From NCBI RefSeq assembly GCF_038396675.1, contig NC_088921.1:47022501-47086500 (forward strand): 64,000 nt of DNA. Direction: 5' to 3'. The notes under the pieces were generated by a model. The model was not told the origin of the DNA. It made no database searches and saw only the letters and a program-made list of their open reading frames with translations. Below, piece after piece: positions 1 to 64,000 of the stretch. The stretch comes from Hydra vulgaris. Taxonomy: Eukaryota > Cnidaria > Hydrozoa > Anthoathecata > Hydridae. The position numbers and the translations under genes were made by a program. Every line of letters starts with the position of its first letter. Within the stretch, counting starts at the first letter, position 1.

Positions 1-476
1 AGCTTCAACTTTTTTCGGAAAAAACAATAGAACCAGCTATCCAGTTATATTTTGAGATCAGTGACATATACATTATGTAAATATATATATATTTTTTCAG
101 TACCAAAATATATAAAATTCTGCTCCTATATTATAACTAGATATCACTAAATGATCTATGACCCAAGAAACAAAGAATACATGATGTATGCTCAGTGTTT
201 CTTATGTGCTCTAGCGTAAACATGGTACATTTTATTACAAATACTTGCTAAAAATTTAAATATTTAGTATAAAGCAATGCTTACAACTGTTTTATTTAAA
301 ATCAAATGAAAATCATATTTATTCTATTTAAATCTAACATTATGTAAAATCTATTTAAATGGTTTTTTATTAAAAAATAAAATGTTTGTTTTTTCCAAAA
401 TAATCTTTATTAAAATCAAGTCAAACAGCATTAATATATTTGTGAATTATCTTAAACAAAAACACACTCCGTAAAG
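1..476. other. AT-rich DNA, no feature seen
   Basis: No open frame with recognisable content, no inverted repeat and no tandem array was noticed. It is the left flank of the MITE that begins at 480. Confidence 0.6.
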
Positions 477-479
477 TAA

Positions 480-1803
480 GGGGTCGTCCATAAAGTACGT
501 ACGCTCATAGGGGGGAGGGGGGGTCTTCAAAAAGCGTACGAAAGCGTATGGGAGGGGGGGGGGGGAGGGTTCAATTTAAAAGTACGTACTTCGATTTTCT
601 AATTTATCACAATTAACCAGCTAATCAATAGAAAAGTTACATTCTGACTAAAGATTCTAGTTTGCCAACATAAAAAGATGTATGGTATATGAAGTAGAGG
701 GTATAGTTTTCCTCTATGCACACACATGTATGGGCGCCCTCAGAATTTTTTGATGTTCCAGATAGGACACTTTCACACATCGTGCAAACTCATAACTTAA
801 GTTTGTTTATACCTATGCCAAATGAGGAGGCCTTGCAAAATATCGGGATGGCGGAGGCCTGTGAACAAAAAGCCTTAAAACGCTTACCCTCCCGACCCCC
901 AAAATGAGAGGGGTGTAAATTTTGCATGGTTATAACTTTTAGATTTGGAAAAAAATTTGGATGGCCTCCGCCATCCAAATTTTATGCAAGGCCACCTCAT
1001 TTGGCATATTAACAAACTTAAGTTTGCACGTTGTGTGAAAGTGTTCTATCATCAAAAATCAAAACATCAAAAAATCCTGAGGGGGCCCATGCACACATGC
1101 CCGCCCTTATATACTGGCCCTGAGTAAGACCTGAGGGCCGTGGTTGATGGGACGGAGTCACCCCAAAAAAAACGTGTCAATGGCGTCTCAAAGATCGCTA
1201 GGTTTTGCTAAAATAAAAAGTTTCTTAAAATAGCAAAAGGGCACAAAATTTGCTGTTGCTCCCTCCCACTGGGTTTTACCCTTTGTTTTCAATATTACTG
1301 ATCTCACCTTAGACTCGTTTTTTACTTACTAAAGAGGGGTGCCTGAAAAAAACGTCCACCTTAAGTATAGTTTATTTACATTTGATTCGTTAAAAAAACA
1401 AAAAAAGTTTTCCTAGATTTCACAATCTCTGGATCTCCGTCGTCTAATGCCGCCGCATAAACCTTTCGCCCAAATACACACTTACATTTGTAAATTTTAA
1501 ATTTATTTAAATTATTATTTGCATTTATACTTAAAGACTTTTTTTAAAATGCGTAAGCAAAAAGCTTTGGGGTAGTATAAAGTATCTAAGGTACCCTCCG
1601 TCTTTTTTTTTTTTAATTAAACTTTTTAATTAAGAAAAAAAAAACAGGAGGGATCGGGGGGGGATATTTGAGGGGGGGGGGGGATAATTGAGAAACGTAC
1701 GTAATTTTAAGGGGGGGTGGGGACATAAAAGTACGCATGGCAACAGGGGGGAGGGGGGGTCAAATTTCAAAATTTTTGGCGTACGTACTTTATGGACGAC
1801 CCC
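480..1803. mobile_element. Non-autonomous DNA transposon with GGGGTCGTCCAT ends
   Basis: The first 25 bases (480-504, GGGGTCGTCCATAAAGTACG...) are repeated inverted at 1779-1803. The flanks show a 3-bp duplication TAA (477-479 and 1804-1806). A 3-bp TAA duplication suits the PIF/Harbinger group, which is inference. The body has no transposase. It contains G-rich runs near both ends (about 510-560 and 1640-1760), a nested foldback (724-1100) and A/T-rich filler. The frames open in it are low-complexity and are not supported as genes. Confidence 0.85.
724..1100. repeat. Nested foldback (long inverted repeat) inside the MITE
   Basis: Bases 724-868 pair with 958-1100 as imperfect inverted arms (for example GGGCGCCCTCAG against CTGAGGGGGCCC, and GCCAAATGAGGAGGCC against GGCCACCTCATTTGGC), with a loop of about 90 bases. 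The order of motifs within an arm (ACACAC..., GGGC.GCCC, AGAATTTT, GATAGG, CAAATGAGGA, CTTGCAAAA) parallels the arms of the element at 10820-15133, so it looks like a short derivative of that family. Confidence 0.7.
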
Positions 1804-2060
1804 TAAGCCAGAGGCATATTTATCAAAAGTTGGAGAGTCACAACAAGATCTTTCTAATCAAAATTTAAAACAATTTTCCAATCCATTTATATTATTCTTT
1901 ATATAATAAAAAAAATGATAATGAAAGTGTATCCGTATTTTAGCATAAATATTTTATAAAATTTTTTTTAATTGTCAACTTTTAAAGACCTTTTCTTTCT
2001 ATTTTTAAGTTCGTTTGATTTTATGCTTTTGTAACTCATTTTAGTCGTTATTGATTTGTT

Positions 2061-2118
2061 TAAACTACGGTTTAAACAAAATCACGGTTTAAACAAAATC
2101 ACGTTTTAAACCACGGTA
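2061..2118. repeat. Short tandem and inverted repeat of ACGGTTTAAAC
   Basis: ACGGTTTAAACAAAATC occurs twice in tandem, followed by a third, inverted and degenerate copy (ACGTTTTAAACCACGG). No function is apparent. The rest of 1807-2960 is AT-rich DNA in which I see nothing else. Confidence 0.5.
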
Positions 2119-2968
2119 GAATAACAAATTTTTGATCTTTTTCCATAAAAATATCTAATCGCTTTTGAGTTCTTATATCTCGTCTAAACAAAAATGTCTT
2201 CATTGAAATAGCTTGAAAAAAAATGTCTTTATTGGAATAGCTGGAATAAAATAAATTTATAAAATTTATCACAATGTTTTTCAGGCGGCTGCACGTTATT
2301 GCTCTTGCGTGTAAACAATATTGCTTTCTATTATTATGTAATTGTAATGCAATAATTCGATTGCAATCGAAAGTTTATTACTTTTTTGCTTGGAAGTTTT
2401 ATATTTGGAGTGAAATTATACTGAATACTTTTGCCATATAAATTATATTAAAAAATTTATTTTATAAAATTTGTTATATAAATTTTTTTTTTTTTAGTTA
2501 TAAGTTTGCCGTTTAAAATAATTACATTTCTCGTATTGGTAAAATATACACATGGTGGGGGCAAGAAAAAGACAAATTAGTCTTACCGCCAAGCTCCCAA
2601 AAATCCGTAAATAATATAGCTATCAAATCATTAAAAATGTTGTCAAAATATAAAAAGGAAAAAAAAAAAGATATTTTTTCTTTTTTTAATAGTAAAGATA
2701 ATAAATTCTAAAACTTATTTTCAAATACAATTGAACACAAAGCAAAAATAAAAAATAAACAAACGAAAAAAAAAAAAAAGATATTTAAAACTATATATAG
2801 AAGTTTTTAATTATTGCGATTCAGAATTCCTAATTAGGAAGTATAATGAAAAGAATTTAGGATTTTAAGGAAAAATTTTTAGTTTTTCATAATAAGAAAA
2901 TAAAAAATAAGGTTTTAGAGAACTAAATTTTTAAACCTTTGCAAACAACATGAAAATATACTATGCAA

Positions 2969-5694
2969 CATGGCCTACTATATAACACGGCCGGATTTGT
3001 TGCCTTGAACGCAAAAAATTAGTGGGCCGAAAAAACACGAGTTTGAAGTTTACAATGAACCGATTTAACAATCTTAAATTAAACTTTTTTTAATTCAAGT
3101 AATACTTTATTTTGCAATGCCAAAAAAGTGTTGTGTTGTTGGTTGTAGAAGTAATTATAAGCGAAAGATTGAAGAATGTTCCAGCAACAGCAACCACGTA
3201 ACATACAAAACTGTGTTTAGTTTTCCTGATAGCAATCAGTTAGATCTTCGAAATTGTTGGATTAAGTTTGTCAACCGAGCTGATTGGAGCCCCACAGAAA
3301 ACTCAGTTATATGTATCGATCATTTTGAAGATAAATATTTGAAAAGAGGTAAACGTATAACATTGAATTATTGCGAAAATCCTATACCAACAATTATTAC
3401 CAACCAAAACATCCTATCAAAGCCATCTTTAATTCAATCAACCTCAGCTTTACGTAAGCCCCCTGCAGTTCGTATATATTCTCATCCTTTTCTCGATGAA
3501 ACATACGATTTTAGAAAACATGAGACAATTAAAAGCATTATAGATCTTAATGAAAGTTTTTGTCCAGCAGGATTTTCATTTAAACTAGTTGATAACCGTG
3601 TGTTATTTCTTCGAATTTATTTCGACGATGGGGATGTTACTCCTAACATTGAGAGTATTACTATTGATAAAGACTTACATGTAAAGCTACATATGAAAGG
3701 TATCCCAGTTCCATTGCCTAAATGGTTTAGAGAAGGCAGTGTTTGTAAATTGACCAGTGCCAGTATGCTTGTTAATTTTGTTTCTTATATGCATGAAGTT
3801 GCAAAGAACGTATCAAAAAGTGTATTATCAGATTTATATAAATTATCTCTTTATAAACCACAAGGACGTCCAATCTACACAAATGAAATCATTAGATTTT
3901 CTCTAATGCACAGATATACATCAAAGCAGGCTTATACTTTGCTATTAGAAGAGTTTCCACTTCCTTCGTTGTCTTATTTAAAATCACTTTCAAAGGGTGG
4001 CATTGATCCATTATCAGGATTATTATTACTTTTGGAAAATGGTAGTATTAGTGCTGACTGTGTTGTTTTAATTGATGAGATGTATTTACAAAAAGGTGTC
4101 CAATATCATGGAGGAAGTTTAATTGGTGCTGATGATGATGGTAATTTCTATTCTGGTATAGTTGTGTTCATGGTGGTTAGCTTGAAAGAATCTATCCCCT
4201 TTGTAATTAAGGCCTGTCCAGAATTTCAAATTTTTGGTTCTATGATTAGTTCACATATAGAAGAAACGTTAGATACTTTATATAAAGCATCTTTTAATGT
4301 GCGAGCTATAATAACTGACAATCATGCAACAAATGTTTCAGCATTTAAAATTCTACGTTTAAAGTTTGGTGAACAAGATAATGAAATATATTTTACTTTT
4401 ATAGGACACCGGGTTTACAATTTATATGACAGTGTTCATTTACTGAAAAACATTAGAAATAATTTATTAAATTCAAAACGGTTTGTATTTCCACCTTTTG
4501 ATTTTATTGAGTTTGATGATATTATTCATGTTGAAGCTGGAGAAATTTCTTGGAGTTTATTGCATAATGTTTATGAGAAAGACGAATTGTTACCTGCTAA
4601 CTTAAAAAAAGCTTTCAAATTGTCTGCCCAAACTTTACATCCAGGAAACAACAAACAAAGTGTTCCTTTTTTAATTAAAGCCAATATCAATTGTTGGACG
4701 AGCACTTAAACTTGATACAAAAATTGACGAAAATGAACTTTTAATAAAATTGGAAAAATATAGCAATGAAATTCAAGAGAATGAGCTTTGTCATGACTCT
4801 TACGAAGTTGCAATCAATATATCTGGTTACATCACGAAAAAGATTAGGGATAAATATAACTGTTCTAACTGTCTGAAATCATTAAGTTTCAATAAAGTCT
4901 CAACAGAATATCTGGAAATTTTTTCACGTGGTGGTTTAACAAAACCTTCCAAAGAATTAGCTAACTATGTTTGTAATGGGTTTATAATTCTGGACACTGT
5001 AAAGAAAATGTTATTAAAGTATTCCCATGATATAAAAAATGCATCCTTGCTAGCGCTAGAAAAATATCAACCAAGTGATAGTGATTTTATGTGTATAGAA
5101 CATGAGGAATGGGGAAGGCATTTGGTAAACACAATTATTACCAACATATATTTTAACAATGAGCAACAAATTAAAAATGGAAACATTAGAAAAAATGAAG
5201 TTGCTGCCTTTAAAGTTTGACAAACCAAAAAAGACAAATGAATAAACCCATAACAACATAGTATATGTATATTGTTTTTTTGAGAAACAAAAGAAACTTG
5301 ACTTGATTAATCTTTTTGTAATATATGTAAATGCTTTCAGTAAATGTGTACATTTAAAAATTATGCTAGTTTTACTAACATTTTTGTTAATTTTAGTTGT
5401 TTGAACCAATGATTTTAAGACTAAGATTTTGTAGATTAAAATTGATGGCTAAAATAGATAGTTCATTCGGCTTAATGCAATCATGATTTATTATTAGCTA
5501 ACTGTTTTAGTGTTTGAAGGTTAAGAATTTTGGTAATTGTAATAATTATAGCTAAGAGCAAATTATTTAAATATTATTAATGTCTTTATAGAATTACCTT
5601 CAGGTTTTGATTCAAAAGCTAAAAACCTAAAATCGGCCCACTAATTTTTTGCGTTTAAGGCAACAAATCCGGCCGTGTTATATAGTAGGCCATG
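2969..5694 (+). mobile_element. P-element-type DNA transposon
   Basis: Inverted terminal repeats of about 60 bases run from 2969 (CATGGCCTACTATATAACAC...) and to 5694, with about one mismatch. Both ends begin CATG, as in Drosophila P. The flanks carry TATGCAA directly repeated (2962-2968 and 5695-5701), a 7-bp duplication close to the 8 bp usual for P elements. One THAP-domain transposase gene lies inside on the same strand. The family assignment rests on both the ends and the protein. Confidence 0.92.
3117..5220 (+). pseudogene. P-element/THAP9-like transposase, one frameshift
   Basis: The first 530 codons (3117-4709) begin with a C2CH THAP zinc finger: Cys5, Cys10, Cys66 and His69, with conserved Pro37 and Trp48. 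A P-element transposase body follows, with an RNase H-like core (Asp in VLIDEMYL, Asp in AIITDNHATN) and a DSVHLLKNIRNN segment. A different frame then continues from about 4675 to 5220 with the typical C-terminal ISGYITKKI and a CxxC. The two frames meet in the T/A run near 4670-4680, so a single-base indel there explains the break. Apart from this the gene looks complete for the family. It cuts and pastes its own element from the nucleus. I chose the start because the ATG immediately precedes the THAP cysteines. Confidence 0.88.
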
Positions 5695-5749
5695 TATGCA
5701 ATATTTTAAAGGTCAACAAATAAATATATCTCTAGAAGGAGTCCTTCAT

Positions 5750-6010
5750 GTTTTGATTAATTAAAATTATTTCTTTTAGTTTTGATTTAAAAATATTTGT
5801 TTGCAAGCGTTTTTATGTCATTTTTATGTCAATTACTATGCTCCATAGTTGGGGGCCTCTAGCTGTGATAGAAAACTTAGTGGCTTCAAAGTGAGTTTTA
5901 GCTTGAATATAATTATTGTTTGCATGTCTAGTAAGGTATTTGTGCTGTGTTTTTTTAAATAGCGTTTTAAAATTATTTAGCATCGTATCGTTATTGATTT
6001 TATACATGAA
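5750..6010 (-). pseudogene. LINE (CR1-like) ORF2 C-terminal fragment
   Basis: The minus-strand frame (5813-6007) reads HKYLTRHANNNYIQAK... then SITARGPQLW. This is the conserved tail of CR1/L2-type reverse transcriptases, normally RGPxLWN. Only this tail is left. No polymerase domain lies upstream, where the P element begins on the other strand. It is a short 3' LINE fragment of the kind produced by 5' truncation. Confidence 0.65.
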
Positions 6011-6726
6011 AATTAAATAATGATATATATTTATTTGGTAAACATTTAAAACTAATATAATAAAATTTAGATAACAGATTTTGGATAATTTCTCTTATTA
6101 TGATAATATAATCAAGTTAAAGGTTACAATTGATAAAAAAATTTGTGTATTTATAACATCGATGATTTAAAAATATTAATTTTCATTTACAAATGAGTAT
6201 TTTTAATGTTTTTTTGTTTGTTTGTTTTTTTATAAACTATTTGTATATATTTAATAATAATAAGTATAATATCTATTATATATACTTATATATCTTATGC
6301 ATCATAAAAAATGACCCTTGGTACACCTTGGTACACCATGGTACACAAGTCTTTGCAAGATTGTAAGGATTGATATTTCTGATTTTTTTTTTTAGACACT
6401 TAGATTGCTTACAGAATAAAAAAAAGTTTTTGATTGACATAAAGTTGATTAGAAGTTTCTCTATAACATATAACAAGTTTTAATATTAAAGGGTTAGCAT
6501 TGTGTGATTTTTTTATAATAACATTTTAGCTAAAAAAAAAAACACAACTTGGTCAAAGATACAACGTACATGTTGTACATCTTTGACGTCTTGACTTCTT
6601 TTTTAAAACACAGGAAAAGGATACTTCTCCGTCAAATGATAAAAAAGTCTAAAGTATAATTATTGCGCAAAACATGCGAGAATAACACAAACTTTAAATG
6701 GATTAAATTTATTCAATAGACAATGC
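6011..6726. other. AT-rich DNA with one short palindrome
   Basis: Nothing coding was recognised. An imperfect 36-bp palindrome lies at about 6553-6588 (GTCAAAGATACAAC...GTTGTACATCTTTGAC), and GGTACACC repeats occur at about 6318-6345. Confidence 0.5.
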
Positions 6727-6734
6727 ATAAAACC

Positions 6735-7156
6735 CAGAGTTGTTAATCCTTGGACTTGGCCTTGGCCTTGTTCTGAGGCCAAAAATTGAGCCCTTGGCCT
6801 TGAAACTGTTAGCTTTGGCCTTGAAAATTTTAGCCTTGGCCTTGATTGTTTTGGGCTTGGCCTAAAAAAAAAATACATATTTTCTTATTGATTTTGTTTA
6901 ATTCTGCGCATAACCTTGGTCTATTTTTACAAAATATGGTTTTATTGTCACAGCACTTGCTACTTACAACTTTGTTAATAATTGGCCTTAACGTATGGCA
7001 AAAATTGAAGTCTTTGGCCTTGAAAATGTTTGCGTAGGCCTTGACCTTGAAACTCCTAATCTTGACCTTGACCTTAAAACTCTTGGCCTTGTTCTTGGTC
7101 TTTCCTTGTAGCGTGTGGCATTGGCCTTGCTACTTTTGGCCTTGTTAACAACTCTG
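6735..7156. mobile_element. hAT-type MITE filled with a GGCCTTG repeat
   Basis: CAGAGTTGTTAA at 6735-6746 is repeated inverted at 7145-7156. An exact 8-bp target duplication ATAAAACC flanks it (6727-6734 and 7157-7164). The 8-bp duplication and CAG-first terminus are hallmarks of hAT elements. The interior is not transposase-derived. It is a degenerate tandem of CTTGGCCTTGAAA-like units, about 15-25 bases each, interrupted around 6870-6990 by plain AT-rich DNA. Confidence 0.88.
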
Positions 7157-7164
7157 ATAAAACC

Positions 7165-9160
7165 CCTCAGAAGCAAAAAGTGGTTCAACAGGTTTCCTTA
7201 CTAGAAATAAACAAAAATCTTTTAATAGTTTTGTGAAATAAATTACAGAGTTTAATTGTTTACTTGTAAAGTCGATGTGTGATAAAAAAGGAGTTCTCCT
7301 ATTTAGAGAATGTTTCACAATAAAGCAATTTACGTTAATATGGGAATAAATGTAATCAAAAGCCACATTTATTCCCATATAAAGTAAGTTTAATTTAATT
7401 TTTTTCAAACTAATCAGAAATTTATAACCATAAATGGTTGTGATACATGATAGAATTGTCGCTTGACAAGCGCACAAGTAAGGCAATAATAAACTATTAA
7501 GGATTTTCAAAACGATTTATTTCGTTTTATATATTGTTAAGTTAAAAATATTAAAAGCATAATGTTTTATACTTTCACAAAGTTAAAAAAATCTCATTTC
7601 AAACAAAGGTAAAGATATATCCTTGGGTCTAATTTATAATCAAATACTCATTACAACAAATCAATGTTCCGGGAGTATGCAGTTCATGTAAGCATTATTA
7701 ACTACTTCTAATTTGTCAAGCAGACAGCGAGAGGAGCATACTCACATACTGACTTCAGACTTTTGTTAAAAAGGCATAGGGTATTTCAAAAAGAAGACAA
7801 GAAACTTCAACCAGATCTGCTGACAGATCTGATTGAAGTTTCTTGCCTTCTTTTTGAAATGCCAATCAAAAATAAGTGTACAGAAAAGATAATAAAAAAG
7901 AACCTGATGTTCAAAGCTCACAAAATAAAAGACTGTTAAAAGTATGTACTTTTATTAGTTTTAAAATAAGCGTTAGAGCGCATCATAGTTTTACCTGGTA
8001 ACCCTGATTTAGGGTTGTTGCGCGATCATTTGCCACCATTTGCCATTGTCCGGCTTTTAACATTTCAGACCACTGAGCCGTTGCTTCTAGTTTTAGTAGG
8101 GCTAGCCTGAGATTTGAAGTTTGTTTTGACACTTTCTTGGTACTCTTCCACCCAAGAAATTTTGTCGTGAAACTACTCAAAAATGATCCTTTTTAAAGAA
8201 TGATATATGATATATGATTATGCTAAGTAAACAGATGTTCTAACTATTGAACTATAAAAAATATACTTTACAATAATTTTTCCAACAAGAACTTTTTTTT
8301 TCTAATTTCTCACATTTTCCGTGGCTTCAAATACATAAACATTTTTAAAATAGGTTCATATCATAATGATAAATTGCAACAATTGTTACTACATTGTAGA
8401 CAAAATTACGCAGTCCTATAAAAAGTTTACGGCGACTTTTGTGTACAATTTTACAATTACGTAAACTACAACTTTACACTGCCCATGAGAGGTGTGTAAA
8501 ATTGTAATTTATATTAAATTTTATCAAGTTAAAAATGTAAAAATATATCGAAGATATTGAAAATAAGTAAAGTACCGAAAATAATTAATATTTGTTATTT
8601 GGATTACTTGTTGGGAACTTTCGCAATCTATAAAGCTATTTTAAAAACAAAAGATTTTTTTTAAACTGCATTGAACATTTTGCTAAGTTTCTTAGCAAGA
8701 GAGTTGCTAAGAATACATTTACGCATTTTTTTTTTTAAATTTGAAACATTTTAGAGATTTTTTAATACGCAGAATTTCTAATCTTTTGTTTCTTTAGTGT
8801 TTGTTAATAGAAATACTTAAGAGAGATGCTTTGACATAGAACAGCACATTTTGTAATTATTTGTTTTCTTGTTAGAGTAACTTCAGAGTGCACTTCAAAG
8901 TAACACAAATTATGATATAAATGTTAAATTTTTTGTATTGTGTACGGTTATTAAATTCTGCTTTTGGTTTTTCTGAAGTGTATTAAAAATTATGCAATGT
9001 TGCCCAAGAAATTATACCACGAAGAAGAAAAGCTATAAATAAACCCAAGATGGCTTTTTTTTAATTTAAAGTAAATTTAGCAGTAATTACAATCAAAAAT
9101 GACACTATAAAATAAATTTTTGTTGTTGAAATACACTAATATTTATTTTATTAGCCCTGT
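7165..9160. other. AT-rich DNA, one hairpin, no gene seen
   Basis: No recognisable protein was found. The one ordered structure is the hairpin at 7780-7863. The stretch 8990-9125 resembles 9575-9680 (GAAGAAAAGC.ATAA..AAACCAAGAT and the following A/T-rich bases), which suggests an old duplication. Confidence 0.45.
7780..7863. repeat. 84-base hairpin, pre-miRNA-like or MITE remnant
   Basis: A 39-bp arm (7780-7818) is repeated inverted (7825-7863) around a 6-base loop (GCTGAC), with three mismatches of transition type. Length and loop are in the range of animal miRNA precursors, but a tiny foldback transposon would look the same. No expression evidence can be had from the sequence. Confidence 0.6.
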
Positions 9161-9163
9161 AAA

Positions 9164-9274
9164 ATGAACAGTTCTGAGTCAGAGTCAGATCTTGAAGATC
9201 TCTTAGATTTTCAAAAAAGATTTACTGACAGACCACCTCGACCAGACGCGGACGTACCATTAAGGCAAAGTTAG
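9164..9274 (+). pseudogene. Short acidic N-terminal ORF fragment
   Basis: A 36-codon frame starts MNSSESESDLEDLLDFQKRF and ends at a TAG just inside a stretch (GGCGGCTGCCTGGCGCCCC) typical of hAT MITE ends. The Ser/Glu/Asp-rich start followed by basic and proline residues resembles the N-termini of some Harbinger-type proteins, but it is too short to assign. It is probably a remnant of a transposon gene. Confidence 0.25.
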
Positions 9275-10128
9275 GCGGCTGCCTGGCGCCCCAAATCAGC
9301 AAGGACCCAAGCCCCCGTAGTTATCTACGCCCCTAACATTTCCCCTGCATTGTTAATGTACGTTTGAAATCAAAATAATTATAGTTACGATGAAAACTAT
9401 CGCAGCAAACGCAATATAATGTAAGATCAATTTATTCCCCCCCCCCTCCCCCAAATGGATTATTCCGTTTTCATGTAATTATTGTATAGAAAACAATCTC
9501 CTTTTTATAGAATTACAAGATTGATAAATTATGCTTTGGTTTTTTAGAATTATTTTTAAAATTATTCAACAAGGAAGAATTTATGCAACATGGAAGTCAA
9601 GCCATAATTAAAACCAAGATATATTTTAAAATTTATAAGTAATAATTATAATTAAAATAACACTACAAAGCAAATTACTCAGTAGCTATCTTTTTTTTTA
9701 ACGGGTCTGAGAATAAGTATAATTAATGTTCCAAACATACAGAACCCAAAGAATCAGAACAGCATACCATTCATTGCATCCGCTAATTTAAATTTAAATT
9801 TTACAATCTAACTACATAACTTTTAGTGTAGTTATACTATTTTCCGCGTCATTACATTGTAAAGTTTACAATGTTGTAAAACTTTTACGATAGGGCCCTA
9901 GAATCTTCTCCAACAAGAAAAGCGTTGACTAGCTAAAGACATTAACGTGGTTTATCCAATTTTAAATAGTTGTTGCAAAAGCCTAAAGAACCAATAATTA
10001 TAATAATAATTTAGTTTTAAATCACCAAACACAAGGAAAAATGATACAATAAGTTGTTTGTTATAACCTTTCTTAAAATAAAACTTGTAACTGTTTTGAT
10101 ATTATATTTGTAAACGTTGTTATTAAAC

Positions 10129-10132
<4 letters not shown>
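9275..10132. other. AT-rich DNA, no gene seen
   Basis: It includes a C-run at about 9438-9450 and a diverged duplicate of the 8.99-9.13 kb stretch. Nothing else was supported. Confidence 0.5.

Positions 10133-10200
<68 letters not shown>
10133..10200. repeat. (TA)n microsatellite
   Basis: Pure TA dinucleotides, ending exactly where the GGGGAGAGCGGGGTTGG sequence begins. Confidence 0.98.
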
Positions 10201-10203
<3 letters not shown>

Positions 10204-10795
10204 GAGAGCGGGGTTGGTTGTCACAATTTTTACATTTTAGACTGTTCAGCTTTTATTTTTTATCAAATCAATGCCAAACTTTGGACCAAAGTAATTTAAC
10301 TATTTCCGGTAACTATAACAATATTTTTATGACATTAAGTGAAAACTTTTTTTGCTGTAAAACTATTTATTAAAGACCTCTTCCGTGTGACAACCAACCC
10401 CACCCACGGGGTTGGTTGTCACATACTATGGGGCTGGTTGTCACATTTCTTGGTATGTTTTGATTATATTTAAAACTGGTACCAATAAATTTTGTTTATA
10501 TAATGCAAAGAATAAGTCTGAATAATCTGGGGGAAAAAAAAAGGCTATATACTGAAAAAAAAAGAAAATACTATACCGAAAAACGATTTTTTTTTTTAAA
10601 TATAACACTGTAAACACATTTAGTTTAGGACTATATACGTGTTTTTAAGAATGATGTTTTTATAAATTGTTGGATGAAGAACACAATTCACATATAAATT
10701 GGTGAAAGCCTGGTGTGCATTCTTCATGAGCCTATTTTTTTCAAATTGTGACAACCATCCCCGTATATTTTGTGACAAGCAACCCCTTCTATGTA
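10201..10795. repeat. Cluster of GGGTTGGTTGTCACA motifs, probable MITE
   Basis: The motif GGGGTTGGTTGTCACA or a close variant occurs about six times in both orientations: about 10208 (+), 10387 (-), 10409 (+), 10429 (+), 10746 (-) and 10774 (-). The outermost copies are inverted (GGTTGTCACAATTTT at the left, AAATTGTGACAACC at the right), which suggests terminal repeats of a non-autonomous element. No transposase is present. Confidence 0.55.
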
Positions 10796-10819
10796 AGTTG
10801 CAAGACACCTGTAAATTTA

Positions 10820-11417
10820 CACGGTGCATAGGAACATACTCTAAGACCTTGCAACACATCCCCAGAGATTTTATTTTTGATTATCATTAGAAAACTTTTC
10901 CTCATTCAAAAAATGTAAACGACAACTTTTTTTAGTGGGGGCCTGGGGAGAAAACACACATTTTAGGGCAGTGCCCAGGAATTTTGTTGTTCAAGATAGG
11001 TAGCTAATAAGCATGGGGCATACTCAAATTTTTAGTATGTTGATACTGGTAGCAAATGAGGATGACTTGCAAAAAATTAAGGTAATTAAAGCTAAACCAA
11101 CCCCGCCCCGATCCCTAACTGCCCCCTTCCTAGAACTACGTCTCTTTTAATCGTAAATTTTTTTTTTTGTTCTATTATAAAGTAGATCAAAATTCATTGA
11201 CAGATTTCAAATTTCATCAAAAAATCTCTTTTCGTTTAAGATTTATAACAATGCAAAGCCTAAAATTACCCCCTGAAATAACCTTAAATGGTCTCAACTT
11301 TTAAACGAAAAATTTTTTTTTGATGTAATTTGAAATCTGTCGATGAACTTTGATCTAGTTTAATATAAAACAAGCAAAAAGTTGAAAAGTGTTTTTTGGA
11401 ACCATACCCTGGGGAGG
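10820..11417. repeat. Left inverted terminal repeat of the long-TIR element
   Basis: It begins CACGGTGCATAGG and ends near CCATACCCTGGGGAGGG, after which the two arms diverge. It contains GGGGCCTGGGGAG, TAGGGCAGTGCCCAGG and the CCAACCCCGCCCCGATCCC block shared with the right arm. Confidence 0.85.
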
Positions 11418-11596
11418 GCTATAAGGGGTCGAGAAGGGTTTGCTACAATTATTTATTACAGTAAAAAAAAAACTCTGATTTTTATGGTTACATTATGATT
11501 GATATTTTTCATTTCAAAGTCATACTAAACGTTTGTTCATAGGAGATTTAACACTTTACTTTTTACAAACTACATTCCTGCAAATAGAAAGCTACT

Positions 11597-14115
11597 TTAA
11601 AAGTGCTTGTAGTTGTAAGCAACAACCGCGTTTTTCAGCGCCTCTATATAGTTTGGGCTGTGCTCTCCAACTTTTCTCATTCGCCAAAACTGATTGAAAT
11701 CCTGATGAATGGATTCGAGAGCTTGTTCAGTCCAGTAACCTAAGCCTATAGAACAGTAGAAGTACAAAAGAAATGCAAGTTTAATTAATAAATATTCGTC
11801 GTAAATTATGCAAAATTTACGATTCAACTGTTGAAATAGAGTATTTAATTACTAAGATTATAAATAATTTTTAATCAAATTTAAAAGTTATTTATCATAC
11901 CAAAGACTCCACCTTTCATGTTGATAAATTCAATAACATGTTGCTCAATTATGTGTACCTTCAAAGGAATTGTAGCCCTTAGATTTCTATAGCTCGTAGA
12001 GAACTCCTCTAGATCTTTAACATACGTGGAGCTTAATGATTTTCCAAAACAACCATGGACTATTTTTCAAAATCTCTAAGTACCTTAATATATTTGGCAG
12101 CGGAAACTCCAAGACTAAACTCTTGAAAAAACAGTTCAAAGCTGTCTATGTTTTTAAGCAATTTATGACAAGCATTGCCTACCAAACGATGCTGCCCTTG
12201 GTAGGACACTCTGCAGATGTTTATTTTAGACAGACATTGATTAACAAACTGTAACCCACACTCCTTGTTTTCAAATAAATTTTTTTCAATCTCTTTTAAA
12301 ATTTTGTCTACAACACCTAGCAGTATATGTAGTCCAGGAATATTTACAAGTTCTAGTATTTTTTTGTTTTTGTTGCCTGTTAATAAAGGGGAGTTAACAA
12401 CATTAGTGTATTTTTTAGCTTTTTTTAAATTTGCACCATCAGCCATCCATTGGTCATACAATGTACACAAAGACTCTAGAGTATAATGATCAGCTTTTTG
12501 AAAGTTAGGAGATGACGTCATGCAATACGGACAAGGGTGTTTTGATGTTGCAGTTTGTTTTCCAACCATTTGAAGCAAAATCTTTAGATCTTCAGATACT
12601 GTGTAATCTAAGGATGAAATGTTTAGCTTATCCAATATTAACCGCAAGTTATGGTATTTTTCGTTCAATGAAAGCAAAATGGCCAATATAATAGTTTTGT
12701 GGACGCTTGAATCTTTAAAATCTTTGCACGCATATCCGTCACTCTTGCTCAGTTTCTCTGGAATTTTATTATTTTTTAACTCTGGTTTTAGGGTTATTGA
12801 CAGTGTAACTTTTAGGAATCCCTGCCCTCCATCTACACCTAATTTGATATCAACATCATTTGTTTCTTGACTTCTGTGATGAAGTACCATTGCTACGAGT
12901 TCTTCAATGTCATTGCAATACACAATAGGAGTATCTTTTTCTACCAACTATACATTCATAAAAAATCAAAATGAATAATACAAATTGCAATCTAGCTATA
13001 AAATAATTTTTTTGGAAATAGTTTACTTACCTCTTCGCTTTCTTTTAATTTTAATAGCAATGGGAGTTTATCACAATTGAATAAATTTCCAATTATTTCG
13101 TTGTTCTCAATCAGTTTAATATTGAAACCGGATTCCACACTTTTTCGTCCTGCCTCACTTCTCAGAAATCGTGCAACTTCAATCATGTTGCGATTACTTA
13201 TAAATCATAATAAAGTTATTACAAAAATTGGCTTTAAACTCATAACAAATTTATTTTTAAAAGTATTTTTAAGCAACAAAAATTTACCTGGAATGTAGTT
13301 TTAATTGAAGTTTGTTCAATTTATCTAAAGAAAAGAAAGGTTTCTTAACCTCAGTCTTTCCGAAAGAGACAGTGAGTTGCTTCGGACCAAAGGTTTTCAA
13401 AACTAAGGTGTTCTCTGAGTCATTTGTGCTGAAATCTTTGATAGAGCTGGACAGAACTTTTCCTTGCGTTGTTGGGGATGTTGATTTTACAATGGCAGTC
13501 AAATTCTTTTGTCTTTCTAATTTCGTACAGGGATGTGGAATTCCCTGTCCCACTTGGGCATAACAATGTTGACAAACTAGTCTTTCTGTAGGTTTATTTG
13601 AAACATCTTCAGCGCCTTGATAAACAAGCTTTCCCGAAACACAATCAACCATTGGGGCCAATATTTTTTCCATTTTTGATTTGCGCCCATTTTCACAAAT
13701 AAAACATTCACATTTTTTCCCTCTAATAACTCTGGTATTCAGGTCTAAATTTTATAGCACTTGTATGACAACTGTAATAACTAAAATAGCAAAACTAAAT
13801 TTTAAATGAAGTAAATTAAACATCAATATTGTTATAATTACCTTCATAACACGGCCGCATAATGAAGTAAGGATCAGTCCCTGTAAGCTTTTTTCTACAT
13901 TTTGAGCAAAGCATGGTAGGAAGGTCAGGATTATCCGCTGAATAATCTTTCCAGAATATAGTTTTGATAAGGTTTGAGTAGTCATTTTTCTTTTTATTTA
14001 GATTTAAATAAGTTGTTTCAGGGTTATTTATTGGTCTTAAATCCGTGCCTTTCCTGAAGCAGCAAATGCAAAAAATTTTTACAAAATCACTATGTTCTTT
14101 TGCATGTTTAGGCAT
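11597..14115 (-). pseudogene. Putative transposase of the long-TIR element, five exons, one frameshift
   Basis: The exons that join in phase are 14115-13842, 13744-13288, 13196-13031, 12947-11901 and 11745-11597, each with GT-AG borders, giving about 697 residues. The start is ATG 14115 (MPKHAKEHSDF); a second in-frame ATG lies 18 bases upstream. The N-terminus is Cys-rich (FCICC, LCSKC, KCECFIC, VCQHC), so probably zinc-binding. The core has GVDGGQG, a CPYC pair, IPGLHILLGVVD and GNACHKLLKNID. The C-terminus has WTEQALESIHQDF. Asp in GVDGG, Asp in GVVD and Glu in WTEQALE could form a DDE triad (inference). One base is missing in an A-run near 12062-12067, so the fourth exon shifts frame. The family recurs in cnidarian genomes as I remember it, but I cannot name it. 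Confidence 0.68.
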
Positions 14116-14539
14116 TTTAAATGAATGCTTCAAATAAAAACTTCTGATATGGATTGATAATATTGGTATGATATATCGGTTATATCAATCAAATGTCAAT
14201 ATAATGCCTATAAACACATGTCAATATAATGGCTAAAAACATGCTTTCAGTTTGTATATCAACGCGTGCAAAGAGTTATTATGCAACTGTTAACAATTAG
14301 CAACTGCTAACTTTTACTAATTGTTAATAATTAAAGGATGCTTTGCTTTGTTTTTATTTCAATAAAAATGTAAATAGAAAGTAATAAAAATTACTTATCC
14401 GTCTGTAAATTTTAATGTTAAACAAAAATTTTTAAAAACTTTAAAAAATAAAATTGATAAATCTATCACAAATATTTCTGAAAATCTAAATATGGGGCAT
14501 GGGCATGATTTTGTGGTGGTCGAGAAGATTCCCCAAATC

Positions 14540-15133
14540 CCCCCTAGGGTATGGTTCCAAAAAACACTTTTCAACTTTTTGCTTGTTTTATATTAAACTA
14601 GATCAAAGTTCATCGACAGATTTCAAATTACATCAAAAAAAAAATTTTCGTTTAAAAGTTGAGACCATTTAAGGTTATTTCAGGGGGTAATTTTAGGCTT
14701 TGCATTGTTATAAATCTTAAACGAAAAGAGATTTTTTGATGAAGTTTGAAATCTGTCGATGATTTTGATCTACTTTATGATAAAACAAAAAAAAATTTAC
14801 GATTAAAGGAGTCGTAGTTCTAGGAAGGGGGCAGTTAGGGATCGGGGCGGGGTTGGTTTAGCTTTAATTACCTTAATTTTTTGCAAGTCATCCTCATTTG
14901 CTACCAGTATCAACATACTAAAAATTTGAGTATGCCCCATGCTTATTAGCTACCTATCATGAACAACAAAATTCCTGGGCACTGCCCTAAAATGTGTGTT
15001 TTCTCCCCAGGCCCCCACTAAAAAAAGTTGTCGTTTACATTTTTTGAATGAGGAAATGTTTTCTAATGATAATCAAAAATAAAATCTCTGGGGATGTGTT
15101 GCAAGGTCTTAGAGTATGTTCCTATGCACCGTG
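14540..15133. repeat. Right inverted terminal repeat of the long-TIR element
   Basis: Inverted copy of 10820-11417, ending CCTATGCACCGTG. The transposase start lies about 420 bases inside it, so the arm probably carries the promoter (inference). Confidence 0.85.
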
Positions 15134-15154
15134 ATAATTAGATTTTTAATATTA

Positions 15155-16178
15155 ACGTGGCAATTTTCTATAAACGCACTAAAGTTTTTACGAGTTTTTA
15201 CGAGCAATTTACTATAGACGCACTAAACTTTTTACGAGTTTTGTCGCAAATTTCTTATATTCTGTAGTATTTTTTATTTTGTGAGTCGAAATTAAGTTGA
15301 ACTTAACCGAATGCCGAAAGGAAAGGTCCTTACCGATATTGAAAAATGTCAAATATTGGATTATCACCGAGAAAAAGTTCCAAATCGAGAAATTGCTTGA
15401 AGATTGAAGAGATCAGATCACGTTATTCGTAATTTCTTGAAAAATCTAACAGAATATGCAACAATCAAGAGGAAGCCAAAGAAATCTAAGGTTTCAGGCC
15501 GTGAAAAACGCAGAATTGTTCGACTCGCATCAAACTCATCAAAAAGTTTGAAAACAATTAAGTCAGATTTGGGTTTAAATGTTTGCAAGGAGACGACTAG
15601 GAAAGGAGAGAAACCAAATATTTTTCGAGAAGGAATTTCGGCGGTGGATTTTTGATGGTTTGACTTGGGTTTTGGGCTACAGGAATGTTAAATTTAGCAT
15701 TAACATCTTGCAAAATGAAAAGTTCTGAATACATTGATGTGCTAAAGTTATGTTTAATTCCATTTAAAAATAAATATCGACGCAAAAAGTTTGTTTTTCA
15801 ACAAGACAACGCCAGCATTCACACTAGTAACGAGACTAAAGCTTGGTTTGAAGCTAAAAAAAACGACCAAATGTGGTGGCCTGCTCGCAGTCCAGATTTG
15901 AACCCTGTTGTAAACATCTGGGGAATAATTGTAAGACGAATCTATGCTGACCAGAAGCAATATGACTCTGTGGCAGATCTAAAAGTAGCGGTATCAGAAT
16001 GCTGGGAAGATATGGAGCCAAAAGTGCTGGAAAACTTGGTGGGAAGTATGTTAAAACGAATTTATCAGGTAATTGAACGCAAAGGAGGTCCAATCGAGTA
16101 CTTAAAATGCAATAAAAATATTTTTTTTGATAGTTTTGTTAAAAAATGTGAACTGCGTCTATAGAAAATAGTCAGCTA
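15155..16178 (+). mobile_element. Tc1-like element, decayed
   Basis: TTTTCTATAAACGCACT at 15164-15180 is matched inverted by AACTGCGTCTATAGAAAATA at 16151-16170, and a second near-copy of the left repeat lies at about 15209-15227. TA dinucleotides flank at 15153-15154 and 16177-16178, the usual Tc1/mariner target, although the outermost bases of the two ends do not match well. A broken transposase gene lies inside. Confidence 0.7.
15311..16164 (+). pseudogene. Tc1-like transposase (DD34E type), inactive
   Basis: From ATG 15311 a helix-turn-helix region reads through a TGA at 15398-15400 to about 15655. The catalytic half then continues in another frame (15685-16164). The second Asp is in FQQDNASIHT. 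At 34 residues' spacing the expected Glu of DLNPxEN is Val (DLNPVVNIWG). The segment that should carry the first Asp is largely deleted between about 15600 and 15660. So it has a stop, a deletion and a missing catalytic residue. The spacing places it with Tc1-like DD34E enzymes. Confidence 0.82.
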
Positions 16179-16418
16179 TCTTCTGAATTAAATTCATTTA
16201 TAATTGACCTCTTTTCAAATTTGATATTATTTTTTTATAATTTTCATTATTTTTTTATACTTTATTTATAATTTATTGAAATACACTATAAAAATATCTT
16301 TTTAAAACATTTGTTACATTATTTAATTGCATTTTTTTAATTCTATTTTTTATTATAAGGCCTCTATTAATTCAACTTATTTTTACGAATTTGATTTAAC
16401 CATTTTAATATATTTTAA

Positions 16419-16446
16419 CTGATGATTACTATGATATAGTCGAAAC
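16419..16446 (+). ncRNA. Hammerhead-ribozyme-like core, probably Penelope-like element 3' end
   Basis: CTGATGA (16419-16425) is followed by a perfect 5-bp helix ACTAT/ATAGT around GAT and then CGAAAC (16441-16446). This is the invariant core layout of a hammerhead (CUGAUGA, stem II, GAAA). Downstream, CATGTATTGATAAAATAAATG could make the short stem III seen in retroelement hammerheads. Penelope-like elements are known to carry such ribozymes. No Penelope reverse transcriptase is present here, so this is at most a fragment. Confidence 0.5.
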
Positions 16447-16503
16447 ATGTATTGATAAAATAAATGATTTTAACAAAAATTAAAAAAATTGTCTTATTTA
16501 TTA

Positions 16504-18164
<1,661 letters not shown>

Positions 18165-18168
18165 GCGC

Positions 18169-18402
18169 GGAGTGTTGCTACATCGACTATCTTATAGCCT
18201 GACTCGCAAGGGAGTGCTGCTACATCGACTGACAAATAGCCTGACTCGCAAGGGAGTGCTGCTACATCGACTGACAAATAGCCTGACTCGCAAGGGAGTG
18301 CTGCTACATCGACTGACAAATAGCCTGACTCGCAAGGGAGTGCTGCTACATCGACTGACAAATAGCCTGACCCGCAAGGGAGTGCTGCTACATCGACTGA
18401 GG
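18169..18402. repeat. 42-bp tandem array
   Basis: The unit GGAGTGCTGCTACATCGACT plus GACAAATAGCCTGACTCGCAAG begins at 18211, 18253, 18295, 18337 and 18379, exactly 42 bases apart and nearly identical, with a diverged first unit at 18169. Because 42 is a multiple of three, several frames stay open through it, but this is a consequence of the repeat rather than evidence of coding. Confidence 0.95.
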
Positions 18403-18518
18403 GTTTGGTTGGGGCAGGCAGTCTATCATTATTAAAAAAAAAAAATTCCGGTCTTGCATTTTAATTTTTACTTTTTGTCAACAAAATATCGAAAAAACTT
18501 TCGGACAACATCTAAGGG

Positions 18519-18521
<3 letters not shown>

Positions 18522-18583
<62 letters not shown>

Positions 18584-18664
18584 TATAGATATATATAGAT
18601 ATATATATATATATATAAATACATATAGATATATATACATATTGATATATATATATATATATAT
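18522..18664. repeat. (TA)n array with GATA interruptions
   Basis: Mostly TA with ATATAGAT and AAATACAT interruptions. It is the centre of the foldback element. Confidence 0.95.
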
Positions 18665-19001
18665 ACTCTTGCATGGTCGTCTTTAAGTTTTTACCATAAA
18701 ATATCAGTTTTAGGTTTTCTTTAGAAAAAGTTAATTTTAAGACCGGAATAAGTTTTTTTATTTGATAAACTGCCTGCCCCAAACACACCCTCAGTTGATG
18801 TAGCAGCACTCCGTTGCAAGTCAGGCTATAAGATAGTCGATGTAGCAACACTCCGTGCATATTTTTTAAAAGTTATAGATATTGGGAAATGAGCACATCA
18901 TCTCAAATTAACTTAGCTGTATTGTAGTTGTAGAGATACTTCTATTGGTCTCTATTTCTGTTATCTCCTCGCTTAATATAGTATATAAAGTAGCATATGT
19001 A

Positions 19002-20463
19002 CAGTGGCGACAACATAAATAACACACTTTCATGACCAGTTGGTTTTACTTTTTGATTCCAACTTTTGTATTTATAGCAATTGCTGTTATTTTTTATAGC
19101 ATCAACAATGTTAACTTTTTTGAACGGAAATGCTCATTTGAGATTTATAGCAGTCAAAATTGCTTGTTTTGAGCATTTAAGCGGTCGTGTTTACTTTTTT
19201 GCGGTTATTTTAAATAGCACACATTTACTTTTTATTTAAAAAAACTTAAATTCTTTTATTATATCAAAAGATAATCATTCTACTCAGTATTTAAAGGATA
19301 TTCTTGTAACTCATTTAGCAAAAAAAAAAAAATTCATTATCTATCAACTATGGGACGAGGTAAACATGGAAGGACAAGTACAGGCATTTCAAGATCTAGG
19401 ATTGAACAATTCTGAAATAGCTCGAAGACTGGGTTATTTTCGTAAGAAAATTATTAATGCTATTGATTTATTTAACAATACTGGTTCATTAAGCAACAAA
19501 AAACGCAAGTCTTGCGAACGAAAGACAACCCCCAGAGAAGACGCAGCCATTGTCCGTATCGCTAAGCTGAATCCTTTTGTTGGCGCACCAAAAATTAAAG
19601 AACAAATTGCTCAAAATTTAAAACTCGATCTGTCTGTCAGCATCGTTAAAAGTCACTTACGCAAAAATAAGCTATTTAGAAGGGTTGTTCATAAAAAACC
19701 ATTGATCTCAAAACGTAATCTTGTCAGCCGTTTGAAGTTTGCAAAAGAGCATGTACACATTTTTTTAGGATTTAGGTTTTTAGCAAAATGCGCATTGAAC
19801 TGACGAGTCTAAGTTTAATCGCTTTGTTTGTCGTCCCCAAAACCAAGAACTCAGCCCTCGGTATACTCTTAAGACCATAAAACATGGTGGTGGCAATGTG
19901 ATAGTTTGGGGCAGTTTTTCATGGTGTGGTGTGGACCCGTTGCATGGAATTCAAGGGACAATTGATTAACACATGTACAAAGAAATACTAGAAAACGTCA
20001 TGTTGCCATATGCCGAGGAAAATTTCCCTTTGGTTTGGATATTCCATCAAGACAACGACCCTAAGCACACCGCCAAAAGTGTTAAAATGTGGTTTAACGC
20101 TAAGGAGATTAAAGTATTGGAGTGGCCCTCATAGTCACCAGACTTGAATCCGATAAAAAATTTGTGGGAGGAAGTTGACAGAAACATAAACCGGTCAACT
20201 GCAACAAATTTAGACCAACTTTGGATTGAAATAAAAGCTACTTGGGACGCCATTACGCCTGAACAATGCCAAAAATTGATCTCGTCAATGGGCTGTTGTT
20301 GTCAAGCAGTTATTGACTAAAAAGAATACCCCACTAAATATTAATTTACCTCTAATAAAATTTTCTAAACTATTTATACAAAGAACCTCCGTGATTTAGG
20401 TGACAAAAGGACGAAATGGTAATTTTGTACAGGGTGTTCTATTTAAATTGCGCCCTTATTCTG
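19002..20463 (+). mobile_element. Tc1-like element, decayed
   Basis: The left end (CAGTGGCGACAACATAAATAA) and right end (TTGCGCCCTTATTCTG) are diverged inverted repeats, both flanked by TA (19000-19001, 20464-20465). A full-length but broken transposase lies inside. Confidence 0.75.
19350..20320 (+). pseudogene. Tc1-like transposase, multiple lesions
   Basis: ATG 19350 is followed by a frameshift near 19365, and the main frame then runs 19366-19803 (helix-turn-helix, EIARRLGYFRKK). Beyond a stop near 19803 the homology continues (VWGSFSWCGVDPLHG, FHQDNDPKHTA, SPDLNPIKNLWEE) through further stops near 19967 and 20133. The second Asp is present in HQDND. The Glu of DLNPIEN is Lys here. The DD34 spacing marks the Tc1 family. 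It cannot encode an active enzyme. Confidence 0.82.
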
Positions 20464-20465
20464 TA

Positions 20466-21190
20466 CTTCTAAATCGTTTATATGATTGTACTTTTTAATT
20501 AACTAAATTACTTTCTTTTTTCGCTCAGTTATGTTATCTTCTAAAATTATTATTTTATTAGGCTGAAAAAGTTTAGATCTCTAAAACTCAGATCTCTGGA
20601 AAATATATCATTACATATTGAACATCAATCTGTGCTATTTATTTTGCGTAATTAAAATTATTTTGCTCTATACTTATCTAAATGTCCTTCCAAATCTGTC
20701 TTCTTTTTGATTAATTGAGTCTTTATGTTGCCGCAAAATAAATCCAACATCGGTCAATATTGAACTAATGCCAATAATGGATTTCAAAGAAAAATTGCAA
20801 AGCTTTTTGCAAATTCATTTGTTTACTCAATTTAACTCGATAACAACGATAATCAATATTTAACACCAGTACAATCAAACAACGGATTATCTGAACTAAG
20901 TAAAAAAAAAAAAAAATCAATTTGGTGGTTTCGAATAATTAACGATTAAAAAGTGTTAGACTTTATCGCGATTAACCGATAGGATTTATTACAAATTATT
21001 TTTATCGAAAATATTTCTTGCGCGAAAAGCAAGTTCTTTAGGGTACACCATATCCGGTATGGTATTATGTAGTATTAAATGATAGGATATTAAAATAATC
21101 CTGAAGAAAATCTAAAATTTTTTGAGTTTGACATTTCTACTTATTGCATCTTTATACTGTTTCTTTTTGCTCTCAATTCTTTATTGTTAT
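20466..21190. other. AT-rich DNA, no gene seen
   Basis: No repeats or frames of note between the Tc1-like element and the pogo-like element. Confidence 0.5.
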
Positions 21191-21196
21191 CTGCTA

Positions 21197-23726
21197 CATG
21201 TTTTTTTTTTTATAAGCATATGAAATTTTTGAAACAGGCTCGGGTATGCTTAAGCAAAAAGTTAAAAGAGGCTCAAAAATATGCTAAAGCTTAAGCATAT
21301 TTCTAATAAAATATGCTTATTTCAATACTTTCTTAAAGTGTACGCGTTACTTAAGGTTAATGGGTATAAGAAAAATAAAAAGTTGACTTATGCTCTGTAT
21401 TTGCTTTGGTTTTAATGTAGCTGAATTAATGTTATAGTATGATAATAAAAAATAAAACATATATACTATATACAAATGTTATCAATAAAATCAAAGATAT
21501 GAACTTCGCATTCCTTCTCGTCCGGACCAATAAAGGTGTCATCTGGAAGAATTTCGTTGGCACTTTCATTTATAGCATCATCTACCTCCACTGGTTGAAT
21601 ATCACCCTGATTTCCTATGGGTTGATCACTTCCAGGATCAATGATGGATGGTGGGGGAACTTTATAACAATCAAGGCCCTCTGGTTTAACTAGCGAATCT
21701 TCTGAGCCATCAGAAGTCATTAAACATCCAGTCATCGTCCAACATTTCTTCCTTTGCTTGTCATACTTTGAAGTGTTTAAAGCTTTCCATGCTTCCCCTG
21801 CCCAATGTGTAATCAAAATTCGTCTCTCTTTTGCAGTGTAGGGCATTTCATTACTGAACCATCTATCAGAATGATTATCTCTATCGAGCCATTTTTGATG
21901 TTCAATGGTAATAAGTCTTTTCAGAGTGGCAGCATATCCTGCGTCAACTGGTTGCCAAAGGTCAGTGGCACTTGGTAGACCGTACCAGAGAAGTCCTTTA
22001 GCAGCAGCCACAGCATCTTTAAAATCCTCCTGCATCTGTCCCTTCAAGTTGTCCAGCAAAAGAACAAATTTATCAAGCTTTTGTTCTTTTACAAATGGAA
22101 GAAGTGTTTTATCACACCAGTGCTTACAGACGTTTTGGTCTAACCAAGCATTTTGCTGGAAGTAAACGTGAATATCTTTGTGCCATGCTAACTTTTCGTC
22201 TTTTGAAATGCGTTTTCCTTGACCTCTAAAAATGATGGCTAGCTTTGGTTGCTCTCCTTCTGGGCGAAACATAATTTGAAGGGAACATTGCCTTTTTTCC
22301 AATCCTGAGCCGGGTTGTGAGATCCATGTATTATGTGTTGCACCTTGACCCTTGGGTACATACTCATAAGTTTTCTTACCATGAACAACAAAGGGAAGTG
22401 GGCTCTGGTCAACATTGAGCCTTTGTCCAGGTTGGTACCGTCCCCATTTTTTGTCGTAACTTGGATCTTTAGAACCTGTTCTGATACACTTTTCTCTGAA
22501 TGTGGCATGCCATTTCTGTAATAATGGTTCCATTTCTTTCTTATGTTTCCTTTTGTTTCTTTGTTTCGATCTCATTTTTAACTCTTTTTTTTGTAAAAAT
22601 CGAACTATAACATGAAGTTTTATTTCCACGTTTGGATCAATGTTTAATTGTATATTTCTAGCTTTACTCCAAAGCCAGGAAAAGTTTACAATATGACCTT
22701 TCGATCTGGCTTGTAAAAATTCATTGTAAATAGCTTCGTACAGTTCAAGATATTTTGTGGAACGTCTTCCCTTCAGAAACAATCTGCGATAGGATGATTC
22801 GGCATCTTTAATAATAGTTTCTTTTTTTTTAAGCCATCGCGAAATCTGACTTTGTGTTACACCAAACGACTCTGCTATAGTTTCTTGATTTGCCTCATAA
22901 CCATAGGCGTTAATTGCTTCTGCTTTAAAGGCAGCAGTATATTGGTGGCGTTTCTTACCAGCTAATTGGCGAGACTCTTCACTTTTTTTCATTTCACTAA
23001 CAACTTTGTTGACTATATTATTGAGCACATCTTTCACTGCTAGAGTGATAAGTTCTTCGTTTCTTTGAAGAACTTGTGATTGTGAATGTTTACAATCTTG
23101 TTTGCTAATTCCGTGAATAACTTTAACATGAAAAGCTAGTCCTTGTTGGCTTTTAAATAATTTTTTGCAATGTTTGCATTCAACACTAGTTTCAACAGCT
23201 TCTAACGGCAATCGGATTGCACTCATTTCTCCTCTGTGCATAACATTTTTTGTGAAACCAAACGCTGCCAATGTAGGCTGCTTTCTCTTTATTATCTTTG
23301 ACATTATTATTATTATTTTATCAGTATCTGAAAATAAAACTTAAAAATAAAATAAACATTTTAAATAAGGTATTAAATAAACTACACATTAAAAGCGAGA
23401 GAGAGAGAAAAAAAAAGAGAGAAATAAAACACTTCAGAGCGACTTCTAAACTTTATGTTTTTATGTTCAAGTATTGAGGTTTAGGTTTTGCAATACAATG
23501 ACTTCATTACTTCATTAAGTCATTGCATTGCAAAACATAAACTTCGATTTTTGTTGTTTTTGTTGGTTTAAATTTAGAAATATATTTAAAATCTTTAACT
23601 AAATAAAATTCTAATTTTTTAAATAGTTTATCAAGGCTCAGGAATATGCTTACATATGCTTATTTTTTTCCCAAATCTGAGCCTCTATATGCTTATAAGC
23701 GTTATGCTTATAAAAAAAAAAACATG
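21197..23726 (-). mobile_element. pogo-like DNA transposon, apparently complete
   Basis: Both ends read CATG, a run of about 11 T, then ATAAGCATA (21197-21220 and inverted to 23726), flanked by TA (21195-21196, 23727-23728). Just inside both ends are several copies of AGGCTC plus TATGCTTAAGC-like motifs (21237-21300, 23632-23705), likely transposase-binding sites. The single transposase frame is uninterrupted. A TA target and this protein family fit pogo/Tc1-mariner. Confidence 0.9.
21466..23304 (-). CDS. pogo-like transposase with N-terminal C2H2 finger
   Basis: An uninterrupted 612-residue frame. Near residues 40-65 a C2H2 finger is visible (ECKHCKKLF...LAFHVKVIH). Around residue 115-165 a psq-type helix-turn-helix reads AAFKAEAINAYGYEANQETI then SQISRWLKKKE. 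The DDE core has Asp in NVDQSPLPF, Asp in VLLLDNLKGQ and Asp in DLWQPVDAGYA, the DDxD layout of pogo/Jerky-type enzymes. The tail is acidic (EVDDAINESANE, EKECEVHIFDF). The start is the ATG just before KIIKRKQPTL, about 420 bases from the right end. The intact frame, matching ends and TA duplication suggest a recent or still mobile copy (inference). A domesticated gene would look similar, but the ends argue for a transposon. Confidence 0.9.
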   Translation of the reverse strand: MSKIIKRKQPTLAAFGFTKNVMHRGEMSAIRLPLEAVETSVECKHCKKLFKSQQGLAFHVKVIHGISKQDCKHSQSQVLQRNEELITLAVKDVLNNIVNKVVSEMKKSEESRQLAGKKRHQYTAAFKAEAINAYGYEANQETIAESFGVTQSQISRWLKKKETIIKDAESSYRRLFLKGRRSTKYLELYEAIYNEFLQARSKGHIVNFSWLWSKARNIQLNIDPNVEIKLHVIVRFLQKKELKMRSKQRNKRKHKKEMEPLLQKWHATFREKCIRTGSKDPSYDKKWGRYQPGQRLNVDQSPLPFVVHGKKTYEYVPKGQGATHNTWISQPGSGLEKRQCSLQIMFRPEGEQPKLAIIFRGQGKRISKDEKLAWHKDIHVYFQQNAWLDQNVCKHWCDKTLLPFVKEQKLDKFVLLLDNLKGQMQEDFKDAVAAAKGLLWYGLPSATDLWQPVDAGYAATLKRLITIEHQKWLDRDNHSDRWFSNEMPYTAKERRILITHWAGEAWKALNTSKYDKQRKKCWTMTGCLMTSDGSEDSLVKPEGLDCYKVPPPSIIDPGSDQPIGNQGDIQPVEVDDAINESANEILPDDTFIGPDEKECEVHIFDFIDNICI

Positions 23727-23729
23727 TAT

Positions 23730-24734
23730 ACTTTACTTGAATCTTTGTTGCGTTTGATTTATACTAAAAAAGAAATTGTCTAGATTTCTTAAAATGAAAA
23801 CACATTTTCATATTAAGCAATCTGGACACTGCGGTATTATTCTTAATTTTCACTTAATTATATTTCTAATCTTTACTTAAGCATAATATTAGTGGTTTTG
23901 ATTTAATATTAATTTTTCCTAGTGATTTTTACTTAGATTTGAAAATATTTCTAAGCAGTGGTTAATAATTTCAGTTTCATTTTTGCAAATTTTTATTTCA
24001 TTTTTCCCATCGATGAAAATTAAGTTGATTAAATTTGACTTTAAAATTTCATTCTATGAATCAAGTTCACTGAGCAAAATAACTGATGTTTCAGGACCAA
24101 TAAAATTAATTATTCATACTCGTGGTTATAGTCGGAATATAAACCAAAAACAGCACGCTGTTTGTTTATTTCTCTATTAAATATATACAAGTATGTTAAA
24201 TAAACCAGCTAAATATTTAACTCATATTTTACAATAATATTATACAAGTGTTTACACTCTTAAAAAATAAAAAAATAAAAAGTAAAAAAAATAAAACCCA
24301 TTTTTGTCTAATTCTGAATGACGAAAAGTATTTTTCCTTGCTTTTCTAAAAATTATTTACAGTATAGTTTAAAAAAATAATAGTTTGATATGATATAGTA
24401 TTATATACATTTTATTATCTTATATAATATATACAATTTATTTGTATGTACAATCTATTTTTAAAAATTATAAAAAACACACCCAGACGTGATCCTGTTA
24501 AACAAACACAGTTAATCTTATCCCACACACATGCACAGCTAATATCAAGAAACATAAATAACCACACACAAAGTATTTCAAAACATAGTAACAAAAGTAA
24601 AATAAAGTTCATCTACAGCTTTTAATAAGTCAATCATAAAACAGCCAATCAAAATACATGCATGATACATGAGACAACCATGAAACTGGAGAAGATTGTT
24701 TTCATTAACTGCTTCATTAATAATTAAGAATAAC
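23730..24734. other. AT-rich DNA; 3' flank of the phospholipase gene
   Basis: No gene is seen. Candidate minus-strand AATAAA signals for the adjacent gene lie near 24437-24442 and 24408-24413 (TTTATT on the plus strand). These are weak evidence in AT-rich DNA. Confidence 0.4.
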
Positions 24735-26805
24735 TTAAATAAACATAAACTTATTCCACGAAGATACATCAACATTTCCACTTACAAACGACCATTCTAA
24801 ACTATCTTGCTCAATATTTAAATCAAATCCATAATCGTCTTGCATCTCACTTTTCTGTGCATTGAAGAAAATTCCATCATCTTCACTGTAGACCAAATCA
24901 AAATCAGTTTTTTTAGAAATTCCATCGAAATATGTAGTAGTCAAAACTTGGTCACTTGATGAGTCTTCATTATCGTATTCATCTATATCAGGTTTTGGCA
25001 AAGCAACCATAGATTTTTGTGCAGTTATAATTCTTTCTTTATCTAAAATCCAGAAATGTTGCCATTAAAATTGAGTTTCAATCAGTAAGAGTTTTACAAG
25101 TCCTAATTCATTTTTTATCAAATAAACTTAAAATATTTTTAAAGTTTTAACAAAACATAACTTGATTTAACAAAATAAAATGTTGTTTCAGTGAATATAA
25201 AACATTGCTTACTTTTTGCAATGGTTAAAAGCATATCATTACTTAAGCTTGGATGCCTAAAAAAAAATCAAATGCATTTTTACTAGAACATCTAAAATAA
25301 AGTTATTAAAAGCATACAAAAAGGAATTTCACTAAAAAAACTTTACTAATAATATCTTGAAGTATTTTAAAGAAAAAAATAACATTTTTATGGTTAACTT
25401 AAAAAAGTAAACAAAACTTGAAACAAACCATTCAAAGGTGGCTGTGTCACAATATGCGTGAAAAATATCTAAAGCTATAGAAAGCAGTTTCTTTGTAAAT
25501 ATACTTTTAGAACTTAATGAGATAATGTGCGGAACAACACAATGCAATCTAAATTCAAAAGTAATTAGCAAATAAAGAAAAAAAGTTAAATGTTAAATAG
25601 TCTAATTTTTTTTTATATATATTTTTGTTTGTCTGTTTTTATTTTTTTATTTAAAAAGACCGAAATTTTAAAATTATTATTCACTAGTATTTGTTCTTAC
25701 ATTTCTTTAGCATAGCTAATAATACATTCTGTCATATAGATATATGGTTTAGCAAACCACTTTGCCATGCGATAAAAAGTAACAGCAAAATACCAACACA
25801 AATCAAAATCATGACCGAACAGTTCAAGAGCTTCTTTGAGAACTAAATATGAAAAATATTTATTACAGCAAAAAAAATCTTCTTCTTTGTTATTTGTTGT
25901 TTCATTATTTCATAAAAAAAAACTATTTCTGAATTTAAGTCCCAATTTTAAAACTTTTTAAAACAGCACCAATCATAATATGCAAGGAAAAAGTAAAAAA
26001 ATATGATAGCATACATTATGTTTTTCTAACATGTGTAAAATATTGATTATTAATATAAACATCAGGATCCTGTTATAAAACTTAAGGTAAACCCTCAATC
26101 ATGATCTTGTCATAAAACTTTAAGTAAACTCTATAAATCAATTTAAATATAATAAAATGTTTATAGTGCTTAGTGATAACAAATGTTTTGCACATTTGTA
26201 CAAGATATTAGGAATAATTAGGTGACTTTAATGCATCTTACTATATATTGTCAACCTCCAAAATAATTGTGTTCCATATTGTATACAACAAATGAAACCT
26301 TACTTTTAATACAATTCAATCTAATACATAACAAATAAGAAATTTATAAATTTTTGGAAATTTTTTTTTTGGAATTATTAAAATAATAAAAATACTTTAA
26401 CTTCCAAATAAATTTCATAATGCCACAAATATCTAATTGCTAAATATATTGTCAAAATGAATTGTAAATACTAGTAATAATCATAAAAAATATTAAACAC
26501 AAGGTATAATTACTCATCATAATAATAATCAGCCAATAACAAGACTTACCATGATTTAGCTGGGCAGGTACAACAAGATTACTTAGCTCTCTTAGTGTTG
26601 CAATGCTATTTTCCATATCACTATAAGAATCTTGAGAGGAGTAAGACAAACTGTCATTGTTGCAACAAAACCCAGAGTCTTCAGAATAGCATTGTGGAAA
26701 GCTAACTATGTTTACATCAATTGTTAGCAAATCAGGATCTAGAAATAAAAATAATAATAAATATATAAAAAAATTATTAGGTTTTTATTTTGAATAGTTG
26801 GTTTT

Positions 26806-26895
<90 letters not shown>

Positions 26896-27411
26896 CTAAA
26901 CACTTACAATGTAAATGAAGATATTTCAACGCATCTTCAAAGCCTTGTTTACAAAGTTTTGATAAAACATCTGGACTAGGAGGAAATAGGGCCCGTGACA
27001 TTCTATAAATATTACTAGCTGTTATAAATACACTAGTATTGCTAAAGTCAAAACTTGAAATGCATTTGACATCATCATTTGGACATATATCACTCTCACC
27101 GCTAAATGGAGAAACAGTGACAGTTATACCACTAAACTGTTGAGGTAAATTGTCTGTGAATCCACCATCAATGTAATACTAAAGAGAATATAAAAAATAT
27201 ATATATATAATATTTCATATTATTATATATATAAAAAAAACAACAGGAAAAACAGGCATTGTCACATTTATAAAGTTTTGAGAAAGTATTTATTGACCAT
27301 TAATAAAAGTCTGAATATAAAATTAATAGAATAATTTTATTGATAAAAATTATAAAAATTTTATTTTTGATTAAACTTTAAATAAATCAATTATAATATA
27401 AATTTTATTTT

Positions 27412-27486
<75 letters not shown>

Positions 27487-28127
27487 TTTCATACTATTAT
27501 ATTTTCATAATTGAATATATTAAATAAAAAATATGAAAATATGCCCAAATATAAATAAATTCAGTTTTACATAAATATACCTCGTTCTTATATTTAGTTG
27601 GTAACACTCCAGAAAAAAAAGGAATAAATGAAGAGCATATAAGTGCCTAAGTGGAAAAAAAAAGACATGAAAATTTTTAAAACTATTTATGCTAAAATTA
27701 TCTTTAATTAATGTAAAAAAATAAGGATTACATCAACAAGTTCTTCATTGTTCTCATAATTTGAGACAACCACATTTTTCCAATCAGATACTCTTGTCAA
27801 TGAAATAAACAACTTTTCTGATGCTAATTTATAAGCATCTTCAGGTAAATATTTTAAAAATGTTTTTCTAATTGTTGTTGTTGGATCAAATGATGAACTA
27901 AGTGGACCTAATGTACTACGTGCTTGTGTTGCCAAGTTCATAACAAAATATACACTTTCTTTTAAATTCATATCGCATAAAAGCATGCATGCTGCAAGTG
28001 CCCCTGCTGAAGATCCTCCATAGCATTCAACATTTTGAATAAATTTTTTACCATGTATTTTTAAACAAGAAACAACTCCAACATGATAAATTCCTAAAAA
28101 ACCTGCACCAGAAAACGTTAGATTCAT
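24735..28127 (-). CDS. Patatin-like phospholipase (PNPLA family), eight exons
   Basis: The exons are 28127-27732, 27646-27581, 27178-26908, 26738-26550, 25842-25701, 25548-25429, 25256-25213 and 25042-24735. All borders are GT-AG, all phases match, the total is 1536 nt and the product 511 residues. The patatin domain comes first: Gly-rich loop SGAGFLG (6-12), nucleophile in GGSSAGA (Ser40) and catalytic Asp158 in YYIDGGFTDNLP. The second exon (ALICSSFIPFFSGVLPTKY) matches the animal PNPLA1-5 pattern. Length and layout are close to the triacylglycerol lipase PNPLA2/ATGL group, so hydrolysis of acyl esters at lipid droplets or membranes is likely. The exact substrate is inference. The C-terminal third (acidic, Ser-rich, DEYDNEDSSSDQV) is poorly conserved. 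It is the only clear host gene here. Confidence 0.92.
26809..26882. repeat. (TA)n microsatellite in an intron
   Basis: Pure TA within the phospholipase intron between exons 3 and 4. Confidence 0.97.
27416..27481. repeat. (TA)n microsatellite in an intron
   Basis: Pure TA within the phospholipase intron between exons 2 and 3. Confidence 0.97.
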
Positions 28128-30390
28128 ATTCTTGTTTTCTTTTTACAACTTATGTTATGTATATTATACCAATGTGTGGTTGATAAAGATTTGTTATTTA
28201 TTTTAAACCACCAGTAACTTTTAAATAAAAAAGGTAATTTTAGAAAATTTATGACAATATTAAACAGAATCAATTTATTTTTAGTTGTTTTGGGTTTGAT
28301 AGCATTTACTGATTCACCATATAATATTTGTGACATGCATTTATATACATGCTAAGCAGAGATAAGTAAAACTGATGTCATATAGAACTTGACAATTAAT
28401 TTCACCATTTGAAAATAATGTACAATCATTAAATATGGTAAAATTATATTTACCATATTCAATTAAAATTTAGAAGGAAAATATTTCTAATGTAAGTATT
28501 AAATTTACTGTTATAAGTTATTTTTGCTTACTGTATATAAAGAAAATTCTAAGAAATAATAAAATAATACAAATACTAAATCACAATATTATATATTTAA
28601 TATTAAATTAGTTAAAAAACTAAAACATGTAAAAAATATTTAAGAAAATTTGAAACTTATAAACAATTTAGTAACTGACTAATGTAAAATCAAATTTGTG
28701 TAGTTTAGACGATAATTAAGAGGTTTAAAAAATTTAATTAAATTTTAACAAAGTTCTTGTCAAACTGTTTAACAATCTAAAATCATATTTACATTTTACA
28801 ATTACATGACAAAATAGAATGTCAAGTATGACAAGTATGTAAATGGATTTTGACAGTTTAAAGAAGACGAATGTCTAAAAAATAACATACTTTTGTATAA
28901 CGGTGAAATAACACTGATTTTTTGATACGGAATGTGTCTGAAAGTTTAAACTTAAAAATAATATTTACAGTAGTGACACACAAACACACCTTTTTTTTGC
29001 ATAATTTTTTTTTTTCTACTAAAAGGCCTTTGACACACCTCCACGTTTGTTGAAATTAAATAAAATAGTGAAATTATGTAGAAAAATACTCATGTATTTT
29101 GTGTGCTTCTAGAATAACAAATTTTTAAAGCATTTGCATAAACGCACGTAACTTTTAAGTAAAACAAAAACGCTTTTATGAATAAAAATTCTTTAGCTCT
29201 TAAAAATTTTTATAAACCTCATCATATTTTAAAATAAAATTAATTCATAAATTAATTATTTAAAAAGTTAATTTATAAATAGCAGGTGAATAAAACAAAA
29301 ATAACAAGAATAAGCAAATTTGCAGAGCGGAACATCAGAAGAATACGCTAAGATGCTAAAAATACAACACGGAAACAACATGGAAAAGAAACTTAAATCT
29401 CATCCACGTTTAAAAAGTTATCAAAGTTACAAAAGAAGCTTTCTAGATGAACCTCAAAAATATGACCGGAAACCTAATCGTAACAATTATTCACCCATTG
29501 ATTCACTACAATTATTCACCCATTAATACTTTTTGTTTTGGGCGGGTAAAAATTTCAAACAAATTTGATCGATAATCGTTAAAATATTGACTAGTTAAAT
29601 AAGCAAAATTAGACGGGATGAAGCCTTAATAAATTTTCTAAAACGTATAAAGTACCATTTGTGAAGCGACATATTTTTTAATCAAAAAAGTTATTAACAA
29701 GTAATTATTTAATTACTCGCCATAATAAGTAGCTTTCTAGAGTGTTGCTAAGCAACTAAACAAAGAACTCTATTCAGGGTTCTAAAAAAGGTTGTCTCAA
29801 AAAAAATTTTGTTCAAATTACTATAAAAACGTAAACTCGTAAGTTTAGCGTATAGGTATCGTGACAAAAGGTAGAGTTTAGACGAAAAAGCTTATATTTA
29901 GAAAAAAAATGTATATACATAAATGTATAACATATAATATGCAACGTATAAGGTAAAATAACATTATAAGTAATACAATTTAATGATTAATAAAAATATG
30001 TATAAAATACATTCAAAAACATTAACTTCGAATCTAAATTAGATAGCAAGTATAGTCGCATAAAAGAAAATTAATGTTTTTGAACATGTATTTTAAAAAA
30101 TGCAGCAAAAAGAGAGGTACTAGTATTTTTGATAACATCAAATATTTATGGGAGTTTTAAATTTGGCTTGAATTATCTTATGCGCAGCTGGTTTTTTTTT
30201 TTTTTTAATTTTGCAAACATATTAAGATTTGATAAAACATATTTTTACAAGGAATTATTCATCGATTTTTAATCGCTTCGGGTAAATTAGCCTAATTTCG
30301 GTCAACATTCAGAAAGTTTGAAATAATATTTATTTCTTAAAATTAACTTTACAAAAAACAATTTTTGACCAAAATTATATATTTTTCAAC
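28128..30390. other. Upstream region of the phospholipase gene, no other gene seen
   Basis: AT-rich. A 70-codon minus-strand frame (28336-28124) ends with its stop overlapping the phospholipase ATG and could be an upstream ORF or chance. A 68-codon plus frame at 29320-29526 (lysine-rich) has no recognisable content. The direct repeat ATTATTCACCCATT occurs at about 29486 and 29512. Confidence 0.4.
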
Positions 30391-30395
30391 TAAAG

Positions 30396-31075
30396 TTGCT
30401 CATCATTATAATCAATGAGGAAACAATAAAAATGAAGGGCGAAACCGATTTATATATGAAAGCTAATAAAAAGAAAAGTATATTTAATTTTGCTGTTTAC
30501 TTGGTATCCTTGAATTGTCTGCATAGTATACGTTTTGTAGCCGGGTTTTTTTCTTCGTTTTTTTTTATCTATTATTCAATTTTTTCCATGGTTTCAGCTT
30601 CAGTTAAAGCTGGATACAGAGCCGTGGCTAGGCAACCCCATTCGGGTGGAGGGCCCAACAAATTTAGAAGGCCCATTTGCAAATTTAGGAGTCCTCTTGG
30701 AAACTCTTAGGAGTTATTTTTTTTTAGTTAATCTCTATTGAAAATTTTTCTTAAGAAATTAGGATCCTAATAACAGGTTTGGGGAGGGGGCCATCCGAAC
30801 CACCAACCACGGCACTGGCTGGATATGCTTATCAGAGTCATTAATTTGTTGCAGAAAAGTTTACATTGCTGATTCTAAATCAGTTTTAATTGAAATGTGT
30901 GTTTTGTCATAATATTCAACTGAAATACTTAACATTGATGTTAAAGAAATTGATGAACGCTGTGCAGTCGATGAAACAGCCAATGCTAGTTTTGATGCTA
31001 GCAATTGTGCAGGATCTTCAAATGTTTCGGTTATTTTCAATTTTAATAGGTTTTATAAAAGTAAATAATCCTTTT
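30396..31075 (+). pseudogene. Decayed protein-coding fragment split by a hAT MITE
   Basis: An open stretch (30396-30616) with a hydrophobic segment (FVAGFFSSFFFIYYSIF) runs to ...SVKAGY, where a MITE is inserted. Right of the MITE, in another frame and with one stop, comes KVYIADSKSVLIEMCVLS and then NIDVKEIDERCAVDETANAS...NCAGSSNVSVIFNFN before a stop at about 31068. The amino-acid composition (Cys, Asp, Ser, Asn) looks like an extracellular protein exon rather than random sequence. I do not recognise the family. Confidence 0.35.
30617..30817. mobile_element. hAT-type MITE, 201 bp
   Basis: CAGAGCCGTGGCTAGGCAAC at 30617 is matched inverted by CCAACCACGGCACTG ending at 30817. The exact 8-bp duplication GCTGGATA lies at 30609-30616 and 30818-30825. 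The interior has G-rich GGGTGGAGGGCCC and no coding sequence. Confidence 0.9.
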
Positions 31076-31120
31076 TTCTTGAACACACTGACTGTGTGTG
31101 TTCTGGTAAAACGTGTGTTC

Positions 31121-31182
31121 ACTAAAGGCTAGGAAAAGCCAACTCTGACTCGACACTCTACCTGTCTTGGAGCCTTTGGTTG
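31121..31182 (+). repeat. Solo 5'-end motif of the Jockey/I-like LINE
   Basis: AAAGGCTAGGAAAAGCCAAC ... CTTGGAGCCTTTGGTTGA matches 36402-36453 at the start of the LINE downstream. No LINE body is attached, so this is a stranded fragment or a shared 5' module. Confidence 0.6.
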
Positions 31183-31189
31183 ATTTTTT

Positions 31190-33541
31190 TAAAATTTTAT
31201 TAAAAGTTTTTTTTTAACTCATTGTTTTTATCTATGGATATACTTTTTGATCTTTTTAATTATTCGTTAATTTAAAAATTATTCGTTAAATTTAAAATCT
31301 TTTGAGGTTAACTTTTTAAATAGCCTGTCTGAAGAAAATATAAATATTTTTCAAGAAACCCAAATGAACTTAATTGACACACCATATATTGATTCTTTTA
31401 ATTTTAAGATAACGATCATTGTTCTTTCTCAGTTTTGCATATAAACATTAGAAGCATGCAGCAAAATTTTGAGAAACTAAAAGAATTTTTAAATGTTATA
31501 AATTACACGTTCGACGTCATAGCTCTTTCAGATACTTGGCATGATTTTGAAAATTCTCTTGAATTAAATTCTGCTTTTAATTTACCATTTTATAAACTTA
31601 TTAGTCAAACAAGAGGAAGTGGAAAAAAAGGTGGAGGATTAGGGCTTTATGTCTCAAAAAAGCATGATTTTAAGGTAAAAAACATGCTATGCTTCTCAAA
31701 CGATAATTATGAAAGTCTTTTCATTGAAATTATAAATAAAAAATTTCGAAATATTTTATTTGGATGCGTTTATCGTCCACCAAGTGGTAAAATCAAATCA
31801 TTTGAAACTTTTATCAAAAATACAATTGAAAAAATAAATAAAGAAAATAAAACTTTATACGTTATTGGAGATATGAACCTTGATGCTCTAACTTATTCAA
31901 AGTCTCCGAAAACAAAATCCTTTTTTCTTAAATTTAATGTGTTGTCAGTAATTAAAAAGCCAACACGAGTGTCAAAAACCTCGGCAACAGCAATAGAAAA
32001 TTTTTTTATTAATAATTACCAGGAAATGGAGTTTGAAACCGGGATATTTATGACTGTTATTAGCAATCACTTTTCGACATTTATAAAAGTAAGAAATTTA
32101 AAAACCATGTCTGATTGTGAACCAAAAGTTATAAATTTGAAAAACGCAATCTTAAAACAAGTAATACTAATGAATTATCAATTAGACTAAAACAAGAAAC
32201 GTGGTCCAACGTGTATAAATGTCATGACACTAACAAAGCTTTCAATAATTTTTTAGATGCATTCCTAGATTGCTTTAATGAAACCTGTCCTTAAGAGAAC
32301 ATATAAATTAAGACAAAAACGGTTGCCAATCCGTAAATGGATAAATCACTGATAAAATGCTCAAAATAGAAGCAAAAACTATACAATATATTTAAAAAAA
32401 ATAAAACACTGAAAATGAGATAAATTACAAAAATTATAAATATTTTTACCAAAATTTTATCAAAAAGCTAAAATTAAATACTACAGTAATCAAATTATTA
32501 TTATTTTTTTTTAATTTTTAGGTGACCCAAGAAGTCCAGGGTCTTGTCACAGAGCACCGCGGAAGTGCATTTAACCGGGAAGTTCACGCCTACTTCCTTA
32601 CCGTGACACGAACAATTGTCCAGAGCTCGTTTTGAACCTCGATCTCCTGCTTATAGACCAAGCGCTCTAACCACTGCGCCACGGCCGCACGAAAATCATC
32701 AAATGAAAATCTGATAATAAGAAAACGTGGTCCATCATTAATGAGATAATGGGAGGGAAAAGAATAAATTCAACTTCTTTACCAAAAAGAATTAATATTC
32801 ACAACACTGACATATTCTGTAAAAAACCAAATCTCGGAAGAATTTTACAAATATTTTATAAATATTGGTCCTAATCTTGCTAATAAAATAAGTCCAACAT
32901 CTGATTCATTTAAAAACTACCTAAAACCCGCAAATAAACCTACCATGTAATGAATTCGAAGAAGTCTTTTCCTCTTTTAAAAAAAAGAAAAAAACTCTTA
33001 ATATCATTGGGGATTTTCCCTAATGTACTTAAATTAGCAAAAGTAATTCCTATTTTTAAATGTTATGAACATTCAGACATAACCAATTATAGACCTATAT
33101 CAATACTTTCTGTATTTTCAAAACTTTTTGAACGTGTAATTTATAATAGAATCTATAATCAAATCACTAAAACCAAATTATTTTACCCAAACCAGTTTGG
33201 ATTTCTAAAAAACTTCTCAACAGAGCATGCAATCATTAAATTAGTTAATCAAATAGCTCATGGTTTTAAACAAAACAAATTTACTCTAGGAGTATTTATT
33301 GACTTACCAAAAGCTTTTGACACAGTTGACCATTGCATCTTATTAGATAAACTAAAGCACTATGGTATGAATAATAAAACTTACTATTGGATTAAAATTT
33401 ATCTTACCAATAGAAAACAATACGTGTGTAATATACAATCTGGAGTTTTAAATGTTTTATGTGGAGTCCCCCAAAGATCTATCCTTGGTCTACTCCTATT
33501 TTTAATTTATATAAATAATTTTTGCAATGCATCTTTAAAAC
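31190..33541 (+). pseudogene. CR1-like LINE, endonuclease and first half of reverse transcriptase
   Basis: An AP-endonuclease domain runs from about 31430 to 32190 (NIRSMQQNFEKL, VIALSDTW, KKGGGLGLYV, VYRPPSG, VIGDMNLD). A linker with stops follows, then the reverse transcriptase (32950-33541): NYRPISILSVFSKLFE, QFGFLKNFSTEHAI, VFIDLPKAFDTVDH (first catalytic Asp) and GVPQRSILGLLLF. A SINE is inserted in the linker (32503-32691). The domain is cut at 33541 by a 1.96 kb insertion and resumes at 35510. Frames shift several times, so it is dead. The motifs fit the CR1/L2/Rex1 branch, the finer clade being unresolved. Confidence 0.82.
32503..32691 (-). mobile_element. tRNA-derived SINE inserted in the CR1-like LINE
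   Basis: On the minus strand the head (from 32691) contains an A-box-like TGGCGCAGTGGTTAGAGCG (complement of about 32663-32681) and a B-box-like GGTTCAAAAC (complement of 32629-32638) at tRNA spacing. A body follows to 32521 and then an A-rich tail (T-run on the plus strand, 32503-32520). It is transcribed by RNA polymerase III in principle and depends on a LINE for mobility. Short possible target repeats ATCAAAT lie on each side. Confidence 0.85.
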
Positions 33542-33542
33542 T

Positions 33543-33589
<47 letters not shown>

Positions 33590-33590
33590 T
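33543..33590. repeat. (TA)n tract
   Basis: TA with one TGTATA interruption, at the 3' edge of the antisense insertion. Confidence 0.95.
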
Positions 33591-33599
33591 TTTTTTGCC

Positions 33600-34279
33600 G
33601 TTTGACAATAATTACAATAACTAAGTAAATAAATAAAAATTTACATGACAGGAGCAAAAAGAAGACTATAGTTGTCCTATCACTAAGGCCCTTAAGGTGG
33701 TATACCCCCTTCAAAATTATATTGGAAGTGAAATCTTATTGTCAAAATTAAATTTAAGCTTATGAAAGATCTTATTAAACAAAATTGATTTATAAAACTA
33801 CAGGTGGTTATGTTGTCATGACAATCACCTAAAATGGTGGATATAGGAAAATATGCACGTCGCACTGTCAAAAATATCTCAGATTCTAATAGAGTATTCA
33901 AAGTAAAACTTGGCCCAATGATAAAAACAGTTTGATCTATGCAATCTGCCTAAAGTTTTTAAATCTGACCATTAGTTTCCATGTAGCACTACACGGATTA
34001 TAAAGATTTTTAAATAAGCAAATTTTTAGTGCTGAAACAGCAATATCTCAAACTCTGAAATGTTTTATAATTCACTTTTGGTAGATTGCATACATTATAT
34101 AAAAGCACATCATTGCTGAAAATTTGATTAAAAACTGATTACTAGAAAATGAAATAACTGTGATGGGAGATTGAAAAATAGAAGTTAGCAAAAAAGCACT
34201 TTAAAAATTAAAAAAGAGAAAAAAAAGCAAAAAAATATTTTTTAAATAAACAATGTCTATAAATTTTAAAGCAAAATGT
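33600..34279. other. AT-rich DNA, no gene seen
   Basis: Lies between the (TA)n tail and the transposase fragment. No repeats or frames were recognised. Confidence 0.45.
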
Positions 34280-34579
34280 TTAAAAGCTCCCAGCAGTATA
34301 AAGAGTTCCTTGTTTTTGCTTTTCCTTATCATTTTTGTTCTTTTTATTGCCCCTGATTGTTTTTCTACGCAACTTTACATTGTATTTATTTTTGTATGAC
34401 GATTGATACAAACGTATTTTATTTTCTCTATTGCAGCCATCTATCATAAATGTTCCTGGAATCATATTGAGTTTTTCATAAGTCATCACTGATGCTTTTC
34501 TTCCAATATTAAAGTTTGTAATAGCATCATATGTTGCAAAATCAATAGTCGTACAATATAAATAGTCTAAAAAAAGCAA
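34280..34579 (-). pseudogene. C-terminal fragment of a Mutator-like/Kolobok-type transposase
   Basis: The minus-strand frame has TYDAITNFNIGRKASVMTYEKL, then a lysine/arginine-rich stretch (KLRRKTIRGNKKNKN) and ends TLYTAGSF. A basic tract followed by a Tyr-x-x-Gly-x-Phe ending is what I remember of the cnidarian 'Mutator-like transposase domain' proteins. Only the tail is present. The assignment is from memory and tentative. Confidence 0.4.
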
Positions 34580-34598
34580 CGATCGTTGCTTTTTTTAG
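34567..34598. repeat. Perfect 32-bp palindrome
   Basis: CTA7GCAACGA followed by its exact reverse complement, with no loop. It sits at the junction between the transposase fragment and the antisense LINE. Confidence 0.95.
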
Positions 34599-34599
34599 A

Positions 34600-35500
34600 A
34601 GATTTAAGAATACCCTTAGTAATCCAAGTTTTAATAGCGTTTTTGTTTTAACCAATTTTGAAACTTCTGGAAATGCTTTGTTATAATATCTATAATACTC
34701 TGATATTAATACATCGTAGGCTTTATCAAAGTATTGATTCAGGAATAGGTCATCCCAGTAAACACATGATAAAAAGTTATGAAAACGTTTAACTGAGGAG
34801 TCGCTTATTATTCTTGTTGTTATTTTTTTATTTTTTTGAATATCATTTTTATTACATTTTTGTGAAAAAATGCAAATGGGAAAATGATAAGAGATATCTG
34901 TTTTAAATATTCCTGTTTTTATTTTTGCATTAAGGAAGTTATTGGTAATAATTTGATCTATTGAACTTTCACTTTTTCTAGTTATGCGCGTAGGTTTATT
35001 AATGACGGAATGTAACTATTTTAATAGATTACATTGAAAAATTGTCTTTTGTTTTTATTTGTGTCATAATCTATAATATAAGATTCAAGTCACCAACCAG
35101 ATAAACAGATTTTTTTTAAACCGAATTATTTTTAATTACACTTTCAATGTGATCTTCAAACACTTTAATTGATCCATTTGGCGGTCTGTATAAAGCATGG
35201 GCGATAATATTTGTTGAGGTTATATTAACTAGTTCAATACACAATGAATCATAATCATTAGTGGTTGAACTTAAATTTGACTTAACTTTAAACAATAATA
35301 AGTTTAATAAAAATAAACAATCCCCCGCCTACCCTGCCTGATGATCTAATTTGGTGAATCACTTTGTAGTTTGGTAAATGGCAATTATAATTGTTCACTA
35401 TATTTTTGTCATCACACCATGTCTCGCTGAGATAAATAATTTGAAAATTATTATTAATTTTAAATAAAAGTTGTTTTAAAGAATCAAAATTTTTTTGATT
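34600..35500 (-). pseudogene. Antisense CR1-like LINE endonuclease and linker fragment
   Basis: Read on the minus strand from 35460: FQIIYLSETWCDDKN, SGRVGGGLFIFI, YRPPNGSIKVFE, LVGDLNL and INKPTRITRKSESSIDQII, then the linker WITKGILKSSKK near 34620. Several frames and stops. It is a relative of the LINE it interrupts (same endonuclease motifs) but not the same copy. Confidence 0.7.
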
Positions 35501-35509
35501 CTTTAAAAC

Positions 35510-36020
35510 AAACTAAATTCAGCCATGTTTGCTGATGATACAAATGTATTTCTTACTAACAGCGATATCAAGAAATTATACTTAGAAATGAATATTGAAC
35601 TAAATAAAGTAAATAATTGGTTTAGAGTTAACAAACTCTCACTTAACTAAGAGAGAACAAACTATATATTATTCAATAAGAAAACACAAGAAGAGAACCT
35701 TCCTATAAAGTTGCCTGACCTTATCTTAAATGATAACTTAATTTAAAAACAAGCCAGTATTAGATTCTTAGTAGTTTTATTGATGAGAACTTATCCTGGC
35801 TTCCTCAAACAAGATATATTCAAACTAAAATCACTAATATAATTGGTATGATGTATTGAGTTCGCTCATATATCAATAAACAAAGTCTCAAACTAATATA
35901 TTTTGGACTAATGAAAGATATAAAAATGCTGCAAACTTTAATAACAAGTTTGAAATAAACATAAATGAAAACTATTATCTAAGAGCAAATAAAAGTAACT
36001 CATATAAACTGCCTCATAAC
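35510..36020 (+). pseudogene. CR1-like LINE reverse transcriptase, second half
   Basis: It resumes with MFADDTNVFLTNSDI, the FADD catalytic motif, followed by ELNKVNNWFRVNKLSLN. It then degrades through stops (35649, about 35743) into recognisable remnants up to about 36010. It is the continuation of the domain interrupted at 33541. Confidence 0.78.
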
Positions 36021-36029
36021 TTTAATAAA

Positions 36030-36360
36030 TAAAAAAGGAAATTTTAAAAATTTGAGAATCATTTGTGGTTAAAGGGATCACCAAGTAAATTTAATTATTT
36101 TCGTATTTCTTTTATTTGATATTTTTTTGATTTACTGATTAGCGCAGCAGTTTTATGCCCATTAGGGTTTTTAATTTAATATCTATAATCTTTTGAAAAT
36201 GTATTAAGGGGCTCTATGAAAAGATTGCGATGACGTATTGTCATTTTCATCTTCTTTGAGCCCCTGTCTGTTTAACTCTTAATTTTATAAAGATCATTGT
36301 AAAAACCCAGTACAATCTGTAACCCAGTACATTGTAACCCAGTACAATCTGTTTCATGTC
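36030..36360. other. AT-rich DNA with a small repeat
   Basis: AACCCAGTACAATCTG is repeated with an intermediate copy at about 36304-36353. No gene is seen. Confidence 0.5.
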
Positions 36361-36361
36361 C

Positions 36362-39300
36362 TGCTGCCTTGTAGGATACGCCTTTTTAGGCAAAGGCTAG
36401 GAGACGCCAATTCCGATTTAAAACACACCCTGCCTTGGGGCTCTTGGTTGAGTAAAGGCTAGAGATGGTGTCTCGATAAAAATACTCATCTTGGGCAGAT
36501 GTTAAATACACCCAGCTACTTTCTTGTAGAAGGCCTCCTAAGCAAAGACTTAAGGGGTAAACAGATTCTATCTGTTGACCAGCCTCGCACCCCTTCTTCA
36601 TCTATTAGGCTGGCGCAGATGTATATTAATACATTGTTTCCAGTTTAGGATGTTGAATGCTGGATCTTCTTGACTCAATGCATGGGTTTTGCTTGTGTCT
36701 CTGTTTTTCTGACTAGGCAACTCATTCTATTATCTCCTAATGAGGGTACAGCTCTAAAACTCAGTTTTATGGTTCTGAGGCCGGCTGGTAGTCAGGTTTC
36801 CCGAACTCTGTGGTAGCTCTCAGAGAGGCTGATTCCATCAACAGCTGAAAAATATCAAAGTATTTAACAGTGCCATGTTGCGCATGGATGGTGTCCCTGT
36901 TTGTACTTTTGGTGTGCATTGCGGAGGCCACATTTGGAGCCCTTTGTTACGGCTTAGGGTTTATTAGTAGTAACGAGGCAATTGCTTGGGCTATTAAACA
37001 GTGTTCTGAGTACTATCTATGCTTTGAGTCAAGTTCTTCAATCTAATTTAAAATGAATAAAGTACCAAAACTATATAACACAAAAAACCACCATCATCAC
37101 CAAGTTCTCTAAACCTATCATTCACTAATATTCGTGGTCTTCGAAGTAACTTTTCTTCTGTTGAGTCTTATCTCTTGCAAAGTTCACCAGACCTACTTGC
37201 TCTTTGTGAGACTAATTTGAGTTCGGCTGTCTCATCTTGTGATCTTAGTGTTGATGGTTATCTTCCTCTAATTCGCAAAGATTCCAATAGTCACATGCTT
37301 GGCCTGGGCATTTACATTCGTAAGAATTCACCCATTTGTCGTGAAACTAGGTTTGAATCCACAGACAATTCTTTTATGTGCTTTCGTTTAGCACCACTTC
37401 ACTCTATTGCCTTTCTCTTTGTTCTATATCGCTCTCCTTCATCTCAAGACTGCACACTTTTTGACGTTATTTCTGATCATATTGACCAAGCCCTCTCTCT
37501 TTATCCATCAGCTAATATAGTTGTTGTTGGTGACTTTAAAGCTCACCACTCTGAATGGCTTGGCTCAAGTGTCAGTGATTCGGCAGGCATTAAAGCCCAC
37601 AACTTTTGCCTTTCTCAATCCCTAACTCAAATAGTCAACTTTCCAACTCGCTTTCCAGACAACCCGAATCATTAACCTTCTCTACTCGACTTATGTCTTG
37701 TTTCTGATCCTAGTCAATGCTCAGTTTCTCCACATTCACCCTTAGGTTCTTCTGATCACAGTTTGATCTCTCTAAAACTAATATCTCGTTCTTCTTCATC
37801 ACCTGAATCCCCCTATTATCGTAACTCTTACAACTACAGTAAAGCTGACTGGGATTCTTTCCGTGATTTTCTTCGTGATGGCCCTTGGGTAGAAATCTTT
37901 CGTCTTCCTGTCGACAAATGTGCTTCTTACATAACTTCGTGGATTCAGGCTGGCATGGAATCTTTTATTCCCTCTCGACGATTCCAGGTCAAGCCTCACT
38001 CTCCTCCTTGGTTTTCTTCACACTGTGCTGCTGCGATTGCCAATCGAAACCGTTACTTCCATATTTATCAGCAAAACAATTCTCCAGAAAACAGACGTCT
38101 GTTTATTACTGCTAGAAACAATTGTAAAAAGGTTTTGTCTAACGCCAAAACCCGCTATTCTCAGTTCATGAAATCTTGTATCTCATCTCAAAAATTAGGC
38201 TCTCGTGACTTCTGGAGAATCTTTAATAATATCAATAATAAGGGCAAATCTATAATTCCACCTCTCTTGTATGGTTTAGACTTTGTCACCTCACCTAAAG
38301 ACAAAGCCGAATTGTTTGCTAAAAACTTTTCATCAATATTATCTCTTGATTCCACTAGTTGCGTTCTACCTGATATTGCCAACAAACAGGTTGATCCATT
38401 GCTTGACATTCATATCACTCCAGCATCTGTATCTAAAGTGAATTCCTGCCTAGACTCCTCTACAGCTTGTGGCCCGGACAACATACCTGTTATTGTCTTG
38501 CAGAAGTGTTCTCCGGAGCTGTCGTCTATACTCTCAAAACTATTCAACAAGTGCTTATCAGAGTCTTGCTTTCCAGCCTACTGGAAAGTGGCATCTGTTA
38601 TCCCTATCTTCAAAAATTCTGGAGAGCGATCCGATTCGTCTAACTACCGTCCCATAAGTCTTCTTTCTATCATAAGCAAGGTTTTTGAATCTTTAATTAA
38701 CAAACACTTAATTTCTCATCTTGAATCTAATAACTTAGTTTCTGACCATCAATATGGATTTCGATCTTCTCGTTCTACAGCTGATTTGCTAACAGTAATA
38801 ACTGACAGGTTTTATCGTGCATTAGATAAAGGTGGAGAGGTTAAGGCCATCGCTCTTGATATTTCAAAAGCTTTTGATAAAGTTTGGCATGCTGGTCTTC
38901 TCCATAAGCTTTCTTCTTATGGTGTATCCGGCAACATCTTTAAGATCATTGAATCCTTCCTTTCCAATCGTAGCATAAAAGTTGTCCTCGATGGACAACA
39001 CTCTTCTTCTTATTCTGTAACTTCAGGGGTGTTCCTCAAGGTTCTATCCTTGGCCCTATACTCTTTTTAATTTACATTAACGATCTTCCAGATATTGTCA
39101 CATCTAAGGTGGCATTGTTTGCTGATGATACTACCATTTACTCTTGTCGTGATAAGAAACCAACACCTTCTGATTGCTTGGAGGGGGCATTTGAGCTTGA
39201 AAAGGATCTCACTTCTGCTACAGAATGGGGCTCACAATGGCTGGTGAACTTTAATTCAGATAAAACTCAATTTTTTTCAGCCAATCGTTATCGCAATAAT

Positions 39301-40172
39301 TTAGATCTTCCTATATTTATGAACGGTGATGTACTCGATGAGTCATCTACTCTTCATCTTCTAGGATTAACTCTTACTTCCAATCTTTCTTGGAAACCAT
39401 ATATCAAATCAGTTGCAAAATTAGCATCTGATAAGGTTGCATCTCTTTATCGAGCTCGTCACTTTCTTACTTCGGATTCTATTCTCTATCTCTATAAATC
39501 TCAAATCCGGCCTTGTATGGAATACTGTTGCCATATCTGGGGCGGATCTTCTAATGATGTCCTTTCTCTTTTAGACAAGGTGCAAAAACGCATTGTAAAC
39601 ATTGTTGGACCTGCTCTTGCAGCCAACCTCCAACCATTATCACATCGTCGTAATGTTGCTTCTCTTTCTCTTTTCTACAAATACTATAACGGGCGCTGCT
39701 CTAAAGAGCTAGCGTCTCTTGTGCCATCTACTAAAATTCATTCTCGTGTTACTCGTCATTCAATTAAGTGTCATCCTTTTTCTGTGACTGTTCCTAAGTG
39801 CTCCAAAAACGCTTATTCATCTAGTTTTTTTCCTCGAACATCAGCTCTTTGGAATTCGCTTCCATCATCTTGCTTTCCTGATTCATATAATTTGCAATCT
39901 TTTAAGTCGTCCTTCAATCGTTATCTTGCTCTACAATCTTCATCTTTTCTCTTTCAGTAACTTTCAACTTTAATTAGTGGCTGCTTGCAGCCTTGTTGGA
40001 AGCGAAAATGTTTAAAAAAAGAAAAGTTTTTATTTTTATTGTATACACAAAAACGGTGCTTGTTGACAAGATTTTACTGTCTTCTTTGCTCTACGGGCAC
40101 ATTTTTTCTTTTTTGTATATATATGTTAATTATTTATTTTCAAACAGCAAAATAAATGTAAATAAAAAAAAA
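36362..40172 (+). mobile_element. Jockey/I-like LINE, nearly full length
   Basis: The 5' leader (about 36362-37084) includes the AAAGGCTAGG ... CTTGGTTGAG motif seen again at 31121 and 40173. Endonuclease and reverse transcriptase follow in one frame. The 3' end holds AATAAATG and an A-run at about 40153-40172. A second copy starts immediately after the A-run in the same orientation. Confidence 0.82.
37085..39960 (+). pseudogene. LINE ORF2: endonuclease plus reverse transcriptase, two lesions
   Basis: The endonuclease opens SLNLSFTNIRGLRSNFSSV and contains LLALCETN, VLYRSPSS, VVVGDFKAHH and SSDHSLI. The reverse transcriptase contains NYRPISLLSIISKVFE, QYGFRSSRSTADLL, ALDISKAFDKVWH, GVPQGSILGPILF and ALFADDTTIYS, so all catalytic aspartates are present. 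The C-terminus reads SHRRNVASLSLFYKYYNGRC and PRTSALWNSLPSSCFP. There are only two lesions: an in-frame TAA at about 37673-37675 and one extra base in the G-run near 39027. The clade is Jockey/I-like by these motifs, not further resolved. The protein nicks target DNA and reverse-transcribes its own RNA. Confidence 0.88.
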
Positions 40173-40749
40173 GGTTGAGTTTAAGATAGAGATGGTGTTG
40201 CAATAAAAATACTCATCTTGATCAGATGTTAAAAGCATCCGGCTACTTTCTTGTAGAAGGCCTCCTTGGTTAAGACTTGAGGGCTAAACAGAATTGTTGA
40301 CCTGCTTCGCACCCCTTCTTCATTTATAAAGCTAACGTAGATGTATTTAGAATATATCGTTTCCAATTTAGAATGTTAAATGTTAGACCTTCTTGTCTCA
40401 ATGCATGAGTTTTGCTTGTGTCTCTATTTTTATGACTATGCAACTCAGTATATTATCTTCTATTGAGCGTACAGTTTTATGGTTCTGGGCCTCTCTGAGA
40501 GCTACCACCATTTTATGGTGATAGCTCTCAGAGAGGCTAATTCCATCAACAGCTCTAAAGTATTAGATTACTAATTAGTGGTCTTCAAAGTAACTTTTCT
40601 TTTGTTTAGTCTTATCTCTTGCAAAGTTCACCAGACCTATTGCTCCATGTGAGACTAATTTGAGTTCAGCTGTCTCATCTTGTAATCTTAGTGTTGATGG
40701 TTATCTTCCTTTAACTCGTAAAGACTCCGAAAGTCACATGCTTTGCCTG
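40173..40749 (+). pseudogene. Second Jockey/I-like LINE copy, 5' part
   Basis: Matches 36448 onward of the first copy (GAGATGGTGT, CTTTCTTGTAGAAGGCCTCC, GCACCCCTTCTTCAT) and then the start of the endonuclease. It lacks part of the leader (a deletion near 40560). It stops where CCCAGTAAACA begins, and the same LINE continues at 51966. Confidence 0.85.
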
Positions 40750-40929
40750 CCCAGTAAACATTGAACAGTTGGTAAATAGTTGGCCCGATCCTAATAACCA
40801 ACTATTAGCTACAGTTGGGTCAACAGTTGGCTATTTAGTTGGTACCGTGAAAAAAACGTAACGCTTTTACCAACTGTAAAAGCTTAGCCAACTATTTTAT
40901 AAACTGTTGATACCATTACTGGTCCAACT

Positions 40930-42380
40930 TTATGATTTTTTTTGCGATTTTTTAAATTCGCTTTTGCACTTTAATTGAGAGTGCAAATGTTATAAATGCT
41001 GACAACTATTTTTACAACTTGACGTGATGGTGAAAAATGAGTTGCATATTTGAAACCAAAATGAGAAATGCTATACAAAAAACAAATTGTTTGCTCGGCA
41101 CCAGAAAAAAACTTTTTTTGTTGACCTGTGTAATAATGCAGTAATAATCATTGTAGTAATAACAGTAGTAATAACTAATAAATAACTATAACTAACAATA
41201 ACTACAACTGTAACAGTAGAAAATTTACAACAGTAGCAATAATAAAAAAAACTAGCAGTAAGCAACCCTTAATAGGGGTTATAATTAATTAAGTCATTAA
41301 TAACAAAAACACATTAATAACTTGATATATTATTTAAAAAATTAAATACAAATTTATCTATAAATATTTTAACTTTGACTCCCTATCATCAATATCATTG
41401 CCTATAGTTAACGACATAAAGACCGCATTAACATCAGTTAAGTTCTTTTTAAAATCTGTCACAACACAGCTACTAGAAAATGGAAGTCAAGTAAAGCCTG
41501 CAAAAACCTAAAAAAAGAAATTAAAAAAAAGTTACAATTTTTAATTAAAAAAGTATTATTTGCATTTTATTGTTAGTAGAATTAGGATAATAATATAACA
41601 AAAAATATAAAGAATAAAAAATGGCTATAACAGCCTAGGTCTATCAACACAAAACACAGCAACAATAGCGATAGCATAAAATATTTGTAAGCACACAATA
41701 CTGTCTCCCGAGTAATTAAAAAAGTTTTATTAATTCTCCCTCTCATCTAAGAGAAAGAGGGAGTGAAAGTGTTTCCAAAGCAGCATGTTAATAAAAGTAA
41801 AAAAACACGCAATAAATAGTAGTAACTGGTTTTATTATGTTACCAGTAAACAAAATTATTTTTACCTTTGTTTTAATTTCCAGCATTTCTTAATTAAGCT
41901 CCAGCTTCTCTCTAACTGTTGACTAATGATTAATAGAGTAAATTTCACATCATATTAAATTTACAAAATTAAAACCATGTTTCAACAGTAAGCAAACTAA
42001 TAAAGTGATAACAAAGGCAACTAAAAAAAAAAAGAACATAATTATGTTTGAAATTGTAAAAAAATTTAAATTCAAAACTGTTATTGTTACTATAAATAGT
42101 AAAATTCATACTTTGCTTTGCTCTAAATTGTCTAAAGTAAAATCAAATTAACAGACATTAACACTGCTTGACACTTAAGTCTGGTAAGTTTTCTGCTCGC
42201 TGAGTAGAAAACTCACTTGCCAGAATTTTTATTTACATTTCCACAACGATTAATTTCATCTTGCCTAGACCTATCTCTTTTACTTAAATACAACTATTTT
42301 CAAGTTGTCTATTAATATTTACATGAACAACTTCTTTGAGCCTAACATCGTCCACTTCAATTTCACTATTATCATTAAAC
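40930..42380. other. AT-rich interior of the 11.2 kb element
   Basis: Low-complexity AATAATAACTA-type sequence (41120-41260) and AT-rich DNA. No gene recognised. Confidence 0.45.
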
Positions 42381-43263
42381 ATATTGCCAGTAACCAAATA
42401 CGCCATGGCCTAGGGGCCCCGCAAAAAAAGGGGCCCCAAAATCAAATTGCAACAAAATTAAATTTTAATTTTTGGAAAGTGCATACATTTTCATTAGAAA
42501 GTAACTGTGTAAAAAATTTTACTTTTTTATTTTCATGATTAAAAAAAAATTTTAAGACGAAAATTAAACAAAAAGCATTTTGCAACATTTTGTTCATTAG
42601 TATAAATAATAACTTTAACGAACAATCAACTCAACAATTTTATTTAACATTTAACATTTTTTGAATAACATTACGTTTTTTAATTAAAAGGTTCAACGAA
42701 GAATCTTCTAAAATATTATTTTCTAGAACTACTTGGTTCAACTTATCAAACCATGAAAATAACTATTAGATCTGTTTCTCTAATTAATTAAGGTTTGCAA
42801 TAGTAGTAAACATTGTTTATTTGCAAAACAGCCTGATTAATTTTCCAGATTGATATTAGAAGAGGAATTTAATAAATTTGTTTTTTTATTATTTGTGCAT
42901 AATGTTTTAAAAAATTCTATTTAAAATAAAATGAATGCGTTTATTTTAAGAAAAATTTTGCACGCTTTTAAGTAAAATATCTTAGTAATTGAAGAAAGTA
43001 ATGATTTTAAACTTTAAATTGCATTAAACTTAAGCGATATTTTGGACACTTTTAAGTAAAGTAAATAAGTGCGCTAAGAAAAAAGTAATCATAAACTTTT
43101 AACGTTCGTTTTCCTGTTTATTTTTAACAAACTTTCGCTAATTTATGTAGGCTGTTTTACTTAATTTTAATAATAAAAAATAGTGGAGTGTTATCTATTA
43201 GTAAAATCAGTGCTCGTAAACAATAGCAGTTAAATGTGTTCATTTTCAGAACCTTTTGACAGA
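42380..43263. other. Probable 5' non-coding part of the hAT element
   Basis: The stretch CGCCATGGCCTAGGGGCCCC ... GGGGCCCCAAAATC (about 42401-42440) resembles hAT termini associated with TTF-finger transposases. I could not identify a matching right end, so the border is uncertain. Confidence 0.4.
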
Positions 43264-44823
43264 TATGGGAAGAAGCTATGAAAGTGGAGCTGCAAAAAGA
43301 AAGAAAGAAAAAAAAATAGAAAAAAACATAAAGAAACATTGAAAACTTGATAGTTTTTTATAACAAGCAGAATGTCATGGTAATTCACCAACTTCAGCTA
43401 ATCTTGCAAACTGTGGCATAAGTAAAGAGGTAAAATATTCGATTTTGTAGAGGACTCAATTAATAAAGCTCAAACTTTAAACAAGCAATCGAAACTCAAT
43501 AAGGAGAGAGTATGTTTCCCTATCGATTTGCCATTGAATAGGAAAAGATCCAGGACATTGGGAAATTCTTTCAGCTGAGGATATACAATTTTGAATAGAG
43601 AACGGTCCGTTAAAATATCAAAATGCAGATTATGACTTTAAATCCTCTAAAATGATGTATCAAGATCGCAATCGATGTTGCTCGCAAAGCTTGTTAATGG
43701 GGAAAAAAGTAAATGGTGAAAAGTTTAATAGAGAATGGCTCATATATTCCCCAGCATTAGGTTGTGTATTCTGTTTTGTCTGCAAGCTTTTTGAACCCTC
43801 AAAATGTGCTTTAGCTTCAACAGGATATAAAGATTGGCATCAATTCAGGGGCATGAACACTCATCAGACCACAGAAAAGCTTCATTAGCATACTTTCACA
43901 GAAAAAATAACAAGGTTTTTTTAAATGATCAATTTCTTAACAAAATTTGCCAAGAAAAAAAACAACTGGAGAGAGGTTGTAAGAAGAGTTATAGCTGTAA
44001 TTTGCACATTGATAGAAAGAAACTTCGTTTTTAGAGGTTCAAATGAAAAGTTTGGGTCTGAGAGCAACGGGAATTTTATTAGTCTGCTTGAGTTGATTGC
44101 TCAGTTTGATACTTTATTGGCCAAACACATAAAAAATTATGGTGACAGTGGTTCTGGAAAAACAAACTACCTCTCAAAGAATACATGTTTTGAATTAACC
44201 GTATTGATGGCAAGAAAAGTTTTGCAATCAATCAGCAACGATGTTTTAAAATCTAAGTATTATGGATTATCAGTAGATTCAACACCTGATGCGAGTCACA
44301 AAGATCAACTATGTGTGATCTTGAGGTACATTGATAAAATTTCTGATGAGCCTATTGAAAGATTTGATAACTTCATTCACATCGATAATCACACAGGGGA
44401 AAATTTAACAAATGCAACCGTGGATTTTTTAAACGTAAAATTGAACATAGAAATCAGCAACTGCAGAAGCCAGTCTTATGATAACTCAAGCAATATGACC
44501 GGAGAATATAAAGGAATGAAAACTAGAATTTTGGAGTTCAATAAGCTGGCAAAATTCTTACTATGCTCAGGTCATTCTCTTAACTTGGTAGGAGATGCTG
44601 CTGTAGATTGCCGCATCGAGGGAATCAATTTTTTTGGTTTTGTTCAAGAACTGTACAATTTTTTCTCTGCTTCTACAAAGTTGTGGAGTACTTTGGAACA
44701 GTTTGCAAGTAGTTCATTGAAATCACTATCGAATACTCGGTGGAGCGCTCATGCTGACTGGGTCAAAACCATTCACCAGAACTACAATAAATTAATTGAA
44801 GGATTGGTCAAAATCAATGTTTA

Positions 44824-44990
44824 GCTCATGTATCTAAAGTAATAGTTGTACTTTGCAATGATTTGGAAACAGCATTCATTCGTTGCAAAATTTGATCCCA
44901 TATTATTGTTTGTAAAGCAAATTCAAAAGTTTCCATTTTCAATAGTAAATTTCCAGCCGCAGCTCTTGTTTTATGTTTCAAAACTTTCAC
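44824..44990. repeat. Inverted duplicate within the hAT gene
   Basis: The reverse complement of about 45770-45935 (for example GAGCTGCGGCTGG against CCAGCCGCAGCTC). The true hAT reading is the 45770-45935 orientation. Confidence 0.85.
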
Positions 44991-46055
44991 ACTCTTTATT
45001 CATCTCTTGGAGATTATCTTCTTGAATTAACTAACAAATTCGATTTAATAGAACAAGATGCAAAATTACTGTTACCAGACATAGATTATTTACAAAAGAG
45101 ACACCGTAATAAGAAAGCGCTACTAGGTGAAAACCGATCAGAAGAACCTTAATTAAGTCCACGTGAAGAGTTTAAGACAAACGTTTTTTTAAAAACTATC
45201 AATAATCTTATTACAAATTTAAAAGAAAAAGCTCAATGCTATCAGGAACTGAATGACAAATTTGTATTTCTAATAGACACAAGATTCAACAAAGATAAGC
45301 TGAAGACATGCATTAATCGTCTGATGGAAGACTACACAGAAGATATTGAGCCTATTGAAAGATATGTCAACTTCATTCACATCAATAATCACACCGGGGA
45401 AAATTTAGCAAATGCAACCGTGGACTTTTTAAACATAAAATTGAACTTGGAAATCAGCAACTGCAGAAGCCAGTCTTATGATAACTCAAGCAATATGACT
45501 GGAAAATATAAAGGTCATACCCTTAACTTGGTAGGAGAGACTGCTGTAGATTGCTGCATCAAGGAAATCAATTTTTTTGGTTTTGTTCAAGAATTGTACA
45601 ATTTTTTCTCTACTTCGACAAAGTTGTGGAGTGTTTTGGAACAGTTTGCAAGTAGTTCATTGAAATCACGATCGAATACTCGGTGGAGCCCTCATGCTGA
45701 CTCGATCAAAACCATTTACCAGAACTACAATAAATTAATGAAAGGATTGGTCAAAATCAATGAGTGTGAAAGTTTTGAAACATAAAACAAGAGCTGCGGC
45801 TGGAACTATCGAAAATGGAAACTTTTGAATTTGCTTTACAAACAATAATATGGGATCAAATTTTGCAACGAATGAATGTTGTTTCCAAATCATTGCGAAG
45901 TGCAACTATTACTCTAGATACATGAGCTGAACTTTATTCATCTCTTGGAGATTATCTTCTTGGATTAACTAACACACTCGATTTAATAGAACAAGATGCA
46001 AAATTACTGTTACCAGACATAGATTATTTACAAAAGAGACAGCGTAATATCAAAA

Positions 46056-46340
46056 TGATCAAAATTGAACAATTCTACAAAAAGTTTAGCATTTTGAGTA
46101 CCAAATTTTTGATATACGGATTTCTTGAAGAAACTGTGATCAAATTTGAGGTTTTCAACTTAAAACGTCATAACTTGGTCAATTCTTATCGAAATACATA
46201 CAACTTGGAATCAAAAGATAGGTCTAGCAAAGGGCAATATGTATATATAAAGGATGTGAGAAGGGCGCTAGAGGGGAGTCTACAAAACTCTTTATTATGT
46301 TGAAAAATGGAGATTTTTTAAAGAGAAAATGTTATTATTT
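46056..46340. repeat. Dispersed repeat, copy 1
   Basis: Begins ATGATCAAAATTGAACAATT and ends near TTGAAAAATGGAGATTTTTT. It is about 95% identical to 47600-47880. A ~48-base piece of the hAT gene (ACCAGACATAGATTATTTAC...) is present on both its sides (46003-46050 and 46351-46400). Confidence 0.85.
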
Positions 46341-47395
46341 AATTGATACTTGCAAAATTACTATTACCAGACATAGATTATTTACAAAAAAGACAGCGTA
46401 ATAAGAAAGCTACTATCAGAACTACTACGATCAGAAGAACCTTAATTAAGCCCACATGAAGAGTTTAAGACAAACATTTTTTTAAAAACTATCAATAATC
46501 TTACTACAAATTTAAAAGAAAGAGCTCAATGCTATCAGGAACTGAATGACAAATTTGTATTTCTAATAGACACAAGATTCAACAAAGATAAGCTGAAGAC
46601 ATGCGTTAATCGTCTGGTGGAAGACTACACAGAAGATATTGATGATAATTTATATGCAGAAATTAAATATCTATATCTGTACTTAAAGAATATTTTAATA
46701 CTCAAGTTCCTGAATTGTCCCATTTGTTTTAGTACAAACTTGTCTTTTACAAACTTGTTTTAGTCCAAACTTGCTTTAGTACAAATTTGTTTTAGTACAA
46801 AGGAAAAACAAATGGAGGCTACATTTCTAAATACTGAAATCATTCTTAGGATTTTCAAATGTTTCATGATATCCAACTGCTCTGGAGAAAGGTCATTTTC
46901 AAAATTAAAATTAACAAAAAATGATTTGCGATCAACTATGTCACAAAAAACATTAAACAATTTTGCATTATTATCAAGCAACGCAGACAAAATGAAGTCA
47001 ATTATTATAGATTTATTGATTAAAGATTTCGTTAATGAAAAATACAGAAAAAAAGATTATGTAGATTTTATAAAATATTTTTAAAAACTTGAGATAAAAC
47101 TTTTATTGAAACCCATATCTTTTTATGTTTATATACATAAGTTTATTAAAAATATTAAACAATATTTATTTACATCAATTATTTTTAATTTAACAAAGAA
47201 TCTAGACAACAATGCACAAAATTATTTAAGTAAGTGATCAACAAATTACAGTCAGTTTTCCATGTTAAATGCATAAAATATATATCTAATATAAAATAAA
47301 TCCAATATAAAATAAATAAAAAAATAGTAAACTTACTCAAATCAGTACCAGTTATATTGTGTGAAGTGACTAAAAAACACTTCAGTTTTTTCCAA

Positions 47396-47505
<110 letters not shown>

Positions 47506-47599
47506 GGTACGTGATATCAAATTTTTAAATTATTCAAACACTAGATGGTTATATATCATTGGAAAGGTTTTTAATTCAGTATTTTAAAAGTGAAAAAAT

Positions 47600-47880
47600 G
47601 ATCAAAATTGAACAATTCTACAAAAAATTATAGCATTTTGAGTACCAAATTTTTGATATACGGATTTCTTGAAGAAACTGTGATCAAATTTGAGGTTTTC
47701 AACTTAAAATGTCATAACTTGGTCAATTCTTATCGAAATACATACAACTTGGTATAAAAAGATGGGTCTAGCATAGGGCAATATGTATATACAAAGGATG
47801 TAAGAAGGGCGCAAGAGGGGAGTCTACAAAACTCTTTATTATGTTGAAAAATGGAGATTTTTTAAAAAGAAAATATTATT
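47600..47880. repeat. Dispersed repeat, copy 2
   Basis: The same sequence as 46056-46340, here outside the hAT gene and followed by AT-rich DNA with TTCGGGCGCACCCTCTGACC. The stretch 47885-48405 contains nothing else I can name. Confidence 0.8.
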
Positions 47881-48408
47881 ATTTAATTGAAATTTATAAC
47901 TTTTATTTGTATTTTTAATATAATTCAAACAGGGTACCATCAAATATGATTTGGATACTTTAGGTTAATAGGCTAGAAGTCCTTTTGGCTTCGGGCGCAC
48001 CCTCTGACCCAATATCAAGATTATTACTTAGTACCTTCATATCTTAATCCATGCAATTTAGTATCAAAAGAAAGAAAGGTTTTAGGGATAAACGCGTGAA
48101 AAGGGTGCAAGAGGGTATTATTCGGAAGCTCTACACCTCTCATACCTTGGGTAGGGTGGGTTAAAACTTAAATATTATTTTTTTGTAATAATCAATAGTA
48201 TTTATATGAAACACAAATTTTTCTCAAAAAAATTAAACTCAACTATATACAAAAATTAATATACAAAAGGATTATATACAAGTATCAACTTAATAAATGT
48301 ATACATACACACTATGCATGCACCTATTAATAAGTGTATATAGATTCAGCTAAGTGAACCTATATAAACTTATTAATAGGTATATTTACAGTTGTTAATA
48401 ACTACATT

Positions 48409-49965
48409 CCTGAATCCTCTGCCATCTCTTCTGCCACCAAGAGGTCTGTATTTAAAATAAGGCAGGTCTTTACCTCCATTCTGGTCTCATATGCAGAAGG
48501 CTCTTTTTGATTTAGGCCAAGGGTGGCTTCGGGGCCAAACCAAGAAATCACTCCTAGACAAGCCTATATTAAAAAAAAAAAAAATTAAATGAGTGTTAGA
48601 AAAATTAAAATGAAAAACAAAAATTAAAACACAGTAAAAAACTTAACAAGGAGGTCTTAGTTTTCGATCTGGGTGCCAGATAGCAGTGATGACATGGATG
48701 AAGCTGGTAAATTTAATTTTTAAAATTTTTAATATGAAATAAGTTCAATAAAAATTATAAAAAATAGTGTTCATTAAGTAAAAAATTATTAAAAAAAAAA
48801 AATTTACAACATTAAGATATATCTGCCAAGTCTCTCCCTTTTGAGTCTCTTACCTCCTTTAGTGTCTCTGTAATAGAAAGTGAGAAATACCTTTTATATT
48901 GTTGCTTCAAGACAACTTGCACAGCATCAAGACAAGCAGAAGTTATTTTTTTAAGCTGGTTATCAATGAAGCTTATACAAGTGTTAGTGGTTAGCAATGG
49001 AGCATATAATAATTTTAAAATGTTAGGGGCAAGACTATTCCCAAAAAAATCTGTTCTTCTGCAAAACTGTGCAGCTGGATTAGAATTTGTAGTATTTGGA
49101 TTACAATTTGTAATTATTAGCAAAACTTTTTTCACTAACTGAATACCAGAAACATGATCAAAAGTTGCATCCTCTGCTAAAACATAAAGCTTTTCAATCC
49201 AAGGCTCAGTAAGGAGTTTTCCAAACAATGCAATCACGTACATTTCTTTTATGGCAGTTTTATTGCAAAATGCCCCTCTTAAAATTGCTTGCAAACTTAT
49301 ACATTTTACTGTTTCAACAGTGAGGAAATGTTTAAACTCACTGTAATGCTTCATAAAAATAAAACAAGTATAAAAAAGAATATGCAGCCGATTTCCACGA
49401 TATCTAGGAATATATTTTGTAGTAGATCGTTTTTATCTAAAAAATTTGCAAATTCTTTAGGATCACCTTTGATGTCTATAAACCTCATTTTGTTCATTGC
49501 TTAAACAATTTTAACCGCCATACAATCATTTCCAAATAATTAACAACTCTCACTCTCAAGAGACTGTAATGCCGAGCAACATGAAACTGAAATTGTGTCA
49601 AGAGGGTGCTAATGGCAGTTCAGCTCATTCAAATTCTTGCCCCAGGTTGCACAAACTTTGCTTATAGTAAGATGGTTGACAGCAACTCTGTCTACACTTC
49701 TTTCCTCCTTAATCTGGACCAAACTATCAATTACCCTGTTAGTTGTTAAAACAGCAGCATTATGCTTAGTTTTGAGTTGTCTTAACTTATGCTTTTCATT
49801 TAATTTCAAAGCTTTTTTTTTCAGCTTTAAAGTGATGAATCTGCTCACTGTAATTTTATTTTTTTGTGTGTGTTTTTTCAGATCTGGTATTTCTGTCCTT
49901 AAAGCTTTAATTATTTTTTCTTTTTGTTTAACATATTGTCTTAGAACACATAATTGATCTGGCAT
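48409..49965 (-). CDS. Unrecognised multi-exon gene inside the 11.2 kb element
   Basis: Three open pieces on the minus strand look like exons. The first, 49965-49609 (about 117 residues, MPDQLCVLRQYVKQKEKII...), is rich in Lys/Leu and probably coiled coil. The second, 49354-48812 (about 180 residues), contains LQAILRGAFCNKTAIKEMYVIALFGKLLTEPW, RTDFFGNSL and VLKQQYKRYF. The third, 48563-48409 (ACLGVISWFGPEATLGLNQK...EEMAEDSGM), follows an AATATAG acceptor. Exact splice sites between the pieces are not established, and intermediate exons may be missing. Codon composition and conserved-looking Trp/Phe/Gly blocks suggest real protein. I do not recognise the family. As the only unexplained gene in the element it could be its transposase or an accessory protein. 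Confidence 0.45.
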
Positions 49966-49999
49966 GTTGTTTAATTTAACTTTTAATAGTACTATCTAA

Positions 50000-51200
50000 C
50001 TTTTAATAGTACTATTCCGACGTTTTTTGTAAGAGTTAGCAAACCAAGAAGACAAGATAACCTACCTTTTAGTTTTTGTTTTATAGGTCCTAATTTCTCT
50101 CTAAATATATGTTTAGTTATGGCTCATTCGCTATAACCTGCAGATGTTGATGTTCCACTAGTTAAAGGAGATAAAATATTTATATTGGTATATGAAACAG
50201 CTGAGGAGCCTGATGATAATACAATATTAGGCAAACTTAATATATGGCTTAAAAAAGGTTTATTGCAAAATTTAAAAAAACACTTACTGTCCTCAGCCCT
50301 GTTAAAATTTCTCGCCTAATACAATGACTTATTTATGAGACTCCTAACCAGATTTTTACATGTTTCTATCTTAAAATGTTTAGTGACTTGTTGAGATGTT
50401 TTGAGAAAAGAACCACTATTTTTTGTAAATAATAATAAAATATGTCCATTTCTACAAACTGTATTACACTCTGTATTAAAGTTAATGCCTATTTGCAACA
50501 GTTCAAAATTAGCAGTTAAATACTTTTTGCATTCTCCATAAAACATAAAACATTCTCCATAAAACATAAAACATTTTTGCATTCTCCATTCTCCAAAACT
50601 TCATTTTTGGCCCCATGATAGCAGAAAAAAAAAGTTTAATTTTTATAAATAAAAAATAATATATTTAAATAATGGTAAATATAATGATATTACAATTGCT
50701 AACTACATTACAACTATTTAGTACAATTAAATAATCTATATGCGAGTGTATTGAAGCTTAAAACAGTTATGTAATTGGAGTATAATATTAAGTGCATGCT
50801 TTTTTTTCCAATGAAATTAGAGAGGTAGTAATAAAGAAGGTTATTAAGGGTGAGAGAATACATTAGAAAAATGAACCAGCAATCCTTTGATATATACTTG
50901 ATGTCTAAACAACAACAAATCTTTACCTAATTAGAGTATAGTATTAAGGTGTCTGGTATGCTTTTTTTTCAATGAAATTTGGCAGGTAGTGAGAAAAAAG
51001 GTTTTTAAAGTTGAGAGAATATGTTAGAAAAATGAACCAGCATTCCTTCGATATATACTTGATGTCCAAAAAAACAAGCAAATTTTTAACAACAATAAAT
51101 TCATAATAAATAAAATTTTCACTCAAAGAAATCCAGGCAAAATTAAAGTTCCATAATTCTAGTATTCAAAAAATATCTATGTTGATACATATTTCTAAAA
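50000..51200. other. AT-rich interior with one short plus-strand frame
   Basis: A plus-strand open stretch (about 50140-50318) reads ADVDVPLVKGDKIFILVYETAEEPDD... and may be a decayed exon. I do not recognise it. A ~130-base direct repeat (TGCTTTTTTTTCAATGAAATT.G.GAGGTAGT...) occurs at about 50797-50930 and 50957-51090. Confidence 0.4.
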
Positions 51201-51209
51201 AATAACAGT

Positions 51210-51560
<351 letters not shown>

Positions 51561-51965
51561 TAGTTAAAATAGAACTACATAATAAAATCATCAAAAATTA
51601 AAAACTCTAACAAATGTCAAAATTTATGTCTGAATGTGTAACTAATGAATAAAAGTAAAATATTTGGACTTATCAGCAAAACGGTTATATTAAAAGGTGA
51701 AGGAAAGTTTGAGTTTAAAAGTTTAATTTAAAGGTAAAAAAGCGTTTGAAAGAAAAAAATTTATAAATTGCTTCATATTATACTAACGCGACTAAACATT
51801 TACATAAAAAATAATTAAATACTTTGATAAAACTTCCGGGAAACTTTTACGATTCAAAAACACGCGGTATACAGTCGGTTAATGGTTGGCACGGAATACC
51901 AAGAGTTAGCCAACTATAGCCAATACTGACCCGTCTATTGGACCAACTAAAGCGTGTTTACTGGG

Positions 51966-54096
51966 TGAACATTAACATTCGTGAAAATTCACTTATTTTT
52001 CAGAAAACTAGGTTTCAATCCACAAACTATTCTTATATGTGCTTTCGTTTCTCTTTGTTTTATATTGCTCTCCTTCATCTAAAGGCTGCACTATTTTCAA
52101 TGTTTTTTTTGATCAAATTAACCACAACCTTTTTCTTTATCCTTCAGACATTATTATTGTTGTTAGTAACTTTAATGCTTATCACACTGAATGGCTTGGC
52201 TCTAGTGTCAGTAACTATGCAGGTGTTAAGGCCAAAAATTTTTACCTTTCACTAAATCTCTAACACAAATAGTCAACATTCTATTTAGCTTTCAAAAAAC
52301 TCCAAACCATTTACCTTCTCTACTCGGTTTATGTCTTGTTTCTGATCCTAGTCAGAGCTCAGTTTCTCCACATTTACCCTTAGCTGCTTCTGATAACGGT
52401 TTGATCTCTCTAAAACTATTATTTCATCCTTCTTCATCATCTGCATCCTGCTATTGTCGTATATATTACTACTACCTTAAAGCTGACTGGAACTCTTTCA
52501 GTAATTTTTTTTGTGATGGCCCTTGGGTTGAAATTTTTCTTCTTTCTGCTGACAAATGCGCGTCTTATATAACTACTTGGATTCAGGCTGACTTGGAATC
52601 TATTATTCCTTCTCAACAATTCTCAGTCAAGCGTCACTCTTATCAATAATTTTCCTCACATTGTACTGCTGCAATTTCCAATCGTAATCATTGCTTTCAC
52701 ATCTATTGCTAAAACAATTCTTTAGAAAACAAACGTCTTTTAAATATGTCTAATGTCAAAACCCTCTATTCTTAGGTCACAAGATTTTTGTATTTCATTT
52801 AAAAAATTTGGCTTCAACGACTTCTGGGAAATCTTTAACAATGTTTATAATAAAAGCAAATCTGTTAATTCTCATATCTTGCAAAGTTCAAATTATGTTA
52901 TTTTACATAAAGACAAAACTGAATCGTTTGTTAAGAACTTTTCATCAATCTCGTCCCTTGATTCCACTAATCACGTCCTACCTGATAAAGCAGACAAACA
53001 GCTTGATCCATTGTTTGACATTCGTATTGCTCCAGCTTTTGTATCTAAAGTAGTTTCCTGCTTACACTCTTCTATAGCTATTGGTTCTGATAACATCCTG
53101 TTGCAGAAGTGTTCTCTGGAACTGTCGTCTATACTTTCAAAACTATTTAACAAGTGCTTATCAAAGTCTTAATTACCAGCCTGCTGAAAAGCGGCATTTG
53201 CTATCCCTATTTTCAAAAACTCTGAAGAGCAATCTAAGCAAGATTTTTGATTCTTTAATAAACACTTAATCTCTTCTCTTGAATCTCACTTTTTGATTAC
53301 CAAAATGGATTTCGATTTTCTCGTTCTACTGCTGACTTACTAACGGTAATAATCGATAGGTTTTATCTTGCATTAGATAGATATGGAGAAATTAGGGTTA
53401 TCGCTTTCGAAATTTCTAAAAACTTTCATAAACTTTGAAATGCTGATCTTTTTCATAAGCTCTCTTTTTATGGTTAATCAGGTAACATCTTTAAAATTAT
53501 TTAATTCTTACTAATCGTAGTATAAAAGTTTTCCTTTTTTTCTTCATTTCCTGTAACTTCAGTAATTTTTTTCAGTTTATTGTTATCGCAATAACCTAGA
53601 TCTTCCTATATTTATAAACGGTAATTTACTCAATTAGTCATCTATCTGTTGTCTTTGCGGATTAAACCTTACTTCCGATCTTTCTTGGAAACCATACGAA
53701 GACTCCACCGGAAGAAACGGCAGGTCACATTTTGAAAATTTTGACTTTTTACACTTTCTAGCTTTGTTAACCACAATAGTTATATAGTTAATAGTTAACA
53801 GTATATTGCAATAATTGCAATGTACTTTAAAAATGCACACATTTTTCCTAAAAATTCAAAACTTATATAGGTTTAAAAGTTTAATAACGAATTATGTCAA
53901 AACGAAAAAATGTGACCCTGCCGTTTCTACCCGTGGAGTCTTCATATATTTAATCCATTGCAAAACTAGCACATGCTAAAATTGCATCTCTTTATTGTAC
54001 TCTACACTTTCTTACTCTGAATTCTGTACTTTACCTTCATAAATTTTTAATCCGTCCTTGTATGGAATACTGTTGCCATTTCTAGAGCGGATATGT
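51966..54096 (+). pseudogene. Second Jockey/I-like LINE copy, 3' part
   Basis: Resumes the endonuclease exactly where 40749 left off (TGAACATTAACATTCG against TGGGCATTTACATTCG in the first copy). It continues through the RT region with many frameshifts and deletions (KADWNSF, DGPWVEIFLLSADKCASYITTWIQAD, LSSILSKLFNKCLS). A MITE interrupts it at 53698-53943. It ends abruptly near CATTTCTAGAGCGGATATG (about 54096), so the 3' end is missing. It is far more decayed than the first copy. Confidence 0.82.
53698..53943. mobile_element. MITE with GAAGACTCCAC ends, 246 bp
   Basis: GAAGACTCCACCGGAAGAAA at the left is matched inverted by TTTCTACCCGTGGAGTCTTC at the right, the match extending about 45 bases inward. 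The LINE reads across it. The flanks share ATA (left CCATAC, right ATATAT), so the duplication is short and its length is uncertain. Confidence 0.82.
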
Positions 54097-54184
54097 GTAT
54101 GTCATTTTATTACCGGTGTAATGCAAAAAAAATCTACCATAAATCGCAATCCGGGGAAGGACCGGCAAAGTCGACTTTTCAAGG

Positions 54185-54370
54185 TTCGAATTTAAATGAA
54201 AGACGAATTAAGATTTTATACATACACCAAATTTAACTGAAAGACGAATTTAGGCCGTATATTTAGCCCGAATTTGACTGAAAGACGAATTTGGACTTCT
54301 AAACCGAATTTAACTGAAAGCCGAATTCGGATTTTTAAAGCACATTTAATTAAAAGAGAAATTTTTTAAG
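54185..54370. repeat. Five degenerate repeats of GAATTTAACTGAAAGACGAATT
   Basis: CGAATTTAACTGAAAGACGA-type units occur at about 54189, 54226, 54271, 54305 and 54341, that is every 34-45 bases, decaying to the right. They lie between the truncated LINE and the Transib element. Confidence 0.75.
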
Positions 54371-54458
54371 AGCTTTTATAAGTTTTATAAAATATTTTTT
54401 ATTAAAAACTAATTTAATAAAAAAAACCAAAAAAGTAGTTTGATACTTTTTTCCAGTG

Positions 54459-57400
54459 AACAGTGGGTCAGAAGACGGCAAAACCATACAAAAAAGTTTT
54501 TAAATTTTGAAATTTTGAAAAAGGCAAATTTTGCTCAATATATTAATAAGCCAGAAATTATATTTTATTAAAAAATAATTTTTCAATAAAATGCCATATT
54601 TGTTGTTTAAATATTTCCTTAAATACTTTTTATCAATAACAACAAAAAAGTGTGAAAATTTTATTTTTTTACATCTTTTGAAAATTTTGATTTCTTATTT
54701 TAAAGAAGTTTATTTTTTAACTTATAAATGACTTATATAGTATTATGTTAATATTTAAATCACTCATAAAAAAAATATTTTTTGCATTTTATATAAATAT
54801 TTTCAACAATGCAAACATCAATAATTTTGACTTATAAGTTTTTATTTTTTTCAAAAATATCATTTAAAACCATCGGATCAACCTGTATCAACCGCTTAAA
54901 ATGATATATAATTGAATACCAATATGACATTGATCTTGTGGTATAAAAATTGGCTGCCTATAGCTGCCTAAACGAATACACTTTTAAATTCAATTAACTA
55001 GGTCCACGTTTCTTGTTAATGCGTTTTTGATCGATAACAAAAAATTTAAGATTTGAAACTTAAAAACTGCAGTTTGACTTTATAATAATTTTTATTAAAG
55101 ACATAAGTTTAAAATTAAATATTTTTGTATTTTTTAATTGCTTTCCAGTAACTTCCTCGTATTTGCTCAATGAACATTTAGATCGCATTGAAACCATTAT
55201 TCCTAATTTTTTATGCTACCGTTTTAAAGTAATAAAAACTCCGAGACTGTGATGAAATATGAATTATATACTTCTACGTAGTACAAGTTTGGGACGTAAT
55301 ATTTATTATTTATTTTATAATTTCCGAAAACAATAAAATTATATGTAATCGATAAAAAACACGATAACAACCAATGAGAAATAAAGGAAAGGAACTGAGT
55401 TTCATAGTTACTGCTCGTAAAAAAATTACTTTATTAAAAACATTTTAAATTACTTTCTTTCAAATTAAAAGTATTTTATTGAACAGACAATCTCTTAAAA
55501 ATGGATAGGAGATGTCTTATGAATTATATTATGGAAAATAATTTACTACAAAATGATGATTTACATGCAAAGATTTTGAGTTTTGTTTCCCAAAGCAATT
55601 TTGAAGAATCTAATGATAACTTGTCAATTATTTCGAAATTCATTTACCAAGCTAAAAAAAAGTGGAAAAAATCGAATAGAACAAATGCAGTATTTGAAAA
55701 AAGATATAAAGTTTGGTTAAACCAAACTATATTTGACTGTAAAAAAAAAAAATCGAAACAAAAACCTGTGGTATGTTTACTTTAACTATGTGTAAATTTA
55801 TTATAATGTGTATAATTTATTTGTATAATTATTTCGACGATTTAATAATTGATAAAATAATATTATACTTTAAGGTGGACGCCCTTCGATTTTGTTTGAA
55901 GATGCGTCTGTGAGAACTAAAGATCGCATAATTAAAGAGCTTTTAAGTAAATATAATTTAAACGAACTTTTATATGCAGCAAGTAAAAGTTTGAAAAGGG
56001 ATAAAACGTTTATAGAAGCAAAAATGGTTAAAAAAATATACAACAAAGAATTATCGACAGAATCACTTACTTCAGAACAATCATTAGCGCTAGTCTTAGA
56101 TGCTAATTTATCCAAAGAAACTTATCAGCATTTAAGAAACAATGCTCTTCCATTCAGCTCTCTATACCCATCCTATCATATTGTAAAAGAGGCTGAAAAT
56201 AAATGTTACCCTGAAAACATTCAGGTCAGTGACTACTCTGCAGAGGTTCCATTACAAGCTCTTCTTTTTCATACTGCATCAAGAATATGTTCAGCTTATA
56301 GTGTTGTGTTAAATTCACCTGTGCTTAAAGATTGTACTAAACTATTTATAATATACAAAGCTGGTTTTGATGGTGCAACAGGACAATCTGTTTATAAACA
56401 ACTGTCAAATGTTTCTAGTGAACTTCATACAGATGAATCACTTTTCATAACTTGCTTGGTTTCTCTAGAACTATATTGTTTTAAAGATGACAAAAAACAG
56501 GTTGTTTGGAGAAATCCGAAACTATCGTCAACTAATTACTGCAGACCTCTAAGATTTAAATATAGAAAAGAATCAAATGAAGTAATTCTTGCAGAATATG
56601 AGTCAATTATGGCTTCTATTAAAGAGATAACATTAACTGTTGTTCCTGTTTTATTAGAGGACGGTACAACAAAGGAAGTTGAAATACAACATATTGTAAA
56701 TTTAACAATGATATATGGAAAAATTCAAACTATTATTTCCACAGCAACCAACTCATATCAATGCTGTTCAGTGTTTGGTGCATCTCCAATCGAAATGAAC
56801 AATTTATCTTTAGTTGTTCAAAAAAAAACTTTAGAAGGCAATATAAAACATGGCGTTTCAACTTTGCATGCTTGGATAAGGTTTTTAGAATGTATGCTCC
56901 ATATCTCTTATAAGATGCCGATTATGAAGTGGCAGGCTAGAAATCAAGACGAAAAAAATATTGTTAAACTGAGAAAGCTTGAAGTCTGTGCTGAATTTTG
57001 AACAAGGATAGGTCTTGTCATAGACTCACCGAGAATAGGTGGAGCAGGTACATCAAACGATGGCAACACAGCTAGACGATTTTTTCAGCAATACGATGTC
57101 TCAGCTAGTATAATGAACATCGATGTAGATCTTATGAAAAGGCTTCATATTATTCTGGCCACAATATCAAGTGGTTATGAAATTAACTCATCCAAATTTA
57201 AAATATTCTGTTGGGAAACTGCTTCGCTCTATGTATTCCTGTACCCTTGGTGTCCTATGACCCAAACACTTCATAAGATTTTGATTCATGGCTATGAAGT
57301 CATTAAACTGTTTACTCTTCCATTAGGTATGTTTTCTGAAGAGGCTCAAGAGGCTACCAATAAGGTTTTTATGATTTTTCGTGAAAATTTTACAAGAAAA

Positions 57401-57812
57401 TGCGATCGGAAAAAAAACAATATAGACCTTTTTCACCGCCTTTTATGTGCATCTGATCCTTTAATTTGCACATTAAGAAAGAAGATAAATAACAAAAAAA
57501 AAAGTCTACCATCTAGTGTACTTGAGCTATTGCAAGAGCCAACGATAGAATACTCTGCGTAAAACATAAATTTAAATAATATCCTTGTTGTTAATTTTGT
57601 TGGGTAAAAACGGAATTTTTTATAAATGGAAAATAAATGAGTTTTTTAATAATTTGCGTAATTATGTAATAAAATTTGAAGTTTTTAAAAAACAAATGTT
57701 ATTTTTTCGACAAATTATGTTTTTCAATATAATAAACTGTTTCTAATTAAAAAAATAAAAAAATTTTGGTTTTAGAGGTTTTGGCTAGAAAATGTCACTT
57801 TTGACCACTGTG
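54459..57812 (+). mobile_element. Transib DNA transposon
   Basis: The right end is CACTGTG (57806-57812), the complement of the RSS-like heptamer CACAGTG. The left end is AACAGTG (54459), with only the first base changed. An exact 5-bp duplication CAGTG flanks it (54454-54458, 57813-57817). A 5-bp duplication, the CACAGTG terminus and the transposase inside together identify Transib, the superfamily from which the RAG1 core derives. The sequence between 54470 and 55490 and right of the gene is AT-rich with no other gene. Confidence 0.93.
55501..57562 (+). pseudogene. Transib transposase (RAG1-core-like), one internal stop
   Basis: The N-terminal exon 55501-55770 (MDRRCLMNYIMENN...) is followed by a ~104-bp GT-AG intron and the main exon from about 55875 (GRPSILFEDASVRTKDRIIKELL). 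The core has KAGFDGATGQSVYKQ (first catalytic Asp), SSTNYCRPLRFKY, CCSVFGASPIEMN (zinc-binding CxxC degraded to CC) and HAWIRFLECMLHISYKMPIMKW. After the break it continues SPRIGGAGTSNDGNTARRF and ILATISSGYEIN. The break is an in-frame TGA at 56999-57001, both sides staying in one frame. The exon-intron phases differ by one base, so either the A12 run at 55741-55752 has slipped or my splice site is off. Otherwise the family is full length (about 650 residues). Confidence 0.9.
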
Positions 57813-58066
57813 CAGTGAGCAAATCCAGGTTTTGCGTTTTTTATAAAACCAAGACCTAAATTGTTTAAATTTATTTAAACCATTTATACTCTTTTTTTTT
57901 AACAATTTGCAATAGATTAGGTTTATTATTTTAAATAATTCTTTTTAATATACTTTTGCAAAATTTGTCATAACTTATTCACCAAAAAAATGAATTCGAT
58001 ATTCAAGCATTTATTATACTCGGGTCAGGATTTTATAAAAAACACGAAACCTGGATTTGCTCACTG
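57813..58066. mobile_element. MITE with CAGTGAGCAAATCCAGG ends
   Basis: CAGTGAGCAAATCCAGGTTT at 57813 is matched inverted by AAACCTGGATTTGCTCACTG ending at 58066, with further pairing through TTTTTTATAAAA. The first five bases are also the Transib target duplication, so Transib landed in this MITE's terminus. No clear duplication flanks the MITE itself. Confidence 0.85.
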
Positions 58067-58147
58067 TAAAAAAGTTTCAATCTTCCATAGAATTACATCA
58101 CGTCTGAGGATTGGTTAAAACAACAATGTAGCTTTAAAAAGAAAATA

Positions 58148-58151
<4 letters not shown>

Positions 58152-58183
<32 letters not shown>

Positions 58184-58193
58184 CGTGTGTGTT
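58152..58193. repeat. (GT)n microsatellite
   Basis: TG repeats with two GC interruptions, followed by a direct repeat of GTGTGTTTATACAGTTATTTT. Confidence 0.95.
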
Positions 58194-58959
58194 TATACAG
58201 TTATTTTCGTGTGTGTTTATACAGTTATTTTATATTTAGTTACATTGTTGTTGTATCCAGTTTCCAGGCGTAATGTATTTTTCTGGAAATGACATACTTC
58301 CCCAATTGAATATCTAATAGACGGGTTGGAATTGTTTTGAGTTTGTCCGTTGATGTACGCATGCGCAAATTCTTGGCAGTCAAAACAAATCGTTGTTGGT
58401 TAATTTTTTGCTGGACTTCGTATGAAACTTCAGAAGATGTGGTCAAAATCTTTGTATTTTACCATGTCAAACGGTAGTGATCAATTAGATTACAAGAAGA
58501 AATTAACATTAGCAAACAAGGAAACGTTACCGGACCAGTATTTAATCGATAAACGTTCGAACTGAAGTCAATAAGACTGCTGTTACTAGTATACTGTCAA
58601 TATCAAATCAAAATCAAATCAAATCAATATATTTTCACTTAAATAATAACTGTATATATACAATCGTGCGGGACATTTACAAACAGTTATAAACTGATGA
58701 CGCGTAAAGACCTATGATGGTATAAATATAGCATAATAATAATGATAATAATAATAAGTAATAAAAAATAAATAAAAATAAATAGTAATAATAATAGTAA
58801 TAAATAGTAATAATAATATTAAATACAGTAATATAATAAGTACTATCTATATATTTTACTATATATAGGTATATATTTTACTATATATTTATCTATATAT
58901 ATTATAGTGATTATCATAAGGATAATGCAAAAAAAAAATATATATATATGATCAATAGA

Positions 58960-60180
58960 ACCAAGTAAAGAGAAGGGCTGAAGCATTATCATTGCAAAAT
59001 ATATCCTTTAATAGACCAAAATGTAATGATTTACCATGTGAAATAAGATCAGCTAAAAGTACTGTAAAAAATTATTCCATCAATGCAGAAGAATCCATAA
59101 AAAATTTGGGTCTAGATAAAGTTCAAGAACTACCAAAGGTTATGCCTAAAGCAGCGTATTTTAATTACGTAAATGTCTTAGAAAAATACTGACGGTATAT
59201 TGACATCTGATTAAACAGAAGAAAATCCAAGTATATTGACATCTGATGAGACCTTTAGCAAGTCTGTTTGATTGATTGAAGCAATTAATTTAGATGATTC
59301 TGTTTTAATAGAGAGATGTTTTTTAAAATACAAAAAATAAAAATTAACTTACACCTCAATTTCATTTGTTTTTTTTAACTGAAATTACTAAACTGCAGAG
59401 TTTATCCAGTACATTGAAAATTCACAGAGTAGGGAGAATTACAGCCTCTAATTTTTATGAAGTTACGCATTTCAAATATAACAACTCAAGTAAGTCATTG
59501 CTTAATAAGCTAATGTGTTATACAAAAGCACATAACACATCTTCCATAACTTATGGCAAAGAAATTGAATGTAACACTATGAAACCATTATGAAAGAAAA
59601 ACACAAAAACTTCCAATTGACAACTTCAGACCTTCACATTTTATACAATAAACCATACTTAGGAGCTTCACCTGACTCTATAGTAAGCTGTTCTTGCCAT
59701 ACTGTCAGTTTTCTAGAAATAAAATGTCCATTCAATTATCGAAATGATTTAGTGAATTGGGAAACAGATAAAAATTTCCCTATTGATTCATTTGAAAACA
59801 TGAAGAAAAATCATAAATATTATGCACAAGTGCAGGGTTAACTATATGTTCTAAATAAAGAATATTGTGATTTTTTTGTTTGGGCTTCAAATCATTATTT
59901 ATTAGTTCGAGTTACAAGTGACCTAAAGTTTATTGATGAAGTGACGCCTTTGCTCTGGAAATTATTCATTGAGTGTTTACCTCCTGAAGTTGTTACATAC
60001 AAAAATGATGTATGCTTAGACAATAAGCAAAAGTATTACTGTATTTATAAAAGATTCTGTTTTAAACCAATGATAGCATGTGATAAACTAGGTTGTAAAG
60101 TTGAGTGGTTTCATTATCCTTGTCTGAAAATTACACAAGCTCCAGTTGGTTCCTGGATATGCAACAGTCGCTTGAAATAA
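58960..60180 (+). pseudogene. YqaJ-like exonuclease with C-terminal PHD finger, broken
   Basis: The N-terminal part (58992-59192) reads FNRPKCNDLPCEIRSAKSTV... The nuclease part (59366-59900) has VGRITASNFYEV, ITYGKEIE, YLGASPDSIVSC (active-site Asp), FLEIKCPFNYR (Glu-x-Lys) and YYAQVQG, then YCDFFVWASNHY. Together these are the PD-(D/E)xK motif set of YqaJ/lambda-exonuclease-like enzymes. The C-terminus (60040-60180) is PHD-like: CFKPMIACDKLGCKVEWFHYPCLKI, WICNSRLK. Lesions are decayed sequence at 59193-59365, a frameshift near 59580, a TAA at 59839-59841, and a Ser in place of the last Cys. The role in the element is unknown; DNA end processing is a guess from the fold. Confidence 0.8.
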
Positions 60181-61036
60181 AATTATGTTTAATAGGGTTC
60201 CTCTGTCTACACGATTATTTTGCAATTTATTTTGGCTTATAAAAAACGTTTATTTTCATAGCCATATATTGTTAAAAACATGATTTGGTATTTAATTTTG
60301 CCTTTGAAATGATTTTTTTAAAGATTTAGACATTCATTTATCAATTCTTTTATAAAGCTTCAAATATTTTCCTTTTTTTCCATTAAACTTTGTTTTTTAT
60401 TTTAAAACTTTTTTTTTAAAAGACCTTAAATTCTTGGTTTAAGAATATTTTGGTATATGAGTTAAAGTTACTTATGGTATTTTATGCTAGTTCTCATAAA
60501 AAAGTTTTGTAAAATATTTCCTTGTCGAAATAATGTTAACAAAATTTAAGTAATTTTTTTTATATTGATTGTGTCTACAATTAGAGATAATGTTTTTTTT
60601 TTGTGCTAATCTTGTTATTTTTAAAAATATTTTTGAAGATTTCTTTTTTTGTGTGTGTGGCTAAATGTCAGATTTTGTGTAGTTGCAATTCTTTATTTGA
60701 CCAGTAAAAGTGTACTAAAGATAGCAAAATACACAAAGCTCTGTTGTTAATAAATATTTATTGACTTTGTTTTATCAAAATCTTACTTAATTGCCTTTAT
60801 TTATTTTTTATTTTAAGTTGCTCGGACTAAAATACAATTTATCTTTATGCGGCAATAACATTAATTTCTGCAAGCTCTGATATACTCTTGTCTTATAATA
60901 AGATGTTATAATTATATAACAAGGTTTGAAAACTACCCTTTTATTCCTGATAGATTTGCGCTTACACCAAATACATTCAATAGCCTTCCATAAATTTGCT
61001 TAATTTGTTATTGATTATGTTTTGCTAGGAAAAAAA
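60181..61036. other. AT-rich 3' part of the YqaJ element
   Basis: T-rich, with several AATAAA-like signals (for example near 60749). No frame or repeat was recognised before the right inverted repeat. Confidence 0.5.
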
Positions 61037-61324
61037 ATCACTACCGTTTAACATGGTAAAATACAAAGATTTTGACCACATCTTCAGAAGTTTAATACGA
61101 AGTCCAGCAAAAAATTAACCCACAACGATTTGTTTTGACTGCCAAGAATTTGCGCATGCGTACATCAACGGACAAACTCAAAACAATTCCAACCCGTCTA
61201 TAAATTCATACACAATATATATATTGACACAAAAATGTTTTCTCTTTAATTTTTAAAGTTATAATGTCGTTATACTCATTTCTAAGTGTAGTTATCTGGA
61301 AATAACACACACACTCACACACAC

Positions 61325-62471
<1,147 letters not shown>

Positions 62472-62549
62472 GGCCGCAGCGGGAGTAAATGAGTGCGAGA
62501 GCGGAAAAAAGCTCTCCTAAAACATGGCGAGCCATGCAAACTGCTCCTC

Positions 62550-63050
62550 TAAACATTTTCTTATGAGATCTGTTTATTAGTTAAAAAAATTGCTTATTGA
62601 ATACAAAATTTTGGCTTTATACTTGTTACAAGCCCAGGGCGCATTAAATTGTTTTTTTAAGGAATGTTGGCATTTATATCTTTATTTAATGAAGAACATC
62701 TAATTTAAGAGATATATGCCATATAATTTTTATTTTCAAATAATTTTTATTTTAGTTAATAAGTAATTAAATATATCAATAATGCTTATTGAGTTTAATT
62801 AAATTTTATTTCTTTAAAACAATTTTTATGCATTTGTAAAGTGCGCGTAAATTAATAATAGTTAATATGCAATGATCTAACGATTGTAAATTGTTATCCA
62901 TTGATACTAAATAATGAACTTTTATCAATTTAGTTTGCTAAATTTATTTACAAAAAAACAACAACGAGGTAATTAAAAGGAGCTAAGAATAAAATAAAAG
63001 TTGTTTTGACATTTCTTTTTTAAAACTTTAAAAAATAATATCATATGAAG
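62550..63050. other. AT-rich DNA, no gene seen
   Basis: Nothing was recognised on either strand. Confidence 0.5.
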
Positions 63051-63054
63051 TATT

Positions 63055-63055
<1 letters not shown>

Positions 63056-63143
<88 letters not shown>
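63056..63143. repeat. (TA)n array
   Basis: About 85 bases of TA. Confidence 0.97.
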
Positions 63144-63146
<3 letters not shown>

Positions 63147-63199
63147 ATGTATATATTTTTTTTAAATTAAAAAAAAAGCACACTATAGAAAAAAGCAAT

Positions 63200-63400
63200 T
63201 GTCATGTTTTAAGCACGGTTTCTTTTAAAGTAATTGGAAGAATATTTATTTTAAGTAAAATTTTTCATGTTTTTGTTAATGCATGCAAAAACCATGCTAA
63301 AACATATTTACTTTCTTTGATAGCATATTTAGTTCATTTTCTTAATAGTAATGCTATTAAAAGAAGGAATCATGTTTTAGCATGGTTTCTTTTAAAGTCT
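63200..63400. repeat. Repeated and inverted TTTTAGCATGGTTTCTTTTAAAG motif
   Basis: CATGTTTTA.GCA.GGTTTC plus TTTTAAAGT occurs at about 63203 and 63371, with an inverted partial copy (AACCATGCTAAAACAT) at about 63290. Possibly an old foldback. Confidence 0.55.
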
Positions 63401-63599
63401 TTAAAATGTATTTTAAATTTTAGTAATTTTTTTTATTATAAATATGTGTTTTTTATAATAAATAAAAAACTATCAATCACATAATTATTTGGAAAAAAAT
63501 TGCTGAAGTAATGCGTGTGTTTTTAAAATATTTAGGCAAATGCCAAACATTTGCATATGCAAAAATAAATGAATGTGACATTCATTTTTTTTCTTTGTT

Positions 63600-63725
63600 T
63601 GTATGTTCGTAGAAATGTTCTTAGTGCATGTTCATAGAAATGTTTGTAAATATTTGCACGTTTGTAATACACTTTCATAATGCACGTTCGTAGAAATGTT
63701 CATAAATGTTTGCACGTTCGTAGAT
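63600..63725. repeat. Degenerate tandem of GCACGTTCGTAGAAATGTTC
   Basis: Three to four copies of (TG)CA(C/T)GTT(C/T)(G/A)TAGAAATGTT(C/T) about 30-60 bases apart. The remainder to 64000 is AT-rich with no gene. Confidence 0.6.
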
Positions 63726-64000
63726 TTGTTGTGCCCTGTCAAGCATATGTTTGTTACGTTAATATTACAAGAATAACAAGTGTCATTTATTGCACCATGA
63801 AAATATTCTTTAGACAAGTGTTGTTTTTACTGCTTATAAAAAAATGTTCATATTTTTTTTATAAGAATTTATATTTATATTGTAATAGAATGTAGGCATT
63901 TTAAGAATTAATAAAAATAGTTATTAAAATGACTGCGTTTTTTATTTTAGTTATAATGAAAATTATACTTACAAGGTAAAAAATTATATTTTTGCGAGAG

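Follow-up and report, generated by a model that had tools for sequence, protein, structure and literature searches.

A recently multiplied DNA transposon family with Chapaev-like ends and target duplications in the genome of Hydra vulgaris

Transib transposons duplicate 5 bp of their target, and the RAG signal heptamer has the sequence CACAGTG. Transib and RAG1 have been placed in the CMCT clade, which also comprises CACTA, Mirage, Chapaev, Plavaka, ESTA and Lanisha (PMC12730594). The hallmarks given there are a C(2)C and an H(3-4)H motif located between the second D and the E of the transposase, ends that mostly read 5'-CA..TG-3', and target duplications of 2-5 bp (PMC12730594). Chapaev elements are characterized by duplications of 3-4 bp, CAC..GTG ends, and the protein motifs C(2)C, LH and H(4)H (PMC4079192); their transposases have been equated with the domain DUF1280 (PF06918; PMC3985635), and, according to the species lists in PMC4079192 and PMC4411706, they are known from Hydra. 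In TRC, the animal relatives of CACTA, two D residues lie about 80 residues apart (PMC1636069). Here, we describe an element that is located in the window, i.e., the whole 64,000-nucleotide stretch of Hydra vulgaris DNA that was analysed. It is very probably a cut-and-paste DNA transposon of the CMCT kind with Chapaev-like ends and target length, some copies of which look autonomous.

The mobile unit, its copies and its target sites

Positions 10820-15133 of the window hold a single copy of a dispersed DNA transposon of 4,314 bases with a five-exon gene on the minus strand (Table 1). Alignment of the left and right arms gives 584 identical columns out of 600, with 4 gaps, in agreement with an earlier note on this DNA, which had described near-identical inverted repeats of about 595 bp.

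Table 1. Features of the transposon copy, with positions in the window
Feature	Position	Strand	Remarks
Left terminal inverted repeat	10820..11417	+	598 bp; first bases CACGGTG
Exon 5, transposase gene	11597..11745	-	TEQALE with E655/E659, then stop codon
Exon 4	11901..12947	-	D338 (GVDGG), D419 (EDLK), C438xxC441, LH506, GNACHKLL (555-563), H631(4)H636
Exon 3	13031..13196	-	Predicted splicing
Exon 2	13288..13744	-	More Cys pairs
Exon 1	13842..14115	-	Start codon ATG at 14115; N-terminal domain rich in Cys, weakly matching zf-AD
Right terminal inverted repeat	14539..15133	-	595 bp; last bases CACCGTG

The genome that was searched comprises 911.5 Mb in 15 contigs. Including the window, it contains at least 22 matches to the whole unit, each 96-100% identical and covering 4,300 or more of the 4,314 bases, which places the element above chance; this count is a lower bound, with 35 of 713 candidates scored. 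The copies compared below are that of the window and 34 further ones (35 in total), some of which are truncated. Both ends are present in 25 of them, and the other 10 lack an end.

Comparison of these copies showed, firstly, that the CACGGTG and CACCGTG ends are upheld across copies, and secondly, that 17 of the 25 copies having both ends are flanked by a matching 4-bp target duplication. The duplicated tetramers vary between copies, and for two of the 17, L011 in an AT run and L018 in an A run, simple sequence makes it ambiguous how long the duplication is. Empty sites were identified for copy L021: when its flanks were joined by one GTTA, the resulting junction was spanned by all 40 places scored (of 1,287 candidates) at 94-96% identity, these empty sites being situated in a dispersed repeat. 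CACGGTG and CACCGTG thus mark the two ends of the mobile unit, which includes a gene of its own and generates a 4-bp duplication of its target. The earlier note had proposed these ends and a DNA transposon made up of the arms and a spliced transposase-like gene, and it had called for an alignment of several copies; target duplications, empty sites and the many copies confirm that proposal.

An alternative explanation holds that the arms and the gene do not form one mobile unit, a transposase gene having ended up by chance between unrelated inverted repeats. In its favour, the window copy lacks a target duplication and its flanks match different repeats, and duplications are absent from eight of the 25 copies with both ends, the window copy among them. 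However, the 17 matching duplications and the empty sites argue against it, as does the observation that all 40 arm matches scored (of 634 candidates) belong to copies in which the gene is present too. Thus, no arm match without the gene was found among these 40, whose positions were compared by eye, and the separate movement of arms and gene, which the earlier note had raised as an objection to its own proposal, was not seen among them. We consider the chance pairing extremely improbable.

The window copy itself departs from the common pattern. It lies between a TTTA and an ATAA, and its two flanks match two different repeat families. The earlier note had named empty sites lacking the element as support for its proposal; these exist for L021, but for the window copy 40 matches were scored (of 276 candidates, two of them being the window itself) and not one spanned the junction. 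This copy is probably the product of recombination between copies. A simple inversion between it and L009, a copy that is located 337 kb away and also lacks a duplication, was considered and rejected, the four flanking tetramers not fitting such an event. The window copy is also broken in its reading frame, exon 4 having a one-base slip near 12062; it would therefore be a broken member of the family, mobile only if transposase were supplied from elsewhere.

The differences private to single copies amount to 0.0065-0.0072 per site and copy, being as frequent in introns as at each of the three codon positions; the arms have more of them (0.0120 and 0.0176 per site and copy). No codon-position bias was found among the copies, and therefore they are decaying without selection after a recent burst. 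The codon-position test thus gives no support to the reading frame. The family has multiplied recently, and at many places.

The predicted transposase

The four introns of the gene in the window all have GT..AG borders and are in phase, the splicing being a prediction. The five minus-strand exons join in phase save for the single-base slip, as had been claimed from the letters of the DNA, and the spliced product, which had been put at about 700 residues with a Cys-rich N-terminus, has 697 residues. The frame is uninterrupted in four of the 35 copies, L010, L017, L032 and L034. Since L034 has a K at residue 659 and one arm end only, and L032, at 3,889 bp, is a shortened copy, L010 and L017 alone look whole.

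A Pfam search with the 697-residue protein returned no family profile at the cut-off. The best match was zf-AD at the N-terminus, which stayed below the threshold of 28 bits with the whole protein (E 0.0098, 16.6 bits) and with its first 173 residues (E 4.2e-4, 20.9 bits), and the other matches were weaker and chance-like. NCBIfam gave no match to the protein, and no relatives of the element were found in viral contigs and phage records. Likewise, solved structures gave no match to the single protein and three irrelevant ones (E 0.41-0.54) to a profile containing residues read through from introns, and structure prediction was of low confidence, with a pLDDT of 34 for exon 4 and 38 for its first 165 residues. 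The earlier statement that the protein matches no superfamily thus stands as far as profile searches go; it does not stand against the published hallmarks of CMCT and Chapaev elements in ends, duplication and motifs (PMC12730594, PMC4079192), all of which are present.

Candidate catalytic residues could be evaluated with the help of two divergent relatives found in the same genome: L050, with 31% identity over 128 residues, and L065, with 33.5% identity over 170 residues (E 2e-21). L050 retains D338, D419, C438 and C441, and L065 retains GNACHKLL, H631(4)H636 and [ST]EQAxE, the LH at 506 and residue 513 lying outside both fragments. The earlier note had assigned an acidic triad to GVDGGQG, GVVD and WTEQALE. 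The first and the last of these positions are conserved in the divergent relatives, but GVVD (D513) is probably not catalytic. As the second D we prefer D419 (EDLK), because L050, in spite of its divergence, keeps it and because it precedes CPYC by 19 residues; D419 is located 81 residues after D338. The spacing of 19 residues between D419 and C438 matches that between D708 and C727 of RAG1.

Relationship to Transib, CACTA and Chapaev elements

The C438xxC441 and H631(4)H636 motifs lie between D419 and E655/E659, the ends read CACGGTG..CACCGTG and the duplication is 4 bp, all of which corresponds to the CMCT hallmarks of PMC12730594. The published order of motifs arises in 309 of 20,000 shuffles of the protein core; a stricter pattern, which was partly chosen after the protein had been seen, arises in none of 20,000. 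Because of its ends, its 4-base target duplication and its transposase motifs, we would place the element within the known group of CACTA, Chapaev, Transib and RAG1 rather than outside all known kinds.

The resemblance to Transib and RAG1 that had been noticed earlier in the CAC-first ends and the GN...KLL motif is found again in both ends and motifs. The order D, D, C(2)C, LH, GN motif, H(4)H and [ST]Ex(2-3)E is shared with a Transib of Hydra (L044) and with the solved chain 6pqn, and the end CACGGTG differs by one base from the RAG heptamer. On the other hand, the element duplicates 4 bp and not 5 bp, and the RAG1-core profile PF12940, which does detect L044 (E 3.8e-12), had no match in the element protein in the Pfam search. 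When the protein was compared by hhalign with a Transib profile made of two sequences, L044 and 6pqn, the motifs were collinear and the similarity was weak. With L065 included, 18 of 400 shuffles reached the score, none of 400 reached the summed posterior, and the reversed profile scored nearly the same as the real one (20.2 vs 20.8). Without L065, the corresponding numbers of shuffles were 86 and 7 of 400, and the reversed profile scored above the real one (19.1 vs 17.5). At the sequence level, these comparisons are no more than suggestive of a common descent with Transib.

With EnSpm/CACTA and TRC elements, the element shares two D residues, here 81 apart, and a CxxC that accompanies the second D. 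The first part of the first-D motif of TRC (hydrophobic-x-hydrophobic-x-hydrophobic-x2-DG-x3-F) also fits the element protein, whereas its D-x-[LM]-H-x3-L-G and W-P parts are absent from it. Furthermore, the ends of animal TRC elements start with CCC and their duplication is 2 bp (PMC1636069), and Transposase_21 (PF02992), the EnSpm/CACTA profile, gave no match to the protein at E up to 10.

With Chapaev, the element has in common the CAC/GTG ends, the 4-bp duplication and the motifs C(2)C (CPYC at 438), LH (at 506) and H(4)H (HIIEQH at 631). It differs from Chapaev3, for which TWA duplications are described (PMC4079192), in that its tetramers vary, and the profile matches associated with Chapaev were not detected. 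Firstly, DUF1280 had no match in the element protein at E up to 10, and none of the 150 DUF1280 places scored of 291 candidates was at a copy of the element, as judged by eye. Secondly, the element was absent from the 145 matches to PF12560, the Chapa/RAG1 N-terminus (137 of 219 candidates scored). When its N-terminus was compared with the domain of L056, the alignment was poor and 34 and 93 of 400 shuffles did as well, i.e., at chance level, so that this comparison does not support common ancestry with the domain resembling the RAG1 N-terminus in other elements of Hydra. Several DUF1280 places lie about 2 kb from PF12560 matches, for example at C13:3642855 and C13:3644752, and such proximity is expected for Chapaev elements having a Chapa domain (PMC4411706).

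We regard the element as a Chapaev-like CMCT element that may or may not belong to Chapaev itself: it is either a branch of Chapaev that the DUF1280 and PF12560 profiles miss or a separate lineage. That it is a Chapaev in the strict sense, possibly one already among the Repbase families of Hydra and with the mechanism unchanged, has a probability that we put a little short of even. On the one hand, all the hallmarks given in PMC4079192 are found in the element, and the superfamily has been recorded from Hydra. On the other hand, the absence of DUF1280 from the protein and from the copies among the places scored, as well as the absence of the element from the PF12560 matches, speak against it.

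The alternative of a separate CMCT branch at superfamily level, which would be neither Chapaev, Transib nor CACTA, appears unlikely to us. It is favoured by the lack of a Pfam match to any of these, while the DUF1280 and PF12940 profiles readily find Chapaev and Transib copies in the same genome. The lack of a match is nevertheless weak evidence, because Pfam covers the groups of transposases incompletely. It is also favoured by the size of the related group: of the 3,962 candidates obtained with L050 as the query, 150 were scored, which indicates that this group is a large one in the genome. A group of such abundance, however, has probably already been named by repeat annotators, and every hallmark fits Chapaev. 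Among the papers found by literature searches, none names this family in its title or abstract opening; this silence says little, because most families are described only in databases. We similarly regard as doubtful the view that the element represents an unnamed superfamily-level branch among CMCT and RAG1 kin that is very abundant in Hydra and is distinguished by long arms, CACGGTG ends, 4-bp duplications and a Cys-rich N-terminus of its own.

Possible mechanism and implications

For the preferred reading, a cut-and-paste transposon of the CMCT kind, the following mechanism can be envisaged. The 697-residue protein would act as a DDE transposase with D338, D419 and either E655 or E659 in its RNase H core, and in it C438, C441, H631 and H636 may form a zinc site. 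Assisted in DNA binding by its Cys-rich N-terminus, it would bind the long arms and cut at the CAC ends. Joining of the ends to target DNA would then take place with a stagger of 4 bases, and the 4-bp duplication would arise when host repair fills the gaps.

For a young transposon family of Hydra vulgaris, the analysis fixes the ends, the target length, the gene structure and the probable catalytic residues, and it places this family inside a large related group of the same genome. If the group proves to be separate from Chapaev, it would add one more lineage to the kin of RAG1 and, as a separate branch, would provide an additional outgroup for studying the origin of RAG1. If it belongs to Chapaev, it would be of use in illustrating a recent burst: at least two copies, L010 and L017, have an intact frame, ends and motif residues. 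Within the related group, 12 of the 150 matches scored with L050 as the query have open frames of exactly 527 residues.

Copies without a target duplication and their surroundings

A matching 4-bp duplication is absent in 8 of the 25 both-ended copies of the Chapaev-like element, namely the window copy and the copies L009, L012, L014, L016, L024, L026 and L027. Recombination among copies of the element, or ends that are drawn from two copies, would explain these absences. In the case of the window copy, the left and right flanks resemble different repeats. On its right side it is adjoined by a broken Tc1/mariner-like transposase, which was recognised by eye from the translation.

Two further copies on contig C2, L036 and L037, have near-identical flanks in opposite orientation, and they probably represent a single insertion that was duplicated together with its surroundings. 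At the left end of L036 and the right end of L037, a match resembling the RAG1 N-terminus adjoins or overlaps the end of the element.

RAG1-like and Transib sequences elsewhere in Hydra

A single 617-residue frame of another Hydra element, at L056, combines a RAG1-N-terminus-like domain (PF12560, E 1.4e-10) with an RNase H domain of the P-element type (PF21787, E 9.1e-23). The N-terminal domain of RAG1 is present outside the relatives of RAG, Transib and Chapaev. Elements of the type seen at L056 are likewise present at L057, L058, L061 and L063. The Transib frame at L044 shows strong similarity to the solved chain 6pqn (E 1.1e-98).

Long-frame relatives and arm structure

Three relatives of the element's transposase lie in long open frames, which are possibly fusions. 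A further inverted repeat, with 82-84% complementarity, lies within each long arm of the element, and such repeats are also visible at other copies as opposite-strand matches (among 40 scored arm matches, from 634 candidates).

Coordinates of the features discussed (G000, Hydra genome)
Feature	Location	Strand	Remark
Window copy of element	window 10820-15133		
L036 and L037 pair, first C2 site	G000:C2:8456982-8457242		
L036 and L037 pair, second C2 site	G000:C2:246234-246497		
Tc1/mariner-like transposase	window 15401-16164	plus	
Element with RAG1-N-terminus-like and RNase H domains	L056 31-1884	minus	PF12560, PF21787
Transib transposase frame	L044 1381-3027	minus	548 residues, uninterrupted
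Transposase relative	G000:C7:34996687-34997007		frame of 1981 residues
Transposase relative	G000:C8:18792576-18793067		frame of 1879 residues
Transposase relative	G000:C15:29792557-29793033		frame of 1942 residues
Left-arm inverted repeat	window 11160-11244 with 11296-11380		
Right-arm inverted repeat	window 14610-14660 with 14712-14762
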